From positions 62,001 through 126,000 of the forward strand of contig NZ_JACHLC010000003.1 of assembly GCF_014207845.1 (NCBI RefSeq): a stretch of DNA of 64,000 nucleotides. The letters run 5' to 3'. Under the pieces are notes generated by a model. The model saw only the letters and a list, made by a program, of their open reading frames with translations, made no database searches and had not been told where the DNA came from. This DNA is from Chryseobacterium shigense (GTDB lineage: Bacteria; Bacteroidota; Bacteroidia; Flavobacteriales; Weeksellaceae). Positions within the stretch are counted from its first letter, which is position 1; every line of letters begins with the position of its first letter. A program made the translations under genes and the position numbers. Positions 1 to 64,000 of this stretch are shown one piece after another.

Positions 1-2
1 AA

Positions 3-410
3 ATAAGGAAAAGTTACGGGCATTCCCCTGAAGAACTTTTCCCGAACGAATTGCTCGGACAAAATAAAACCACTCCCGAACTTATAAAATTTATCAACAG
101 AGAAAAAGAGAAAGGAAACAGCAATCTGAATTCTTACCTTAATGAGTTCCATCAGAGAACTTCCATGCCTGTTTCCATTATTATATTAACCTTCCTTGCG
201 CTTTCGCTGGCTTCCCAGAAAAAAAGAGGAGGCCTTGGGGTTAACCTGGCAATAGGTATTTCCCTGGCATTTGTTTTCGTTTTCTCTTTCGAGGCATTAA
301 AAGTAGTTTCCGAGAATAAAAGCCTTTCGCCGGCTGTTGCTATGTGGCTGCCTAATATGGTTTTCTTTCCGCTTACCTTATACCTTTACCTGAAAAGAGC
401 CAATCAGTAG
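3..410 (+). CDS. LptF/LptG family permease, C-terminal part (cut by window edge)
   Basis: The reading frame is open to the left edge, so only the last 135 or so residues are present and the start lies outside. The visible part has the C-terminal layout of the YjgP/YjgQ (LptF/LptG) family: a soluble stretch, then a conserved arginine-threonine-serine-methionine-proline turn, then three hydrophobic segments with an RGGLG loop between them. In the family these inner-membrane proteins form the LptB2FG transporter that extracts lipopolysaccharide from the inner membrane. LptF and LptG cannot be told apart from this fragment. It ends 7 nt inside the convergent biotin ligase gene. Confidence 0.85.
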   Translation: MRKSYGHSPEELFPNELLGQNKTTPELIKFINREKEKGNSNLNSYLNEFHQRTSMPVSIIILTFLALSLASQKKRGGLGVNLAIGISLAFVFVFSFEALKVVSENKSLSPAVAMWLPNMVFFPLTLYLYLKRANQ

Positions 411-1120
411 AGTAGCCTGATCTCTTTGTGATAGAAAGATTGTAAGCCGTATCTTTCAAGTTCTATCCAGAGCTCTCCCTTTTCGTCCGCATTCCGGATA
501 ATGCCATTTTGTCTCTCTTTTTCAATCTCGAAGACAGAAATTTCATTTCTACGGTATAAATTACGGTTGAACTGCTCGATAATCTCCTCTTCGGATGGAA
601 TGTTTTTCAGTTTTTCAGAAAGATATTCGTGAAGATTCAATACAAATTCATCAAGATGATAAGCCTGTCCTGTCTGGGTAAGAAGTGATCCTGCATGCGA
701 TATTTCGTCAAAATGATCCTGCAGAACATTGAAGCCTGCTCCTATGATAAAATAATTATTCTGATTGACTTTTTTCTTTTCAATCAGGATTCCGACGATT
801 TTTTTATTTTTAAGGATAATGTCATTCGGCCATTTTATCTTTACATCATGATCAGTCAAATTGGCAAGGAAATCCCGAATAGCAACCGCGGTATAGTAAT
901 TGAATATAAAATCTGAGAGCAGAATGCTTTGAGCCTTAACAGCCAGCGTATACGCAATATTTTTTCCGGCCACTGCCGCCCATGTGTTTCCGTACTGTCC
1001 GCGGCCTTTAGTTTGATTAAATGTGTGTAAAGCTATAAAATCTGAATTTTCGTAAAGTAAAAACTTAGATATTTCGTCATTAGTAGAAGAACACTCTTTT
1101 AAATAAAATAATTGACCCAT
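404..1120 (-). CDS. birA: biotin--[acetyl-CoA-carboxylase] ligase
   Basis: Makes biotinyl-5'-AMP and transfers biotin to the carrier lysine of biotin-dependent carboxylases in the cytoplasm. Visible motifs of the BPL/LplA fold are STN (12-14), the biotinyl-AMP loop GRGQYGNTW (39-47), KWPND (96-100) with the catalytic lysine, IVGILIE (108-114) and GAGFNV (127-132). At 238 residues it is short compared with E. coli BirA (about 320). It lacks the N-terminal winged helix, so it should be a monofunctional ligase and not a repressor. It is divergent from rsfS, with about 85 bp between the two starts, and convergent with the permease to its left. Confidence 0.95.
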   Translation of the reverse strand: MGQLFYLKECSSTNDEISKFLLYENSDFIALHTFNQTKGRGQYGNTWAAVAGKNIAYTLAVKAQSILLSDFIFNYYTAVAIRDFLANLTDHDVKIKWPNDIILKNKKIVGILIEKKKVNQNNYFIIGAGFNVLQDHFDEISHAGSLLTQTGQAYHLDEFVLNLHEYLSEKLKNIPSEEEIIEQFNRNLYRRNEISVFEIEKERQNGIIRNADEKGELWIELERYGLQSFYHKEIRLLY

Positions 1121-1179
1121 TTAAGAAAACTTTAAGACTTTAAAAGGCTAAAAGTAAGGCTAAAGTAAAAGAAAAACAA

Positions 1180-1187
1180 TAAATTTG
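1180..1187 (+). promoter_or_regulatory. -7 promoter element of rsfS
   Basis: TAAATTTG matches the Bacteroidetes sigma consensus TAnnTTTG and ends 18 nt before the rsfS ATG. No clear TTTG -33 box is visible upstream. It probably also drives ftsH downstream. Confidence 0.6.
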
Positions 1188-1205
1188 CAGATTATAGATA
1201 TTTTA

Positions 1206-1574
1206 ATGAATAAAACAGCAGAAAAGCAGGCACTAATAGATAAAATTGTTGAAGCCCTTCAGGACGTAAAAGGTGAAGATATCATGATTTTTGATCTTTC
1301 GAAAATTGAAAATTCTGTAGCGGAAACTTTTATTATTTGCAGCGGAAACTCAAATACACAGGTTTCTGCATTGGCAGGTAGTGTTGAGAAAAAAGTAAGA
1401 AACGATCTTAAAGATAGACCCTGGCATGTAGAGGGTACCGAAAACTCAATGTGGGTTTTGGTAGATTACGTAACGGTTGTAGTGCATATTTTCCAGAAAG
1501 AAGTACGTGAATATTACGATATTGAAGAACTTTGGGGAGATGCGGCAATCACCAAAATTGAAAATGAATATTAA
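1206..1574 (+). CDS. rsfS: ribosome silencing factor RsfS
   Basis: RsfS (Iojap/DUF143 family) binds ribosomal protein uL14 and blocks subunit joining in slow growth. The 122-residue protein fits the family length. It shows the typical core: a D-I-x-x-F-D-L-S strand, the conserved FIICSGNSNTQV strand-turn, WHVEGTENSMWVLVDY and the VVHIF..EVREYYDIEELWGDA end. I chose the ATG at 1206 over an in-frame TTG at 1185, because the TTG lies inside the promoter box. It is 16 nt upstream of ftsH, so the two are probably co-transcribed. This rsfS-ftsH order is common in Flavobacteriia. Confidence 0.93.
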   Translation: MNKTAEKQALIDKIVEALQDVKGEDIMIFDLSKIENSVAETFIICSGNSNTQVSALAGSVEKKVRNDLKDRPWHVEGTENSMWVLVDYVTVVVHIFQKEVREYYDIEELWGDAAITKIENEY

Positions 1575-1590
1575 ATTTTAAAAAGTATAA

Positions 1591-3609
1591 ATGAACAATA
1601 AAGGATTCAACTGGTTTTTTCCAATTGCAATCGTGGCTCTTTTGTTATTTTTCGGCTCCAATTTTTTAGGGGGCGACAGTGCAAAATCTATTGATGAGGA
1701 TGCTTTCTTTAGGGAAATGCAGGCAGGAAAGGTCCAAAACGTTATCATATACAAAGACACAGAGAAAGCAGATGTTTTCCTGACAAAAGCAGCAAAGACG
1801 GCAATGGTCAGCAAATCGGCCAACCAGAATAATCCCCTTTCTGCATTCGATATGGCTCCAAAAGCAGATTTTTCTGTAAAATATGGAGATCTTCAGCTTT
1901 TCCTTCAGAAATTTGATCAGATAAAAGCGACAAACGCAGCAATTAAAACAACAAAAGATTACGGAGCAGGTAAAAACCCGTTCATGGATATCCTGGTTTC
2001 AGCGCTGATATGGATTGCGATCCTGGGACTTTTCTACTTCCTTCTTTTCAGAAAGATGGGCGGAGGCGGAGGCCCTGGCGGACAGATCTTCTCAATCGGA
2101 AAGTCCAAAGCAAAACTATTTGACGAAAAAGAAAGAATCCAGGTAACATTTAAAGATGTTGCAGGTCTTGAAGGTGCTAAAGAAGAAGTACAGGAAGTAG
2201 TAGATTTCCTTAAAAATTCTGAAAAATATACCAAACTGGGAGGTAAAATTCCTAAAGGAGTACTCTTGGTAGGCCCTCCGGGAACCGGTAAAACATTATT
2301 GGCAAAAGCCGTTGCAGGTGAAGCTAAAGTGCCGTTCTTCTCCCTTTCAGGTTCAGATTTTGTTGAAATGTTTGTTGGAGTAGGAGCTTCAAGAGTAAGA
2401 GACCTTTTTGCTCAGGCGAAAGCTAAATCTCCTGCCATTATCTTTATTGATGAGATTGATGCCATCGGACGTGCAAGAGGAAAAAATAATTTCTCAGGCG
2501 GAAACGATGAGAGAGAAAATACACTCAACCAGCTTCTTACAGAAATGGACGGTTTCGGAACAGATGTTAACGTAATTGTGATGGCTGCCACCAACAGAGC
2601 TGATATTCTTGATAAAGCCCTGATGAGAGCCGGACGTTTTGACCGTTCGATCTACGTAGACCTTCCAGAGCTGCATGAAAGAAAAGAAATATTTGATGTT
2701 CACCTTAAGAAAATCAAACTGGATGAAAATGTAGACAGGGATTTCCTTGCCAAGCAGACTCCGGGATTCAGTGGTGCAGATATTGCCAATGTATGTAACG
2801 AAGCCGCGCTTATTGCCGCAAGAAACAGTCATACCTCTGTTACAAAACAGGATTTCCTTGATGCTGTAGACAGAATTATCGGAGGTCTTGAAAAGAAAAA
2901 TATGGCCATCAAACCTTCTGAAAAAAGAAGAGTAGCTTATCATGAAGCAGGACACGCAACAATTTCATGGTTGGTAGAACACGCATCTCCGCTTTTAAAA
3001 GTAACGATTGTTCCGAGAGGACGTTCATTAGGAGCAGCATGGTATCTTCCGGAAGAAAGACAGCTTACCACTACAGAACAGATGCTTGACGAAATGTGCG
3101 CTACTTTAGGAGGAAGAGCTGCAGAGCAGGTTATTTTTAACAATATTTCCACAGGTGCGCTTTCCGATCTTGAAACAGTAACGAAAAGAGCCCAGGCAAT
3201 GGTTACGATCTACGGTTTAAGTCCTAACATCGGAAACATTTCTTACTATGACAGCTCAGGCCAGTCTGAATATTCTTTCGGGAAACCTTATTCTGAAGAA
3301 ACAGCTACAAAAATTGATGCCGAGATTAAATCAATCATCGAAAATCAATATGACAGAGCCGTAAAAATTCTGGAAGAAAACAAAGATAAACTTGATGCTC
3401 TTGCCAACAAGCTTCTGGAAAAAGAAGTAATCTTCCGTGAAGATCTTGAAGACATTTTCGGAAAAAGAGCTTGGGATCCTGAACTTACAGAAAAACCTGT
3501 TACAAATACCATCCCGCAAAAGGATATTGAAACACCGGAAGTACCGGAAATTAAAGAGAAAGAACAAGGAAGTGAAATTCAGGCTCCAGAGAGTCCTTCA
3601 CAGCTTTAA
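1591..3609 (+). CDS. ftsH: ATP-dependent zinc metalloprotease FtsH
   Basis: Membrane-anchored AAA+ protease that degrades misfolded membrane proteins and regulatory substrates, facing the cytoplasm. Order of parts: TM1 (about 8-25), periplasmic domain (26-130), TM2 (about 133-153), a glycine-rich linker, and the AAA module with Walker A GPPGTGKT (228-235), Walker B IIFIDE (283-288) and an [18 protein letters not shown] second-region-of-homology stretch. The M41 peptidase follows, with HEAGH (451-455) supplying two zinc histidines and Asp526 in LSDLE the likely third ligand. The C-terminal tail after about residue 635 is Pro/Glu-rich and poorly conserved. A strong hairpin terminator follows. 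Length (672) is normal. Confidence 0.98.
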
Positions 3610-3631
3610 AGCTCCTTAAAACAGAATATAT

Positions 3632-3665
3632 AAAACCTGGCAGTCTTAGAATTGTCAGGTTTTTT
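3632..3665 (+). terminator. rho-independent terminator after ftsH
   Basis: An 11-bp stem (3632-3642 with 3653-3663, one G-T pair) with a 10-nt loop runs into a T run. It separates rsfS-ftsH from the LUD-cdsA-psd unit. Confidence 0.85.
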
Positions 3666-3708
3666 CATATTTAAGGACTATTTTTGGAATCTATTGTAAT
3701 TTATTTTC

Positions 3709-3716
3709 TATTTTTG
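3709..3716 (+). promoter_or_regulatory. -7 promoter element of the LUD-cdsA-psd unit
   Basis: TATTTTTG matches TAnnTTTG and lies 27 nt before the TTG start. A TTTG at 3682-3685 could be a -33 box, although the 23-nt spacer is long. Confidence 0.5.
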
Positions 3717-3743
3717 TATAAAGTTGACTAAAAATAGATTAAG

Positions 3744-4325
3744 TTGAATTTATTCAAGAGGATTGTAAACAAACTTACCAACCAGCCTGAGGAAGAAGAA
3801 AAACAGAGTCTGGAGAAGCTCGGGGATTCGCTGAAAAATGCGGATCTTGATTATAAGTTTGCGCAATTATTTACGCATTCGGGAGGATTCTTCAACTATT
3901 GTGCAGATGAAGCGGAAGCTTTACAGACTTTAAACCAGATTATCAAAATAGAAGGGATCAGTAATATTTTTTGCTGGGATAAAGAGCTTCAAAGCTTTTT
4001 AAATGTAGTAAAAACACCTTTTACCCCCGAAATGGAACATTCCAATGATGCCGCGCTCATTACCTGCGAATATCTTATTGCATATGACGGCAGGATCATG
4101 CTTTCGCACAACAATATTCTGCACTATCATTCTTCAAGGCTTCCCGGGAAAATTATTATTATGGCCAATGTATCACAGATTGTGAACAACCTTAATGATG
4201 CGATGGGGAAGATAAAAAGGAACGGAAATATCAAAAACCTTACTTCCATCAGTGGAGGACAGTCGAGTTTGGATACTTCTTCCCATACGAATACAAAACT
4301 GTTTTTATTGCTGCTTGAAGATTAA
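3744..4325 (+). CDS. LUD-domain (LutC-like) protein
   Basis: A cytoplasmic protein of 193 residues that resembles the LUD/YkgG fold of lactate-utilisation proteins LutB/LutC. The visible signs are an Asp-Ala-Ala-Leu-Ile-Thr-Cys-Glu-Tyr-Leu-Ile-Ala core followed by a conserved Gly, a later strand KIIIMAN, and the terminal LFLLLLED strand. There are no iron-sulfur cysteine motifs. The start must be TTG at 3744, because a stop codon (3735-3737) lies just upstream and no ATG is near. A LUD-like gene between ftsH and cdsA recurs in Flavobacteriia. Its actual job is not known to me, and the link to lactate metabolism is only by family name. Confidence 0.65.
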   Translation: MNLFKRIVNKLTNQPEEEEKQSLEKLGDSLKNADLDYKFAQLFTHSGGFFNYCADEAEALQTLNQIIKIEGISNIFCWDKELQSFLNVVKTPFTPEMEHSNDAALITCEYLIAYDGRIMLSHNNILHYHSSRLPGKIIIMANVSQIVNNLNDAMGKIKRNGNIKNLTSISGGQSSLDTSSHTNTKLFLLLLED

Positions 4326-4349
4326 GCATCAACTTATAAATTTTACATT

Positions 4350-5222
4350 TTGGACAAAAACCTTATTCAGAGAACCATTTCCGGGCTTGTTTATGTTGCC
4401 GTTATCATTCTTTGCACAACACCGCTGGGCGCACAGCTCATCAACAAGATTCATCCGGACCTTATCAGGCAGGAATATCTGTACCACGGACTGATTACTC
4501 TTTTACTGCTGGTAGGTACATGGGAATGTATTAAAATCATGAAATTTGGCAGAGGGTATGAGAAATGGATCGTACTTCCGCTGGTTATTTTTATCTACTA
4601 CGTTTTTTCCAAAAGATATTTCAATCATGATTTCTTTTTCGATTTCAGGCTGAATGAAATACTTGCAATTTCCCTGATTGTTATTGCTGTGGTTACTTTA
4701 TTCAAATATCCCAACGAATTATATTTCGACAGCGGAAAACTGATTTTTACAGTAATCTATGTTGCCCTTCCTTTCAGTTTTGCTTTAGGTCTGCCTAAAT
4801 TTTCCGGTATGGAAGGAACATTCTCACTGGAAGTTATATTTTTATTCATTCTGATCTGGAGCAGCGATACCTTTGCTTATCTTACCGGTAAATTTTTCGG
4901 AAAGCATAAAATGGCCCCGAAAATCTCTCCAAAGAAAACCTGGGAAGGATATGCAGGAGGAGTGGTCTTAACGTTAGTTTTATCCTACTTTATAGAGCAG
5001 TATCAGCCCGAACTTCGCGGGAACTGGATGGTAGTAGGTTTCCTGGTTGCGGCATTTGCTCCGCTTGGGGATCTTGTAGAAAGCCAGCTGAAAAGAAATT
5101 TCGGGGTGAAAGACAGCGGAAACATCATTCCGGGGCATGGAGGGGTGCTGGACAGGCTGGACAGTTTTTTAATCTGCGTTCCTGTCGTATATTTGTACTT
5201 TATTTTAGAAAAATTTATTTAA
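4350..5222 (+). CDS. cdsA: phosphatidate cytidylyltransferase
   Basis: Integral inner-membrane enzyme that makes CDP-diacylglycerol from phosphatidate and CTP, the precursor of phosphatidylserine and other phospholipids. The 290-residue protein has about seven or eight hydrophobic helices. It carries the CTP_transf_1 signature near the C-terminus: S-D-T-F-A-Y, KKTWEG, then SQLKRNFGVKD and IPGHGGVLDRLDS. The start is TTG at 4350, since an in-frame stop lies just upstream and the first internal Met falls after the first helix. It is 24 nt from the LUD gene and 4 nt before psd, so the two lipid genes are very likely translated from one mRNA. Confidence 0.96.
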   Translation: MDKNLIQRTISGLVYVAVIILCTTPLGAQLINKIHPDLIRQEYLYHGLITLLLLVGTWECIKIMKFGRGYEKWIVLPLVIFIYYVFSKRYFNHDFFFDFRLNEILAISLIVIAVVTLFKYPNELYFDSGKLIFTVIYVALPFSFALGLPKFSGMEGTFSLEVIFLFILIWSSDTFAYLTGKFFGKHKMAPKISPKKTWEGYAGGVVLTLVLSYFIEQYQPELRGNWMVVGFLVAAFAPLGDLVESQLKRNFGVKDSGNIIPGHGGVLDRLDSFLICVPVVYLYFILEKFI

Positions 5223-5226
5223 TCTC

Positions 5227-5880
5227 ATGAAATTACATAAGGAGTCAAAAGGAACGATTGCCGTAGCAACAATACTGTTTATTATCATAAGCGTGCTGGC
5301 TATCTATTTTCTTAAAATGTGGTCGTTACTAATTATTATGCCGTTATTAGTGGTTTACAGCCTGGTATTTTGGTTTTTCAGGGTTCCGGCCCGTGATATA
5401 CTTGAGCACAGAGAAAATGTAATTGCTCCTGTAGACGGAAAGGTAGTAATGATTAAAGAAGTGGAAGAGACCGAGTTTGTTAAAGGTAAAGCTATCCAGG
5501 TTTCTATCTTTATGTCACCGCTTAATGTTCATATCTGCAGATATCCGGTTTCCGGAAAAGTAATCTATAAAAAATATCATCCCGGGAAATATCTTGTGGC
5601 ATGGCATGAAAAGTCATCTACGGAGAACGAAAGAACTACGGTAGCTGTGGAAACAGCAACAAATCATCAGGTAGTATTCAGGCAGATTGCGGGATATGTG
5701 GCCAGAAGAATTGTTTTCTACTGCAATGAGGGAGATCAGGCAAAAGCCGGGCATGAGTTCGGGTTCATTAAATTCGGGTCGAGAATGGATGTGTTTCTGC
5801 CCCTGGATACAGAAATTATCTGTAAGATCGGAGATATTACAAAAGGAGGTCTGGATGTAATTGCCAGAATGAAAGATTAA
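5227..5880 (+). CDS. psd: phosphatidylserine decarboxylase proenzyme
   Basis: Converts phosphatidylserine to phosphatidylethanolamine at the membrane. The short form (217 residues, PSD-A type) has two N-terminal hydrophobic stretches (about 10-50) and a catalytic domain with FMSPLNVHICRYPVSG. Self-cleavage should occur in KFGSRMDVFLP between Gly184 and Ser185, the Ser becoming the pyruvoyl group. It directly follows cdsA, so CDP-diacylglycerol synthesis and phosphatidylethanolamine formation are encoded together. The phosphatidylserine synthase that links them is not in this window. A near-perfect hairpin terminator follows. Confidence 0.96.
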   Translation: MKLHKESKGTIAVATILFIIISVLAIYFLKMWSLLIIMPLLVVYSLVFWFFRVPARDILEHRENVIAPVDGKVVMIKEVEETEFVKGKAIQVSIFMSPLNVHICRYPVSGKVIYKKYHPGKYLVAWHEKSSTENERTTVAVETATNHQVVFRQIAGYVARRIVFYCNEGDQAKAGHEFGFIKFGSRMDVFLPLDTEIICKIGDITKGGLDVIARMKD

Positions 5881-5900
5881 TCACGATAAAATTGATATAA

Positions 5901-5931
5901 AAAGGAGAAAATTTAATTTTCTCCTTTTTTT
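5901..5931 (+). terminator. rho-independent terminator after psd
   Basis: A 12-bp perfect stem (5901-5912 with 5916-5927) with a 3-nt loop and a T tract ends the LUD-cdsA-psd unit. Confidence 0.9.
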
Positions 5932-5991
5932 GTTTATTAAATATAAAGCTGATGGTTTAGAGCTATTCTGATTCATTGAAGCCCTTCAGAT

Positions 5992-6024
5992 ATGAGTTTT
6001 ACTACTCGTGCGTAATATTGAGTA
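5992..6024 (+). promoter_or_regulatory. 33-bp promoter element, copy 1 (paired with 8161-8193)
   Basis: Matches 8161-8193 at 27 of 33 positions without gaps. Its core TACTCGTGCGTA is a near-palindrome and it continues into GTAATATTGAGTA. It lies 33 bp upstream of the -7 box at 6058, where an activator would bind. No -33 TTTG is visible at this promoter. Confidence 0.6.
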
Positions 6025-6057
6025 TGTTTATTATAAGGGGAATATATGGGTTGTTGA

Positions 6058-6065
6058 TAATTTTG
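6058..6065 (+). promoter_or_regulatory. -7 promoter element of the HTH gene pair
   Basis: TAATTTTG matches TAnnTTTG and lies 52 nt before the ATG at 6118. The -33 position has no TTTG, which suggests that the promoter depends on an activator bound at the upstream element. Confidence 0.55.
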
Positions 6066-6117
6066 CATACGAAATATAATAGTTTATTTTTCAAACAAAG
6101 TAAAAACTAAATGAAGG

Positions 6118-6531
6118 ATGAATTTAAAAGATATACACATAGGCAAACTTATACATGAAAGGGTTAATGAGCTCCAGATGCCTGTTGCCCGGATCGAAAA
6201 ATTTATGAAGTGTAGTGAGGAAGAAATTGAGGGTATGTATGAGCAAATCAGTATTGATACCTTTTATTTATTGAGATGGAGCAAATTGCTGGAGTATAAT
6301 TTCTTCAGGGTATACAGTGCGCATTTGATTCTTTATGCTCCGCCGGCTAATCCTCCAAAAAAAACTGATCAAAAAGAAAACCTGCCTGTTTTCAGAAAAA
6401 ATATATATACCGAAGAAGTGAAAAGCTTTATACTGGAAAAAATTGCCAGTAAAGAAATGACAGTTAACGAAGTTATTCTGAAATACAGAATACCCAAAAC
6501 CACTCTTCACACATGGATTAAAAAAGCATAA
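6118..6531 (+). CDS. small helix-turn-helix protein (transposase-OrfA-like HTH)
   Basis: 137 residues, cytoplasmic. The N-terminal half (to about 85) is helical and unrecognised. The C-terminal 25 residues read as a Tn3/IS3 OrfA-type helix-turn-helix, with EVILKYRIPKTTLHTWIKK showing the V-x-x-x-Y-x-I-x-x-x-T-L-x-x-W pattern. There is no catalytic DDE domain here or next door and no flanking terminal repeats, so this is not a working insertion sequence. A DNA-binding regulator is more likely. The next gene, 4 nt away, has the same kind of C-terminus, so the two probably work or evolved together. ATG at 6118 follows an AAGGATG-like stretch. Exact function unknown. Confidence 0.6.
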   Translation: MNLKDIHIGKLIHERVNELQMPVARIEKFMKCSEEEIEGMYEQISIDTFYLLRWSKLLEYNFFRVYSAHLILYAPPANPPKKTDQKENLPVFRKNIYTEEVKSFILEKIASKEMTVNEVILKYRIPKTTLHTWIKKA

Positions 6532-6535
6532 ATAT

Positions 6536-6856
6536 ATGGGACCGGATTATAAACAAATATATACTGATATTGTAGAGGAAAAATTCCCGGATAAAGCTGA
6601 TGATCTCAAAATTATACGAAAATTAGAGAATATTAACAGCGTAATGGATATAATAACACTGAATAAGCTTATTTTTGGCGAAGCCGGGCTTTTAATACAA
6701 TCCGAAAGCCAAAAGCTTCGTTCCTATGACCGTAAATCTATTTTCAGTATCCTCGAATATCAGAAAAAAAACAGGCTTAATAATACGGAAACGGCCAATC
6801 ATTTCAGGATGAGCCGAAACACCATATCAAAGTGGAAACGTATTTTCAAAGTTTAA
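6536..6856 (+). CDS. small helix-turn-helix protein, second of the pair
   Basis: 106 residues. It begins with a helical region (about 1-70) without a recognised domain and ends in a helix-turn-helix of the same transposase-like kind: residues 79-106, with N-N-T-E-T-A-x-H-F-x-M-S-R-N-T-I-S-K-W-K. It starts 4 nt after the previous gene, which indicates translational coupling. The two share only the position and type of the HTH, so they are distant relatives at most. It may be a DNA-binding regulator of the neighbouring surface-protein gene. No nuclease or integrase residues are present. Function unknown. Confidence 0.6.
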   Translation: MGPDYKQIYTDIVEEKFPDKADDLKIIRKLENINSVMDIITLNKLIFGEAGLLIQSESQKLRSYDRKSIFSILEYQKKNRLNNTETANHFRMSRNTISKWKRIFKV

Positions 6857-7162
6857 GCCGTTTTTTCTTAAACATCCAAAGCATTTTATTACCATTATTC
6901 CATTGAGCAGATTTTCTGATGCCTGAAATTTTCATGCCTGAAAACTTTTCTCATCCTTATCGGTGTTTTTTGATTTTATCACATAAGAGTGTTTTGTTTG
7001 CTGTTTTACTTCATGTTTAATGATTATATTTTTAATTGTATGTTAAAAATATCTAATTGTCTAAATATTTTGTAAAATCAAATCTTAATATTTCCTACAT
7101 TTATATATTCAAATAGCTACCTGTGTATTTTAATGTATTCACATTTTAAACGTTATTAGAAT
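6857..7162. other. 306-bp AT-rich intergenic region
   Basis: No gene, RNA or strong hairpin could be recognised. It is very AT-rich, especially 7020-7160, and must hold the end of the HTH pair's transcript and the promoter of the membrane regulator. I found no good TAnnTTTG box there. Confidence 0.5.
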
Positions 7163-8152
7163 ATGATAAACAAAATTTCTAAAATAATCAATGGTGAAAA
7201 TGAAATGGTTGATAATAATTTCGATCATAATTATATAATGCTGATCAACCGCTATCTTATATTTCTCTTTTTACTGTTTTTATTTTACTCCGTATTTATT
7301 GTCCTTTTCTTTGGGGACGCAGTGAGTTCTACATTTCTTATTTTTCTTACTTTTTTCTGGTTTTTTTTGATCTTCCTTAAAGGGAAAATCAGCAGATTCA
7401 AAAAAATTCTAAAAGCAGTCATCATTACGATTTTTATCATCCTTACACTTATAGTCAGCTTTTTCTATATATACACCTCAAGAAGTGGGGGAGTTGAGTA
7501 TTTCTATTTTTCACTTCTGTTTGCATTGCCGTTCTTTTTCAATTACGAAGAAGATTATCATCTGATATTGCTTACCGTAATCATTATTGCATTGAACTTT
7601 ATCGGCTGTTTAGTTCTGGAATTGAATTTTGTGCCAAGAAGCGGCTATATAAAAGAGGCGGATTTTAAAATAATACGTCTCCTGAATATTATTTTTTCCA
7701 TCACTACATTTTTGATAGATGCATTCTTTATTTACCAGAAAGATAAGCTTATCAATGGTTTAATAAGGGAGACGGAAATTAAAGACTCAACGATTGAGGA
7801 TTTGGTGAAAGTAAATAATGAACTGATGAAGCAGCAGATTATCAGCAATAACCTGACAGAAGATAATATTGCCGATATTCTGGAGCTGGCAGATATAGAT
7901 TCACCTCTTTTTCTTGAGAGGTTTCAGATGTATTTTCCGGATTTTATGCCCAGTCTTTTAAAGATCAATTCCGGACTTATCAGTTCCGAAATACATATCT
8001 GCGCATTAATGAGACTTAATTTTGATACTAAAAAAATTGCTTTGTGTACCAATAGCAGCGTGAGAGCTATTGAAAGCAGAAAGTACAGAATAAGAAAGAA
8101 ATTGGATATTCCGTCAGATATTAACATCAATAACTTTATACTCAAGATATAG
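7163..8152 (+). CDS. six-helix membrane protein with C-terminal LuxR-like DNA-binding domain
   Basis: 329 residues. Six hydrophobic helices are visible at about 28-50, 55-73, 80-104, 114-127, 133-155 and 171-192. A charged, probably coiled-coil linker follows (about 195-235), then a C-terminal helix-turn-helix (about 270-329). The last part has the GerE/LuxR-type pattern L-N-x-D-T-K-K-I-A, S-S-V-R-A-I-E-S-R-K-Y-R-I-R-K-K-L. Bacteroidetes often fuse such LuxR-like domains to sensory regions without a receiver domain. I infer a membrane-bound transcription regulator that senses an envelope or small-molecule signal. It lies between the two copies of the shared promoter element and is the best local candidate to bind them, which is not proven. 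Confidence 0.65.
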   Translation: MINKISKIINGENEMVDNNFDHNYIMLINRYLIFLFLLFLFYSVFIVLFFGDAVSSTFLIFLTFFWFFLIFLKGKISRFKKILKAVIITIFIILTLIVSFFYIYTSRSGGVEYFYFSLLFALPFFFNYEEDYHLILLTVIIIALNFIGCLVLELNFVPRSGYIKEADFKIIRLLNIIFSITTFLIDAFFIYQKDKLINGLIRETEIKDSTIEDLVKVNNELMKQQIISNNLTEDNIADILELADIDSPLFLERFQMYFPDFMPSLLKINSGLISSEIHICALMRLNFDTKKIALCTNSSVRAIESRKYRIRKKLDIPSDININNFILKI

Positions 8153-8160
8153 CTGTTGTC

Positions 8161-8193
8161 ATGAGTTTCTCTACGCGTGAGTAGTATTGCGTA
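8161..8193 (+). promoter_or_regulatory. 33-bp promoter element, copy 2
   Basis: Second copy of the element at 5992-6024, with core TACGCGTGAGTA and then GTAGTATTGCGTA. It lies 32 bp before the -7 box at 8226. A further partial repeat GTAGTATTGCTGTA occurs at 8210-8223, closer to the -7 box. Confidence 0.6.
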
Positions 8194-8225
8194 GCCCTAT
8201 TTTAGCGATGTAGTATTGCTGTAAA

Positions 8226-8233
8226 TAACTTTG
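8226..8233 (+). promoter_or_regulatory. -7 promoter element of the secreted repeat protein gene
   Basis: TAACTTTG matches TAnnTTTG. No -33 TTTG is visible, as at the promoter of the HTH pair. The leader to the ATG at 8321 is about 85 nt. Confidence 0.55.
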
Positions 8234-8320
8234 CACCTTGTTAAGATCACAAAGATTTTCAGAATCTGTGATTTTTTGAAAAGCGAAAATAGAAAGTTAA
8301 AAACAACATAAAAACAACAA

Positions 8321-10129
8321 ATGCTAAAATTTACAACAATGATGACAAAATCTACAAAAATTCAAATCCGGACAATGCTTCTGGCTTTGCTTCTTGTTTT
8401 TGGAGAGTTTTACTCGCAAAGCAATAATGGTGCAGTAGGGATTAATACTGCTTCTCCCAATGCAAACAGTGTTCTGGATGTGGTTTCCGGAAGTAATAAC
8501 AAGGGTATTCTTATTCCCCGCCTCACGGAAACACAAAGAAATACGATTGTAATAAACCCTGCAAAGGACGACGGACTTACCATTTTCAATACAAGTGAAG
8601 ATTGTTATAATTACTGGAGCCTTGCGGATAATGAATGGAAGAGTGTCTGCGGACAGATAGGAAAGTCTGTTTTTACAGTGGATTGTTCAGGAACCAAAGC
8701 AATGGGGACTTATATCCAGGGTAAAGAGCTTACAGCTTCCAATTATCTTAGTGTTAAGGTAAATGTTACCAAAATCGGAAATTATACCATTACAGGAACA
8801 ACTACGAATGGGTATAATTTTTATGGTACCGGTGTTTTCTTAAACACAGGGGTTCAGACGGTACAGGTTCCTGGTCAGGGAATACCGGGTGCGGTACAGG
8901 CAGATGCAGTACAGCTTTCAGCAAATGGTGTAAGTGCAGGATGTTCGGTTACTGTTAACGTATTGAGTTCAGCCGGGACATATTCTATGTCTTGTGGTAG
9001 TGCTGTCGTTAATGGAGTATATACAAAAGGTACAGCTTTAACAGCTACTAATACCATAACATTGCCGGTGGTTGTAACTTCTCTTGGAAGCTATTCTGTA
9101 ACAACCAACACGGTAGATGGAATTTCTTTTAGCGGATCAGGTACATTTACAGCGACCGGAAATCAGAATATCACATTATCAGGGACAGGTACTCCTACCT
9201 CTACTGCAGATAAAGTGTTAACTATAACATCTAACAGTGCAGATGGTGCTGCTACGTGTAACGTAACTGTAGTAATTACAATTCCTGTAAAGAAAGTTCT
9301 GCATATTGGTGCTGAAACAGCTTACGGATACAGTGCTTTCACAGGGCCATCAAGAAGCCTGATGGATTCTCCTACCAATTTCGGAACTACAGCATCAAGT
9401 ATTGTGAAATCAGGAGGATATACTCATACCTCATTGGGATCCAATCCTTCAAATGCAACATTATTAACAGCATTAAATACCAAGCCGGACATCGTAATTT
9501 TAGGATATCCATATACACCGGATGCAACTGCCGCAGGATATTTAGCAAATTATTTGAACAGTAAAGGAGTAGTAATTGCATTTGAAGATGATTCCCCTTC
9601 TTCCCGAAATGTAATGCGTGCAATCTTCTCAGACCCTACAATCTCTGCCAATAATGGAAATGGTGCAGGTTCTGTATATGCCCTTGTAAACACGAACGAT
9701 CCGGTACTAAACGGGCCATTTGGTGATGTAAGAGGGAAAAACTGGGGGGAAGATGCTTCCACAACGATAAATATATCAGGCTTAACAAGTGGTTTTATTC
9801 CATATAGCTATGCTCAGCCTATAAACGATACAACTTCAAGAACCGGAATTTCAGGATTAAGACATGCATCATTGAATTTCATCTGGTTTGGAGATGGTGG
9901 ATTCCTGAGTAATGAAAATGCAAACGGAAATCAATATCCAAGCAATACAATAGAGCCGTTTGTTGCTCCAAGCTCAGGAGGGTATTTCCCGGTACAGAAA
10001 AGCACTTATGGATCTGCCGGTAACGGTTATTCAACAGGAAGTATGCAGGTGCAGAACTCCATACTATTTGCCAATATGCTTGCATGGGCAATTAAACAGG
10101 CGGAAACCAACGGAATAAATACGCAATAA
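8321..10129 (+). CDS. secreted protein with VGINT motif, two Ig-like repeats and a GATase-like C-terminal domain
   Basis: 602 residues. The signal peptide ends near YSQ (about residue 32); starts at M1, M7 or M8 are all possible. A GAVGINTASPNANSVLDV motif follows, typical of flavobacterial surface proteins with tail-fibre-like N-termini. Two repeats of about 103 residues begin near Cys122 and Cys225, each with a G-x-Y-x-x-G-x-x-L-T-A-x-N pattern and a later F-x-G-x-G-x-F stretch. From about 326 the protein changes to an alpha/beta domain: KKVLHIGAE, then KPDIVILGYPY, GVVIAFEDDS, and finally ILFANMLAWAI. This looks like a ThuA/DUF4350-type class I glutamine-amidotransferase-like fold without an obvious catalytic Cys. 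No T9SS C-terminal domain was seen. Role unknown, probably extracellular. Confidence 0.6.
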   Translation: MLKFTTMMTKSTKIQIRTMLLALLLVFGEFYSQSNNGAVGINTASPNANSVLDVVSGSNNKGILIPRLTETQRNTIVINPAKDDGLTIFNTSEDCYNYWSLADNEWKSVCGQIGKSVFTVDCSGTKAMGTYIQGKELTASNYLSVKVNVTKIGNYTITGTTTNGYNFYGTGVFLNTGVQTVQVPGQGIPGAVQADAVQLSANGVSAGCSVTVNVLSSAGTYSMSCGSAVVNGVYTKGTALTATNTITLPVVVTSLGSYSVTTNTVDGISFSGSGTFTATGNQNITLSGTGTPTSTADKVLTITSNSADGAATCNVTVVITIPVKKVLHIGAETAYGYSAFTGPSRSLMDSPTNFGTTASSIVKSGGYTHTSLGSNPSNATLLTALNTKPDIVILGYPYTPDATAAGYLANYLNSKGVVIAFEDDSPSSRNVMRAIFSDPTISANNGNGAGSVYALVNTNDPVLNGPFGDVRGKNWGEDASTTINISGLTSGFIPYSYAQPINDTTSRTGISGLRHASLNFIWFGDGGFLSNENANGNQYPSNTIEPFVAPSSGGYFPVQKSTYGSAGNGYSTGSMQVQNSILFANMLAWAIKQAETNGINTQ

Positions 10130-10182
10130 TATTGCTGCTGTAATTCCCGATAATTTAAGATTATAAAACACAAATGATACAT

Positions 10183-10215
10183 AAAACACCGATGTCAAAA
10201 TAACATTGGTGTTTT
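10183..10215 (+). terminator. rho-independent terminator after the secreted repeat protein
   Basis: A 13-bp stem (10183-10195 with 10203-10215, one G-T pair) and a 7-nt loop precede a T-rich stretch. It covers a TTG at 10206 and so helps reject that as a start of the next gene. Confidence 0.85.
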
Positions 10216-10235
10216 ATATTTTTAATAAAGAATTT

Positions 10236-11006
10236 ATGAAACATCTGAAAGATTTTTTTGATTTAGGCTCCACAAACCTTCTGTATTATTTTTTCTTTGC
10301 AGGATTATGCTACTGGTTATGCTATATCATGTTTAAAAGAACACTTTACAATGCTAAAATTCAGCAGAAAGAAATTAAAAAGGAAGACGTTATAAGAGAG
10401 ATTTTTCATTCCGTGATTTCAACTTTTGTAATGGCGCTTTTAATTCTGCTGGTAACTCACAGCTTCCTGAACCAGTATACCAAACTCTACAGAGATATTA
10501 ACGACTACTCTTTATACTGGCTGGTGGGAAGTACTTTTGTGGGATTATTCATCCATGATACCTATTTTTACTGGATGCACAGGATCCTGCATCATAAAAA
10601 GATCTTTAAATATGTGCATCTTATCCATCATAAATCTACAAATCCCAGTCCTTTCGCTGCTTATTCATTTCATATGGCAGAAGCTATTGCAGAAGGATTA
10701 ATTGTCCCTATTTTACTCTTTATCATCCCTTTACATTTTATCAGTATTTACATATTTATTGTAAGCTCTCTGATGATTAATATTTATGGACATTTAGGGT
10801 ACGAGATTGCTCCAAAATGGCTGAGGAATTCATTTCTCTTTACAATATTCAATACCTCCGTTTACCATAATTTACATCATAATAAATTTAAAGGAAATTA
10901 CGGGCTGTATTTTAGATTCTGGGATAAGATCATGAAAACTGAAAACCCGGATTATGTAAAAACATATGACCGTATTCAGGAAAAGCGCTTCGGAAAACAG
11001 GGTTAA
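10236..11006 (+). CDS. fatty acid hydroxylase / sterol desaturase family protein
   Basis: A di-iron membrane oxygenase of the FA_hydroxylase superfamily. The eight-histidine signature is visible: HDTYFYWMHRILHH, then HLIHH, and H-N-L-H-H near the C-terminus. Several hydrophobic helices lie between and before the boxes (about residues 15-35, 60-80, 95-112 and 140-185). In Bacteroidetes such enzymes hydroxylate lipid acyl chains or act on carotenoid-like substrates, and the exact substrate cannot be read here. I use ATG at 10236 (256 residues) because the longer in-frame start lies in the preceding terminator. The gene ends 4 nt inside the convergent DUF1801 gene. Confidence 0.85.
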   Translation: MKHLKDFFDLGSTNLLYYFFFAGLCYWLCYIMFKRTLYNAKIQQKEIKKEDVIREIFHSVISTFVMALLILLVTHSFLNQYTKLYRDINDYSLYWLVGSTFVGLFIHDTYFYWMHRILHHKKIFKYVHLIHHKSTNPSPFAAYSFHMAEAIAEGLIVPILLFIIPLHFISIYIFIVSSLMINIYGHLGYEIAPKWLRNSFLFTIFNTSVYHNLHHNKFKGNYGLYFRFWDKIMKTENPDYVKTYDRIQEKRFGKQG

Positions 11007-11347
11007 ATATACTGCTTTACATCATCAATAACATTCATAATGAAAGAAACAGGCAAATCCTTTTCCATGTCAATCAAAAGGATTTTAAATTTCTTTCTGC
11101 CTTCCTGAAGCAGTTCAGGATAATTGAGTTTATCACCGTGATAAAAGCTTATGTAATGCTGTCTGTATTTTTTACTGTAATAGATGTAGCAGAGCATTTT
11201 CTTTTTATACTTGAAAAAAGGCAGTCCAAAACTGAACGTTTCCGTAATATGATCGGGATCGGATTCCAGGATCATTTTTCTTAAAAACAAAAGAGTACTT
11301 CTTTCAGGCTCTGCGATTCTGTAGAAATACTCTTGTATAGGATTCAT
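11003..11347 (-). CDS. DUF1801 family protein
   Basis: A 114-residue cytoplasmic protein of the YdhG/DUF1801 family. It shows the family's N-terminal pattern Y-x-x-x-x-x-E-x-x-x-x-L-x-x-L-R, a central T-E-T-x-S-x-G-L-P-F-F-K-Y, and K-x-x-x-C-Y-I-Y-Y...I-S-F-Y-H-G-D near the middle. Family members fold like a SufE/NifU-type or frataxin-like small alpha/beta protein, but their biochemical role is not established. It is convergent with the hydroxylase gene, with a 4-nt overlap, and lies 23 nt downstream of the ABC transporter gene on the same strand, so it may be co-transcribed with it. Confidence 0.8.
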   Translation of the reverse strand: MNPIQEYFYRIAEPERSTLLFLRKMILESDPDHITETFSFGLPFFKYKKKMLCYIYYSKKYRQHYISFYHGDKLNYPELLQEGRKKFKILLIDMEKDLPVSFIMNVIDDVKQYI

Positions 11348-11370
11348 TACTGAATGTATTCAATAAATGA

Positions 11371-13203
11371 TTAGTCGAAATTCTGAAGCTCCACCAGTTT
11401 GTGGTACATCCCTTTTTTGGCAATAAGATCATGGTGTGTTCCCTGTTCCACTACAATTCCTTTCTCCATTACTACAATCCAGTCTGCTTTCTGGATCGTT
11501 GAAAGCCTGTGGGCAATAACCAGGGATGTTCTGTTTTCCATCATTTTATCCAGGGCATCCTGAACGAACCTTTCGGATTCTGTATCCAGGGCAGAAGTTG
11601 CTTCATCCAGGATCATCACCGGAGGGTTTTTCAATACGGCTCTGGCAATGGAAACCCTCTGTTTCTGGCCTCCGGAAAGCTTATTTCCGTCATCACCGAT
11701 ATTGGAGTCGTAACCTTCAGGAAGATTTGAGATAAAGTTGTCAGCATTGGCAATTTTTGCTGCCTCAATGACTTCTTCTTTCGTAGCCTCAGGTTTACCC
11801 ATCAGTATATTGTTATACACAGAATCATTGAATAATACGGACTCCTGGGTTACCATTCCCAGAAGCTGACGGTATTCTTTTAATTTTAAATGCTTGATAT
11901 CTGTTCCGTCAATTAAAATTTCACCCTCATTTACATCATAGAATCTTGCTAAAAGATTGGCAATTGTAGTTTTCCCGCTTCCGCTCTGTCCTACAAGGGC
12001 TATGGTTTTTCCTTTTGGAATAATCAGCGAGAAATTTTTAAGGATAACATTATCTTTATCATAATAGAATCCAATGTTTTTGAATTCAATCTGGTTATTT
12101 AATGTAGAAATGGAAACCGGCTCTGCAATTTCTTCCACTTTTAAATCATAGTCAAGAACTTCAGCCACTCTTTCCAAACTTGCCATTCCTCCCTGAATAG
12201 AAGAAATTGCGCTGGAAAGTTTTTTGGCAGGGTCCAGGATCTGGAAAAACATTCCGATGAAAACAAGGAAAGCCTGAGGCTTCATAGTCTGTTCCTCTAA
12301 AATCTGAGTTCCCGCATACCAGGTAATAATAAGAATGGTGATAGAACCAAGGAATTCGCTCATAGGAGATGCAAGTTCTCTTTTTCGGCTCATGTCTATA
12401 GCGAAATTTTGCCAGTTGGTCGTTGTTTCGTTGAACCTGTTTTTAAGGATCTTATCTGCATTGAAGATCTTGATCACTTTGGAAGATTTTAAAGTTTCAT
12501 CTACCAGCGAGAAAAGATTTCCGAGCTCAGCCTGGGCATAATGGGCCTGTTTTTTTAAGCTTTTTCCTGTCCATGAGATCAGTAAGCCCATAACAGGGAA
12601 AACAACCAGTGAAAAAAGGGTCAGCTGAGGAGACAGTAGAAATAAGGCAATCAAAGAAGAGATAATCATGAACGGGGCGTTGATGATATCTACCAATACC
12701 CCCATAATTCCACCTTCCACTCCTCCGATATCATTGGAAATTCTGGACATCATATCTCCCTTTCTCTGTTCGGTAAAGAACGAAACCGGAAGCTGTAAGA
12801 ATTTGTTATACATTGCAGTACGGAGGTCTCTTGTAATACCCACACGGTAATTAACCAAAAGAAAAGCTCCTATATACCTGAAAATATTTCTCAATAAAAA
12901 TGAAACTCCGGTAATTGCACAAAGCACAGCAAGTACATAAACAGCACCATGCTGATCAATCTGTGTCTGTACAAAATAGTATGCTTTATCCTTAATATAA
13001 TTGAAATAATCACCGAAAGCTCCGCTCCATACCGGTTCTTTTGACTGTTTTTCAATAGTACCGAACATTAATCCCAAAATAGGAAGCATAGTTCCTACAG
13101 ATAAGATATTAAGTAAGGAGTACAGGATATTGAAAAACATACTTCCGAAAAGGTATTTTTGATGCGGTTTCGCGAAATAAAGTATTCTTTGTAATGGTTT
13201 CAT
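11371..13203 (-). CDS. MsbA-like ABC transporter, fused membrane and ATPase domains
   Basis: A 610-residue half-transporter that should dimerise in the inner membrane. The N-terminal ABC transmembrane domain (about 15-340) has six helices. The nucleotide-binding domain (about 365-610) has Walker A GQSGSGKT (405-412), signature LSGGQKQR (509-516), a Walker B VMILDEATSALD just after, and an IAHRLSTI H-loop. Heteromeric partners would be adjacent, and none is present, so a homodimeric exporter of lipid A, a lipid or a drug is likely. MsbA cannot be told from other MDR-type members by sequence reading alone. A TAATTTTG box lies 20 bp upstream of the start. Confidence 0.92.
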   Translation of the reverse strand: MKPLQRILYFAKPHQKYLFGSMFFNILYSLLNILSVGTMLPILGLMFGTIEKQSKEPVWSGAFGDYFNYIKDKAYYFVQTQIDQHGAVYVLAVLCAITGVSFLLRNIFRYIGAFLLVNYRVGITRDLRTAMYNKFLQLPVSFFTEQRKGDMMSRISNDIGGVEGGIMGVLVDIINAPFMIISSLIALFLLSPQLTLFSLVVFPVMGLLISWTGKSLKKQAHYAQAELGNLFSLVDETLKSSKVIKIFNADKILKNRFNETTTNWQNFAIDMSRKRELASPMSEFLGSITILIITWYAGTQILEEQTMKPQAFLVFIGMFFQILDPAKKLSSAISSIQGGMASLERVAEVLDYDLKVEEIAEPVSISTLNNQIEFKNIGFYYDKDNVILKNFSLIIPKGKTIALVGQSGSGKTTIANLLARFYDVNEGEILIDGTDIKHLKLKEYRQLLGMVTQESVLFNDSVYNNILMGKPEATKEEVIEAAKIANADNFISNLPEGYDSNIGDDGNKLSGGQKQRVSIARAVLKNPPVMILDEATSALDTESERFVQDALDKMMENRTSLVIAHRLSTIQKADWIVVMEKGIVVEQGTHHDLIAKKGMYHKLVELQNFD

Positions 13204-13222
13204 TCAATGAAAAATTGGATAG

Positions 13223-13230
13223 CAAAATTA
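13223..13230 (-). promoter_or_regulatory. -7 promoter element of the ABC transporter
   Basis: On the minus strand this reads TAATTTTG (TAnnTTTG) and ends 19 nt before the ATG. No -33 box is clear. Confidence 0.5.
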
Positions 13231-13351
13231 CGTAAAATTAAAGGAAAAGACGTTCTTAATCCTGTTTTACTTTAATTAATATGTTTCAATAGATGTTATT
13301 TTGTTACAAACGTTTGTTTAATTTTTAGTTGTAATAACGGTCAGGATACAA

Positions 13352-13378
13352 AATAAACCGCCATTACAGCGGTTTATT
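13352..13378 (-). terminator. rho-independent terminator of the M28 peptidase gene
   Basis: A 10-bp perfect stem (13352-13361 with 13369-13378) lies just downstream of the peptidase stop on the minus strand. The U-run is weak. Confidence 0.65.
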
Positions 13379-13386
13379 ACAATTAT

Positions 13387-14307
13387 CTAATATTTTACTT
13401 TGTCGTTGTATTTCGGGGTGAAATTCTGTGGAGTCAGTTTTTCTAAAGTTTTTCCAACATTATTGATGATGGCTGTTAAATTATCAAAATCTACCACATG
13501 CATATCGTCATCTTCATTATGGTAATGGGAAGCTTTCGTCATATCAACCGTGGAGAATGAGTGGGCAATGATCTTTTTCTTTACAAAACTTACATTATCT
13601 GATCTGTAAAATAATTTTTGTGCTGCATAAGGATCGGAATTTATTTTTAAACCGTTCGCCGCATATTTATTAAAAAGCTCATCGAAATCAGAAAACTCAT
13701 CACCTGTCATAAATAATGCATTTTTCCCGAACTGAGATTCTGTTGCTACCATCTCAAAATTGAAAAGTGCGGTCATATTATTATATATTTTGTCCAGATT
13801 GGTGTCTGTAGAAATAGCTTTTGAGCCAAGCATTCCCTTCTCTTCGCCGTTGAAAGCCATAAATACCATTGAGAAATCAGATTTCTTATTTTTGAAATAA
13901 TCGGCAATACCTGTTAAGGCGGTAATTCCGCTTGCATCATCATCTGCGCCGTTATAAATATTATCGCCGGTTTTATCACTCGTTCCGATATGATCAAAGT
14001 GTCCGGAGAATCCTAAGTATTTATCCGTTTTCCCTTTTTTGATACCACATACATTATAGGCTTTCTTTCCTTTATAATCAAAAGGGATCAGGTAAGAATT
14101 TCCGGTACAGTATTCAAGGTTGTTTTCTTTAAAAAGTGTCGCGATGTATTCTGCCGCCTTATCATTTTCCGGTGTCCCGATCTCGCGGCCCTTCATTTCA
14201 TCCGAAGCCAAAGTGGAAAGTATTGTGGTAACTCTTTCTTTTGAAACTTCCTGTGCAAATGTAAATGCTGAAAAGAATGACAGGGTAAGATAGGTTAGTT
14301 TTTTCAT
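13387..14307 (-). CDS. M28 family zinc metallopeptidase, secreted
   Basis: 306 residues from the ATG at 14307, chosen because it begins a clean signal peptide (MKKLTYLTLSFFSAFTFAQ). An upstream in-frame start adds only four residues. M28 peptidases are di-zinc exo-aminopeptidases. The ligands are visible: His103 and Asp105 in GHFDHIG, Asp122 in GADDDASG, Glu155 and Glu156 in NGEEKG, and later histidines in an SHYHNEDD stretch. It is likely exported to the periplasm or outside to trim peptides. There is no T9SS C-terminal domain. A terminator follows it. The substrate is unknown. Confidence 0.9.
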   Translation of the reverse strand: MKKLTYLTLSFFSAFTFAQEVSKERVTTILSTLASDEMKGREIGTPENDKAAEYIATLFKENNLEYCTGNSYLIPFDYKGKKAYNVCGIKKGKTDKYLGFSGHFDHIGTSDKTGDNIYNGADDDASGITALTGIADYFKNKKSDFSMVFMAFNGEEKGMLGSKAISTDTNLDKIYNNMTALFNFEMVATESQFGKNALFMTGDEFSDFDELFNKYAANGLKINSDPYAAQKLFYRSDNVSFVKKKIIAHSFSTVDMTKASHYHNEDDDMHVVDFDNLTAIINNVGKTLEKLTPQNFTPKYNDKVKY

Positions 14308-14454
14308 TTTTTGATACAATTTACAAGATCAGTCGTATTCTTAACGGAAATGTTGCATGAAATGGTATAAATTAATTTTTAAAGTAAAAACTATCATCAA
14401 AAAGTTTTAAGTTGTTGAGCGGAATAATAACTTGTTTTATTGAGCTTTATAAAA

Positions 14455-14629
14455 TTTTTAACGCAAAGTTTAATTTTAGTAATGAATATTCTAAGAATGC
14501 AAAGGAAAAATCAATCAAAGATTGATTGAATAAGCGTTCGTATTATCCAGCCGCTTAATCAACGGCGTAGCCGGCATCTTTGCCTTACTTAAAATAATAC
14601 GGTTTAAATATGAACCTTTGCGTTAAAAA
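14455..14629 (+). repeat. MITE-like intergenic repeat, copy 1
   Basis: A 175-bp element with terminal inverted repeats: left TTTTTAACGCAAAGTTT (14455-14471) and right AACCTTTGCGTTAAAAA (14613-14629), 15 of 17 matching. The inside contains a small hairpin (14511-14525) and a Cys/Gly-coding-like GC-rich patch around 14550-14580. It is the reverse-complement relative of 17164-17347. It encodes no protein. No clear target-site duplication was seen. Confidence 0.75.
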
Positions 14630-14647
14630 AATCAGGCTATAACAAAA

Positions 14648-14669
14648 AACAGCTCCTTTCGGAACTGTT
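14648..14669 (-). terminator. possible terminator of the DUF4293 gene
   Basis: A 9-bp stem with one mismatch (14648-14656 with 14661-14669, loop TTTC) is followed on the minus strand by a T-rich run. Modest strength. Confidence 0.5.
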
Positions 14670-14693
14670 CTCACTCAAAAAATCGTTGTAAGG

Positions 14694-15083
14694 CTATCGA
14701 AGTCTGTCTACAGATTTTACGAGCCTTTCATCTCTGCGGATGTATATGTTTGCAATAAGCAGACAAATTACCGCAATCAATGAAAAAACCGGCTCAATAC
14801 CCTTCTCAGGAATCTGAATTCCTCCGGATAAGTTTAGTAACCAGTACGCCAATACACCAATCAACAAAACGTTTATAATGATGCTGAACGTATTCAGCAA
14901 AATTTGTCTTTTTCTGTTCTTAAAGCTGAAAATACTCAATGCTCCTACCAAAACAAGTGCAATACAGCCAATATTAATCACCGGAATATTGCTAAAAACG
15001 TCAACATCCTGTCCCGTAATGAAAAGGAAAACAGCAGCTAAAACTGCCAGAAGGGTCCATATAGTCTGTATTCTTTGTAACAT
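14694..15083 (-). CDS. DUF4293 family membrane protein
   Basis: 129 residues with four hydrophobic helices (about 8-25, 33-50, 62-82 and 100-115) and the family's characteristic start MLQRIQTIW. The C-terminus is short and basic (RRDERLVKSVDRLR). The family is widespread in Bacteroidetes and has no established function. It is divergent from rho with about 145 bp between the starts, and this DUF4293-rho arrangement recurs in Flavobacteriia. A TATTTTTG box lies 18 nt upstream. It is encoded between the two MITE-like repeats. Confidence 0.8.
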   Translation of the reverse strand: MLQRIQTIWTLLAVLAAVFLFITGQDVDVFSNIPVINIGCIALVLVGALSIFSFKNRKRQILLNTFSIIINVLLIGVLAYWLLNLSGGIQIPEKGIEPVFSLIAVICLLIANIYIRRDERLVKSVDRLR

Positions 15084-15101
15084 TGATTATTAAATGCGAG
15101 G

Positions 15102-15109
15102 CAAAAATA
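15102..15109 (-). promoter_or_regulatory. -7 promoter element of the DUF4293 gene
   Basis: The minus strand reads TATTTTTG (TAnnTTTG) and ends 18 nt before the ATG. Confidence 0.5.
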
Positions 15110-15228
15110 ACATAAATTTTGCACAATTCAAAAATAAGTGTAGATTTGCATTATACATATGTACTTGAAAACAAAAGTCGCCGGACTTACTTTTCTTACT
15201 CACAATTAATTACATTTTTACATTAAGT

Positions 15229-17064
15229 ATGTTTAACATAGAAACGTTAAGGTCAAAATCCGTAACGGAACTGACTAAAATCTTAAAAGATTTAGGCGTT
15301 AAAGTTGCTAGAAACAGCAATGATAATGATAAGATCTTTGCCGTTCTTGACTTTCAGGCTTCTAACCCTAAAGTTGCAAAAGATTATTTCAACGCCACAG
15401 AAACCAGTATGAATACTGAAGAAAAACCGGCAGAAAAACCTGCCAAGGCTCCTGTAAAAAAAGCAGCGCCTAAAAGACAACCTGCCAAACCTAAAGCAGA
15501 AGTAAAAGCACCGGTTGAAGAAAGCCCCAAAGCTGACGAAACAGCAGAACAAAAGGTGCCCGCTGCTAAAGAAGCAAGGCAGGAAGAAACAAAACAGGAA
15601 GAGCCAAAAACGGAAACAGTTGTTGTAACTCCTGAAGAAAACAACCCCGGACAGGCTAAGAAAAAAAGAAAAAGAGTAGCAGCCAACACAGGCAATACAG
15701 ATACTCCACAGGAAAGAGCAGAAGCTCCAAAGAATGCAGAACCTCAGGAATCTGCAGCACCAGAAGAAAAGCCGAATATTTCCCAACCTCAGGCTAGATC
15801 CCCAAAAGGGCACAATAACCCGCAGAACAGCGGAAACCAGCATAAAAATCAAAATCAGAACCAGAATCCTAACCAAAACCAAAATCAGCACAGACAGCAT
15901 GCTGAAAAGGTGGAGGAGCATCATTCCGAACAGAGAAAAGAATTCAATTTCGATGGAATGGTAAGTATTGAAGGCGTTTTAGAGATCCTTCCGGATAACT
16001 ACGGATTCCTTCGTTCATCAGATTTCAGTTATATCTCTTCTCCTGATGATGTATATGTTTCTACTGCACAGATCAGAAATTTTGGTCTGAAAACAGGAGA
16101 CACCGTTAAAGGAATTGTAAGACTTCCGAAAGAAGGTGAAAAATATTTTTCATTATTAAAGCCTACGGAAGTTAACGGACGTGATCTTGCTTTCATCAAA
16201 GACCGTGTTGCATTCGAATATTTAACTCCACTTTTCCCTGAAGAGAAATTTAATCTGGCAGGAAATAATTCTACCATGTCTACAAGAATTGTAGATCTGT
16301 TTGCGCCAATCGGAAAAGGACAGAGAGCAATGATTGTAGCACAGCCGAAAACAGGTAAGACCATGCTGCTTAAGGATATTGCCAATTCTATTGCATCCAA
16401 TCATCCTGAAGTATATATGATGGTCCTTCTGATTGACGAACGTCCTGAAGAGGTTACCGATATGGAAAGAAGCGTAAATGCTGAGGTAATTGCTTCTACA
16501 TTTGACGAAGCCGCAGACAAACACGTAAAAGTGGCCAATCTTGTTCTGGCAAAAGCTCAGAGAATGGTTGAATGCGGACACGATGTAGTAATTTTACTGG
16601 ATTCAATTACGAGATTGGCAAGAGCTTATAATACTGTTACCCCTGCATCAGGAAAAGTGCTTTCCGGTGGTGTGGATGCAAATGCGCTTCATAAACCGAA
16701 AAGGTTCTTCGGGGCAGCCAGAAAAATTGAAGGTGGCGGTTCACTGACTATTATTGCTACAGCCTTAATTGATACCGGTTCCAAAATGGATGAAGTGATT
16801 TTTGAAGAATTCAAAGGAACAGGTAATATGGAACTTCAGCTGGACAGAAAGATTGCAAACAGAAGAATTTATCCTGCAATAGATCTTGTAGCTTCAAGCA
16901 CACGTAGAGATGATCTTCTTTTAGATGAAGTTACTTCACAGAGAATGTGGATTTTAAGAAAATATCTTTCTGAAATGAACCCTGTAGAAGCCATGGAATT
17001 TGTAAATAAAAACATCAGAGGAACTTTAAATAATGAAGAATTCCTGATGTCTATGAATAAATAG
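15229..17064 (+). CDS. rho: transcription termination factor Rho with long low-complexity insert
   Basis: Hexameric RNA-dependent ATPase that releases transcripts from RNA polymerase. Order: N-terminal Rho-N/SAP helical domain (1-45), a low-complexity insert rich in Lys/Ala/Glu/Pro and then Asn/Gln (about 56-236), an OB-fold RNA-binding domain starting [18 protein letters not shown], and the RecA-like ATPase with a P-loop AQPKTGKT (371-378) and [13 protein letters not shown]. The Q/R-loop and C-terminal parts are present ([16 protein letters not shown]). At 611 residues it is about 190 longer than E. coli Rho, all from the insert. A hairpin terminator follows. Confidence 0.97.
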
Positions 17065-17087
17065 ATTAATTTAATTGTTTGTTAAAG

Positions 17088-17117
17088 AAAGCACGGAGAT
17101 TATTCTTCGTGCTTTTT
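17088..17117 (+). terminator. rho-independent terminator after rho
   Basis: An 11-bp stem (17088-17098 with 17105-17115, one G-T pair) with a 6-nt loop and a T run. Confidence 0.85.
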
Positions 17118-17163
17118 ATTTATTACAGTTTATAGTAAGATATGAAGTGTAGTTCCTAAAAGG

Positions 17164-17347
17164 TTCTTAACGCAAAGTTTTACATTCAAACCGTATTACT
17201 TTAAAGTAAAAAAAAAGCAAAGATTCCGGCTTCGCTGTTGATTAAGCGACTGGATAATAAGAACGCTTATTCCGATCAATCGAAGATTGATTTTTCCTTT
17301 GTATGCTTAAAATATACACTATTAAAAATTAGACTTTACGATAAAAA
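17164..17347 (-). repeat. MITE-like intergenic repeat, copy 2
   Basis: A 184-bp relative of 14455-14629 in the opposite orientation. The left end reads TTCTTAACGCAAAGTTT. The right end (17331-17347) is a degenerate version of the terminal repeat. Interior blocks align closely, for example GTTGATTAAGCG and GATTGATTTTTCCTTTG. The orientation is set relative to copy 1 as plus. Confidence 0.7.
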
Positions 17348-17464
17348 ACTTTAAGATGAATTCTATACCACAATAATTTGTCTTTTATTATTTGTTTTAA
17401 AAAAAATTAATTCATTCTAAATCAATATATCAATGTTAAAGATTTATTAAAGTAATCCCCAGTT

Positions 17465-17496
17465 TTTGATAATAGCTTAAATATTGGCTAAATTTG
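17465..17496 (+). promoter_or_regulatory. sod promoter with -33 and -7 boxes
   Basis: TTTG at 17465-17468 and TAAATTTG at 17489-17496 are 20 bp apart, fitting the Bacteroidetes TTTG-N19-21-TAnnTTTG consensus well. The ATG is 24 nt downstream. This is the clearest promoter of the window. Confidence 0.75.
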
Positions 17497-17520
17497 GATA
17501 TAACATTAAAAATAAAAATT

Positions 17521-18117
17521 ATGTCATTTGAATTACCTAAACTAGGATATGCATACGATGCATTGGAGCCTACTATTGATGCAAGAACTATGGAAATCCA
17601 CCATACAAAACATCACCAGGCATATATTGACAATCTAAATAAAGCAATTGATGGAACTGAGCTGGCGGGAAAAACTATAGAAGAGATCTGCCAGACAGGA
17701 ACTGACAAGCCAGCAGTAAGAAATAATGGAGGAGGACATTTCAACCACTCTTTATTCTGGGAAATTTTAACTCCGGGCGGAAGCAAAGAGCCTGTAGGAA
17801 ACGTAAAAGCTGCAATTGAAAATTACGGAGGTCTTGAAAAATTCAAAACTGATTTTTCTGAGGCTGCTAAAACAAGGTTCGGTTCAGGATGGGCTTGGTT
17901 GGTTAAAAATGCAGACGGTTCCGTATCCGTTTCTTCTACACCAAACCAGGATAACCCGTTAATGCCTGTTGCAGATGTTAAAGGAACTCCGGTTTTAGGA
18001 CTGGATGTTTGGGAGCATGCTTATTATTTAAACTACCAGAACAGAAGACCTGATTATGTTTCTGCATTCTTTGATGTGGTAAACTGGGATAAAGTGGAGG
18101 AATTATTCAACAAATAA
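17521..18117 (+). CDS. sodA: superoxide dismutase, Fe/Mn type
   Basis: Converts superoxide to hydrogen peroxide and oxygen in the cytoplasm. From the ATG at 17521 the protein has 198 residues; an upstream in-frame TTG at 17494 lies inside the promoter box and is rejected. The metal ligands are visible: His27 (HHTKHH), His76 (NHSLFW), Asp162 and His166 ([10 protein letters not shown]). Gly residues in G-G-G-H-F-N-H and the Gln in TPNQDNPL fit manganese-type or cambialistic enzymes better than iron-type. No signal peptide. It is transcribed alone, from a strong promoter to a strong hairpin terminator. Confidence 0.96.
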
Positions 18118-18137
18118 TTTTCAGCTATTATAAAAAT

Positions 18138-18170
18138 AAAAGGTTCAGAAGAAATTCTGAACCTTTTTTA
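18138..18170 (+). terminator. rho-independent terminator after sod
   Basis: A 13-bp perfect stem (18138-18150 with 18155-18167), a GAAA tetraloop of the GNRA type, and a T tract. Confidence 0.92.
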
Positions 18171-18198
18171 TTGAAGACATAATTAAATTAAAAACATT

Positions 18199-18618
18199 TT
18201 ACCTCGCGGCATCACTTCCGGACAGTCCATTCATTTTCAGTCCATACTTCCAGCTTACGTATGCGAAAACCTGGTAAAGCTTATATTCGAATTTAATCCC
18301 GTAATTCTCTCTTGAATCATAATCTATTCCGGACTCTATAATATTCCTGTATTTTCCTGAACTATAGTAGGAATTCCATTCAGAGACAAGGAAGGAATTT
18401 TTTGTTTTCAGGTAAGATTCTGAATACTGACTTATAGGTTTGGCTACTGCATTCAGAAAATAATCGAATTGGGTATCGATAACGGTAAGGTCCCATTCTC
18501 CGTCTTCATTCTTGGAAGGCTTCATTTCTGATTTTTCTTCCTCTTTCTTAGGACTGTTCTGGGAAAAACAGCTGAAAGGGATCAATGCGAAGAAAAATAA
18601 TAGAATAAGGTTTTTCAT
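18199..18618 (-). CDS. DUF6146-like secreted protein or lipoprotein
   Basis: 139 residues from the ATG at 18618, chosen because the hydrophobic signal (MKNLILLFFFALIPFSCFSQ) starts there. A Cys in P-F-S-C could be lipidated. After an acidic, Lys/Glu-rich linker the protein shows D-T-Q-F-D-Y-F-L, A-K-P-I-S-Q-Y-S-E-S-Y-L and E-W-N-S-Y-Y, and then I-D-Y-D-S-R-E-N-Y-G-I. I recognise this as the uncharacterised Bacteroidetes family DUF6146. The name is from memory of the pattern and was not checked. It lies just downstream of the EEP gene on the same strand, separated by a hairpin. Confidence 0.65.
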   Translation of the reverse strand: MKNLILLFFFALIPFSCFSQNSPKKEEEKSEMKPSKNEDGEWDLTVIDTQFDYFLNAVAKPISQYSESYLKTKNSFLVSEWNSYYSSGKYRNIIESGIDYDSRENYGIKFEYKLYQVFAYVSWKYGLKMNGLSGSDAAR

Positions 18619-18643
18619 AATAAATACATTGTATAAAAAATAA

Positions 18644-18660
18644 GCACTCAAAATGAGTGC
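18644..18660 (-). terminator. hairpin between the EEP and DUF6146 genes
   Basis: A 7-bp perfect stem (18644-18650 with 18654-18660) followed on the minus strand by a T-rich run. It probably ends the EEP transcript. Confidence 0.6.
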
Positions 18661-18671
18661 CTAAGTTAATT

Positions 18672-19859
18672 TTATGGTTCTTTCTGAAGAACTACAAATG
18701 CCGGAAAGTGGTCACTGTATCCACCTGTAAACCGGTCGCCGTCCCACGATCTGAAAGGGTAGCCTTTGTAGCTTCCTTCCTTGTTCACTAAATAAGGTGG
18801 AGCAAAGATTTCTGCTTTGTATACGGAATATTCTTTTGTAACCTGATCAGATATCACATTTTTGGATACAATGATCTGGTCGAAAAGGTTAGGAGCATCC
18901 TGATAAGCAAGAGAAGCAATCCCTTTTTTGTACAAAGGATACATTAGATTAAGATATGGCGTAGTTTCACTAAGGTCTTTAGGATTTCCGGCAGCTTTCA
19001 GATAATTTTTAAAACTGGAGCTTACAGGATCATCATTGAAGTCACCCATAGCAAAAAGCTTAGTGGAAGGATCTGCAGTTCTTATGCTGTCCATTTGCTG
19101 TTTAAGTAGAGCGGCAGCCGCATTTCTTTTAGGTAATGAAACGGCTTCACCCCCTCTTCTTGAAGGCCAGTGGTTCATAAAGAACGCTACTTTTTCATTA
19201 TCAAGGAAACCGGTTACTACCAGAATATCCCTTGTGTATTCTCTTCTGCCGTCATCACCGAAAACTTTTAATTCTTTTTTCAATGAATTGGTTGGGGTGA
19301 ATCTTCTTTTCTGATAGATTAAAGCCACATCAATTCCTCTGTAATCATAAGAATTGTAATGAATGATTCCGTAATCGTATTTGGCAAGAACAGGCTGCTT
19401 TACCAGGTCTTCAATAACCTGTCTGTTTTCAACTTCAATAAGTCCAACTACGGCAGGAGCAGTTTTGGTATATTGTGCACCCAGTTCAGAAATTACTTTG
19501 GCTTCATTGGCAAGCTTTGCTTTATAAACTTTAGTGTTGTAATTTTTACCGCTGTTTGGAGTAAATTCTTCGGAGCCGCCTTGGTATCTTACGACTTTTT
19601 TACCTTTTAAGGCGCCATCACTCCAGGGGCCTTCATATTTTTCTGCTTCTAAAAACCGGATGGAGTCAATAGGAATACTTCGGTGAAAAGCGGGATTGCG
19701 GATATCTTTCGTCCCGTCAATATAATCTGCAGAACGGATGGTGTCCCAAAGGTTTTCCACATTCAAAAAACCAACAGTAGCTACTTTTCTCAGCTTTCCC
19801 TGTTGTGCAAAAGCCATTATTGAAAAAACAACAGCTATAAAACTCATATATCTCTTCAT
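18672..19859 (-). CDS. secreted endonuclease/exonuclease/phosphatase (EEP) family protein
   Basis: 395 residues with a signal peptide (MKRYMSFIAVVFSIMAFAQ). EEP-superfamily hydrolases use a DNase I-like fold to cut phosphodiesters or phosphomonoesters with a divalent metal. Visible catalytic landmarks are GFLNVENLWD (Asn and Glu), GLIEVENRQV (catalytic Glu), FFMNHWPSRRGGE (His), MGDFNDDP (Asp and Asn) and YSDHFPAF (terminal Asp-His). This variant is common in Bacteroidetes and could be a nuclease or a phosphatase outside the cytoplasm. The substrate is not known. A TAAATTTG box lies 31 nt upstream of the ATG. Confidence 0.88.
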   Translation of the reverse strand: MKRYMSFIAVVFSIMAFAQQGKLRKVATVGFLNVENLWDTIRSADYIDGTKDIRNPAFHRSIPIDSIRFLEAEKYEGPWSDGALKGKKVVRYQGGSEEFTPNSGKNYNTKVYKAKLANEAKVISELGAQYTKTAPAVVGLIEVENRQVIEDLVKQPVLAKYDYGIIHYNSYDYRGIDVALIYQKRRFTPTNSLKKELKVFGDDGRREYTRDILVVTGFLDNEKVAFFMNHWPSRRGGEAVSLPKRNAAAALLKQQMDSIRTADPSTKLFAMGDFNDDPVSSSFKNYLKAAGNPKDLSETTPYLNLMYPLYKKGIASLAYQDAPNLFDQIIVSKNVISDQVTKEYSVYKAEIFAPPYLVNKEGSYKGYPFRSWDGDRFTGGYSDHFPAFVVLQKEP

Positions 19860-19889
19860 CCTAGTAGAGTATTAAAATTATTTAAATAA

Positions 19890-19897
19890 CAAATTTA
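19890..19897 (-). promoter_or_regulatory. -7 promoter element of the EEP gene
   Basis: The minus strand reads TAAATTTG (TAnnTTTG). The leader before the ATG is about 27 nt. Confidence 0.5.
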
Positions 19898-20014
19898 CCT
19901 TTTTTTAATTCAATGCATTTTAAATATTTGTAAATTTAAAACAATATAAAACAAATCTGTTATATAATGAATCATAAAAGCTTGCAATGTTAAGAAAAAA
20001 TAATGTTAAAAAAG

Positions 20015-20043
20015 TTGGAAATTCTAAATTTTGACTAAATTTG
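20015..20043 (+). promoter_or_regulatory. promoter of the TonB receptor/DUF5689 operon
   Basis: TTG at 20015-20017 and TAAATTTG at 20036-20043 with an 18-bp spacer fit the Bacteroidetes consensus. The leader to the ATG at 20106 is about 58 nt. Confidence 0.65.
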
Positions 20044-20105
20044 TGCCCCCAACTTTTAAAACGTTGAAAACTAAGAAGAAAAGTATTTAAAAAAATAATA
20101 TACTC

Positions 20106-22985
20106 ATGATTAAAAAACTATCATTAGTCTCTTTATTTACTTTACTTCCTGCTTCATTCTATTTTGCGCAGACCACAGTGTTTGCGTATCTTAAGGATGC
20201 CGAAGGAAAGCCTGTTGAAAAGGCAGAAGTAGATATTAAAGGGAGCGAAAATGATGTAACGGCTGATAAAATTGGATATTTCCAGTTTGTAGACCTTCAG
20301 CCGGGCCATTATCAAATTATGATTACGAAACCAAACTTCGAAACCAAAATGATGGAGTTTGACGTAGCCGATGAGAAAAGAAAGGATCTGGGAGTCATTA
20401 CCCTGTATTCTTCTCTTACGAGCGCAGATCAGGGACTGGCGATTATAGACAGTGATGATGACGATGATAGCAGCAGTAGCAGCGGACAGGCCTCTACAGT
20501 AGGATTGCTTCAGTCTTCTCAGGATATCTTCAGCAGAATTGCTGCGTTTGATCTAGGATTTTACTGGTTCCGACCGAGAGGTATAGACGGAAGAACAGGC
20601 GAATCCATGCTGAACGGTGTTTCTATGGTGAAATCTGATAATGGTAATGTTGACTTCAGTAACTGGGGTGGATTGAATGAGATTACAAGATATCCGGAAA
20701 TTGCAGCTAACCATTCCCCGTCTGAATATGCTTTTGGTGGAAACAGCTCTGTTGTTTACAAAAATACAAAAGCAAGTGAGTATAGAAAAGGATTCCAGTT
20801 TACCCAATCCCTTACCAACAGAAACTACAGAAACAGAACATCTTTACGTTATTCTTCAGGAATGAGCAGAAAAGGATGGGCATTCACTGTAATGGGGGCA
20901 AGAAGATGGGCTGAAGAAGGAATCCAGGAAGGAACTTTCTATGATGCTTACGGAGCTTACTTAGGGGTAGAAAAGAAATTCAGCGACAGCCATACAATGA
21001 CTTTTAACTTCATTGGCGCGCCATACAGAAGATCTACTGCAAGCCCGAGCACTCAGGAAGTATACGATTACAGAGGAGTGCATTATAACTCTTACTGGGG
21101 ATGGCAGGATGGAGAAAAGAGAAGTGAAAGGGTCCGAAGAGGATTCCAGCCGCTTTTCCAGATCCAGGACTTCTGGAAGATCAATAAGAATTCAAGTCTT
21201 TGGACTACTGCATCATATCAGTTTGGAAAAGATAAAGGTTCCCGTTTAGACTGGAATGGAGTAGTAAACCCATCTCCAACATATTACAGAAATTTACCAA
21301 GTTATTATTTTAATAACATTGTTTATAATGTAATGAACGGAAACCCGGATCCTTTTCAGTACGGAACTTTGATTGATGCTTACAATACAAGTCTGGCAAA
21401 CTGGCAGAACGGAGATCCTAATGTTACGCAGATCAACTGGGGGCAGATCTATGCCAACAACCAGAAGGCCGATGCTGCAGACCAGGCAGAAATGACACGT
21501 CTTTACGGATTAACCGGGAAACGTTCCAAAGTATATCTGGTAGATGATGTAAGCGATGATAAGATTTTCAATGCTGGGACACACTACACATACAATTTCA
21601 ACGACCGTACAAAGTTTATCCTTAACGTTTCTTACCAGAATTACAAATCTGAGCTTTATCGCGAAATGAAGGATCTTTTAGGCGGTGATTACGCTATTGG
21701 TGTAGATCCGTTTAAAGAGTCTGCCAAACCAGGTTCCACAGGATTCTACAATACATTGAATCCTAATGTTCAGTTGCATGTAGGTGACCGCATGACTTAC
21801 AACTATATCCTGAGAAGACAGGAAGCCAAAGTAAACCCGGGGCTGAAATTTTCTACAGGTAATTTCGATGTATTCGTTTCTGCGTTGGCAGGATATTCAA
21901 CGTCTAACAGAGAAGGTCTTTTCAAACATTATTTATACGAAAATTCTTACGGAAAAAGCAAAGATTACAACTTCTGGAACTTCGGTCTGAAAGGGCAGAT
22001 TGTTTACCGTATCAATGGACGTAATTTCTTAGTATATAATGGAGCTATGTACAACCAGGCGCCATTTATGGAAGATTTATTCGTGAATCCTAGAATTAAT
22101 GCACTTGTTAATCCGAATATCAGGAGTACAGTATATACAGCAAATGATTTAAGCTATGTAATTAATTCTCCTTTCCTTAAATTAAGGGCATCCGGATATA
22201 TTGTAGATACGGATAATGAAACAAACGTACAGAGATTCTTTGCAGACGGAATTCAGTTGAGCAGTGTTAATCCGGACGGTTCTGTTTCTAATGTACAGAG
22301 TGCATTTGTTACCCAGGTAATGTCCAATGTTTCGAAAAGAAATATGGGAGTTGAGCTGGGAGTTGATGTAAAAGTTATCCCTACTTTATCTTTACAGGGA
22401 CTTGCAAGTTTAGGCCAGTATACTTATAGAAATAATCCTGAAGTATATCTTGTTTCTGATGCTTCCGGAGGTGGGGTAACTTCCTTTGGCGAGTCATATA
22501 TTAAAAACTATAAGCAGGGAGGTACTCCTCAGAGAGCTTTCTCATTAGGTTTCAGATACAACAATCCGAAATACTGGTGGGTAGGTGCGAACTGGAACTA
22601 TTTTGATAACAATTACCTGGATCCGGCTCCTACTTTAAGAACGAATAACTTTATTCAGAACCCATATTCAAATACCCCTTATCTTGGGCTTACAGAAAGT
22701 GATTTACGTGATATGCTGAAGCCGGTAGAGCTTCCTTCCGCATTTTTCTTAAATGCTAATGCCGGAAAATCATTCATGATCGGAAAGTATTATATATTGC
22801 TGACAGCTTCTGTAAACAATATCCTGAATAACAAAAGATTCAAAACAGGAGGTTTTGAGCAGACCAGAGAAACAAAAGCCGGTGATTTTGCCAATGACTA
22901 CTATGGCGGCGCACCTTCTTTCGGACCTAAGTATTGGTATACCCAGGGACGTTCGTACTTTGTTAACTTACAATTCAGATTCTAA
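20106..22985 (+). CDS. TonB-dependent receptor with N-terminal carboxypeptidase-regulatory-like domain
   Basis: A 959-residue outer-membrane protein. It has a signal peptide (about 1-21), then a CarboxypepD-regulatory-like Ig domain (about 23-100, with VEKAEVDIKGSENDVTADKIGYF). An Asp/Ser-rich linker follows, and then a plug-like region (IDGRTGESMLNGVSM...GNVDFSNWGGLNEITRYPE). The rest is a beta-barrel rich in aromatic Tyr/Phe strands ending in Phe (YFVNLQFRF), as required for outer-membrane assembly. It should import a substrate with TonB energy. It overlaps the transcription unit of the DUF5689 lipoprotein, 19 nt downstream, which may be its surface-exposed partner in SusCD-like fashion. 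The substrate is unknown. Confidence 0.88.
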   Translation: MIKKLSLVSLFTLLPASFYFAQTTVFAYLKDAEGKPVEKAEVDIKGSENDVTADKIGYFQFVDLQPGHYQIMITKPNFETKMMEFDVADEKRKDLGVITLYSSLTSADQGLAIIDSDDDDDSSSSSGQASTVGLLQSSQDIFSRIAAFDLGFYWFRPRGIDGRTGESMLNGVSMVKSDNGNVDFSNWGGLNEITRYPEIAANHSPSEYAFGGNSSVVYKNTKASEYRKGFQFTQSLTNRNYRNRTSLRYSSGMSRKGWAFTVMGARRWAEEGIQEGTFYDAYGAYLGVEKKFSDSHTMTFNFIGAPYRRSTASPSTQEVYDYRGVHYNSYWGWQDGEKRSERVRRGFQPLFQIQDFWKINKNSSLWTTASYQFGKDKGSRLDWNGVVNPSPTYYRNLPSYYFNNIVYNVMNGNPDPFQYGTLIDAYNTSLANWQNGDPNVTQINWGQIYANNQKADAADQAEMTRLYGLTGKRSKVYLVDDVSDDKIFNAGTHYTYNFNDRTKFILNVSYQNYKSELYREMKDLLGGDYAIGVDPFKESAKPGSTGFYNTLNPNVQLHVGDRMTYNYILRRQEAKVNPGLKFSTGNFDVFVSALAGYSTSNREGLFKHYLYENSYGKSKDYNFWNFGLKGQIVYRINGRNFLVYNGAMYNQAPFMEDLFVNPRINALVNPNIRSTVYTANDLSYVINSPFLKLRASGYIVDTDNETNVQRFFADGIQLSSVNPDGSVSNVQSAFVTQVMSNVSKRNMGVELGVDVKVIPTLSLQGLASLGQYTYRNNPEVYLVSDASGGGVTSFGESYIKNYKQGGTPQRAFSLGFRYNNPKYWWVGANWNYFDNNYLDPAPTLRTNNFIQNPYSNTPYLGLTESDLRDMLKPVELPSAFFLNANAGKSFMIGKYYILLTASVNNILNNKRFKTGGFEQTRETKAGDFANDYYGGAPSFGPKYWYTQGRSYFVNLQFRF

Positions 22986-23004
22986 TAAAATAAAAAAAAC
23001 AATA

Positions 23005-24402
23005 ATGAATAATTTCACTAACTTTTTCAAAACGGCATTTGTGGCAGTAGGTGTACTGTCGGCATTGTCTTCTTGTGTAAAGAATGATGATTGGGATACT
23101 CCTCCAATCGCTTGTTCAAATAAGTTCGGAGATCCTACCATCACAATGGCAGATTTCGCGGCTCAGGCTCCTGCTACAGGATATAAATTAATCACTACAG
23201 ACCAGATCTTCGACGGTTATATCGTTTCTTCTGATGCTCAGGGAAATTTCTACAAAACCATCTCTTTCCAGGATAAAACGGTAAACCCTACAGTAGGTCT
23301 TCAGATCGAAGTGGATAAAGCAAGTAATTTTGCAGACTTCCCGGTAGGTGCACACATCAGGATTAATGCAAAAGGATTACGTCTGGGACTTGACAGAGGA
23401 GCAATTAAGATAGGTTCAGAAGATCCTAACTTTGCGATCGGTAGAGTTCCTCAGGCATTGGTTGGAAGATATATGTCCGGAGTTTGCGGTGGAAACGGGT
23501 TGGATATCCAGACTATTGTACCTACAAAGCTTACTTCATTGAATGATGCAAAACAGGCTAATTTAATCAATACATTGGTTACTGTGTCGGACGTGCAGTT
23601 CAGCATCGGAGAAATCTTCCCGGTTCAGAAAAAATATCTTGATTATGATGCCGGAAACCAAGGATTGGATACAGACAGAAATATTGAAGATAAATTGGGA
23701 GGTACTGCGGTAATCAGAAACTCAGGATTCTTCAAGAGTGGAGGAGAGCTTTTACCAAAAGGAAGCGGTGACGTTACTTTTGTGGTGAGCAGATACAACA
23801 CAACATGGCAGATGCTGATCAGAAGTCTTTCAGATATTAATTTCAGTGGAACAAGAGTAGATTCCACTCCGCCAAAAGGAGGTACAGCTATTACCTACTC
23901 AGGTTCTTTCCTTGAAAATTTTGAAAGCTATGCTACCACTCCGGCTAACCTTGAAGTATATCCTAAATATGTAAATGATCCGGTATTAGGAAACAGATAC
24001 TGGCAGCTAAAAACATTTAGCAGTAATAAATATATACAGTTGGGCGCTAATTCAGGTTCAGGAAGCTATTTAACTTACTTTGCGGTACCGGTTGACTTTA
24101 CAGCGGCCAATACGTTGAAGTTTGATGTAAACGTTGGATTCTGGAATGGGAATGCTTTAAAAGTATATTATACCACCAATTACACTCCGCTTGGGGATAT
24201 TACCACAGCAACAAAAACAGATATTACATCTGCGTTCACAATTCCGCAGGCACCTGTTAGTGGTTATGGTACATTGGCTCCTGCGGGAACTTATACCTTA
24301 CCTGCAACATTAACAGGTAACGGATTTATTCTGTTTGAATATTCAGGATCATCTACCGGTGTTACTACTACTGTTCAGTTAGATAATATTCAGGTTCAAT
24401 AA
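23005..24402 (+). CDS. DUF5689 lipoprotein
   Basis: 465 residues from ATG 23005, which begins a lipoprotein signal ending ALSSC (Cys25 or so). A longer frame reading upstream lies inside the receptor gene and is a shadow. After the Cys an acidic KNDDWD tract fits a surface-export signal. The N-terminal half (about 45-285) has the DUF5689 pattern: DGYIVSSDAQGNFYKTISFQD and VGAHIRINAKGLRLGL. The C-terminal half (about 300-465) looks like a choice-of-anchor or MAM-like beta-sandwich (FLENFESYATTP...LDNIQVQ). It is paired with the TonB receptor and may bind a ligand or cell-surface polymer. A strong terminator follows. Confidence 0.8.
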   Translation: MNNFTNFFKTAFVAVGVLSALSSCVKNDDWDTPPIACSNKFGDPTITMADFAAQAPATGYKLITTDQIFDGYIVSSDAQGNFYKTISFQDKTVNPTVGLQIEVDKASNFADFPVGAHIRINAKGLRLGLDRGAIKIGSEDPNFAIGRVPQALVGRYMSGVCGGNGLDIQTIVPTKLTSLNDAKQANLINTLVTVSDVQFSIGEIFPVQKKYLDYDAGNQGLDTDRNIEDKLGGTAVIRNSGFFKSGGELLPKGSGDVTFVVSRYNTTWQMLIRSLSDINFSGTRVDSTPPKGGTAITYSGSFLENFESYATTPANLEVYPKYVNDPVLGNRYWQLKTFSSNKYIQLGANSGSGSYLTYFAVPVDFTAANTLKFDVNVGFWNGNALKVYYTTNYTPLGDITTATKTDITSAFTIPQAPVSGYGTLAPAGTYTLPATLTGNGFILFEYSGSSTGVTTTVQLDNIQVQ

Positions 24403-24425
24403 TTGATACCGGATATTTTAAATAT

Positions 24426-24456
24426 AGACCGCCCTTTTATAAGGCGGTCTTTTTAT
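24426..24456 (+). terminator. rho-independent terminator after the DUF5689 lipoprotein
   Basis: An 8-bp GC-rich stem (24426-24433 with 24443-24450) with a T run. Confidence 0.85.
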
Positions 24457-24463
24457 TTAATAT

Positions 24464-24471
24464 TAATTTTG
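24464..24471 (+). promoter_or_regulatory. -7 promoter element of the DUF7336-like gene
   Basis: TAATTTTG (TAnnTTTG) lies between the terminator and the ATG at 24490, giving a leader of about 15 nt. Confidence 0.45.
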
Positions 24472-24489
24472 ATTCTAAATTAAATATGA

Positions 24490-24981
24490 ATGAAAAAATT
24501 TGTATATACTCTTGAGCATATTTGCAGCACCGGGAAACATAAAGACCTTAAACTTTTGGGCTTTTTTAATGATCTGAAAAAATTGGAAAGTATTCAGGAT
24601 ATTGTTTCAAAATTTTCTGGATTTAAAAATTATCCGGATGGTTTTGTAATCAAAAAGCGTGAATTAGATAAAGCGCATTGGAAAGTTGGGTTTTACACTG
24701 TAGTAGGAGAAATAGGCAGAGATTATTTACCTGAAGAGGATATAATAGATGAAGATACCTATATAATTCAAAATCTAAAATCAATATTTAATATTAGCCA
24801 TGTATATACTGTTGATTCTTTTAAAGATGATGAAAGAATTATAGGTTCTTTTTCAAATTTGGATAAAGCTCAGCAAGCTCTTGAATTATTAAAAGGAAAC
24901 TCTGGGTTTAAAGAACATCCAGAGAATTTTATTATAGATGAAATTCAATTAAATGAACTTTTATGGACTTCCGGATTTTAA
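24490..24981 (+). CDS. hypothetical protein with two tandem DUF7336-like domains
   Basis: 163 residues, cytoplasmic, no signal. It consists of two related units of about 60 residues: residues 4-70 (F-V-Y-T-L-E-H...L-G-F-F-N-D-L-K...F-x-x-Y-P-D-G-F-V-I-K-K-x-E-L-D-K-A-H-W) and about 102-163 (H-V-Y-T-V-D-S...I-G-S-F-S-N-L-D-K-A...F-K-E-H-P-E-N-F-I-I-D-E-I-Q-L-N-E-L-L-W). I recognise the pattern as that of a small domain often found in immunity-like or regulatory proteins (DUF7336), not checked. The gene is AT-richer than its neighbours. It stands alone between two terminators, so it could have been acquired. Confidence 0.6.
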   Translation: MKKFVYTLEHICSTGKHKDLKLLGFFNDLKKLESIQDIVSKFSGFKNYPDGFVIKKRELDKAHWKVGFYTVVGEIGRDYLPEEDIIDEDTYIIQNLKSIFNISHVYTVDSFKDDERIIGSFSNLDKAQQALELLKGNSGFKEHPENFIIDEIQLNELLWTSGF

Positions 24982-25023
24982 AATAGTATGTTTTAGGATG
25001 TACCGGTAAATAAAAACAACAAA

Positions 25024-25047
25024 AAACCACCGCGTCTGCAGTGGTTT
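25024..25047. terminator. bidirectional terminator between convergent genes
   Basis: A 7-bp AAACCAC/GTGGTTT stem (25024-25030 with 25041-25047), extended by two more pairs, with T- or A-rich sequence on both sides. It serves the DUF7336-like and DUF6702 genes. Confidence 0.6.
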
Positions 25048-25069
25048 ATTATTTTTTAAATTATTCTGT

Positions 25070-25540
25070 TTAGAACGAAACTTCATTCACTTCTTTGCCT
25101 CTCTGGAAATTCATTACTTTCAGGTTTCCTTTATAAGCAATACTAACAACGTTACTCTGCTTAGGAAAAGCGCTTAAAAGAATCGTATTCTTAATTTTCA
25201 AGGTACTGATATCGGAGACTCCTCCGGTCTCAAAATATACCCATACAGTTTCTCCGTTTACCTGACTTCCGGTGAAGGTTATAGTTTTCGGAGCACCATT
25301 GACGTACACATCAAAATTATTATTTACATATTTTTTTACTTCTGCTTCAAATCCTGCTGTACTTGGATTTATCTTGATAGCATCAGAAATATGGTTGGTA
25401 TTTATTTTTGTGGTAAACTTCAATGTCTTGCTTCCATCTATATAGTCCACTTTGGTCATTGAAGAGAAAAAGTCTGCATACATAAAACTCATTAACACAA
25501 AAAATGTTAAAATTCCTGATATATATAAAAGTTTTTTCAT
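25070..25540 (-). CDS. DUF6702 family secreted or membrane protein
   Basis: 156 residues. It starts with a short hydrophobic signal (MKKLLYISGILTFFVLMSF). The mature part has the family pattern: a first strand T-K-V-D-Y-I-D-G-S-K-T-L-K-F-T-T-K-I, then Y-V-N-N-N-F-D-V-Y-V-N-G and a W-V-Y-F-E-T strand, ending F-P-K-Q-S-N-V-V...L-K-V-M-N-F. DUF6702 is widespread in Bacteroidetes, has no proven function, and often sits beside peptidase genes. Here its neighbour is a LOG-family gene and no obvious partner is seen. The protein is probably periplasmic. It is convergent with the DUF7336-like gene. Confidence 0.7.
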   Translation of the reverse strand: MKKLLYISGILTFFVLMSFMYADFFSSMTKVDYIDGSKTLKFTTKINTNHISDAIKINPSTAGFEAEVKKYVNNNFDVYVNGAPKTITFTGSQVNGETVWVYFETGGVSDISTLKIKNTILLSAFPKQSNVVSIAYKGNLKVMNFQRGKEVNEVSF

Positions 25541-25601
25541 CTTAATTAATAGATTTACAAATCATACTTGATCTTTATAAAGGTCACAAATAATATGCCA
25601 A

Positions 25602-26354
25602 TTAGAAATTTACATTCACAGAATATTTATCATAGAATGCTTTGATATGAGCTACAGCTTCGTCAGCCGTATCTACCACACGGTATAAATCCAGATCATC
25701 TGCGGCAATCATTCCCTCTTTTAACAGTGTTGCTTTGAACCAATCCAGTAATCCGCCCCAGAACTCACTCCCTACCAGAACAATTGGGAACCTGCCAATT
25801 TTATTGGTCTGGATCAGGGTTAATGCTTCCGTAAGTTCATCCAAAGTACCAAATCCTCCCGGCATTACCACAAATCCCTGTGAATATTTTACAAACATTA
25901 CTTTTCTTACAAAAAAGTAATCGAAATTCATGGAATAGGATTTATTGATATACGGATTGAAATGCTGTTCAAACGGGAGATCAATATTAAGCCCGATGGA
26001 TCTTCCCTGGGCATTAAAGGCGCCTTTGTTTCCTGCTTCCATGATTCCCGGTCCGCCTCCGGTAATGATCCCAAAGCCCAGTTTGGTGATCTTTTCGGCA
26101 ATTTCCACTGCCATTTCGTAGTATCTGCTTTCAGGTTTCAGTCTTGCAGAACCAAATATAGAAACGCATGGTCCTATTTTAGCCAGCTTTTCGTAACCGT
26201 CTACAAATTCAGCCATTACTTTGAAAACCATCCAGCTGTCTTTAGTAATGGTTTCGTCCCAGGTTTTCTGTCTGAGACTGTTATGAAGTTTTGTTTCGTT
26301 AATATCCAGGGCCGGATTTACTAAGCTCTCATCCCTGTTTCCATCCATTTCCAT
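25602..26354 (-). CDS. TIGR00730/LOG family Rossmann-fold hydrolase
   Basis: 250 residues. The LOG (lonely guy) family cleaves the N-glycosidic bond of nucleotides such as cytokinin riboside 5'-monophosphate, releasing the base. The active-site signatures are both present: GGGPGIMEAGNKGAF and PGGFGTLDE with its catalytic Glu and Arg/Lys context. A YFVRKVMFVKYS stretch sits between them. It is cytoplasmic with no signal peptide. The gene is 8 nt downstream of the MurU-like gene and so belongs to the same transcription unit. Its substrate there is unknown. Nucleotide salvage or quality control is possible. Confidence 0.88.
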   Translation of the reverse strand: MEMDGNRDESLVNPALDINETKLHNSLRQKTWDETITKDSWMVFKVMAEFVDGYEKLAKIGPCVSIFGSARLKPESRYYEMAVEIAEKITKLGFGIITGGGPGIMEAGNKGAFNAQGRSIGLNIDLPFEQHFNPYINKSYSMNFDYFFVRKVMFVKYSQGFVVMPGGFGTLDELTEALTLIQTNKIGRFPIVLVGSEFWGGLLDWFKATLLKEGMIAADDLDLYRVVDTADEAVAHIKAFYDKYSVNVNF

Positions 26355-26362
26355 TGCAAAAA

Positions 26363-27076
26363 TTATTTAAAATATTTTTCGGCTTCTATTACAGATTCGG
26401 GTCTTCCCACATCTACCAGGATGCTGTCGTGTACAAATCCGTGGATATGTTCAGTCTGCATCAGGTCAAGATATTCCTCCATAACAGAAAATTTGCCGGT
26501 TCTTTTTATCTTTTCAAAGATAACTGGGTTGATACAGTGAACGCCGCTGAATGCAAGAGCCTTAAAGCCTTTGTTGAATTCCGCAAGCCTCTGTTCTCCC
26601 GATTGTACATTAAGCCAGCCTCTTAAAACCAGATCATCATTGAAAAGTAGTTTTCTTGAACTTTCTCTGTCAGAAACCGCTAAAGTAGCAAAATCTTTTA
26701 TCTTTTTGTGGTATTCAACAAGAGCACCAATATTGATATCCGTTAAAATATCCGCATTCATGATCAGGAAATCTTCTCCATGATCGAGGAATTTTCTGGC
26801 AAAAATCAAGCCACCGCCGGTTTCCAGCAGCTCTTCGGTTTCATCCGAGATTTCAATATTACATCCGAAATTACTGTTTTTATTTAAAAATTCAACAATC
26901 TGGTTTCCAAAATGGTGGATGTTGATCACAAAATCCTTTATTCCGAAACTTTTAAGGTAATTGATGTTTCTTTCCAAAAGCGGTACGCCGTTTACTTTGG
27001 CCAATGCTTTTGGATGATGATCTGTAAAGGGTTTAAGCCTTGTGCCTTTTCCGGCAGCGAATATTAAAGCTTTCAT
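26363..27076 (-). CDS. murU: sugar-1-phosphate nucleotidyltransferase, MurU-like
   Basis: 237 residues from ATG 27076, where the Rossmann start MKALIFAAGKGTRLKPFT begins; a longer upstream start adds 15 residues with no motif. G-K-G-T-R-L-K-P-F-T-x-x-x-P-K-A-L binds the nucleotide, and MNADILTDI supplies a metal-binding Asp. In Pseudomonas MurU makes UDP-MurNAc from MurNAc-1-phosphate as part of a bypass for peptidoglycan recycling. The assignment rests mainly on its neighbours (a sugar kinase and RapZ-C). Other sugar nucleotidyltransferases share the fold. It is co-directional with rapZ-C (75 nt) and with the LOG gene (8 nt). Confidence 0.75.
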   Translation of the reverse strand: MKALIFAAGKGTRLKPFTDHHPKALAKVNGVPLLERNINYLKSFGIKDFVINIHHFGNQIVEFLNKNSNFGCNIEISDETEELLETGGGLIFARKFLDHGEDFLIMNADILTDINIGALVEYHKKIKDFATLAVSDRESSRKLLFNDDLVLRGWLNVQSGEQRLAEFNKGFKALAFSGVHCINPVIFEKIKRTGKFSVMEEYLDLMQTEHIHGFVHDSILVDVGRPESVIEAEKYFK

Positions 27077-27151
27077 ATAGTATAAGTAATGGGTATAAAT
27101 AATGAGTAATTCCGTATTCAATTAATAGGTAATAATATAACCTATTGCTGA

Positions 27152-27568
27152 TTATCCATTGCTTATGTTCAGATGGTGCTGTTCATCGTGGTGAAGGCTT
27201 ATTTTTACTCCTTCAGGATACTTTTCTTTAATGAATTCGGTAATCTTGATCGCAGAATATACAGATCTGTGCTGTCCTCCGGTACACCCGAAATTGATCT
27301 GCAGGTTTTCGAAACCTCTTTCAAGATAATTATCGATGTTGATTGAAATAATAGATTTTACCAGCTCCAGAAATTTGGGCATTTCGGTTTTTGTTTCAAG
27401 ATATTCCTGAACTCCAATGTCGTTTCCTGTCTGGATTTTATATTCTTCAATTCTGCCGGGATTCAAAATTCCTCTGCAATCAAAGGTAAAACCTCCGCCG
27501 TTTCCTGAATTATCCTTTGGAATTCCTCCTTTTTTGTATGAAAAACTGTGTATATCGATGTGTAGCAT
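27152..27568 (-). CDS. stand-alone RapZ C-terminal domain protein
   Basis: 138 residues from an internal ATG (27568). A longer start adds six residues. RapZ normally has an N-terminal P-loop domain and a C-terminal domain that binds GlcN6P and small RNAs. Here only the C-terminal domain is present, with F-x-C-R-G-I-L-N-P-G-R, the typical CTGGQHRSV phosphate-binding loop and later HHDEQHH. There is no Walker A. The setting between a sugar kinase and a MurU-like gene suggests that it senses or binds amino-sugar phosphates. This is an inference, since RapZ outside the enterobacteria is little studied. Confidence 0.8.
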   Translation of the reverse strand: MLHIDIHSFSYKKGGIPKDNSGNGGGFTFDCRGILNPGRIEEYKIQTGNDIGVQEYLETKTEMPKFLELVKSIISINIDNYLERGFENLQINFGCTGGQHRSVYSAIKITEFIKEKYPEGVKISLHHDEQHHLNISNG

Positions 27569-27615
27569 ATTTTTTATTTGAACCATTAAGATTCTTTAAG
27601 TTTTTATATTGATTA

Positions 27616-27696
27616 AGCCTTCGACTCCGCTCAGGCTGATATTGCTAATACTATCTGTTAATATGTAAGCTGTCAGCCTGAGCGGAGTCGAAGGCT
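27616..27696. repeat. 24-bp perfect inverted repeat, dispersed-type
   Basis: Left arm 27616-27639 and right arm 27673-27696 are perfect reverse complements (24 of 24), with a 33-nt loop. The arm starts AGCCTTCGACTCCGCTCAGG. It lies between the kinase stop and the RapZ-C gene, and the right arm supplies two bases of the kinase stop codon. Confidence 0.85.
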
Positions 27697-28714
27697 AACT
27701 TTTTAAAATAGTATTAATTTTTAATTTTGATTCCTCTGAAGATAATTGTTCTATTACTTTCCTCAGTTCCGGATAGTCTTTCATCTGTTCCCATGAAGCT
27801 GCAAACTGTATAATATTCTGAATTCCTTTTTCGAGGCTTGCGATAAAATGAGGCTTTCTTTGGATGAGTCCTCTGAAGCCGTACGCTCCAAGGACCTGCA
27901 AAAATCTCATCATCTGAATTGGTTTTACCGAATTTCTTAGTTGACTTTGAGTTTCTTGATTTTCAAATAGTTCGATGTAATAGTAGAGCATTTCATTTTT
28001 AAAATCTTCCGGAAAGTTTGCTTTCGCCTGGAAAAGAAAGGAGATTACATCATACATTAGCGGACCTTTCATAGCAGACTGGTAATCGATGAACGAAACT
28101 TTACGATCTTCATTAACCATGATATTTCTTGCCTGAAAATCACGGATCATAATTCCTTTAGGCTCAAGGCTTTCAATAAGCCCGGCGATTTGTTTAAATT
28201 CTTTCAGCAGGGCCGATTTACGGTATTCAAGCTCCAGAACATCAGCTATAAAGTTTTTGAAATAATACAGATCGTGGATTACCGGAAGTTCATCATAACT
28301 TTCATATTCAAAAGTTTTTGAGTAGTCAATTTTTCCCTGGGTCAAAGTTTGAAGCCGGAAAAGTTTTTCTAATGTCTGCTTTACCAATGTTTTTACATGG
28401 CCTGAAAGTCCTTCTGCTGTAATAACTTCTGAAAGGGTTTGTGCTCCGAGAAACTCCTGTACATAGATTTTTCTATCATCTGAAACAGCTAAGACAGAAG
28501 GTGTATTGAGGCCAAGTTTTGAGAATATTTCAGAATAATAGAGGAAGCTCTCGTTTTCAGGAATGTTTTCATTACTGGTGATAATGTATTTTCCGGTACC
28601 GGATCTGGCAAGAAAATTAATTCTCGCGGAACCGCTTTGAGCCAGCGTAACAAACTCAGAAGATGGTTCACCCAGATAATTTTCAAAAAATTGTTTTGCG
28701 TTTTCGGAAGTCAT
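27695..28714 (-). CDS. amgK: AmgK-like amino-sugar kinase (APH fold)
   Basis: 339 residues of the aminoglycoside-phosphotransferase-like fold. The catalytic loop is RDFQARNIM, with the Asp as base and the Asn as Mg ligand. The IDYQSAMKGPLMYDV segment gives the DFG-like Asp and the conserved AmgK-type K-G-P. AmgK phosphorylates MurNAc (and GlcNAc) at C1, which MurU then activates. The fit to the AmgK class, plus the MurU-like gene two genes later, makes MurNAc recycling the best guess. The TAG stop is shared with an inverted repeat arm, so the end of the gene may have been shaped by that element. A CAAATATA (TATATTTG) box lies 11 nt upstream. Confidence 0.75.
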   Translation of the reverse strand: MTSENAKQFFENYLGEPSSEFVTLAQSGSARINFLARSGTGKYIITSNENIPENESFLYYSEIFSKLGLNTPSVLAVSDDRKIYVQEFLGAQTLSEVITAEGLSGHVKTLVKQTLEKLFRLQTLTQGKIDYSKTFEYESYDELPVIHDLYYFKNFIADVLELEYRKSALLKEFKQIAGLIESLEPKGIMIRDFQARNIMVNEDRKVSFIDYQSAMKGPLMYDVISFLFQAKANFPEDFKNEMLYYYIELFENQETQSQLRNSVKPIQMMRFLQVLGAYGFRGLIQRKPHFIASLEKGIQNIIQFAASWEQMKDYPELRKVIEQLSSEESKLKINTILKS

Positions 28715-28724
28715 AATATGGTAG

Positions 28725-28732
28725 CAAATATA
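28725..28732 (-). promoter_or_regulatory. -7 promoter element of the amgK operon
   Basis: The minus strand reads TATATTTG (TAnnTTTG) and ends 10 nt before the ATG, so the leader should be very short. Confidence 0.55.
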
Positions 28733-28909
28733 CTAATTTCATGGGAGTTGGAAATAATGAGGTTAGTTTAGGGTGGAAGCTGTAAGAAGCGGCTTTTCAG
28801 CATATATATTACAGGGACGGATAGACACTTCCATTTTGCATCTTCTGACTTCTCTTCTTAAATCATAATTTTCTTAACTCAAATTCAGCTTAAGTTTCCT
28901 CCTAATTTT

Positions 28910-28917
28910 TATCTTTG
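28910..28917 (+). promoter_or_regulatory. xrtF promoter box, leaderless configuration
   Basis: TATCTTTG ends only 4 nt before the ATG at 28922. In Bacteroidetes transcription starts a few nt after this box, so the mRNA probably starts at or next to the ATG. Confidence 0.6.
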
Positions 28918-28921
28918 TACC

Positions 28922-29452
28922 ATGCTAAAGGATTTTAAACCAGTTTTAAACATTTTGCTGAGGTTCATCGTCATTTATGTGGTGCTTCTTCTGGGGTATC
29001 AGTTTTACCTTAATATGAGTAAGGCAGGAGGACTGGATCCTTTTTCCAGAATGATTGCGGATCAGGTTGCATCTGTTCAAAAAGCAGCAAGGTTTCCTAC
29101 ATTGCTTTATGATGATGTGAAAAATGAGCAGATCTGGTTCTATGTAAAGAAAAATTATGTGACAAGAATGGTGGAGGGGTGTAATGCCATTTCCGTAATG
29201 ATCCTGTTTATAGCTTTTGTTTTTGCATTTTATAAAGGGGCGAAAACGTACATTTTCGCACTGGCCGGACTTATTCTTCTTTACATGATGAATCTTTTAC
29301 GGATCGTGGGACTGAATATTGTGATGGTAGATCATCAGGAATATGGAAAAATGTTTCATGATTTTATTTTTCCGGCAGTTATTTATGGAACTGTAGTGGT
29401 TCTTTGGTTGGTATGGATTAAATTCTTTGCTTTAAAAAATGAAAATTCTTAA
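28922..29452 (+). CDS. xrtF: exosortase family protein XrtF
   Basis: 176 residues, an inner-membrane cysteine protease-like transpeptidase that processes proteins with a C-terminal sorting signal. Several hydrophobic helices are visible (about 10-31, 88-105, 108-133 and 148-170). The catalytic residues typical of exosortases are present: Cys87 in the V-E-G-C-N-A motif, Arg127 in N-L-L-R-I-V and His146 in M-F-H-D-F. It is followed by its usual partner gene with a 14-nt overlap. ATG at 28922 is used because the N-terminal helix starts right there. No obvious target protein with an exosortase tail was found in this window. Confidence 0.9.
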   Translation: MLKDFKPVLNILLRFIVIYVVLLLGYQFYLNMSKAGGLDPFSRMIADQVASVQKAARFPTLLYDDVKNEQIWFYVKKNYVTRMVEGCNAISVMILFIAFVFAFYKGAKTYIFALAGLILLYMMNLLRIVGLNIVMVDHQEYGKMFHDFIFPAVIYGTVVVLWLVWIKFFALKNENS

Positions 29453-29876
29453 CTGGCTTTTGGTAATAGTAGGAATCTGCGGTCTTATTGGTGTACGGAT
29501 GTTTGAAGACAGGATTTTCTATGATCCTTTCCTTGAATACTTTCACGAAGCGAATAAGAACATTCTGTTTCCCGGGTTTGAATGGGGGAAATTAATTGTA
29601 GGGCATCTTTTCAGGTTTATCCTTAATCTTGGGCTTTCATGTCTTATTATTCAATGTCTTTTTAAAAACCGGCAGTGGACGGCACAGGGAGCGTTATTGA
29701 TTACTATTATATTTGTTATCACCTTTCCGATCTATCTTTACTGCATCAATGACAGGTTCAATATAGGCTATCTCTTTTCTTTTTACATGCGGAGATTTGT
29801 GATCCAGCCTCTGGCTCTGCTTCTTATTGTTCCTATGTTTTATTACAGAAAGCAATTGATGGAAAGGGGAAAATAA
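29439..29876 (+). CDS. exosortase F system-associated membrane protein
   Basis: 145 residues with four hydrophobic helices (about 2-20, 45-66, 80-103 and 120-138). It overlaps the end of xrtF by 14 nt, which indicates translational coupling. A small membrane protein in this exact position is a hallmark of the XrtF system (TIGR04127-type). Residues FFHEANKNILFPGFE and the short polar loops match that type. Its job is unknown; it may help substrate presentation. It is convergent with the CDF transporter gene, which ends 10 nt away. Confidence 0.85.
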   Translation: MKILNWLLVIVGICGLIGVRMFEDRIFYDPFLEYFHEANKNILFPGFEWGKLIVGHLFRFILNLGLSCLIIQCLFKNRQWTAQGALLITIIFVITFPIYLYCINDRFNIGYLFSFYMRRFVIQPLALLLIVPMFYYRKQLMERGK

Positions 29877-29886
29877 ATGAATCAGG

Positions 29887-30888
29887 CTAATCTGCAGTAT
29901 GTTTATCCACGCTTGTTACATTTTCCGGGGTCCATTCCACTCTTTTTATGAAATCTTTTTCGCGGACAGGACAGTCTTTGATCTGACAAACAGGGCATGA
30001 TACGGTTTTGCAATCATCCATATGGAAGTTAAATTCTACACTTCTTTTTGTGTTTTTGGCTAAAAGAATAATCATTTTTTCCATTTCATTGTGAGCTTCC
30101 CGAAGGCTGTAATACCACGGTAAAGTAATATGGGCATCAATATGAAGGTTAGCCCCGAATTGCTGGATCTTCATATTGTGGACATCTATCCATTCTATCC
30201 TTCTGTTTTCTTCAAGTATTCTGATAATCTGGTTAAGCAGATCAGGATCCTGTTCATCCATAATGCCGCTTAAAGATTTTCTTACGATCCTGTACCCGAC
30301 ATAGATGATATAAAGCCCGAAAATAAGGGCAACAACTGAATCTAGCCAGTAAATTTTAGTAAAGTAAACAATGACTAAACTGATTACAACACCCAATGTT
30401 GTGATGGTATCGGACTGAAGATGTTTTCCGGATGAAACAAGAACCAGTGAGTTTTCTGCCTTGCCTTTTTTAATGGAAATATACCCCAGGAGATAATTTA
30501 CAACAGCGGTTGCTGCAATAATCCATATTCCCAGATCAAGTTGGGCTAGTGTTTTTCCGACTACGAGACTGTTTACGCCTTCATAGATGATCATGATGCC
30601 CGCTATGGCTATTAAAGCACCTTCAATGCCGGATGTTACGAATTCTACTTTTCCGTGGCCGTAAGGATGGTCCTCGTCTTTAGGTTTCGCTGCAAGATGA
30701 AGGGAATAAAGCCCCATGAAGGCACTGATAACATTTACGATACTTTCCATGGCATCAGAAAAGACAGCATCGGAATTGGTGAGCTTCCAGGCAATGATTT
30801 TTCCGATAAAAAGGATGAGCCCGAAAACAGCAATAAGTTTTTGAAATCCTATTTTATCTTGGGTGGTATTTTTCTTTTTGTTGTCCAT
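29887..30888 (-). CDS. cation diffusion facilitator (CDF) family metal transporter
   Basis: 333 residues. Six membrane helices lie in the N-terminal 215 or so residues. Metal-site and pore motifs are seen: NSDAVFSDAMESIVN, DHPYGHGKVEF and GKHLQSDT. The cytoplasmic C-terminal domain (about 215-300) has the ferredoxin-like pattern D-V-H-N-M-K-I-Q-Q-F-G-A-N-L-H-I-D-A-H-I. The tail carries an unusual cysteine cluster, HMDDCKTVSCPVCQIKDCPV, with C-x4-C-x2-C-x4-C spacing, which could bind a metal. It probably exports divalent cations such as Zn. It lies just downstream of asd, on the same strand but behind a hairpin. Confidence 0.9.
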   Translation of the reverse strand: MDNKKKNTTQDKIGFQKLIAVFGLILFIGKIIAWKLTNSDAVFSDAMESIVNVISAFMGLYSLHLAAKPKDEDHPYGHGKVEFVTSGIEGALIAIAGIMIIYEGVNSLVVGKTLAQLDLGIWIIAATAVVNYLLGYISIKKGKAENSLVLVSSGKHLQSDTITTLGVVISLVIVYFTKIYWLDSVVALIFGLYIIYVGYRIVRKSLSGIMDEQDPDLLNQIIRILEENRRIEWIDVHNMKIQQFGANLHIDAHITLPWYYSLREAHNEMEKMIILLAKNTKRSVEFNFHMDDCKTVSCPVCQIKDCPVREKDFIKRVEWTPENVTSVDKHTAD

Positions 30889-30900
30889 AGTTTGATAAAA

Positions 30901-30928
30901 AAAAGAATCTCAATTCTGAGACTCTTTT
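30901..30928 (-). terminator. terminator after asd
   Basis: A 12-bp stem (30901-30912 with 30917-30928) with one internal mismatch and loop ATTC. T-rich on the minus-strand downstream side. Confidence 0.7.
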
Positions 30929-30941
30929 TTATTTTGTTAGT

Positions 30942-31934
30942 TTACACTAAGTTGTTTGCTACAAGGTATTCTGCAATCTGTACAGCGTTTGTTGCTGCTC
31001 CTTTTCGCAGATTGTCTGCCACGATCCAGAGGTTGAGCGTTCTGGGCTGTGAAAGATCCCGTCTTATCCTTCCGACGAAAACTTCATCTTTTCCTTCGGA
31101 GTATAACGGCATGGGATATATGTTGTTCTTAACATCATCCAGTACAATGACTCCCGGAGTTTCAGACAAGATTTTTCTTACTTCGTCCAGCTCAAATTCA
31201 TTTTCAAATTCAATGTTTACGCTTTCAGAATGGCCTCCCTGAACGGGAACTCTCACTGCTGTTGCCGTTAAATTAAATGTATCGTCACCTAAGATTTTTT
31301 TAGGTTCTTTCATTAATTTAATTTCTTCTTTTGTATAATCGTCATCTGCGAAAACATCACAGTGTGGCAAAGCATTTTTGAAGATCTGATTCGGATATAC
31401 TTTTGCAACGGAATCATCGCCTTTGATTTCTGCATTGAGCTGGTCTACAGCTGCCTTTCCTGTCCCTGTTACGGACTGGTAGGTAGAAACAACCACTCTT
31501 TTCAGATCATATTTTTTATTCAACGGGCCCAGAACCATTACTAACTGAATGGTAGAGCAGTTCGGATTGGCAATGATCTTGTCTTCTTTGCTCAAAACAT
31601 TGGCATTGATCTCCGGAACAACCAGTTTTTTGGTAGGGTCCATTCTCCATGCTGAAGAATTATCGATCACTGTGGTGCCAGCTTCTGCAAAAAGGGGAGC
31701 GAACTCAAGAGAGGTGGATCCTCCGGCAGAGAAAATAGCGATATCCGGTTTGGCAGCTATAGCGTCTTTCATGCTTACAATGGTAAATTCTTCCTGTTTA
31801 TACTTCACCTTCTTGCCTACAGATCTTTCGGATGCTACCGGGATTAATTCTGTTACAGGGAAGTTTCTCTCCTCCAAAACTTTAAGCATAACTTGTCCAA
31901 CCATTCCTGTTGAACCTACTACAGCTACTTTCAT
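30942..31934 (-). CDS. asd: aspartate-semialdehyde dehydrogenase
   Basis: 330 residues, cytoplasmic. It reduces aspartyl-phosphate to aspartate semialdehyde with NADPH, on the route to lysine, diaminopimelate, threonine and methionine. The NADPH-binding start GSTGMVGQVML is clear. The catalytic Cys126 lies in NPNCSTIQL, and HSESVNIE carries the second active-site histidine. The product is needed for cell-wall diaminopimelate. It has its own terminator and a TAACTTTG box 35 nt upstream. No amino-acid operon partner is adjacent. Confidence 0.96.
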   Translation of the reverse strand: MKVAVVGSTGMVGQVMLKVLEERNFPVTELIPVASERSVGKKVKYKQEEFTIVSMKDAIAAKPDIAIFSAGGSTSLEFAPLFAEAGTTVIDNSSAWRMDPTKKLVVPEINANVLSKEDKIIANPNCSTIQLVMVLGPLNKKYDLKRVVVSTYQSVTGTGKAAVDQLNAEIKGDDSVAKVYPNQIFKNALPHCDVFADDDYTKEEIKLMKEPKKILGDDTFNLTATAVRVPVQGGHSESVNIEFENEFELDEVRKILSETPGVIVLDDVKNNIYPMPLYSEGKDEVFVGRIRRDLSQPRTLNLWIVADNLRKGAATNAVQIAEYLVANNLV

Positions 31935-31968
31935 TGATTTAATTAAAAAATTTAAGGTTAAACTATTA

Positions 31969-31976
31969 CAAAGTTA
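31969..31976 (-). promoter_or_regulatory. -7 promoter element of asd
   Basis: The minus strand reads TAACTTTG (TAnnTTTG), about 34 nt before the ATG. Confidence 0.5.
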
Positions 31977-32008
31977 TAACTCATCATTAATAACTTATTT
32001 TTTATGTT

Positions 32009-32449
32009 TTAAGCCCCAAAGACTCTCGTCCAAGGGAATGCGAATGCAAATAAACCTGCCGCAATGAGCCCCATGATTACAATTCCCAATGAAATGGTAT
32101 CATTGGATTTTACTTTTTTGTTGATGATGGTCATCAATACTGCAGCAACTAACATTGAAAATGGATGTTCTACAAATGTTTGTCTGCTATAAGGATCCTT
32201 CATTAATGTTCCGCCATCTAATGCTGCTTTGAATCCGGGAGAAAATATGAATAATAAACATATTCCTATCAGAAACTGAACATGAAAGAAAATCATAGTG
32301 AAGAGGGTAGTCTTCTTTAAAAATTTGTTCACTTTACCACTGAAGCCGAACATTGTGGTTAATAGGGCAATAATAAATAATGACACCAAAAGAAGTTCAA
32401 GATACCCGAATCCTTTGTGTGCACTTAGAAAAATCTTGTAAAAATCCAT
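32009..32449 (-). CDS. small four-helix membrane protein (cytochrome b-like family of Bacteroidetes)
   Basis: 146 residues from the ATG at 32449, chosen as the start because it lies 17 nt after the promoter box. An upstream in-frame start (32467) adds six residues and overlaps the box. Four hydrophobic helices are clear (about 13-33, 45-67, 88-110 and 118-138). Conserved His residues sit in S-A-H-K-G-F-G, F-F-H-V-Q-F-L-I-G and V-E-H-P-F. Proteins with this layout are often called cytochrome-b-like in flavobacteria, which would fit heme ligation by the histidines, but this is not shown. The gene is 75 nt upstream of asd on the same strand and probably independent of it. Confidence 0.55.
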   Translation of the reverse strand: MDFYKIFLSAHKGFGYLELLLVSLFIIALLTTMFGFSGKVNKFLKKTTLFTMIFFHVQFLIGICLLFIFSPGFKAALDGGTLMKDPYSRQTFVEHPFSMLVAAVLMTIINKKVKSNDTISLGIVIMGLIAAGLFAFAFPWTRVFGA

Positions 32450-32466
32450 ATTCAATTTTTTGTACA

Positions 32467-32474
32467 CAAATATA
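32467..32474 (-). promoter_or_regulatory. -7 promoter element of the small membrane protein gene
   Basis: The minus strand reads TATATTTG (TAnnTTTG). It ends 17 nt before the ATG at 32449. Confidence 0.55.
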
Positions 32475-32480
32475 GCAAAA

Positions 32481-32501
32481 ATCCCGGCGAAAAGCCGGGA
32501 T
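32481..32501 (-). terminator. terminator after the TonB receptor gene
   Basis: An 8-bp stem (32481-32488 with 32494-32501) with loop GAAAA and a T tract on the minus strand. Confidence 0.8.
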
Positions 32502-32533
32502 AGATATTTATAAAATCTAATATTGTGATCTTA

Positions 32534-35131
32534 TTAGAATCTGAAAGTGATGTTGGCAGACCAAGTTCTTCCAAATCCGAAGTACACCTGGTTACGTACA
32601 TCTATTCCTTTGTAAGTAGGTTGTGTACCATCTGCATAAATACTAGATCTTCCTTCTGAAATATATGTAGTGTCTAGTAAGTTGTAGATATTTGCTCCGA
32701 TTGTTAGGCTCTCTCTGGATCCGAAATCGAAAGTATAGTTAGCACCTACGTCAAGTAAATTATAATCAGGTAGCTTTAATGTTCCATTGATTGCTGCTGG
32801 AGGAAGTTCTCCTGTATTCATATTGATCATGAAATCTGTAACAGTGATGTTACTGTATAGATTACCTACAAATCTCCAATCTGCATTGATTCTTAATCCT
32901 TTTACCGGCTTTAAAGTTGCACCTAATGAAGCTGTTAACTGAGGAGCATCTCCTACTTTTGCCTTATCTAAAGCCAATGTAGCAGTATTGTTTCCATTTT
33001 GAACAACTACAGGATTATTGTTGTCATCAAATACGGTACCGGAAGCATTACCTTTATATCTGTAATCTCCCCAAGAGAACATACCTTCTAAATCCAATAA
33101 TCTATTTAATGAATAGGATGCTTCAAGCTCTGCACCGTAATGCACCTGTGTAATTCCGGATATTTCCGCGTATGCGTTCGTAATTGAGTTATTTGTTGCC
33201 GGGTTGTTATCCGGATCAATGTTAAGACCGGTTCTTCTCTGGAATCTATCCGCCCATGAAGTTCTGAAAAGGTTTACATTTGCTCTGAAAGCTTGTGATC
33301 TGAATCCGTAACCTAATTCTAAACCAACGATTTTTTCATTAGTTAAGTTAGGGTTTAAAGGCTGTTTGTTACTTGGATAAACCGCTGTGAAGAATGGCTG
33401 TTTTGATTGGTATCCAACATTAACAAATACATTGTGATTAGCATTGATGTTATAGTTAGCTCCACCTTTAACATTGTATCCCAGGATGTTTTTAAAGTCA
33501 GTTTTTCTATAAACCGTTTCGCCGTTTTGTACAGTTACACCATCTACGATCCAGTTGTCAATTCTTTTAAATCCTTGATTAGATACAGCTCCCTGAATGA
33601 AAGCAGTAAAGTTTTCTTTTGTATATTCTACCTGTCCGAAAGCTCCGTACCATAAAACTTGTCCATCATAATTTCTGTTAGCAATTTGATTTTTGTCTTT
33701 AATTGCTTTTACGAATGGATTTGCTGATGGAACAGGATTATAAGCTTCATTTACAATAAAACCTGCAGGACGGTTAAAATCTCCTCTTTCCTGGTATCCG
33801 TTTGCGCCCAATAGGTTCGTTATAATTCCCGGATGGTATCCATAGTAATAACGGGCATCAATTCCAACAGAGAAATTGAACTCATTGTTTATTTTGTGAT
33901 TAAAGTTTGATAGTAAACCATACCAGTCATGTGAATTAACGTTTGACCTCATAGTAATACCATTATTACTTCTGTTTATACCAGGACCAGCTGGGAAAGT
34001 ATTTGCAGGAGCATTTGATGTATTACCCACTGTAAAGTCAGAAATTACAGCACCTTGATTCCATCTTACAATGTCATCAAAACGTATTTGTCCATCTGCA
34101 GTTTTAGGTAAGTTAAAGATCGTTTTACCGTTTATTGAACCTAGTACCCCGGTACCACCACCTCTACCGAATGATGCATACCCAACTGTTGATAGTTTTG
34201 ATTTTTCTGAAATTTTCCAGTCCCAGTTAATAGACGCAACCGGTTTAGAATAATAATTTCTATTGGTTGTAAATTGCTCGCCGTTTAGAGTTCCCCAGTT
34301 AGAGTTATATCTTCTGTTAGGTTCTCCATCCTTGCCATATTGTAAATAGGTAGAAATAGGATTTGTAAAGTTTTGATTGTGCCATTGAGGAGCTCCTGTA
34401 AATGTGAACTGGAAATCATGTTTCTCATTTGGCTGATATCCTAATGCAAAATAGTAGTTGTATCCTTCAAAATCTGAACCATCAATATACATTGCCCCTG
34501 CAGTTCTACTCATTAGGAATGATGTTGACCATCCTTTTGCAGATTTTCCTGTATTATAAGCAAATGAAGTTTTTAAATAACCATCATTACCTAAACCTAA
34601 TGAAACAGTACCTTGTCTTTTTTTATCAGCTGCTCTTGTTAAGATATTTATTGTACCTCCAACAGAGGAAATTGCTAATTTTGAAGAGCCTAAACCTCTT
34701 TGCACCTGCATTGCAGATGTTACCTCAGACATACCTGCCCAGTTTGACCAGTAAACAGCTCCGTTTTCCATATCGTTCACTGGCATACCATTTACCATTA
34801 CAGCAATATTTTCATTTCCGAAACCTCTGATTCTAATTGAGGCATCTCCAAAACCTCCACCGCCTTTAGTTGCATAAACAGACGGAGTCGTATTTAAGAT
34901 CTCAGGGAATTCCTGATTTCCTAATTTCTCAACAATTTTTGCTTCCTTAATTGTTGAAACTGCTACCGGTGTTTTTCTATCTTTGGCGATATCGGCAACA
35001 CCAGTGATTACAACTTGTTCAATGTCGTTGGATTTAGTTTGTACTGTATCCTGAACCTGTTGAGCATAATAGACGCTGGCTGTAGATAAGGTAATCACTG
35101 CAGATAGCATCGATTTGTTGATTAATTTCAT
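32534..35131 (-). CDS. TonB-dependent receptor
   Basis: 865 residues. Signal peptide (about 1-23, ending YYA), then a TonB box IEQVVITG near residues 37-44. The plug domain (about 55-165) has IRIRGFGNENIAVMVNGMP, GAVYWSNWAG and VQRGLGSSKL followed by GGTINILTR. A long beta-barrel with many aromatic strands ends in Phe (SANITFRF), the outer-membrane signature. Unlike the receptor at 20106 it has no carboxypeptidase-like N-terminal domain. It should import an unknown nutrient, perhaps an iron chelate or a cofactor. No SusD-like gene is next to it. A terminator follows. Confidence 0.9.
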   Translation of the reverse strand: MKLINKSMLSAVITLSTASVYYAQQVQDTVQTKSNDIEQVVITGVADIAKDRKTPVAVSTIKEAKIVEKLGNQEFPEILNTTPSVYATKGGGGFGDASIRIRGFGNENIAVMVNGMPVNDMENGAVYWSNWAGMSEVTSAMQVQRGLGSSKLAISSVGGTINILTRAADKKRQGTVSLGLGNDGYLKTSFAYNTGKSAKGWSTSFLMSRTAGAMYIDGSDFEGYNYYFALGYQPNEKHDFQFTFTGAPQWHNQNFTNPISTYLQYGKDGEPNRRYNSNWGTLNGEQFTTNRNYYSKPVASINWDWKISEKSKLSTVGYASFGRGGGTGVLGSINGKTIFNLPKTADGQIRFDDIVRWNQGAVISDFTVGNTSNAPANTFPAGPGINRSNNGITMRSNVNSHDWYGLLSNFNHKINNEFNFSVGIDARYYYGYHPGIITNLLGANGYQERGDFNRPAGFIVNEAYNPVPSANPFVKAIKDKNQIANRNYDGQVLWYGAFGQVEYTKENFTAFIQGAVSNQGFKRIDNWIVDGVTVQNGETVYRKTDFKNILGYNVKGGANYNINANHNVFVNVGYQSKQPFFTAVYPSNKQPLNPNLTNEKIVGLELGYGFRSQAFRANVNLFRTSWADRFQRRTGLNIDPDNNPATNNSITNAYAEISGITQVHYGAELEASYSLNRLLDLEGMFSWGDYRYKGNASGTVFDDNNNPVVVQNGNNTATLALDKAKVGDAPQLTASLGATLKPVKGLRINADWRFVGNLYSNITVTDFMINMNTGELPPAAINGTLKLPDYNLLDVGANYTFDFGSRESLTIGANIYNLLDTTYISEGRSSIYADGTQPTYKGIDVRNQVYFGFGRTWSANITFRF

Positions 35132-35340
35132 AATCGTTAGTAATAGTTAGATTTAATTTTCTGCAAAATTCGCGAAATAAAATTTAACCAATATTAACTG
35201 TATGTTAATTTTTATTCAATCTTAATAATATTTAATTTGTTGATTATCAGTATTGTGTGTAAAAATTGAATTTTAACATGAAAAAAATCATATTATTGAG
35301 TTTTTAACAAATGGGTGTTGTTTTTATTAAAAGTATAACG

Positions 35341-36201
35341 CTATTTCACGGCTTTGAGACTCAGATCAATATTTTCAGCCGAGTGGGTAAGGGCTCCGGC
35401 GGAGATATAAGTAACCCCTGTTGATGCAATTTCTTTTAACATATCCCGGGTAATTCCGCCAGATGCTTCAGACTCACAAGACCCGTTGATCATTTCTACT
35501 GCCTGCTTCATCATATTCACATCCATATTATCGAGCATGATTCTATCTACTTTGACCTTAATAGCTTCTTTAACTTCTTCCAGGTTTCTTGTCTCGACCT
35601 CGATTTTTAACTTTTTTTTGTTAGTTTTAACATAGTCCTTTGCCATTTTAACAGCATTGGTAATGCTTCCGTTATAGTCAATATGATTGTCTTTCAACAT
35701 GATCATATCATATAATCCATACCTGTGATTGGTTCCGCCTCCTATGGCAACAGCCCATTTTTCACAAACCCTGAAATTGGGTGTTGTTTTTCGGGTATCC
35801 AGAAGTTTTGTTTTGGTTCCTACCAGCCTGGAATCCCAGTCGTGGGTAAGTGTTGCAATTCCGCTCATTCTCTGCATGCAGTTCAAAACAAGTCTTTCCG
35901 TTGAGAGAATTGATCTTGCGCTTCCGGTTACAATAAAAGCTATATCTCCAATCTTAGCAGTTTCTCCATCTTTAATGAAGACTTCTATTTTTAAATTTTT
36001 ATCAAAAGTTTTAAAAATAATTTCTGCCAGCTCAACACCTGCCAGGATACAGTTTTGCTTTACCAGGAGTTTGGCACTTTGCTCAAGATCCTTCGGAATG
36101 GTGGAAAGAGTAGAGTGGTCCCCATCCTGAATATCCTCTTCCAGGGCATTTTTAATGAATGTTTTTAATACTTTATCTGTAGCGTAAGCTGGTCTTTTCA
36201 T
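35341..36201 (-). CDS. nadC: nicotinate-nucleotide pyrophosphorylase (carboxylating)
   Basis: 286 residues, cytoplasmic. It makes nicotinate mononucleotide from quinolinate and PRPP, the third step of de novo NAD synthesis. The family signatures are all visible: RMSGIATLT, LLDTRKTTPNFRVCEKWAV, GGGTNHRYGLYDMIMLKDNH, and the C-terminal ASGGITRDM...GVTYISAGALTHSA. It is 10 nt after nadB on the same strand. nadA, the enzyme between the two in the pathway, is not nearby, so its gene must be elsewhere or this organism's layout is split. Confidence 0.96.
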   Translation of the reverse strand: MKRPAYATDKVLKTFIKNALEEDIQDGDHSTLSTIPKDLEQSAKLLVKQNCILAGVELAEIIFKTFDKNLKIEVFIKDGETAKIGDIAFIVTGSARSILSTERLVLNCMQRMSGIATLTHDWDSRLVGTKTKLLDTRKTTPNFRVCEKWAVAIGGGTNHRYGLYDMIMLKDNHIDYNGSITNAVKMAKDYVKTNKKKLKIEVETRNLEEVKEAIKVKVDRIMLDNMDVNMMKQAVEMINGSCESEASGGITRDMLKEIASTGVTYISAGALTHSAENIDLSLKAVK

Positions 36202-36211
36202 TATATATATT

Positions 36212-37783
36212 TTAAGCTAAGTCTTTATTATAAAATGCTCCTTTATTTTCCGTCATTTCCATAGATTGGGTAATGATGAGGTGGGCAACGGTTGTTAAAT
36301 TCCTTAATTCAGATAATTGGGGAGAAAGGATAGAGTAGTGGTAAATTTCATCAACGGCATCTGCAATTTCCTGGTGTTTTTGTAAAGCCATACTCAAACG
36401 CTTGTTGCTTCGTACAATACCTACCAGATCGCTCATCATCTCCTGAAGCTGCTTTCTGAGATAACTTACGATAACCATTTCATCCATGATTTTCATCCCT
36501 TCTTCATTCCATTCAGGAACAGCTTTCAGATCATCAAAGTTGAAATTATTTTCATTGAGAAGATCAACTGTTTTCATCGCGGCATTGTGCCCGAAAACCA
36601 AGCCTTCCAGTAAAGAATTTGATGCAAGCCTGTTGGCGCCGTGCAATCCTGAATTGGTACATTCTCCCACCGCAAAAAGATTCAGGATGGAAGACTGACC
36701 ATCCCTGTCAACTTCAATCCCGCCCATAAGGTAATGGCAGGCCGGTACTATAGGAATCAGCTGAGTGAAAGGATCGATTCCTTCTTCTTTGCATTTTTTA
36801 TAAATATTGGGGAAATGTTCCAGGAACTTTTCATGATCCATATCGCGGCAATCCAGACCGGCATATTCATCACCAGAGATTTTCATTTCATTATCAATGG
36901 CTCTTGCTACGATGTCCCTTGAGGCTAATTCTTCACGGGCATCATATTTGTGCATGAATTTTTCACCTTTTTTGGTTCTTAATTTGGCGCCATCTCCGCG
37001 GACTGCTTCAGAAATCAGGAAAAGCATCCCGTTAATTTTGCTGTACAGTGCCGTAGGGTGAAACTGGTAATACTGCATATTGGAAACCTTACCTTTAGCA
37101 CGGGCTACAAAAGCAATTCCGTCTCCGGTTGCAATAGTAGGATTGGTGGTGTTTTTATAAACATGTCCCGCACCGCCTGTGGCTACCAATGTTATTTTTG
37201 AAGTGATCTTTTTGATCATTTTTGATTTTTCATCGAGAATGTAAGCCCCATAGCAGTTGATATCACCTTCGCTTACTTCTTTTCCGGGAACATGGTGCTG
37301 TGTGATAATATCAATGACGTAGTGATGATCCAGAATTTCAATGTTCGGGCTGCTGTTGGCTGTTGCCAGAAGAGCTCGTTCGATTTCGAATCCGGTAATA
37401 TCTTTATGGTGGACAATTCTGTTTTCTGTGTGGCCGCCTTCTCTTCCCAAAGCGAATTGTCCGTTCTTCATATCGAAATTGGCGCCCCATTCTACAATTT
37501 CATTGAATCTTGTAGGAGCTTCCCTTACCACCATTTCTACAACATCGCGTTTGTTTTCCCCGTCTCCGGCACGCATGGTATCTTCAATATGCTTTTCGAA
37601 ATTGTCGTTTTTAAAATCGGTGACCACGGCGAGTCCGCCCTGTGCATATTTGGTATTGCTTTCGTCTTCGTCAGATTTTGTTACGATGATGATTTTGGCA
37701 TCAGGGAGTTGTTCAGAAACTTTAATGGCATAGGAAAGTCCCGAGATGCCGGAACCAATTACTAATACATCCGCTTTTATCAT
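36212..37783 (-). CDS. nadB: L-aspartate oxidase
   Basis: 523 residues, an FAD-dependent flavoprotein. It oxidises L-aspartate to iminoaspartate, the first step of the NAD pathway. The FAD-binding start GSGISGLSYA is clear. The active-site region has REGGHTENRIVHHKDITG, then HPTALY, SEAVRGDGAKL and CTNSGLHGANRLASNSLLEG. The C-terminal helical domain of the fumarate-reductase/succinate-dehydrogenase family is present. It lies between the nitroreductase gene (30 nt) and nadC (10 nt), forming a three-gene unit. Confidence 0.96.
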   Translation of the reverse strand: MIKADVLVIGSGISGLSYAIKVSEQLPDAKIIIVTKSDEDESNTKYAQGGLAVVTDFKNDNFEKHIEDTMRAGDGENKRDVVEMVVREAPTRFNEIVEWGANFDMKNGQFALGREGGHTENRIVHHKDITGFEIERALLATANSSPNIEILDHHYVIDIITQHHVPGKEVSEGDINCYGAYILDEKSKMIKKITSKITLVATGGAGHVYKNTTNPTIATGDGIAFVARAKGKVSNMQYYQFHPTALYSKINGMLFLISEAVRGDGAKLRTKKGEKFMHKYDAREELASRDIVARAIDNEMKISGDEYAGLDCRDMDHEKFLEHFPNIYKKCKEEGIDPFTQLIPIVPACHYLMGGIEVDRDGQSSILNLFAVGECTNSGLHGANRLASNSLLEGLVFGHNAAMKTVDLLNENNFNFDDLKAVPEWNEEGMKIMDEMVIVSYLRKQLQEMMSDLVGIVRSNKRLSMALQKHQEIADAVDEIYHYSILSPQLSELRNLTTVAHLIITQSMEMTENKGAFYNKDLA

Positions 37784-37813
37784 ATGCTTTCTTTAGGTAC
37801 GATCATTTAAATA

Positions 37814-38440
37814 TTAAATAAATTTAAACAATTTTTCGTTTGGTTTTCTTACTTTTTTCATGTGCTGGAAATGGTCCTCCTCAGAGCGGTAGCCCAGGGC
37901 GAGTGTAACGGTTACTTTTTCTGTTTCCGGATTGATATTGAGGATCTCTTCCATCATCTCCTGCCGGAAGCCTTCCATAGGACATGAATCTATATTTTCG
38001 ATAGCAGCGGCATACATCATATTGGCCAGTACTATATAAGATTGTTTTTCAGCCCAGTTGAAGATTTCTTCCTGGGTTTTTTGGGTGATGTGCTGATTAA
38101 TACTTTTCCGGAACAGGTCTAAGTTTTCAACAGGTGTTTCCCTAACTTCGGAAATGTGATTAAAGTAGCCATGAATATAACTTTCCTCAATAATCTTCTT
38201 TGAAATGATGACAATAAGATGCGAACAGGTGGAAATCTGCGACGGATTATAGAAGGCTGGAATTAATTTTTGCTTCATAACCGCGCTTTCCACAACCAGA
38301 ATTTTATACGGTTGAAGCCCAAGCGAGCTGGCAGACAGTTTTCCTGACTCAAGAATGTTGTGGAGGACATCCTGAGGGATAATCTCGTGATTGAATTTTT
38401 TCACAGAATATCTTCTGCTTAAAGCTTCCAAATAATTCAT
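37814..38440 (-). CDS. nitroreductase family flavoprotein
   Basis: 208 residues. Nitroreductase-fold oxidoreductases bind FMN and use NAD(P)H. The N-terminal R-R-Y-S-V-K-K-F, the SASSLGLQPYK turn and the later L-A-L-G-Y-R-S-E-x-D ending match the family. Reading the sequence does not tell its substrate. It is the first gene of the unit with nadB and nadC. A function in NAD(P) chemistry or redox stress would fit, but it could be only a neighbour. Its TAAATTTG box ends 4 nt before the ATG, which predicts a leaderless transcript for the whole unit. Confidence 0.88.
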   Translation of the reverse strand: MNYLEALSRRYSVKKFNHEIIPQDVLHNILESGKLSASSLGLQPYKILVVESAVMKQKLIPAFYNPSQISTCSHLIVIISKKIIEESYIHGYFNHISEVRETPVENLDLFRKSINQHITQKTQEEIFNWAEKQSYIVLANMMYAAAIENIDSCPMEGFRQEMMEEILNINPETEKVTVTLALGYRSEEDHFQHMKKVRKPNEKLFKFI

Positions 38441-38444
38441 AAGA

Positions 38445-38452
38445 CAAATTTA
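38445..38452 (-). promoter_or_regulatory. promoter box of the nitroreductase-nadB-nadC unit, leaderless configuration
   Basis: The minus strand reads TAAATTTG-N4-ATG. Confidence 0.6.
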
Positions 38453-38515
38453 AGAATTGAATGCGAATAAAGTGCCTTTATCCTGAAATATATCCTTTTG
38501 CGGACAACAAAAAAA

Positions 38516-38539
38516 GATCACTCCAAATTTGGAGTGATC
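38516..38539 (-). terminator. terminator after T9SS type B gene A
   Basis: A 24-bp perfect palindrome (38516-38539; 9-bp stem with an AAATTT centre) with a long A tract, which is a T tract on the minus strand. Confidence 0.88.
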
Positions 38540-38569
38540 CCGGGTATATAAAAAATAATCAAATTTAGC

Positions 38570-40831
38570 TTACTCTCTGTTTTTCACCATGATCCAGCCT
38601 GAGAATTTAATAGGCGTATTCTTGCTGTTGTTTTCGTTCCATGTGATGGAGTACCAGTAGTTTCCTGTAGGGACTTTCTTGCTTCCGGCGGTTGTTCCGT
38701 CCCACATATATCTGTTGGATTTATCGGCCTGGAAAAGCTTGTATCCATACCTGTCGAATATCCCTATTTCCAGGTTCTTTTTATTGGAAAGTGCTGAATA
38801 ATCAATGGCGTCATTTACTCCGTCTCCGTTTGGGGTGATTACGTTAATAAGGTTAGGAACTGTAATATTGATTTGTATAGGTTCGCAATCGTAACTGTCT
38901 TTTACATATATTTTGGTTTCTCCTCTTGGTACGTTGGAGAATATATTGGAGGCCTGCCATTGTATATTATCCATGGAATATTGATAAGGAGGAGTTCCTC
39001 CGTTAGCAAATACAGTCACCGTACTTCCTGAAATATCAATATTGGTAATTACAGGTTGTTCTGATGCATATACTTTTACAGTCTGTAATGTGATGCAGTC
39101 TCCGGTTTTTAATTTGACCCAATAAGTTCCCACGGCTACGTTGGTGATAGATTGGGTTGTTGCACCTGTGCTCCATTCATAGCCATTAAAGCCAGGTCCC
39201 GCATCCAGTGTGGTTTTATCTTCAATACAGATAATCTTATCCTTTAATACGCCGGATAGAACCGGGGCAAGCACAGTCAATGTTACTTTCGCAATTGAAT
39301 AGCAGCCCTGCGCATTGAATACTTTTATATAAATTACTCCGGATGGGGCCGTGTAGGCTAAGAAATTTAAAATTTCATTAGTGCCGTTTACGGCATCCGT
39401 TAAAGAAGGGTAATATTTTTTTGTAGCTCCCGTTAAGGTTGTTACCGTTGCATTGCTTAAGTTAAATGTTCCCAGAGAAGGATTGGTTTCAAGGAAGCAT
39501 GATCTTAAAGACGCATCTGTTACTGTAACAACCGGGTTAAGACTCAGTGTAACTTTTGCTACACTTACGCACCCCTGAGGCGTGGTTACTTTTGCAAATA
39601 ATACTGCGGCTCCTGATGCATAAGCTGTAGGGTTGGGGATCTGGTTGATTCCTGCGTTCAGTTCAGCCATGGTATTGTAGAATTCCATAGTGCAGCCCGG
39701 TACTGTTGTTAAAGCAGCTGTAGTAAGATCGAAAGTTGCAGTGCCTGCATTATTGTTGTTACATCCAGTAAGTGTAGCGTCGGTTGCTGCAAAAGGTGTG
39801 GGATTTAATTGTATGACTCCGTCTCCGTTGTCGCAGAGCGTGGAGCTTGGATCTTTGATGACCACTTTAATAGTTGTATTGCCTGAATACTGGAAGCTGG
39901 TAGGATTGGCAATCGGAGTTGAGTTTCCTAAAACATAGTAAGTGAATACATAGTTTCCGGGATTATTCACAAACTGGGCATTAAAAGAAGTCAGATCCAC
40001 GGTTCCTGTTCCGGTTGCAGGGTTGGTACATACAAAAGGGGTTACTGTAGCATTCAGGATTGGAACTTTATCCACATAAACTTTTACGTTTTTGATAGAG
40101 TGTCTTGCACTGGCGCCTCCTGTGGCTGCTGAAAATCCAAAGTATCCCTGAGACATTCCGATGGCTGCTCCTGAGGGGGCAAATGACTGGTCTGCAATAA
40201 GGATACCGTCTATTTTTATTTTAATAATCCAGTTCGTAGGATTGGTAAGATCTGTTTCCCCGTTTACTTCTACGTGTTTGTAGTTTGGTCCTACGAACGG
40301 CTGGGTCGGATTGAGGTCTGGAGAGTGAAAGGTGCTGCCAGGTGTCATATTGTATTCAATATTGTTTCCGGCAGTGTCATTTGTTCCGTAAAGAACATGC
40401 ACTTTACTCATCTGGCCTTCTGTTGTATTGTTGAAGATATCAAATCCTACCATAAGCCCGGATGCATTTCCTGGAATTCCAAGCCCTCCTCCGGATACAA
40501 ACCCTGTGGGCGGATTGGCAAGGTACCAGAATGTAAATCCGTCTCCTCTTCCGAACTGTGTTGTTCCGTTTCCGTCAATTCTGAAGTCAAATTCTACCTT
40601 CCATTTATCACAATAACTTAATGTGATTGGGGTGGCTAGTTTTATAGCACCATATAGATTTCCGTTATCTGTAGTTAGCCTTACAAAATCGGTATCAACA
40701 GCCGCATTTGAGACAAGATCCCATCCTGTAGTATTTACAGGATTTCCTGTAAGCTGATAGGTTTGAGAAAACAGCTGTCCTGAAAAGCATAATAAGATGG
40801 TTAAATAATAAATGAGTAGTTTTCTTTTCAT
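38570..40831 (-). CDS. T9SS type B protein A, lectin-like N-terminus, repeat-bearing (753 aa)
   Basis: Signal peptide (about 1-22, ending FSQ), then an L-type-lectin-like beta-sandwich (about 24-255; DFRIDGNG, GDGFTFWYLANPP and RHSIKNVKVYVD are landmarks). After it come three repeats of about 85 residues (starts near 258, 345 and 435), an Ig-like segment with LDAGPGFNGYEWSTGAT, and a type B sorting domain at the C-terminus (ITPNGDGVNDAIDYS...WDGTTAGSKKVPTGNYWYSI, ending VKNRE). The type B domain directs export by the T9SS. The protein is probably cell-surface or secreted and may bind glycans. It is the paralogue of the other three genes in this cluster. Confidence 0.88.
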   Translation of the reverse strand: MKRKLLIYYLTILLCFSGQLFSQTYQLTGNPVNTTGWDLVSNAAVDTDFVRLTTDNGNLYGAIKLATPITLSYCDKWKVEFDFRIDGNGTTQFGRGDGFTFWYLANPPTGFVSGGGLGIPGNASGLMVGFDIFNNTTEGQMSKVHVLYGTNDTAGNNIEYNMTPGSTFHSPDLNPTQPFVGPNYKHVEVNGETDLTNPTNWIIKIKIDGILIADQSFAPSGAAIGMSQGYFGFSAATGGASARHSIKNVKVYVDKVPILNATVTPFVCTNPATGTGTVDLTSFNAQFVNNPGNYVFTYYVLGNSTPIANPTSFQYSGNTTIKVVIKDPSSTLCDNGDGVIQLNPTPFAATDATLTGCNNNNAGTATFDLTTAALTTVPGCTMEFYNTMAELNAGINQIPNPTAYASGAAVLFAKVTTPQGCVSVAKVTLSLNPVVTVTDASLRSCFLETNPSLGTFNLSNATVTTLTGATKKYYPSLTDAVNGTNEILNFLAYTAPSGVIYIKVFNAQGCYSIAKVTLTVLAPVLSGVLKDKIICIEDKTTLDAGPGFNGYEWSTGATTQSITNVAVGTYWVKLKTGDCITLQTVKVYASEQPVITNIDISGSTVTVFANGGTPPYQYSMDNIQWQASNIFSNVPRGETKIYVKDSYDCEPIQINITVPNLINVITPNGDGVNDAIDYSALSNKKNLEIGIFDRYGYKLFQADKSNRYMWDGTTAGSKKVPTGNYWYSITWNENNSKNTPIKFSGWIMVKNRE

Positions 40832-41036
40832 ATGAAGTAATTAGTTTTGTGGTTATTCTTGTAAATATATTTGTTTTATTCTTTCATATATAATGTATAA
40901 TTGTCAATTGATTAGTGAAAATCGTCAATTTTGCAATTAATTTTGATAATATGTGAAAATGATTAAAATAAGAAGGGTGTTTTCCTTGTGGAATTGAGAA
41001 GCTGTCTGTGCTTGCTTTATGAGGTAAGTCACATTA

Positions 41037-41066
41037 AAAAAATCACCCCGGTAAGGGAGTGATTTT
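41037..41066 (-). terminator. terminator after T9SS type B gene B
   Basis: A stem of roughly 11 bp (AAAATCAC-type arms around 41039-41066) with a GC-rich middle and an A-rich flank on the left (T-rich on the minus strand). Confidence 0.65.
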
Positions 41067-41080
41067 ATATAGACAAACTT

Positions 41081-43333
41081 TTATTCTCTGTTTTTTACCA
41101 ATACCCATCCTGAATATTTGGTTTCGGTATTGTTTTTATCATTTTCGTTCCATGAAATAGAGTACCAGTAAGTTCCTGTAAGGATTTTTTTGCCGGATGC
41201 AGTTCCGTCCCATTTGAAGTTTCTTGTTTTGTTGGCTTCATACAGTTTATTGCCATATCTGTCATACACTATAAAAATCAGATTCTTCTTGTATGCGAGT
41301 GAAGAATAATCAATAACATCATTAATGTTGTCGCCGTTCGGTGTAATAGCGTTGATCAGATTGGGAACAGTGATCTGAACTTCAACAGGTGAGCAGTTGT
41401 AAAAATCTTTAACGAAAACCTTTGCCTCACCCCTGTGTAATCCTGTGAATGTATTGGAGTCCTGCCAGTCGATGCCGTTTAAAGAATATTTGTATGGGGG
41501 AGTTCCGCCGGATACATTTACGGTTACGGTTGTATTATTGATGTCAATGCTTGTGATTACGGGGTTTGCGGAAGCAATAACCTTTACCGTCTGAAGGGTA
41601 ATACAGCTTCCTGTTTTAAGTTTTACCCAATAAAGTCCTACGCCTATTCCCTGAATAGAAGGTGTGGTTGCTCCTGTGCTCCATTCGTAGCTGTCAAAGC
41701 CTGGACCTGCATCCAGATCGGTTCTGCCATCAATACAAATGATTTTGTCTTTTAAAACAGAAGATTTTACCGGAGGAAGAACAACCAGATTAACTTTTGC
41801 TATGGCGAAGCAACCGTTGGAATCTGTTACTTTTACATAAACTGCAATGCTCACGGACATATACTGAGATGGATTCATAATCTCATTGGTCCCGCTTAAA
41901 GCATCTGCCACGCTTGAATAGTATTTTTTTGTAAAACCGCTGGTCAGTGTGGTCACATTAGCAGAGGTAAGGTCGAATATGGCATTCGTAATATTATCCT
42001 GGATGAAACAGGATTGCAGGGTAGCTTCTTTTACCGGGGTTTCAGGATAGAAAGTTAAGGTGATTTTTGCTGTACCTGTACATCCCTGTGGAGTTATTAC
42101 TTTTACATAAACTACTCCGGGTGCGGAAGTGTAAGAGCTCGGATTGGCAATTTCGTTAGTGCCAGCATTCAGGTCATTCAGGGTTTTGTAGTATTTTTTC
42201 GTTGCGCCAAGTACGTCAGTTACATTGGCGGTAGTAAGATTGAATATTCCTGTTCCCGCTTTATTATTGTTACATGCTGTTAAGGTTTTATCGGTGAGTG
42301 TAAGAGGGGCCAGTACCAGCAATATCTTCCCGTCCGGGTTGTCGCATAGTATTCCTGCATTGTCCTTTATGATTACGGTAACTGTGGTATTTGTATTGAA
42401 TTGATAGTTGGTGGGATTGGTGATTGGTGTTGCTCCCTGCAGGTAGGTAAATGTATAATTGGAAGGATTGCTTACGAATTGTGAATTGAAGGTCGTTAAA
42501 TTTACAGATCCATACCCCGTAGTCGGATTTGGACAGAACGATTGGGTAGCTGTACTTTGTAAAATGGGAACTTTATCGGTGTAGATTTTTACATTTTTAA
42601 TGGAATGTCTTGATCTTGCACCACCTGTGGAAGCCGAAAATCCAAAATATCCAATAGTCATTGCAGCTGCTGTGCCTGAAGGAGCAAACGACTGGTTGCA
42701 GATTGTTGTTCCGTCAAGTGTTATTTTTATAATCCAGTTGGTGGGAATTGCCGGATCTACCTGTGCAGTTACTTCAACATGCTTATAGGTTGTTCCCTGA
42801 AAAGGTTGGGTGGTGTTCAGGTCTGGTGAGTGAAAAGAGCTTCCGGGAACATTGAAAAATTCAACATTGTTATTGTCTGTTGTATTGGCTACCTGCCCGT
42901 AAGCAACATGTATTTTACTCATTGTGGCTGTAGTGGTGTTATTATAAGTGTCAAAACCTACAATGAAACCAACGGCGTTTTGAGAAACTCCCAGTCCGGA
43001 GCCTAGTACGCTTGCAACAGGTGGATTCGCCAGATACCAGAATGCAATTCCGTCACCATTGGATGTTTGGTTGGAATCCATTCTGAAATCAAATTCAACC
43101 CTCCATTTATCGCAATATTTTAAGTTAATCTGATCATTTAGCCTGATAGACCCTGACTGGTTGTTGGTATCGGGAGTGAGCTGGATAAAATCGCCCATAA
43201 CCTGGGTGGGGGCTACCATAGTCCATCCGGTAGTGCTTACTGGATTTCCGGTTAACTGATAGGTTTGGGAAAATGCTCCTCCTGACAAGAAAAGCAGAAA
43301 GAGGGAAATACAAGACAGTAAAAATTTATTCAT
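41081..43333 (-). CDS. T9SS type B protein B, lectin-like N-terminus, repeat-bearing (750 aa)
   Basis: Same layout as gene A: a signal peptide, an L-type-lectin-like domain (about 24-255, with YCDKWRVEFDFRMDSN and GDGIAFWYLANPP), three repeats of about 85 residues with the pattern A-x-L-x-x-C and Y-V-K-V-x-T-x-x-G-C, an Ig-like segment with LDAGPGFDSYEWSTGAT, and the type B sorting domain (ITPNGDNINDVIDYS). The N-terminal domain is closest to gene A. The last 110 or so residues are closest to gene C (YKKNLIFIVYDRYGNKLYEANK). The protein should be exported by T9SS and may be a surface adhesin or glycan binder. Confidence 0.88.
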   Translation of the reverse strand: MNKFLLSCISLFLLFLSGGAFSQTYQLTGNPVSTTGWTMVAPTQVMGDFIQLTPDTNNQSGSIRLNDQINLKYCDKWRVEFDFRMDSNQTSNGDGIAFWYLANPPVASVLGSGLGVSQNAVGFIVGFDTYNNTTTATMSKIHVAYGQVANTTDNNNVEFFNVPGSSFHSPDLNTTQPFQGTTYKHVEVTAQVDPAIPTNWIIKITLDGTTICNQSFAPSGTAAAMTIGYFGFSASTGGARSRHSIKNVKIYTDKVPILQSTATQSFCPNPTTGYGSVNLTTFNSQFVSNPSNYTFTYLQGATPITNPTNYQFNTNTTVTVIIKDNAGILCDNPDGKILLVLAPLTLTDKTLTACNNNKAGTGIFNLTTANVTDVLGATKKYYKTLNDLNAGTNEIANPSSYTSAPGVVYVKVITPQGCTGTAKITLTFYPETPVKEATLQSCFIQDNITNAIFDLTSANVTTLTSGFTKKYYSSVADALSGTNEIMNPSQYMSVSIAVYVKVTDSNGCFAIAKVNLVVLPPVKSSVLKDKIICIDGRTDLDAGPGFDSYEWSTGATTPSIQGIGVGLYWVKLKTGSCITLQTVKVIASANPVITSIDINNTTVTVNVSGGTPPYKYSLNGIDWQDSNTFTGLHRGEAKVFVKDFYNCSPVEVQITVPNLINAITPNGDNINDVIDYSSLAYKKNLIFIVYDRYGNKLYEANKTRNFKWDGTASGKKILTGTYWYSISWNENDKNNTETKYSGWVLVKNRE

Positions 43334-43484
43334 TGAAGTGGGATTACTTTTAATTAGATACTGTAAATATATTAAATCCCTATTAATTAGTGTGTATTTA
43401 ATGTTAATTTTACCGAAAATGATAATGATTTCTTAACAAATGATAAGATAGTAAGGGGAATAATGAATGATATAGGTTTATTTT

Positions 43485-43961
43485 TTAAAAAAGCGAATTG
43501 CTTTCCAGGCCTTCGAAATAAGTGTCTACTTCCAGGTTTGGTGAGCTTGCTGCTGCGACAGCCAGTTTATCACAGAGTTCGTTTTCAAAGTGACCTGCAT
43601 GGCCTTTTACCCAATGCATCTGAGGTTTATGCATGTTATACATTTCAATGAACCTTTTCCAGAGGTCCGGATTTTTTACATTTTTCCATCCTCTTTTGAT
43701 CCATCCGGAGATCCAGTTTTGGTTAACAGCATCAGCTACATATTTGCTGTCTGTATAAATGTGAATATCGTTCTCCGAAGATTTTAGTTTTTCCATTGCC
43801 GTAATAACAGCGAGAAGCTCCATCCTGTTATTGGTGGTTTTTCTGAATCCTTTTGAAAATGTTTTCTGATAGTTCTTTTCCGGGACGCGCATAAGGATTC
43901 CATAACCTCCTTTTCCGGGATTTCCGCTGCATGCTCCATCAGTGTATATTTCTATTCTCAA
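43485..43961 (-). CDS. rnhA: ribonuclease HI
   Basis: 158 residues, cytoplasmic. It removes RNA from RNA-DNA hybrids such as Okazaki primers and R-loops. Catalytic residues are all present: Asp8 in IYTDGACSGNPG, Glu48 in NNRMELLAV, Asp71 in IYTDSKY, His124 in the GHAGHFENE loop and Asp131. The start is read as TTG at 43961, because no ATG precedes the conserved first strand. It sits just after dnaB on the same strand and in the middle of the T9SS paralogue cluster. The dnaB-rnhA pairing may be functional in replication or only positional. Confidence 0.95.
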   Translation of the reverse strand: MRIEIYTDGACSGNPGKGGYGILMRVPEKNYQKTFSKGFRKTTNNRMELLAVITAMEKLKSSENDIHIYTDSKYVADAVNQNWISGWIKRGWKNVKNPDLWKRFIEMYNMHKPQMHWVKGHAGHFENELCDKLAVAAASSPNLEVDTYFEGLESNSLF

Positions 43962-44044
43962 AATTTCAGATCTGTATAAATTTAGTATTCCACTTAAAAC
44001 TAAGTTTGAAGAATCCAGGCCGGTTATTTAAAATACTGTTGATG

Positions 44045-45634
44045 TTAGAAAGGAAAATCATCGTCATCATCGAAATCATTCATCGATGAGCCTGAAAGTT
44101 TTGAGCTGTCAGGAAGATCAAATGCGGCACCGGGTTGAATTGTTGTTTTAATCTTTTCAAAACCACCGGGTTCATTAGAACCGAAATTAGAAGGATAGCC
44201 TCCCATACCGCCATTAAGTGCGGCTTCAATATCCCCGAATTTGGCAAAGTGCTTCAGGAATGATAATCTTACATCGGCTGTTGCACCATTTCTGTGTTTT
44301 GCTATGATAAGCTCAGCCTGGTTTTCGGTTGAAGTTTCCTGGCCTTCTTCGTCATTGTCCCAAACTGCAATTTTATAATATTCGGGTCTGAAAATAAAGG
44401 ATACAATATCGGCATCCTGCTCAATAGCTCCGGATTCCCTCAGGTCAGAAAGCTGGGGCCTTTTACCGGGACGGGTTTCTACACTTCTTGATAGCTGGGA
44501 AAGTGCAATAACAGGTACGTTAAGTTCTTTGGCGATGGCTTTTAATGAACGGGAGATCATGGAGATTTCCTGTTCACGGTTTCCGACACCTTTTCCTCCG
44601 CCTCCTGCGGTCATCAGCTGAAGATAATCCACCATGATCAGCTTTACGCCATGCTGCATTACCAGTCTCCGGCATTTTGCACGGAAGTCGAATATAGAAA
44701 GAGAAGGAGTTTCGTCAATAAAAAGCGGTGCATTTTCAAGTTCGGATACATTGGAGAACAGTCTTTGCCATTCTTCATCATCCAAAGTTCCTTTTCTCAG
44801 TTTTTCAGAAGAAATTTTGGTTTCAGAAGCAATCATCCTGGTGATAAGCTGTACGGATGCCATCTCGAGAGAGAAAAGCACCATTGGGATTTTGTGTCCT
44901 ACAGCTATATTTCTGGCCATTGATAGAAGGAATGCTGTTTTACCCATCGCCGGACGGGCTGCTATAATGATGAGGTCGGAATTTTGCCAGCCTCCCGTTT
45001 CTTTATCAATATCCCTGAATCCTGAAGGAACTCCGGAAAGCCCTTCTTTATCTTTCAAAGATTTGATAGTGTCAATTGCCTGTTTTACCAATGAATTGGC
45101 GGTATCGAATCCTTTTTTGATGGTACCGTTGGTGATTTCAAAGAAGGACTGTTCCGCTTTATCCAGCAGCTCAAATACATCGGTAGATTCTTTGTAAGAT
45201 GAATCGATTACGTTGGCGGAAACATTAATAAGGCTTCTTAAGATATATTTTTCCAGAATAACACGTACATGATATTCTATATGGGCAGATGAACTTACAC
45301 CCATCGTTAGATCGATGATATAATGATCACCACCTGCCTGGCTGAGTTTGTCTTCTTTTTTTAATTCCTGGATAATGGTCATCAGATCCACAGGGTGGTT
45401 ACCTTCATAAAGTTTCAGGATCGTGGCAAAAATAACCTGATGTCTCGGGTCATAAAATACTTCAGGAGTAAGAAGGTCAATAGAATGGTCAAGCCCCTTC
45501 TTGTCTATTAAAAAAGTTCCTATAACCAGTCTTTCAAAATCTACAGCATTGGGAGGCATTTTTCCATCCGCAATAGACAATTCTCTTGCAAAGTTTCCGT
45601 GTGTAAGGGATGATAATGTTTCTTTCTGCGCCAT
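44045..45634 (-). CDS. dnaB: replicative DNA helicase DnaB with SSB-like C-terminal tip
   Basis: 529 residues, the hexameric 5'-3' helicase of the replication fork. The N-terminal helical domain (about 20-150) has PPNAVDFERLVIGTFLID. The RecA-like C-terminal domain (about 190-460) has Walker A ARPAMGKTAF and the HRNGATADVRL arginine region. A further tail of about 60 residues ends M-N-D-F-D-D-D-D-D-F-P-F, very like the acidic C-terminal tip of single-strand-binding protein SSB. The first residues (ATG 45634) follow a TATCTTTG box after 4 nt, so the transcript is probably leaderless. Confidence 0.97.
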   Translation of the reverse strand: MAQKETLSSLTHGNFARELSIADGKMPPNAVDFERLVIGTFLIDKKGLDHSIDLLTPEVFYDPRHQVIFATILKLYEGNHPVDLMTIIQELKKEDKLSQAGGDHYIIDLTMGVSSSAHIEYHVRVILEKYILRSLINVSANVIDSSYKESTDVFELLDKAEQSFFEITNGTIKKGFDTANSLVKQAIDTIKSLKDKEGLSGVPSGFRDIDKETGGWQNSDLIIIAARPAMGKTAFLLSMARNIAVGHKIPMVLFSLEMASVQLITRMIASETKISSEKLRKGTLDDEEWQRLFSNVSELENAPLFIDETPSLSIFDFRAKCRRLVMQHGVKLIMVDYLQLMTAGGGGKGVGNREQEISMISRSLKAIAKELNVPVIALSQLSRSVETRPGKRPQLSDLRESGAIEQDADIVSFIFRPEYYKIAVWDNDEEGQETSTENQAELIIAKHRNGATADVRLSFLKHFAKFGDIEAALNGGMGGYPSNFGSNEPGGFEKIKTTIQPGAAFDLPDSSKLSGSSMNDFDDDDDFPF

Positions 45635-45638
45635 ACTG

Positions 45639-45646
45639 CAAAGATA
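45639..45646 (-). promoter_or_regulatory. dnaB promoter box, leaderless configuration
   Basis: The minus strand reads TATCTTTG-N4-ATG. Confidence 0.6.
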
Positions 45647-45850
45647 GTTTATTTAAAAAAATAATTAAAAAATAGTAACTAACAAGTTATCAGCAATTCG
45701 TTCTTAACGTGTAAAAACAGAACTCAGATGAGTGTTAGTAAAAAGTGGGGTTCAAAAATAGAAAATTTTCAATAAGTAATATTCATCAGGGTGAAAATGA
45801 TAAATGATTTTTTTTATTTACTATTGATGAAATAGGGGTATTGAATAAAA

Positions 45851-45876
45851 AAAGACTGCCAATTACGACAGTCTTT
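45851..45876 (-). terminator. terminator after T9SS type B gene C
   Basis: An 8-bp AAAGACTG/CAGTCTTT stem (45851-45858 with 45869-45876) with an A tract on the left, T-rich on the minus strand. Confidence 0.8.
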
Positions 45877-45899
45877 CTTTTTATGGTCTAAGAATTAAC

Positions 45900-48020
45900 T
45901 TATTCTTTATTTTTTACCAGTATCCATCCTGAATATTTCGTTTCGGTACTGTTTTTATCGTTTTCGTTCCATGAGATGGTGTACCAGTAAGTACCTGTAG
46001 GGATTTTCTTGCCGGAGGCTGTTCCGTCCCATTTGTAGTCTCTCATTTTATTGGCTTCATAAAGCTTGTTTCCGTATCTGTCATATACAATGAATATCAG
46101 ATTTTTCTTATAAGCCAATGCAGAATAATCAATTTCGTCATTTACCTTATCCCCGTTCGGAGTAATAGCGTTGATCAGGTTTGGTATCGTAACAGTAATC
46201 TGGATAGGATTACAGTCGAAAGAATCCTTTAGGAAGATTTTATTTTCTCCTCTAGGAAGCCCGCTGAATGTATTGGTTGTCTGCCAGTTGATACCATCTA
46301 CTGAATACGTATAAGGAGGGGTTCCGCCTGAAGCATTTATTGTAATAGTGTTATTGCTGATATCCACGCTGGCAATTACCGGCTGTGAAGAAGCAAAAAC
46401 AGTTACAGTCTGTAAAGTGAAGCATTTTCCTGTTTTCAGTTTTACCCAATAAACTCCTATTCCTGCATTGTTGATAGATTGTGTGGTGGCACCTGTGCTC
46501 CATTCGTAACCGTCAAATCCTGGCCCTGCATCCAATGTTGTTTTAGCTTCAGCACAGATTGTTTTGTCTTTCAGCACGGCAGATTTTACCGGAGGAAGAA
46601 CTTTTAACGTGATCTTGGCAATAGCGTAACACTGGTTGGTATTGGTTACTCTTACATAAACCTCAGTGCTTTCAGTAATGTAAGCATTTGCAGGAGAAAT
46701 CGGGTTGGTTTCTGCCTTGGCATCGATTAGTGTCTTGTAGAATTTCTTCGTTTGTCCCGCTATCGAACCTACATCAGCAGTTGTAAGATCAAATGTAGAT
46801 TTCAGGACATCATTTTCAATGTAACATTCTTCCAGTATTGCATCTTTTAACGTTACCACCGGGTGGAATGATAGCGTAATGGCTGCTGTAGCCGTACATC
46901 CAAATACAGAAATTACTTTAACGTAAACTATTTTCTGAGGGGAAATATAATCAGTAGGGTTGGTAATTTCGTTAGTATCAGCATTCAGATCGGCAAGAGT
47001 AGGATAATATTTTTTGGTTACGGTTCCGGTAAATACATCTGCCGTTGTAAGGTCAAATTTACCTATACCCTCACCATTATTGTTACAAGCAAAAATAGTT
47101 GCATTTCTTGCTGTAATGCTGGCATTTACGAATTTAAACTTACCACTTATGAAACATTTATTGATAACGCTGTTCGGGTTGTCAGGATCAAAATACCGGA
47201 TTCTGTAGTAGTAAGTAGTTGTTCCGTTTACAGTAGCAGTGGTAAGTGGATCTTCTCCTGTAATAACATCGTTAACGTTGTCATGGTAAGTAACCTGGAA
47301 ATTAGGGTTGTTCCCATTGATAATACCTGGAGTAAGGGTAGTAAAGTTGAACTGTGACGGAAGCCCGCATACCATGATGGTTGTAGGGTCATCCGGATTA
47401 GCTCCAGGGATACCAGGCGGAAGGAAAGGATTAGGCGCAAGAACAGGATCGTTAAATGCTGAACTTAAGGTAGCGGTACCACCCCATGTCATTTTAAATC
47501 CGTCCGGAGAACTTCTGAAGTTGTCTACAACAAGATAATATGTTTCACCGGCCAGTACCTGCATATATGGGCTCCACTCAGCTGAGTTTCCTGCATTTCC
47601 GTTTGTATTGGGAGGTGGAGGTGGAGGCAAAGTTAAAGTAAGTCCTGTATTTCCCGTTGGAGTACTACCGTTGTAGTTACATCTTAGCGGCGTTACAAAA
47701 GTGTTATTGGTATTTAAAGAAGTACATCCATTGGTTGTAGGACCGTATACTGCAAAATCGTAGTCATCGGAATTTACGTTGGGATCAATAACGAATGTTA
47801 AAGTTCCGGATGTAGCAACGGTAAAAGTATACCATACCGAGAAATTCTCACTTCTGCCCAGACATCCGTTTGCGGATAGATTCTCTGCGATAGTTCCATG
47901 TCCTGACGGGGTGTACGATAGCTCAGAGTTTCCGCAAAGAGGGATTGCCGTGACGCAATCGGACTGTGCATAAAACACCTGTGCTATAAATAGAATTAAA
48001 AGAAGTAATGTTTTTTTCAT
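45900..48020 (-). CDS. T9SS type B protein C, PPC-like N-terminus, repeat-bearing (706 aa)
   Basis: Signal peptide (1-18, ending FYAQ), then a beta-sandwich domain of the pre-peptidase C-terminal type (about 19-190; FSVWYTFTVATSGTLTFVIDP, then a poly-proline P-P-P-P-P-P loop and AGETYYLVVDNFRSS). It then carries repeats with A-x-x-x-A-C-N-N-N-G-E-G and C-Y-I-E-N, an Ig-like GPGFDGYEWSTGAT segment and a type B sorting domain (ITPNGDKVNDEIDYS) ending LVKNKE. The N-terminal domain pairs with gene D and the C-terminal domain with gene B. Likely a secreted or surface protein of unknown ligand. Confidence 0.88.
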   Translation of the reverse strand: MKKTLLLLILFIAQVFYAQSDCVTAIPLCGNSELSYTPSGHGTIAENLSANGCLGRSENFSVWYTFTVATSGTLTFVIDPNVNSDDYDFAVYGPTTNGCTSLNTNNTFVTPLRCNYNGSTPTGNTGLTLTLPPPPPPNTNGNAGNSAEWSPYMQVLAGETYYLVVDNFRSSPDGFKMTWGGTATLSSAFNDPVLAPNPFLPPGIPGANPDDPTTIMVCGLPSQFNFTTLTPGIINGNNPNFQVTYHDNVNDVITGEDPLTTATVNGTTTYYYRIRYFDPDNPNSVINKCFISGKFKFVNASITARNATIFACNNNGEGIGKFDLTTADVFTGTVTKKYYPTLADLNADTNEITNPTDYISPQKIVYVKVISVFGCTATAAITLSFHPVVTLKDAILEECYIENDVLKSTFDLTTADVGSIAGQTKKFYKTLIDAKAETNPISPANAYITESTEVYVRVTNTNQCYAIAKITLKVLPPVKSAVLKDKTICAEAKTTLDAGPGFDGYEWSTGATTQSINNAGIGVYWVKLKTGKCFTLQTVTVFASSQPVIASVDISNNTITINASGGTPPYTYSVDGINWQTTNTFSGLPRGENKIFLKDSFDCNPIQITVTIPNLINAITPNGDKVNDEIDYSALAYKKNLIFIVYDRYGNKLYEANKMRDYKWDGTASGKKIPTGTYWYTISWNENDKNSTETKYSGWILVKNKE

Positions 48021-48083
48021 GTTTAAAATGATTTTTGTGAAACAAGATTTGAGTAAAATAAAGTTATCAGCATTTATGTTAAA

Positions 48084-48107
48084 AAAACCGCCCCGTAGAG
48101 CGGTTTT
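48084..48107 (-). terminator. terminator after T9SS type B gene D
   Basis: An 8-bp stem (48084-48091 with 48100-48107) with an 8-nt loop and a long A tract on the left (T tract on minus). Confidence 0.85.
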
Positions 48108-48121
48108 ATTATGACAAGAAA

Positions 48122-50260
48122 TTATTCTCTATTTTTTACCATTACCCATCCTGAGAATTTAAATGGTGTGTTCTTTTTATCATTTTCATTCCATGTTACA
48201 GAATACCAGTATGTTCCTGTAGGAACTTTTTTACCGGCAACAGTTCCGTCCCACTTGTATCCGTTTGTTTTATCGGCCTGGTGGATCTTGGTTCCATATC
48301 TGTCGAAGATACTTAATATAAGACCCTGTTTTCCTGATAGCGCTGAATAATCTATAACATCATTAATACCGTCTCCGTTTGGAGTAATAACGTTAATAAG
48401 ATTAGGTACAACAACTGTTATATCAATAGGCTCACAATCGTAGGCATCTTTTACATATACCGTATGGTCTCCTCTTGAAATATTGCTGAATACGTTAGAA
48501 TCCTGCCAGTTAATATTATCCATAGAATACTGATAAGGAGGAGTCCCTCCGATAACATTTACGGTTATAGAAGTATTGGCAATATCAATACTTGAAACAA
48601 CCGGCTGTTCGGAAGCATATACTTTTACGGTCTGTAATGTGATACAGTCTCCGGTTTTTAGTTTAACCCAGTAGGTTCCTACGCTTACATTAGTAATACT
48701 CTGTGTAGTGGCTCCTGTGCTCCATTCGTAACCGTTAAATCCAGGTCCTGCATCCAGTGTTGTTTTATCTTCAACGCAGATAATCTTATCCTTAAGAACA
48801 TTTGAGTACACCGGAGAAAGTACAGTAAGAGTTACTTTCGCAATAGAATAACATCCCTGCGCATTAAATACTTTTACGTAGATAACTCCTGATGGAGCAG
48901 TATAAGCAAGGAAGCTTAAAATTTCATTTGTTCCGTTTACTGCATCTGTAAGAGAAGGATAATACTTTTTTGTTGCACTTGTCAGTGTGGTTACTATAGC
49001 ATTGCTCAAATTAAATGTTCCCAGTGAAGGGTTTGTTTCAAGGAAACATGATCTCAGAGAAGAATCAGTTACCGGTACCAAAGGATGGAATTTCAATGTA
49101 ATTTCAGCTGTTGCCGTACATCCGAACTCATTGGTTGCCTTTACATATATTTTTCCTTCGGCAGATACAAACTGGTAGATTGCCGGGCTTGTAATCTCAT
49201 TCGTTCCTGCATTCAGGTCGAACATAGTAGGATAATATTTTAATACATGATTAGGGCCGGCTCCTATAGCAGCGGTTGTAAGATCGAACATTGCCGTACC
49301 TGAACCATTGTTGCTGCAGCTTGTAAGTGTGGCATTGGTTAGAGTAAAGCTTCCGTCTCTAAATTTAAATTTCCCTGTAATAAAGCACCCGTTCATAGGG
49401 TTGCTTGGATTTGTAGGATCCTGATATACAATTCTGTAGTAATAAACTGATGCAAGATTTACTATTTCTGTTGTAACAGGATTTCCGCCTGTAATCACAT
49501 CATTGGTATTCTTGTGATAGCTTACCTTGAAATTTCCACTGTTGCCATTGATAATTCCTGTGCTTAATGAAGCAAAGTTGAATGGAGTGGCAAGTGAACA
49601 TACAGTCACCTCGTTCGGATCATTCGGGTTAGCAGCCGGAAGTCCCGGAGTAACAAATGGATAAGGTGCCAGAGTAGGATCGTTAAATGCAGAGCTTAAG
49701 CTTGCGGTACCGCTCCATGTCAGGGAGAATCCGTTTGCAGAACTTCTGTAGTTGTCTACAACAAGATAATATGTCTCGCCTGCCTGTACTACAAGGTGTG
49801 GGCTCCATTCGTCCTGGTTTCCAGCATTTCCGTTTGTATTTGGCGGTGGCGGTGGCGGTATAGTCAGTGACAGGCCTGTATTCCCCTGGGAGCTACCTGT
49901 GCCCCAGAAATTACATCTTACCGGTGTTACAAAAATATTACTGTTGTTCAGTGAAGTACAGCCGTTGGTGGTAGGACCGTAAACAGCGAAGTCATAGTCA
50001 TCAGTATCAACGTTGGGATTAATTGTAAATGCCAATGTTCCTGAGGTTGATGCCGTGAAACTGTACCATACGGAAAAGTGTTCATTTTCCGTATCACTAA
50101 GACAGGAATTCACACCAATGCCTTCCAGAACATTCCCTGGTCCCGACGGTGTATAAGAAATATCTGAGTTTCCACAGATAGATATTGCACTAATACAATC
50201 TGATTGGGCATATAAGATGCGCGAGCAGATGATTAGAAAAATGAGTAATGCTTTTTTCAT
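48122..50260 (-). CDS. T9SS type B protein D, PPC-like N-terminus, repeat-bearing (712 aa)
   Basis: Same outline as gene C: a signal peptide ending LYAQ, a PPC-like sandwich (about 19-190) with F-S-V-W-Y-S-F-T-A-S-T-S-G-T-L and a poly-proline loop P-P-P-P-P-P, then repeats, an Ig-like LDAGPGFNGYEWSTGAT segment and a type B sorting domain (ITPNGDGINDVIDYS) ending MVKNRE. From about residue 400 onward, however, it resembles gene A strongly, including a shared L-R-S-C-F-L-E-T-N-P-S-L-G-T-F-N-L-S-N block. It has its own TATATTTG promoter box. Likely T9SS-exported. Confidence 0.88.
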   Translation of the reverse strand: MKKALLIFLIICSRILYAQSDCISAISICGNSDISYTPSGPGNVLEGIGVNSCLSDTENEHFSVWYSFTASTSGTLAFTINPNVDTDDYDFAVYGPTTNGCTSLNNSNIFVTPVRCNFWGTGSSQGNTGLSLTIPPPPPPNTNGNAGNQDEWSPHLVVQAGETYYLVVDNYRSSANGFSLTWSGTASLSSAFNDPTLAPYPFVTPGLPAANPNDPNEVTVCSLATPFNFASLSTGIINGNSGNFKVSYHKNTNDVITGGNPVTTEIVNLASVYYYRIVYQDPTNPSNPMNGCFITGKFKFRDGSFTLTNATLTSCSNNGSGTAMFDLTTAAIGAGPNHVLKYYPTMFDLNAGTNEITSPAIYQFVSAEGKIYVKATNEFGCTATAEITLKFHPLVPVTDSSLRSCFLETNPSLGTFNLSNAIVTTLTSATKKYYPSLTDAVNGTNEILSFLAYTAPSGVIYVKVFNAQGCYSIAKVTLTVLSPVYSNVLKDKIICVEDKTTLDAGPGFNGYEWSTGATTQSITNVSVGTYWVKLKTGDCITLQTVKVYASEQPVVSSIDIANTSITVNVIGGTPPYQYSMDNINWQDSNVFSNISRGDHTVYVKDAYDCEPIDITVVVPNLINVITPNGDGINDVIDYSALSGKQGLILSIFDRYGTKIHQADKTNGYKWDGTVAGKKVPTGTYWYSVTWNENDKKNTPFKFSGWVMVKNRE

Positions 50261-50280
50261 AAAGGGGGATTTAAAAAAGA

Positions 50281-50288
50281 CAAATATA
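50281..50288 (-). promoter_or_regulatory. -7 promoter element of T9SS type B gene D
   Basis: The minus strand reads TATATTTG (TAnnTTTG), ending 20 nt before the ATG. Confidence 0.55.
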
Positions 50289-50351
50289 AAAAATTATTAA
50301 AGTTAAATTAAAGTTTTTGTGATATATTTAATAGAATCAGCATATTATTGT

Positions 50352-51587
50352 CTAATAATTCATTTTTCTCAGCTTGGGATTGGTACTCGCTACAAGAATA
50401 GCGACTAAAACCGTCATACTTCCCCCGAAGACTACAGAACGTACCACGCCTAGCAATTTTGCCATCAGTCCGCTTTCAAACTGCCCCATTTCATTACTCG
50501 ACATAATGAATATGGAGTTGACGCTCAATACACGTCCCCTGATGTTGTCAGGAGTTTTCAGCTGCACAATGGTTCCTCTGATTACCACTGAAATTCCATC
50601 CAGCATTCCGCTCATTACCAGGAAGATAAATGACAGCCAGTACAACTTGGATAACCCGAAGCCAATAATGCAAAGCCCGAATCCGGCAACAACTGCAAGA
50701 AGGATTTTTCCCTGATTTTTTCTTAACGGAACAAGCGCCAGAAGAGTAATGATGCACATAGAGCCTATATCTGAAGCGGCATTCAGAAGACCGAAGCCTT
50801 CCGCTCCGGCATCCAGGATGTCAGTGGCAAATACAGGGATCATAGCAACAGCCCCACCAAAAAGCACCGCAAACATATCAAGGCATAATGCCCCTAAAAT
50901 TTCTTTTGTTTTAAAGATATAAGAAATACCTTCACGCATACTTTCCACAACATTTACATTCTCTTTTTTATATTCGGAATGCTGCTGTTTCAGCTGCCAG
51001 AAGAATAATGAAGCAATAAATATCAGGGAAATAATAACAACCAAAGTCCATTTTACTCCGAAATAACCGATAAGAAGTCCGCCCACAGCATGTCCGCATA
51101 CGGAAGAGATCAGAAAAGTAGCCTGGTTCAGGGTTACTGCATTCGGGAGATTTTCCTTCTTTACAATTTTAGGGATCATTGACGGAACAATAGGTCCAAT
51201 GAAAGCTCTTGCAATTCCTGTGAAAAATATAACACCATAGATGAAATAGGTAATTTCGTGGCCGTTAAAATGCATCTCTACATTGAAAAATGCTGGAATC
51301 AACAAAAGACCGATCAGGAATATATAGGCATAATTGCAGATCAGAAGCAGTCTCTTTTTTTCGTTCATGTCAATAACATGGCCCGCATACAGTGCGCAGC
51401 TTACCGCCGGAATTACCTCCGAAAGCCCGATAAGGCCTATTGAAAATGGATCTTTTGTTAACTGATATACCCACCATCCCAGTAAAGTTGCGAGCATTCT
51501 GAAGGCTAAAACAATAAAAAATCTTCCCGTAAGAAGATTCCTGAATTCAACATTTTGCAATGTTTTTAACGGTGTAAAGGAAATCAT
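50352..51587 (-). CDS. MFS transporter (MFS_3/EntS-like exporter)
   Basis: 411 residues with twelve expected membrane helices. The layout matches the MFS_3 subgroup, which includes enterobactin exporter EntS and macrolide exporters: Y-Q-L-T-K-D-P-F-S-I-G-L-I-G-L-S-E near the first loop, H-V-I-D-M-N-E-K-K-R in the second, and the G-R-V-L-S-V-N-S motif after helix 10. Substrate unknown, perhaps a siderophore or a drug. The start is the ATG at 51587. An in-frame TTG two codons upstream lies within the promoter box. TATTTTTG ends 3 nt before this ATG, predicting a leaderless mRNA. Transcribed alone. Confidence 0.88.
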   Translation of the reverse strand: MISFTPLKTLQNVEFRNLLTGRFFIVLAFRMLATLLGWWVYQLTKDPFSIGLIGLSEVIPAVSCALYAGHVIDMNEKKRLLLICNYAYIFLIGLLLIPAFFNVEMHFNGHEITYFIYGVIFFTGIARAFIGPIVPSMIPKIVKKENLPNAVTLNQATFLISSVCGHAVGGLLIGYFGVKWTLVVIISLIFIASLFFWQLKQQHSEYKKENVNVVESMREGISYIFKTKEILGALCLDMFAVLFGGAVAMIPVFATDILDAGAEGFGLLNAASDIGSMCIITLLALVPLRKNQGKILLAVVAGFGLCIIGFGLSKLYWLSFIFLVMSGMLDGISVVIRGTIVQLKTPDNIRGRVLSVNSIFIMSSNEMGQFESGLMAKLLGVVRSVVFGGSMTVLVAILVASTNPKLRKMNY

Positions 51588-51590
51588 GCA

Positions 51591-51598
51591 CAAAAATA
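51591..51598 (-). promoter_or_regulatory. MFS promoter box, leaderless configuration
   Basis: The minus strand reads TATTTTTG-N3-ATG, with the ATG at 51587. Confidence 0.6.
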
Positions 51599-51680
51599 GC
51601 CCTAAATATTTATTTAAGGCTGTTTATATAGCGGTTTTTTAAATGATAAATCAAATAGGTCCCGAAAGATAAAATCTATT

Positions 51681-52043
51681 TTAGTCTGCCCTCAGTGAAC
51701 TGATCACGATAGCTGCAACACCCGCAGCACCAATTACGGCTGCACCTGCTGTTACTCTCGCTTTGGATCTGTCTTTTACGGCAGCTACATTGGATTTCGG
51801 GATAATTACTTCTGTACTGTCTTTTTTGCCTGTGGTTCCTATCAGGTTATCACCGTCAATATTTCGGAACAGCATTTTCTGCTTTGGAGAACCATCTTTC
51901 ATGGAAACAACGTACATTTTTCCAGCCTGAAGATTAGAATAATTGTTTTTAGAAACATCTTCGCTGTATTTTGTTGTGGCACAGGATGAAATTACAAATA
52001 AAGATGTGAGTAAAGATGATTTTAACAGTACAGATGCTTTCAT
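51681..52043 (-). CDS. small lipoprotein with C-terminal hydrophobic segment
   Basis: 120 residues, unrecognised. The signal peptide ends in a lipobox I-S-S-C-A, so the mature N-terminus is probably a lipid-modified Cys near residue 21. The middle has M-Y-V-V-S-M-K-D-G-S-P-K-Q-K-M-L-F, a short beta-rich stretch. The last 25 residues, A-G-A-A-V-I-G-A-A-G-V-A-A-I-V-I-S-S-L, are glycine/alanine-rich and hydrophobic and could be a second membrane helix. It is not part of an operon with GH3 or MFS that I can prove. Function unknown. Confidence 0.6.
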   Translation of the reverse strand: MKASVLLKSSLLTSLFVISSCATTKYSEDVSKNNYSNLQAGKMYVVSMKDGSPKQKMLFRNIDGDNLIGTTGKKDSTEVIIPKSNVAAVKDRSKARVTAGAAVIGAAGVAAIVISSLRAD

Positions 52044-52061
52044 TATTATTTTTTATTTTTT

Positions 52062-52069
52062 CAAATTTA
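52062..52069 (-). promoter_or_regulatory. -7 promoter element of the small lipoprotein gene
   Basis: The minus strand reads TAAATTTG (TAnnTTTG), ending 18 nt before the ATG at 52043. Confidence 0.45.
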
Positions 52070-52112
52070 TAATTTTTTTCGAATATATGTTTTTGGAATT
52101 GAAAAAATATCT

Positions 52113-53612
52113 TTAAAGTTTGTAAATTTCCAATAGATCTGCAATTTTTCTGTCATTCGCAAGTCTGGGTATTTTATTTTGGCCTCCCAATTTACCCTGG
52201 GATTTTGCATACTCATGGAAAGCATTCTTTTTTAGTCCGGTAATATGAAGCACCTGAAGAATATTTCCCGTAATGAGATCATCATAATATGTATTTCTCT
52301 CTCTAAGCTGGCGGTCCAGTTCATTTCTGAATAACTCTAAATTTTCAGGCTCTTTTTCAAATTCTATCATCCATTCATGATACGGAAGTCCTTCTTTAGG
52401 ATTTACCTGTGGAGCAAGATGGAATTCCGTGATCTGTGCAGGATGCTTTTCCAAAGCAGCTTTCATGGCTTCTTCAACTTCAAAGGCGATTACATGCTCT
52501 CCAAAGGCAGACGTGAAATGTTTCGTTCTTCCGCTTACCAGGATTCTGTACGGCTCCTTATCTATGAACCTTACAACATCACCTATTGAATAAGCCCACA
52601 AACCTGAATTGGTGGTAAGGATAAGTGCATAATCTTTGTGGAGTTCTACATCTTTTAAAGTCAATCTTCTGGCATTGGGTTTACCGTATTCTTCCAGAGG
52701 AATAAATTCATAGAAAATTCCGTGATCCGTTAAAAGAAGCAGCCCCTCTTTCATATAGTCGTCCTGAAAAGCAAAAAATCCTTCAGATGCCGGAAAAGTT
52801 TGGATAATATCAACTTTCCCGCCCAGTAGTTCATTCATTTTATCCCGGTATGGCTCATAATTGACGCCCCCGGTAACAAGAAGCTGCAGATTGGGGAATA
52901 ACTGTTTGATCTTCTTTCCGTGTTTCTCAGTAAGTTTCTCAAAATACATAATCAGCCACGGCGGGATTCCTGAAATAAGCGTCATGTTTTCATGTTCCGT
53001 TTCTTCAATGATCTTGTCAACTTTGGCCTCCCAATCCTCCATAATATTGGTATTCCAGCTCGGAAGACGGTTTTTTTGAAGGTAGGCCGGAATATGATGG
53101 GCTACGATTCCTGAAAGACGTCCTGTTTTTATGCCAAAGACTTCTTCCAGTTCAGGGCTTCCCTGGAGAAAGATCATTTTTCCGTTCACAAAATCTGCAT
53201 TATTTTTCTTTGCAATATAATGAAACAGTGCGCTTTGGGCTCCCGCAACCTGAAACGGCATTCCTTCCTTTGAGATCGGAATATATTTCGAGCCTGAAGT
53301 TGTGCCTGAAGTTTTTGCAAAATATTCAGGAGTTTCGGTCCAGAGAATATTGGCCTGTCCTTTTTTTACCCTTTCGATGTAAGGTTTCAGATCTTCATAA
53401 TCTGCAACGGGAACCTTATCCTGGAACTCCTTAACAGATTGTATATTTTCAAAATCATGTTCCCTTCCGAAAAGGGTTTTCTGAGCTGTTTTTACTAAGG
53501 ACAGCAAAAGAGCTTCCTGATTTCTCACTGAGTTTTTTTTGAATTCCCCGGTTTTCCGGACATGTTTTTTTGCCCAGATCAATGCCGCATTTTTCTTGAA
53601 GAAGTTTAACAT
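52113..53612 (-). CDS. GH3 auxin-responsive-promoter family acyl-acid amido synthetase
   Basis: 499 residues, cytoplasmic. The plant GH3 enzymes adenylate hormones such as jasmonate or auxin and join them to amino acids. The bacterial versions are related in sequence, with unknown substrates. ATP-binding motifs are visible: SGTTSGSKYIPIS, LLVTGGVNYEPY, FPASEGFFAFQ and LTTNSGLWAYSIGDVVRF, followed by VSGRTKHF. They lie in the family order. It may make an acyl-amino acid or a related amide. It is transcribed alone from a TAAATTTG box 4 nt before the ATG, i.e. leaderless. Confidence 0.9.
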   Translation of the reverse strand: MLNFFKKNAALIWAKKHVRKTGEFKKNSVRNQEALLLSLVKTAQKTLFGREHDFENIQSVKEFQDKVPVADYEDLKPYIERVKKGQANILWTETPEYFAKTSGTTSGSKYIPISKEGMPFQVAGAQSALFHYIAKKNNADFVNGKMIFLQGSPELEEVFGIKTGRLSGIVAHHIPAYLQKNRLPSWNTNIMEDWEAKVDKIIEETEHENMTLISGIPPWLIMYFEKLTEKHGKKIKQLFPNLQLLVTGGVNYEPYRDKMNELLGGKVDIIQTFPASEGFFAFQDDYMKEGLLLLTDHGIFYEFIPLEEYGKPNARRLTLKDVELHKDYALILTTNSGLWAYSIGDVVRFIDKEPYRILVSGRTKHFTSAFGEHVIAFEVEEAMKAALEKHPAQITEFHLAPQVNPKEGLPYHEWMIEFEKEPENLELFRNELDRQLRERNTYYDDLITGNILQVLHITGLKKNAFHEYAKSQGKLGGQNKIPRLANDRKIADLLEIYKL

Positions 53613-53616
53613 GCCT

Positions 53617-53624
53617 CAAATTTA
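53617..53624 (-). promoter_or_regulatory. GH3 promoter box, leaderless configuration
   Basis: The minus strand reads TAAATTTG-N4-ATG. Confidence 0.6.
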
Positions 53625-53671
53625 TAAATAAGTATAGAATATGAAATCATTTTAAACAGGATGCCATAAAA

Positions 53672-53696
53672 AAACCGGTGAATATTCCACCGGTTT
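53672..53696 (-). terminator. terminator after the KDGTPDKRYK-repeat gene
   Basis: A 9-bp stem (53672-53680 with 53688-53696), then a T tract on the minus strand. Confidence 0.8.
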
Positions 53697-53738
53697 CTTC
53701 GAAATTTGATTATGAAAATAACAACTATATGTTAAAGT

Positions 53739-53984
53739 TTACTTGCTTGCTTTATATCTTTTGTCTGGAGTACCGTCTTTTTTAAGATGTTTGTTTTCTT
53801 TATACCTTTTGTCGGGTGTTCCGTCCTTTTTCATCTTTGCTGCAGGTTTTGCAGTTTTAGCTTCGGGAGCTTTTACTGTTTTTGTAGTTTGATGAGATGC
53901 TGCAGTACTTGCCGGAGCAGTCTGCTGTGCGGTTGCAAATCCCAGTCCTAGGGCCAGTGACATTGCTGTTAATAATTTTTTCAT
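53739..53984 (-). CDS. small secreted basic protein with two KKDGTPDKRYK repeats
   Basis: 81 residues. It has a signal peptide (MKKLLTAMSLALGLGFATAQ), a Thr/Ala/Lys-rich linker and then two copies of the 11-residue unit K-K-D-G-T-P-D-K-R-Y-K, separated by E-N-K-H-L. The protein is very basic after cleavage. I recognise the repeat as typical of small flavobacterial secreted proteins of unknown role. The unit is rich in Lys, Arg and Asp and could bind metal or polyanion, which is only inference. It has its own terminator and no operon partners. Confidence 0.7.
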   Translation of the reverse strand: MKKLLTAMSLALGLGFATAQQTAPASTAASHQTTKTVKAPEAKTAKPAAKMKKDGTPDKRYKENKHLKKDGTPDKRYKASK

Positions 53985-54113
53985 GAGATGTACTGTTTAT
54001 TTTTCTTAAGTAAAGGTATACAAAAAACAGGCTGAAAAATCTGCATTTTTAATACTTAACTAAAGTTTATTACTGCTTAAAAAAAACTTAAACAAGAATC
54101 TTTAAGACAAAAT

Positions 54114-54142
54114 AAGCCTGCTTCCGTTGAAGAAGCAGGCTT
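54114..54142 (-). terminator. terminator of the S-D-rich lipoprotein gene
   Basis: An 11-bp stem AAGCCTGCTTC/GAAGCAGGCTT (54114-54124 with 54132-54142) with a 7-nt loop, and T-rich on the minus-strand side. Confidence 0.75.
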
Positions 54143-54166
54143 TCTTTATAATGATGAATAGTTGAT

Positions 54167-54559
54167 TTAACGTGTACAGTTGGCAGTCCAGGTTTTACCG
54201 TCCTTGATATACAGAATCTTCAATTCATTATTGTCAATTCTTATATAAGAGGTAGCGCTGGATCCTACCATTACAAGGGTGTGGTCACCCTGCTGCTGAA
54301 ATTCTACTCCGTTAAGATCCGGAATACCGTTGGAAAATGCAAAATTATATTTTGTACCGCTCGCGATCTTGGTTACAAATACACTTCCATTGTCTGTACT
54401 GTTATTGGTAGATCCGTCATTGTAAGAAATGCTTCCTTTGTAAGTTCCTGCAAAGAAGTCATTGTTTACAGGATCGTCGTCATCACTGCACGATGTAAAT
54501 GATAATGCGGTTACAAAGACCAGCATAAAGAGTCCTAAAATTTTGATTGCTTTTTTCAT
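54167..54559 (-). CDS. surface lipoprotein, small, Ser-Asp-rich start
   Basis: 130 residues, not recognised as a named family. The signal peptide ends L-S-F-T-S-C, and the next residues S-D-D-D-D match the acidic export signal that sends Bacteroidetes lipoproteins to the outside of the outer membrane. The rest is a small beta-rich domain (F-A-G-T-Y-K-G-S-I-S-Y, T-L-V-M-V-G-S-S, then L-K-I-L-Y-I-K-D-G-K-T-W) that may be lipocalin-like, only a guess. The terminal Cys in TANCTR may pair. Single gene with a strong hairpin terminator. Confidence 0.65.
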   Translation of the reverse strand: MKKAIKILGLFMLVFVTALSFTSCSDDDDPVNNDFFAGTYKGSISYNDGSTNNSTDNGSVFVTKIASGTKYNFAFSNGIPDLNGVEFQQQGDHTLVMVGSSATSYIRIDNNELKILYIKDGKTWTANCTR

Positions 54560-54740
54560 AATGTTATTTCTTTAAAGTTCGATAGGGTAGAATTGCCAAA
54601 CACTGTGCCATGCCGAAATAATGGTATTTTTTTAACTTTAAATTAAATAAATTGGTAAAAAATTAAGATTTGGGTATGTATATGTTGTTTTTAATTATAT
54701 TTTTGGCAATTTGAAATTTCGGAAGGAAAAAAAATATCCA

Positions 54741-54748
54741 TATCTTTG
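54741..54748 (+). promoter_or_regulatory. -7 promoter element of mfd
   Basis: TATCTTTG (TAnnTTTG) lies 63 nt before the ATG at 54812. A TTTG at 54710 is too far away to be a good -33 box. Confidence 0.5.
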
Positions 54749-54811
54749 TATTAATCAAACGGTTTCGGAATACTCCCGAAATCGCTTTTGTCGTTTATAT
54801 CGTTACTACTT

Positions 54812-57800
54812 ATGCAGCTAAAACCTATCCGCGAAAAATTTCTTCCCGATCTGCTTCAGAAAGAGTTTGGAAAAGAAATCTTCATCCAATTAGAAAAAAG
54901 TCAGCATGTTTCCGTGAGAGGAAGTGCAGGGTCCTCAGTTTCCATTTTTGTTGCTGAACTCTTTTTAACGCAAAAGAAAACCGTTCTCTATCTGGTGGAT
55001 GATAAGGAAGATGCGCTGTATGCCAATACCGAAATGGAAGACCTGCTTGGAAAGGATAAGGTACTGTATTTCCCGGCAACTCACCTTGAGCCGTACCAGG
55101 TAGAGAAAACACAGAATGCCAATCTTGTACTCAGGACGGAGGTTTTGAATAAGATCAATTCCGGAAAATCACCTAAAGTTATTGTGGCTTATGCAGGGGC
55201 GCTTTCTGAAAAAGTTTTGAAAAAAGAAGACTTTAAAGCCATTTCGCATCATATAAAAGTGGGAGACCAGCTGGATTTTGATTTTGTGGATGAACTGCTG
55301 AATCACTATAATTTCCAGCAGGCAGATTTTGTTTCTGAACCGGGAGAATTCTCCGTAAGGGGTGGAATTGTTGATGTGTTTTCGTATTCCAATGAAAAGC
55401 CTTACCGTATCACTTTCTTTGGGAATGAAGTGGAAAGTATTAAGACCTTTGATATTGAAACACAGCTTTCCATAGATAAAATAAAAGACTTTCAACTGGT
55501 TTCCAATATGAACTTTTCAGTATCCGGAACCAGGGTTTCATTGCTTCAGCTGCTGGCTAAAGAAAGTTGTGTTGTATCCAGAAACGGAGCTGTCGGGATG
55601 CAGAAGATCAGGGCTTTTTATGAGAAATCATTGGAGAAATATGAAACGTTAAGTAAAGATATTGCCCACAGAACACCACAGGAACTTTTTATTTCAGATC
55701 AGGATTTTTTATTCGATTTCAAAAAATTTAAAACAGTTGATTTTGCAGGTATTACTATTGAAGGGCTTAAAGAAGTTACCGAAATAAAAGTTGAACAGCT
55801 TCCACAGCCTTCTTTCCACAAGAATTTTGAATTGCTGATAGAAGATATTGAGGAAAAGCAGAATGAAGGTTTTGATACCTGGATCTCTTTTTCTACAGAA
55901 AAACAAAAAGAAAGACTTGAATCCATATTTGAAGAGCTGGAGCATGAGCTTCCTTTTAAAAGTTTTAAATCCGAATTACACGAAGGCTTTGTAGATAATG
56001 ACCACAAGCTTTTAGTATATACGGATCACCAGATCTTTGACCGCTATCAAAGGTATAAAGCGAAAAATACCTTTGCAAAATCCGAACAGTTAACCCTGAA
56101 AGACCTGATGTCCCTGAAAATTGGAGACTATATTGCCCATATCGACCATGGAATTGGCAAGTTCATGGGGCTTGTCAAGGTAAACAATGACGGGAAAATC
56201 CAGGAATGTTTTAAACTTACTTACAAAAACGGGGACTTATTATATGTAAGTATCCACTCACTGCATAAAATTTCAAAATATAACGGTCCGGACGGAAAAG
56301 AAGTTGTATTGAGCAAATTAGGTTCTCCGGCCTGGAAATCTTTGAAACAGAAAACAAAGGCAAAAGTAAAACAGATCGCTTTTGACCTTATCAGGCTGTA
56401 TGCGGAAAGAAAAACAGCAAAAGGATTTGCCTATACACCGGATTCTTACCTGCAGAATGAGCTGGAAGCCAGTTTTATTTATGAAGATACTCCGGATCAG
56501 GAAAAAGCAACCATTGATGTAAAGCGTGATATGGAGGCGGAAACGGTTATGGACAGGCTGGTTTGTGGAGATGTAGGTTTCGGGAAAACAGAAGTTGCGA
56601 TCCGTGCAGCATTTAAAGCGGCAACAGATGGGAAGCAGGTTGCTGTATTGGTTCCTACCACTATTCTGGCGTTTCAGCATTACAGGAGCTTCAAGGAAAG
56701 GCTGAAAGATTTTCCCGTAAATGTCTCTTATGTAAACAGATTCAGGACAGCCAAGCAAAAATCAGAAGCTTTAGACGGTCTTAAAAACGGCAAAGTAGAT
56801 ATCATCATCGGAACACATCAGCTGGTAAGCACCTCTGTAAAGTTCAAAGATCTGGGATTGCTCATTATTGATGAAGAGCATAAATTCGGAGTTTCAGTGA
56901 AAGATAAACTGAAAACACTAAAGAATAATGTAGATACCCTTACATTGACTGCCACACCGATCCCGAGAACGCTTCAGTTTTCCCTGATGGCCGCAAGAGA
57001 TCTTTCGGTTATAAAAACACCACCGCCAAACAGGCAGCCGGTTGATACCCAGCTGATCGGTTTTAATGAAGAAACCCTGAGGGATGCTGTCTCTTATGAG
57101 CTTCAGAGAGACGGACAGGTATATTTCATCAATAACAGGATAGAAAACCTGAAAGATATTGCGGGACTTATCCAGAGACTTGTACCGGATGCAAGGGTTA
57201 TTACAGGGCACGGACAAATGGAAGGCAAACAGCTGGAAAAGAATGTCCTTGATTTTATGGAAGGAAAATACGACGTTCTTGTTTCCACAACAATCGTTGA
57301 AAGTGGAGTAGATGTTCCCAATGCCAATACAATATTTATCAATGATGCCCAAAAGTTTGGAATGGCAGATCTGCACCAGATGAGAGGAAGGGTAGGGCGA
57401 AGCAACAGGAAAGCTTTCTGTTACCTCATTACGCCTCCGTATGATATGATAACTTCTGATGCCAGGAAGCGTCTTGAAGCCATTGAGCAGTTCTCTGATT
57501 TAGGAAGCGGCTTCCAGATTGCTATGAAAGATCTTGAGATCCGTGGTGCAGGAGATCTTCTTGGTGCTGAACAAAGCGGTTTTATTAATGAGATGGGGTT
57601 TGAAACATACCAGAAGCTGATGCAGGAGGCTCTGGAAGAATTAAAAGATGATGCAGATTTTGAAAATCTGTTTGATAATGAAGAAGACAGGCAGAAGCTG
57701 TTCAAATCCGTAAAAGATGTCAATATTGATACCGACCTGGAGCTGATGCTTCCGGATTTCTATATTTCCAATACGGAAGAAAGATTGCTGCTGTATCAGA

Positions 57801-58180
57801 AAATTGCAGAGATTAATAATGAAAAGGATCTTCATCAGTTTGAACTTGAATTGATGGACCGTTTCGGAGCCTTACCGAAAGAAGCCATCAATTTATTAAA
57901 AAGTGTTGCGCTGAAATGGCTTGCTGCGGAAATAGGATTTGAAAAGATTGTAATGAAGAATGGTATATTTTTAGGATATTTCCCTGCGAATCCTCAGGAT
58001 AAGTTTTATCAGACAGACAGATTCAGGCATATCATTAGTTATTTAACACAAAATCCTGCGGAGGCCCAGCTTAAGGAAAAGATAGGTAAAGAAGGAAATC
58101 TGCTGATGATGAGAAAAGAAAAGGTGAAAAATGTGGATGAAGTTAATATTCTTTTAAAAACAATTATCGGACACAACTAA
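54812..58180 (+). CDS. mfd: transcription-repair coupling factor Mfd
   Basis: 1122 residues from the ATG at 54812; an in-frame TTG 24 nt upstream adds only eight residues. Mfd removes RNA polymerase stalled at DNA damage and recruits UvrA. The N-terminal UvrB-like domains come first (about 1-350), then the RNA-polymerase-interacting CarD-like domain (GDYIAHIDHGIGKF, about 440). The RecA-like translocase has Walker A GDVGFGKT (586-593) and DEEH (687-690), and GRVGRSNRKAFCYL lies in the second helicase domain. The TRCF C-terminal domain ends the protein. A perfect hairpin follows. Confidence 0.97.
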   Translation: MQLKPIREKFLPDLLQKEFGKEIFIQLEKSQHVSVRGSAGSSVSIFVAELFLTQKKTVLYLVDDKEDALYANTEMEDLLGKDKVLYFPATHLEPYQVEKTQNANLVLRTEVLNKINSGKSPKVIVAYAGALSEKVLKKEDFKAISHHIKVGDQLDFDFVDELLNHYNFQQADFVSEPGEFSVRGGIVDVFSYSNEKPYRITFFGNEVESIKTFDIETQLSIDKIKDFQLVSNMNFSVSGTRVSLLQLLAKESCVVSRNGAVGMQKIRAFYEKSLEKYETLSKDIAHRTPQELFISDQDFLFDFKKFKTVDFAGITIEGLKEVTEIKVEQLPQPSFHKNFELLIEDIEEKQNEGFDTWISFSTEKQKERLESIFEELEHELPFKSFKSELHEGFVDNDHKLLVYTDHQIFDRYQRYKAKNTFAKSEQLTLKDLMSLKIGDYIAHIDHGIGKFMGLVKVNNDGKIQECFKLTYKNGDLLYVSIHSLHKISKYNGPDGKEVVLSKLGSPAWKSLKQKTKAKVKQIAFDLIRLYAERKTAKGFAYTPDSYLQNELEASFIYEDTPDQEKATIDVKRDMEAETVMDRLVCGDVGFGKTEVAIRAAFKAATDGKQVAVLVPTTILAFQHYRSFKERLKDFPVNVSYVNRFRTAKQKSEALDGLKNGKVDIIIGTHQLVSTSVKFKDLGLLIIDEEHKFGVSVKDKLKTLKNNVDTLTLTATPIPRTLQFSLMAARDLSVIKTPPPNRQPVDTQLIGFNEETLRDAVSYELQRDGQVYFINNRIENLKDIAGLIQRLVPDARVITGHGQMEGKQLEKNVLDFMEGKYDVLVSTTIVESGVDVPNANTIFINDAQKFGMADLHQMRGRVGRSNRKAFCYLITPPYDMITSDARKRLEAIEQFSDLGSGFQIAMKDLEIRGAGDLLGAEQSGFINEMGFETYQKLMQEALEELKDDADFENLFDNEEDRQKLFKSVKDVNIDTDLELMLPDFYISNTEERLLLYQKIAEINNEKDLHQFELELMDRFGALPKEAINLLKSVALKWLAAEIGFEKIVMKNGIFLGYFPANPQDKFYQTDRFRHIISYLTQNPAEAQLKEKIGKEGNLLMMRKEKVKNVDEVNILLKTIIGHN

Positions 58181-58214
58181 AAGAATAAGTGGTTTGGAAT
58201 TTTAATCTGAAATA

Positions 58215-58250
58215 AAAAAGATCCGGAAATTGTAATTTCCGGATCTTTTT
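58215..58250 (+). terminator. rho-independent terminator after mfd
   Basis: A stem of up to 17 bp (58215-58231 with 58234-58250) with a very short loop and a T run. Confidence 0.92.
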
Positions 58251-58514
58251 TTTGACCTTTTGAATGTGTAACTTAAAAAAGGCTATCCTGAGGTAAACAG
58301 GAAGATAATTTCTAAAATCACGGAATAATGAGAAAAAATAATACGGAATCGGCTTCTGATATTGGGTTTGGAAGATGTATGCCGGGTAAAACAGGAAGAA
58401 AAATGATATTTTGTAGTAATAATTCTACTTTTCTGTACGATTAATTTTACAACATAATCGCTTTATTTATATGTGTTTAGATGGATATAAATGGTTTTTT
58501 ATATTTTTAATTCA
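58251..58514. other. intergenic region between mfd and the VGINT trio
   Basis: About 260 bp without a recognised gene. A 38-codon frame (58328-58444) has no recognisable motif or clear RBS, so it is not called. No strong hairpin was seen. Confidence 0.45.
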
Positions 58515-58522
58515 TACCTTTG
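58515..58522 (+). promoter_or_regulatory. -7 promoter element of the VGINT trio
   Basis: TACCTTTG (TAnnTTTG) lies 11 nt before the ATG at 58534. It supports that ATG over an earlier in-frame start at 58471. Confidence 0.6.
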
Positions 58523-58533
58523 CAGCCTTCATT

Positions 58534-59355
58534 ATGAAAAGAATTATGTATGGTTGCGCGGCCGGATTTTTATCCCTCCATAGTTACGCGCAGGTGGGAA
58601 TTGGAACATCTTCTCCCAAATCTATTCTCGATGTCAACGGGAAAACCACTTTAAGAAAAGAACTCAGAGTAGGCGGAACATCTGCCCAAATAGGGAATGC
58701 AGGACTGAACGGACAGGTTTTGGTTTCGCAGGGAGACGGATTGCCTCCGGTCTGGAAATCACTGAATGTTTCCTTTATGGAAGAAGGTCAGTACAAGCTT
58801 ATCAATTCATATTTATCTTCAGACCAGGCAGGAATTACCGATCTTTCGGATGGTATTGCAGCAGATAATATTTATAAAAACAATGTTGGAGATGATATTG
58901 CCGATACCTCAAAAGGTAAATGGTCTAAAATTACCGGACTTGAGAATAATTTTATTATCAAGAACGGGAAGAACAGGCTTACTTATCAGTTCCAGACAGG
59001 AATAGAGATGAAGGCCCCGAATGCAGCCGCTTCCCAGTCCGTTACTTTTACATGTGGGGTTTTCAGGAACGGAAAGCTGGTGGCAGTACGCCCTGACAAA
59101 GTTGTTTCAAACAATAATACAGAAAAATCTGGGATTCAGGATTATATTTTCACGCTTAACTATACGGAGCAGAATGTTCCGGTAGGAGCACAGAAACTTG
59201 AAGTGGCGTGCAGAAAAATCAACACATCCAATGTTAACTCCCAATTTACGGTAGGCCGTAATGTATCCGATACCAATACCGTTTCCAATGCATTTACCCT
59301 TGAATCTGTCATGAAGATAGATGTTATTGAATACGTTACCTATAAAAGCAATTAA
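58534..59355 (+). CDS. secreted VGIGT-motif protein 1 of a tandem trio
   Basis: 273 residues from the ATG at 58534. The signal peptide ends HSYAQ, followed at once by VGIGTSSPKSILDVNGK, the start typical of flavobacterial tail-fibre-like surface proteins. A shared WKSLNV block and, later, a Cys-bearing VTFTCGVFRNGKLVAVR motif align with the next two genes. There is no T9SS sorting domain. The gene starts a three-gene unit, with the next gene only 3 nt away. It may be a surface fibre or adhesin subunit. Function unknown. Confidence 0.65.
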   Translation: MKRIMYGCAAGFLSLHSYAQVGIGTSSPKSILDVNGKTTLRKELRVGGTSAQIGNAGLNGQVLVSQGDGLPPVWKSLNVSFMEEGQYKLINSYLSSDQAGITDLSDGIAADNIYKNNVGDDIADTSKGKWSKITGLENNFIIKNGKNRLTYQFQTGIEMKAPNAAASQSVTFTCGVFRNGKLVAVRPDKVVSNNNTEKSGIQDYIFTLNYTEQNVPVGAQKLEVACRKINTSNVNSQFTVGRNVSDTNTVSNAFTLESVMKIDVIEYVTYKSN

Positions 59356-59358
59356 TTA

Positions 59359-60174
59359 ATGAAACATAGTATTTCGATCCTGTTTTTGGCAGCAGGACTG
59401 TCTCTTTCTGCTCAGGTGGGAATCAATACTGATTCGCCAAATGCAAAACTCGACGTTAACGGAGACATCAATTTCAGAGATAAAATAAGTGTCCTGAATG
59501 TTATGGACAATACTTTATCCCAGGGTAATAACGACCAGATTCTTGTTTCCCAGGGAGAGGGCTATCCCCCCATCTGGAAGTCGCTCCGTATTCCCGAATA
59601 CGAACCGAATAAATTTTATCTCATATTCAACAACTCTTTTTCAGACAAGACCGGAATAAAATTTACCAATAATGAACATTCCAGTATTGCTGCTAAAAAT
59701 ACAGCTTTTACAAAAGGAGCGAATATTTCCAGTCTTCCGGGATTCAAAAAAATTGCGGGCCTGTCTCAGCCTATCAGTGTATTCAGTACAGACAGTAAAA
59801 CGTATTTTCAGTTTGAAACCGTGGTACAGGCAAATCTTCCTGTAAACGGAACACCTGATATTTCTATAGATTATGCATGCGGTATTTTTGTGGACGACAA
59901 GCTGGTAAATCTCAGACAGAGAAACCTGAAAGCAAGTAGTGCAGCAAGTACTTTCATTACCCATAACCAGATCGGGATAGTTACCAATCTTTCCAAAGGA
60001 CAGCACAATGTAAGTGTGGCCTGTTCAAGGCTTGCCTCATACAGAACGGCAAGTGATGTTGTACTGGCAATAGGAATCAATGCGGATACCAACATTAACA
60101 GCTTTATTACCCAGTCTTCCCTGAAAGTGGATGTATATGAGATTCCGCAGGTATTTAACCCAATTATAAATTAA
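59359..60174 (+). CDS. secreted VGINT-motif protein 2 of a tandem trio
   Basis: 271 residues. The signal peptide ends LSAQ, then VGINTDSPNAKLDVNGDINF. It shares the W-K-S-L block and the YACGIFVDDKLVNLRQ motif with genes 1 and 3, so the three are paralogues from tandem duplication. It starts 3 nt after gene 1, and gene 3 starts 7 nt after its stop. Function unknown; it may assemble with its relatives. No other recognisable domain. Confidence 0.65.
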   Translation: MKHSISILFLAAGLSLSAQVGINTDSPNAKLDVNGDINFRDKISVLNVMDNTLSQGNNDQILVSQGEGYPPIWKSLRIPEYEPNKFYLIFNNSFSDKTGIKFTNNEHSSIAAKNTAFTKGANISSLPGFKKIAGLSQPISVFSTDSKTYFQFETVVQANLPVNGTPDISIDYACGIFVDDKLVNLRQRNLKASSAASTFITHNQIGIVTNLSKGQHNVSVACSRLASYRTASDVVLAIGINADTNINSFITQSSLKVDVYEIPQVFNPIIN

Positions 60175-60181
60175 TCCGGAC

Positions 60182-60925
60182 ATGAAAAAAATTATTATCA
60201 TAAAATCCCTGCTGTTTGCTATATGGATGAATGCGCAGGTGGGTGTGAATACCTCAAATCCTGCCGGTATGCTTGATGTGAATGGAGATATAAGCGTTAG
60301 GAAAGAAATCAGGACCGGTGGGACGAACCAGCTTAAAGGATCAGCCGGAGTGGCTGGGACTATTTTTCATAATAACACGGAATTACACGAGAATGACTGG
60401 AAGAGTATCAAAATTGCAGATGGGCAGGGAAGTATGTCCGTATTTTCACTGAATACCGTTGCCGACCAGACGGGTGCGTCTTTTTCTTCACCCAACGGTG
60501 CTACAACTCCCTATACCGAAGGTACGGCCATTACTTCTGCATGGACGGTTCTGCCGGGAACTTCGGATACATTTTCTATTACCAATGCTGTAAATAAAGT
60601 AGCGTTTACTTTTCAGACTACAGCCCAGAAAACGGGAAATGACAATGCTTCTACAGGGTTTGCATGTGGTATTTTTGTAGATAACACACTGAGAGCAGTC
60701 CGTACAGACGTTTTAATAGGTTCGGAAGGAAGCTATAAAATCTTCAATCTCAATGCAACACTTGCGGGTCTTACACCCAAGAACAATTACAGCGTAAAAG
60801 TAGCCTGTACGAAAAGGAATCTGAACTCCGGAACATTGGGAATAGGAAGAGCGGTAAATACAGATTTTCTGAATAACGAGATGTCTCAGTCCGTTCTTAC
60901 AACATCCGTTCTGCAGCCATACTAA
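60182..60925 (+). CDS. secreted VGVNT-motif protein 3 of a tandem trio
   Basis: 247 residues. Signal peptide ends WMNAQ, then VGVNTSNPAGMLDVNGDI. It is shorter than the other two, and its motif region has WKSIKI and FACGIFVDNTLRAVRTD. The conserved Cys-Gly-Ile-Phe is shared by the set. It ends the trio. No clear terminator was seen before the next lipoprotein gene's own promoter at 61045. Confidence 0.65.
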   Translation: MKKIIIIKSLLFAIWMNAQVGVNTSNPAGMLDVNGDISVRKEIRTGGTNQLKGSAGVAGTIFHNNTELHENDWKSIKIADGQGSMSVFSLNTVADQTGASFSSPNGATTPYTEGTAITSAWTVLPGTSDTFSITNAVNKVAFTFQTTAQKTGNDNASTGFACGIFVDNTLRAVRTDVLIGSEGSYKIFNLNATLAGLTPKNNYSVKVACTKRNLNSGTLGIGRAVNTDFLNNEMSQSVLTTSVLQPY

Positions 60926-61044
60926 TTTCGTAATAAGTCATAAATAACAACCTGAAAATATTTGTTTTTAGGTTTTTTTTGTTAAAAGATACGGATTGTT
61001 ATTAATTTGTTGAATAAGTAAATGTTTTCATCAAAAAAATGAAT

Positions 61045-61052
61045 TATATTTG
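61045..61052 (+). promoter_or_regulatory. -7 promoter element of lipoprotein 1
   Basis: TATATTTG (TAnnTTTG) ends 23 nt before the ATG at 61076. Confidence 0.6.
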
Positions 61053-61075
61053 TCAACTCACTAAAATATTTTTTC

Positions 61076-61948
61076 ATGGGAAAAAACTATCTTCTTAAAA
61101 TCATTGCCGGAGTATTTTTCGGGTTGATGGTTTCATGTAACAATTCTTCTGAAGATCAATTCGAGCCCAGCTCCAATAACGGAGGAAATGGGAATACACC
61201 AACTCCCCCGGCAAGAGTTTTGGAAAAGATTACCTTAAACAATAATGTACAGGAAGAGTATACATTTAACGGAACTGCTTTTCAGAAAGGAATGCTGAGA
61301 GATGGAACCAACAATAATTATTATACAGGTACGGTAACGTATATCAATAATAAAATCAGTAAAATAAAATTTATTGGGAGCCTGACCGGAAGTATGACTT
61401 ATGATTTTAGTGTAAGTGAAGACAGCAAAGGCAATGTATATAGTGCAACATGTACCGGTACGGCTACTGCGGCAATAGATTCTTTTGTAAGCGACTACAC
61501 CTTTACCTATGATGCCACAGGTAAAAAGCTTGTGAAAATCATGGAAAAAAGAAAAGTAGCGGGAAATTCAGCATACAGCCAGTTTACACAGAATACTTTT
61601 ACTTACAACGGAGATAATATTTTCAAGGCAGAATGTGCCAAAGGAACCCTTACGGGAACAGGAGAACCTAATATGGCTACTGCAAAGATGACTTTGTACA
61701 GCTTCCAGAACTATGATTCTAAAGTTAACCCATACACTACACTTCCCAAAACATTCTTTACTGCATGGAGCCTGGTTCGCCCGGAGAGCTTTTACAGGAT
61801 TTCTCCAAACAACCCAACATCTGTGTACGTAATGCCGCCAACTCCTGCACCTGCAGTAAATACGCCTATGACGTATTTGTATGATGCTTACAATTATCCT
61901 GTATCGGATAAAGACCAGGCGCTTAAATATATTTACAGAACTTTATAA
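61076..61948 (+). CDS. secreted lipoprotein, first of a paralogous pair
   Basis: 290 residues. The signal ends L-M-V-S-C, so it is likely lipid-modified at that Cys. It has a Ser/Asn/Gly-rich linker, then strand pairs such as L-E-K-I-T-L-N-N-N-V-Q-E-E-Y-T-F, TGTVTYINNKISKIKF and a C-terminal Y-R-I-S-P-N-N-P block ending Y-I-Y-R-T-L. The Y-x-x-N-K-I-S-K-I-pattern resembles RHS/YD-like beta-repeats in other Bacteroidetes lipoproteins. The next gene is a relative in architecture. Function unknown. Confidence 0.65.
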   Translation: MGKNYLLKIIAGVFFGLMVSCNNSSEDQFEPSSNNGGNGNTPTPPARVLEKITLNNNVQEEYTFNGTAFQKGMLRDGTNNNYYTGTVTYINNKISKIKFIGSLTGSMTYDFSVSEDSKGNVYSATCTGTATAAIDSFVSDYTFTYDATGKKLVKIMEKRKVAGNSAYSQFTQNTFTYNGDNIFKAECAKGTLTGTGEPNMATAKMTLYSFQNYDSKVNPYTTLPKTFFTAWSLVRPESFYRISPNNPTSVYVMPPTPAPAVNTPMTYLYDAYNYPVSDKDQALKYIYRTL

Positions 61949-62013
61949 GACCCATTTGATTACCGGTTTTATTGGAATATAAATAAAAACATAACTTTTG
62001 TTCAAAAAAAAGT

Positions 62014-62021
62014 TATATTTG
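62014..62021 (+). promoter_or_regulatory. -7 promoter element of lipoprotein 2
   Basis: TATATTTG (TAnnTTTG) ends 25 nt before the ATG at 62047. Confidence 0.6.
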
Positions 62022-62046
62022 TGAAAAAATAAACAATTACCAGGAA

Positions 62047-62979
62047 ATGAAACAACTTTTCTACTTTATTTTACTGATTGCAGGTTTTTCTTCAATACAT
62101 TCCTGCAAAGACATGTTAGACGAAGACGGGGATCCGTTATTGGATCTGAACGATACGGGAGGCCTGACAGGTCCAAGAGCATTATACAGAGAAATTACAG
62201 ATAAAGATACATTAGCGGAATACCACTACAGCGGGCTTTTGGTAACAAAAGTAATTACGGATAGTGCTTCCATTACAGATATTGCCTACAGCGGTGACAA
62301 AATAAGCCAGATTACCTTTAACGGATTCCTTGATCTTGACGGAAACGGGAAACTGGATAAAGATAGTGTTTCCTACAGCCAGCTATTTACTTACGGGCCA
62401 AACGACAGACTGGATAAAATCTCTGAAAACCGTTCAGTTTTCAGAAGACCTGCACCTGTACCGCCTGCAACTGCTCCAGGGCCGCAGACACTTTTAAGAA
62501 AGACAAAAACCCTTTACGATCTAAAGTATAGCGCTTCTACAGCTAAACTGGATTCCATCATCATGCAAAACGGTCCGGACGTTTCCGGAACACCATTCGC
62601 TTATATCAGCTATTCCAAAACAGGATATACCTATTTAGGTGATAACGTATCCAGAGTAGTAAGAAATTACGGTCCTATGGCTGCCGGAGTATTTGGAAGA
62701 CCTACAACCAGACTGGCATACGATTTCACGATTTACGATACTGCAATCAGTCCGTTTACATTACTTCCTAAAGTATATAAAATTTCAAGACTTTTATCTA
62801 CGGAATCTAACGACAGAGAAAGTCATATTTTATCTCCGAACAATCCCAGAAAAATATCTGTAACGGATCTTATACCGCCTATTCCTTCTCCAATCAGCTG
62901 GACAACGAATTATAACTACGATCCGCAGACTTATATGACGAAAGGATATGGTGTAAACTACATTTATAAACCTTTCTAA
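62047..62979 (+). CDS. secreted lipoprotein, second of a paralogous pair
   Basis: 310 residues. The signal ends S-I-H-S-C, and an acidic stretch K-D-M-L-D-E-D-G-D follows, which may signal surface export. It shares with the first gene the L-S-P-N-N-P block near the C-terminus and a final Y-I-Y-K-P-F, and the pattern of an I-A-Y-S-G-D-K-I-S-Q-I-T-F strand pair. It has its own promoter box, so the two may be expressed separately. A good terminator follows. Function unknown. Confidence 0.65.
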   Translation: MKQLFYFILLIAGFSSIHSCKDMLDEDGDPLLDLNDTGGLTGPRALYREITDKDTLAEYHYSGLLVTKVITDSASITDIAYSGDKISQITFNGFLDLDGNGKLDKDSVSYSQLFTYGPNDRLDKISENRSVFRRPAPVPPATAPGPQTLLRKTKTLYDLKYSASTAKLDSIIMQNGPDVSGTPFAYISYSKTGYTYLGDNVSRVVRNYGPMAAGVFGRPTTRLAYDFTIYDTAISPFTLLPKVYKISRLLSTESNDRESHILSPNNPRKISVTDLIPPIPSPISWTTNYNYDPQTYMTKGYGVNYIYKPF

Positions 62980-63001
62980 AAAGAAACTTTAAAATATACC
63001 C

Positions 63002-63031
63002 GCCCAATCCTTCATAAGATTGGGCTTTTTT
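63002..63031 (+). terminator. rho-independent terminator after lipoprotein 2
   Basis: An 8-bp GCCCAATC/GATTGGGC stem (63002-63009 with 63018-63025) with a T run. Confidence 0.85.
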
Positions 63032-63044
63032 ATTTTTTATCCCT

Positions 63045-63052
63045 TAATTTTG
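63045..63052 (+). promoter_or_regulatory. -7 promoter element of pth
   Basis: TAATTTTG (TAnnTTTG) ends 14 nt before the ATG at 63067. Confidence 0.5.
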
Positions 63053-63066
63053 CAAAAAATTTCTCA

Positions 63067-63630
63067 ATGAAATATTTAATAGTCGGGCTTGGAAACAAAG
63101 GCCCTGAATACGAAAATACACGCCACAACATAGGATTCAAAGTAGCTGAAAAAATTGCAGAAACACTTGATGTTTCATTTAATACAACCAATTTCGGGTG
63201 GATGGCAGAAGGGAAGTATAAAGGACGGAAGGTTTTCGTTCTGAAGCCGGATACCTATATGAACCTTTCCGGAAATGCTGTAAGATTCTGGATGCAGAAA
63301 GAGAATATTCCATTGGAAAATGTACTGATTATTACCGATGATCTTGCTCTTCCGTTCGGAACTTTAAGAATGAAAATGAAAGGCTCTGATGCCGGCCACA
63401 ATGGGCTTAAAAGCATTAATGAGATGCTTAATACCCCAAATTATGCAAGGCTGAGGTTCGGGATCTCTGCAGACTTCTCCGAAGGCCGCCAGGTAGATTA
63501 TGTACTGGGAACCTGGAATGAAGAAGAATCTGAAAAACTTCCGGAAAGAATTGAAAAGTTCTCAAAGGCAGGTTTATCTTTTGTATTTGCGGGTATCAAT
63601 AATACAATGTCTGCATTCAACGGGAAATAG
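63067..63630 (+). CDS. pth: peptidyl-tRNA hydrolase
   Basis: 187 residues, cytoplasmic. It cleaves peptidyl-tRNAs released early from the ribosome and recycles the tRNA. The key residues are present: Asn10 in VGLGNKGPEY, His20 in NTRHNIGF, Asp92 in TDDLALPFG and Asn112 in the SDAGHNGLKSI loop. The overall pattern and length match the bacterial Pth1 family. It is transcribed from its own box between a terminator upstream and a hairpin downstream. Confidence 0.96.
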   Translation: MKYLIVGLGNKGPEYENTRHNIGFKVAEKIAETLDVSFNTTNFGWMAEGKYKGRKVFVLKPDTYMNLSGNAVRFWMQKENIPLENVLIITDDLALPFGTLRMKMKGSDAGHNGLKSINEMLNTPNYARLRFGISADFSEGRQVDYVLGTWNEEESEKLPERIEKFSKAGLSFVFAGINNTMSAFNGK

Positions 63631-63685
63631 AGTAGATGGATAAGACTTAAAAACAACATTATCTTTAAGCTTCCTGTTAAAAATA

Positions 63686-63712
63686 AAGACCATCGGAGAA
63701 TCCAATGGTCTT
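63686..63712. terminator. possible terminator downstream of pth
   Basis: An 8-bp stem (63686-63693 with 63705-63712), with a modest T flank. It could serve either pth or the convergent carbonic anhydrase gene. Confidence 0.45.
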
Positions 63713-63797
63713 GCTGTATACTTTAAAAATCAATTTCCAATCTAACTATACCATGATTTTTTGTATATGTGTGATAAAATGTACCGGCTTTTATCTC

Positions 63798-64000
63798 TTA
63801 AAGCCAGGTTACAACTCCGGTTTCAACATCATAATTGGCTCCAACTATTTTGATCTTACCTTCATCTTCTAACTTTTTAAGTGTTGAACTTTGTGTACGA
63901 ATATCTTCAATTGCGTTTTTTACGTTCTGCTGATTCAGTCTTTCCAGAAGCACCCCGTTTTTTGATGAACGTTCTTCACCTTCTTCAATGATTTCATTGA
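63798..64000 (-). CDS. carbonic anhydrase, beta-class, C-terminal part (cut by window edge)
   Basis: The minus-strand frame is open to the right edge and ends in TAA at 63798-63800. About 67 C-terminal residues can be read. The end, K-I-K-I-V-G-A-N-Y-D-V-E-T-G-V-V-T-W-L, matches the final strand of beta-carbonic anhydrases, and the preceding V-K-N-A-I-E-D-I-R-T-Q-S-S-T-L-K-K-L helix fits too. Beta-class enzymes interconvert carbon dioxide and bicarbonate using zinc, and the zinc ligands would lie outside the window. The start is not seen. Confidence 0.75.
   Translation of the reverse strand, partial: NEIIEEGEERSSKNGVLLERLNQQNVKNAIEDIRTQSSTLKKLEDEGKIKIVGANYDVETGVVTWL

Follow-up and report, generated by a model that had tools for sequence, protein, structure and literature searches.

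Membrane-spanning regulators with a LuxR-type DNA-binding domain have been described in Eggerthella lenta, where DadR, HcdR and CadR possess 10-12 transmembrane (TM) helices and are concerned with catechol metabolism, and activation by such regulators was demonstrated by knockout (PMC9734109). The protein considered here is encoded at positions 7163..8152 (+ strand) of a 64,000-nucleotide stretch of Chryseobacterium shigense DNA, the whole of which is referred to as the window. As in the E. lenta regulators, N-terminal membrane helices are combined with a C-terminal LuxR-type helix-turn-helix (HTH), and the gene lies beside its targets, which in our case are proposed ones. The two differ in that the Chryseobacterium protein has six predicted TM helices and belongs to another phylum, and in that its proposed targets are a secreted protein and HTH genes, whereas those of the E. 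lenta regulators relate to catechol metabolism (PMC9734109).

In an AlphaFold2 model, six membrane-length helices are followed by an HTH carried on a long helix, and the fold of this HTH resembles the DNA-binding domains of LuxR and NarL. In contrast to proteins with LuxR/NarL/FixJ-type domains such as VpsT, LiaR, VraR, DosR and NarL, however, no receiver or ligand domain was recognized. The six-TM domain resembles that of the membrane adenylyl cyclases Rv1625c and human AC9 at a level that helical bundles can attain without kinship, in a model of middling quality, and unlike those enzymes the Chryseobacterium protein has no cyclase. When 25 members were compared with Pfam, 11 gave weak matches to GerE (best E 0.0032), while a larger number, 22, matched Sigma70_r4_2 (best E 0.0011); the window protein itself matched neither family at E values up to 1. 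Searches of PDB sequences with the proposed regulator and with the secreted protein returned nothing useful, and a limited search of the open-access full-text literature found no paper on this regulator or on the DNA element described below.

A conserved element at two promoters of the window

The element occurs twice on the forward strand of the window. Copy 1 (31 bp, 5994..6024) lies ahead of a gene pair for two small HTH proteins, HTH1 (137 aa, 6118..6531, + strand), whose transposase-like HTH scored below threshold, and HTH2 (106 aa, 6536..6856, + strand). Copy 2 (31 bp, 8163..8193) lies ahead of the gene for a secreted protein (8321..10129, + strand, with the start at 8321 or 8339), which comprises an N-terminal helix, two Ig-like domains and a ThuA/GATase-like C-terminal domain. 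Each copy contains a self-complementary core (6003-6014 and 8172-8183, respectively) and a downstream half-site (6020-6024 and 8189-8193), and each is followed on the same strand by a -7 box: TAATTTTG at 6058..6065 in the promoter of the HTH pair, with transcription predicted to start at ~6070, and TAACTTTG at 8226..8233 in that of the secreted protein, with a predicted start at ~8238.

An earlier note on this DNA had reported 27 identical positions out of 33 between 5992-6024 and 8161-8193, and our recount agrees. The boxes TAATTTTG (6058) and TAACTTTG (8226) are where it had placed them, 64 and 63 nt after the start of the common GAGTTT; the core that it called near-palindromic proves, as the 12-bp consensus TACKCRYGMGTA, to be its own reverse complement; and inspection by eye likewise found the -33 TTTG missing from both window promoters. 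The note had also described an added partial repeat, GTAGTATTGC, at the second promoter. This repeat is present at 8210-8219, but it has no counterpart (≤1 mismatch) in the spacers of the other 81 sites that we examined and hence stands outside the conserved design.

At ≤3 mismatches, the window contains two matches only, both of them the known sites from which the pattern was drawn, and 100 shuffles of the window gave 0 matches. The entire genome (4.15 Mb) yields three at the same threshold, these two and one with 2 mismatches; the latter is antisense within a coding frame, which from its translation we take to be rtcB, and was set aside as it has the same coding context in the loci of relatives. 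A reading of the region as an RNA was also rejected: all Rfam matches were below gathering scores and all fell in 5859-5986, upstream of the element, with none at the element itself.

Symmetry, conservation and spacing of the element

We compared 83 sites from 41 loci, one of them in the window and the rest from 40 of the 68 further genomes matching the long pattern introduced below, and position counts gave the consensus GAGTTTTACTACKCRYGMGTARTATTGMGTA. The half-site GMGTA recurs 10 bp downstream of the core, i.e. after one helical turn. Letters 13 and 18 are combined as GA at 30 sites, TC at 29, TA at 15 and GC at 9 (counts that ignore kinship); since unsymmetric combinations are favored, sites tend to join one GCGTA half with one GAGTA half. 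In three genomes (G080, G081 and G163) the symmetry extends further through an outer TACGC at its left end, and matches there overlap between the two strands. Conservation averages 1.5-1.6 bits per base within the element, as against 0.46-0.51 for the spacer and 0.37-0.51 for the DNA upstream, and copies within one locus are on average 78% identical in the element and 30-32% identical in the flanks (52 pairs, 30 loci). The element is thus preserved while the surrounding DNA drifts. A stray site with 3 mismatches in locus L077 was kept in the 83-site box counts and left out of the comparisons of copy identity and spacer repeats.

An exact TAnnTTTG lies 63-65 nt from the element start at 70 of the 83 sites in the 41 sampled loci, whereas 571 other positions between -290 and +289 hold 22 such boxes altogether; the formal P value for this spacing is ~1e-185 when kinship is ignored. 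Broken down by downstream gene, the exact box is found at 34 of 35 sites before the secreted protein, at 20 of 20 before the membrane LuxR gene, at 12 of 23 before the HTH pair and at 4 of 5 with no island gene behind them. Eight of the 13 misses have TATTTTTA before HTH1.

The sigma-A promoter of Bacteroidota has a TTTG box at -33. The promoters studied here differ from it in that an element is centered near -61 and TTTG at -33 is mostly missing: a TTTG 17-21 nt upstream of the -7 box is present at 17 of the 70 sites and missing from 53, which fits a need for an activator. Class I activators act from about -61.5. The feature shared with the sigma-A promoter is the TAnnTTTG box, which is numbered -12 to -5 (PMC9723704) and is found at both window promoters and at the same 70 of 83 sites; by this numbering the core is centered at -61.5 for the HTH pair and at -60.5 for the secreted protein, both relative to predicted starts.

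Distribution in the genus and layout of the island

The long pattern GAGTTTNNNTACNCNYGNGTARTATTGNGTA was run at ≤3 mismatches against 173 genomes of the genus with the reversed pattern as a control; 69 of these Chryseobacterium genomes matched, and the control gave 0. Every matching genome has 1-3 matches, within about 2.6 kb. The earlier note had named random occurrence without a fixed distance to the -7 box as the outcome that would speak against it; the copies lie instead on one stretch of this size per genome and at one spacing. One of the 69 genomes (G043, 3 mismatches) was taken as a chance match, and its locus contains no island gene. When a collection covering 84,980 species, which may omit records close to that of the window, was scanned for exact matches, 34 stretches were obtained, each carrying the label Chryseobacterium. 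A 22-base pattern with 2 mismatches allowed was run against 147 genomes from the family's other genera; it hit one of them (G245), compared with 6 that had control matches, and we regard this match, too, as chance. With an 18-base pattern at 1 mismatch, genomes of other families (G025, G029 and G034) were matched, and controls matched as well. In G034 three identical 18-base matches, TAGTCTTGAGTAGTATTG, are found at C1 134320, 140635 and 944210, and this triplet could be a repeat of that genome's own.

The element and its associated genes form an island between psd (40 of 41 loci) and a convergent ABC transporter gene (40 of 41). It is built from three units, the element with HTH1 and HTH2, the LuxR gene with or without an element, and the element with the secreted-protein gene. 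A simple frame picker distinguished 12 arrangement strings among the 41 loci, the commonest of which (11 loci) was element-LuxR-element-HTH1-HTH2-element-secreted; the order seen in the window, with a hydroxylase gene behind it, was assigned to 5 loci including the window. The LuxR gene is present at 40 of the 41 loci, the secreted protein at 34 and HTH1 sequence at 32 (two partial), the last being a tblastn count where the simple frame picker gave 29. At two loci that lack the secreted protein (L084 and L088), the element is followed by another gene of secreted type. In many relatives the gene of the proposed regulator is itself preceded by an element. We also checked 20 of the 103 genomes that have no LuxR gene: the ABC gene follows psd at 435-1134 bp in 14 of them and lies beyond the 1.5 kb read in 6, and no element was found after psd (≤5 mismatches within this 1.5 kb).

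A paralogous regulator and variant elements

In the C. shigense genome the LuxR profile detects two six-TM LuxR genes and 12 further matches that are confined to the HTH end. The second six-TM gene, G000:C1:96911 (L148 6340-7347), comes with a separate variant of the element, present at three promoters. Related elements, e.g. CACTCGTGAGTATTGATGAGTG, precede this gene and the next one, and the same holds for its relatives in G053 and G121. At the promoters of the paralogous LuxR genes, the distance from the core start to TAnnTTTG is 54-55, identical to the value for the first family; ahead of the following gene there are near-boxes only. We searched the genus with the variant at 0-1 mismatch, because at 2 mismatches the pattern was no commoner than its control (6 versus 16 genomes), and obtained 7 sites in exactly the three paralog genomes, 4 of them with an exact box at 54-55. 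A new site at C1:104215 (L208) has its box at the predicted 55 and precedes a gene whose VGINT-type secreted product is at least 462 residues long. In the three 13.5-kb stretches around the paralog in C. shigense, G053 and G121, no match to HTH1 or HTH2 was obtained. Since the paralog possesses its own version of the element, a regulator and its operator seem to be duplicated as a pair and to diverge jointly.

A repeat search revealed a third variant, in three copies (G175, L153 4663, 11326 and 13029), at a locus where a distant six-TM LuxR gene is followed by another frame similar to it. Secreted proteins of the VGVNT/VCINT type lie behind two of the copies and an unknown gene behind the remaining one, and none of the three is followed by an exact box. 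At six distant loci, among them that of G175, a strict de novo scan had detected no element, and a generic pattern detected none at five other distant six-TM LuxR loci or at the 12 loci of C. shigense that match at the HTH end only.

The probable reader of the element

Our preferred explanation, to which we assign a probability of 0.78, is that the six-TM LuxR/NarL-type protein (7163-8152) is a local activator and that the element serves as its operator. Orthologs of its gene were identified by profile (E ≤3.4e-120) in 70 of the 173 genomes, the next matches being paralogs that scored no better than 2.3e-93; two of the 70 orthologs are incomplete, that of G141 containing internal stops and that of G147 being partial. 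The element is present in some form in all 70 genomes with the gene, as against one real site in the 103 without it, in a count that ignores kinship. The long pattern covers 67 of the 70, G080 and G081 match a shorter pattern, and G042 has a version with a 1-bp insertion before the secreted-protein gene, with its box at 65. The single site without the gene (G084) is a remnant: it lies by itself downstream of psd, its -7 box has decayed, and there are no island genes. The earlier note had suggested that both window promoters answer to one activator and that the membrane LuxR-like protein is the obvious candidate, and both the co-occurrence and the paralog's own variant element lend support to this proposal. 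It should be borne in mind that gene and element, as parts of the same island, are jointly gained and lost, so that their co-occurrence represents an association and not independent evidence. Weighing on the other side are the exact box at no more than 12 of the 23 sites before HTH1 and at 4 of the 7 variant sites, its absence from the three copies in G175, the distant six-TM loci and HTH-end loci at which the generic pattern detected no element, and the weak GerE scores beside the more frequent Sigma70_r4_2 matches.

An association at a single locus cannot separate a reader from a target, and the LuxR gene might accordingly be merely one target of a regulator encoded elsewhere; it does carry the element in many relatives, as a target would. 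We consider this unlikely, because the element accompanies the LuxR gene in 70 of 70 genomes and is otherwise found once in 103, as a remnant, and because the other six-TM LuxR gene comes with a variant of the element for itself. The HTH pair could also be envisaged as the reader, with the element serving as the operator through which HTH1/HTH2 control two promoters, their own and the secreted protein's: the element precedes the pair in the window and in many relatives, and both proteins have HTH domains, although these scored below threshold. However, HTH1 and HTH2 sequence is missing from 9 of the 41 element loci and partial in two more, so the pair is not an obligatory reader, and elements at the paralog loci have no HTH1/HTH2 match nearby. 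Moreover, genes like HTH1 are more widespread (165 of 173 genomes) than the element (69). Judged by score and place, the locus yields no match to an HTH1 ortholog in 14 of the 70 LuxR genomes (two matches elsewhere were set aside). A paralog of the pair elsewhere in the genome could still act, and in sum we hold control by HTH1/HTH2 to be very improbable. We attach next to no weight to the idea that the copies arose by recent duplication or as mobile DNA and have no regulatory meaning. The variable gene order of the island, with the frame picker's 12 strings in 41 loci, and the weak resemblance of the HTH proteins to transposase HTHs would agree with it, but what is kept is the element and the -7 box alone, between flanks of 30-32% identity, and the copies remain at the island with one spacing.

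If the six-TM LuxR-like protein is indeed the activator, it would probably dimerize through its long helix and bind the core while embedded in the membrane, with the six-TM domain presumably sensing a signal of some kind. From a class I position, with the near-palindrome centered near -61, it would recruit RNA polymerase to promoters that mostly have no -33 box. Its targets would then be its own island, that is, the HTH pair, the secreted Ig/ThuA-like protein and the regulator itself. Self-regulation would be direct in many relatives and in the window might proceed by read-through from the HTH promoter, and the island would thereby contain a feedback.

More tentatively, and with the odds in our view against it, there may be a Chryseobacterium family of one-component switches in which an adenylyl-cyclase-type six-TM receptor is wired to a LuxR domain. 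On a common scaffold, the half-sites GMGTA, GAGTG and perhaps GAGGG would give each switch its own operator dialect, and each would be paired with its own polymorphic secreted protein of the VGINT type, which the switch might both express and sense.

To our knowledge, few activator-dependent promoters have been mapped in Bacteroidota, and the preferred reading, if true, would define the operator of a membrane-bound LuxR-type regulator in this phylum. It would also offer natural regulator/operator pairs in which to study how specificity diverges after duplication, as well as a handle on the timing of a highly variable secreted protein.

Variation among the island genes

The secreted protein (window 8339-10129 and relatives) has a conserved N-terminal half and a C-terminal half that exists in several strongly different versions; it is a mosaic, diversified protein. 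Behind its gene, a fatty acid hydroxylase gene (window 10206-11006) is found in some relatives only (L089, L102-L104 and L110).

The HTH pair has been lost in L077 and L078, and the two elements of L077 are now 59 bp apart. Locus L114 has a single element left and no island genes. Genes resembling HTH1 (window 6118-6856) give up to 20 matches per genome and encode small transposase-like HTH proteins. In L086 (G012), a frame at 3272-3706 lies between HTH2 and the element and, from its translation, presumably resembles an IS200-type transposase.
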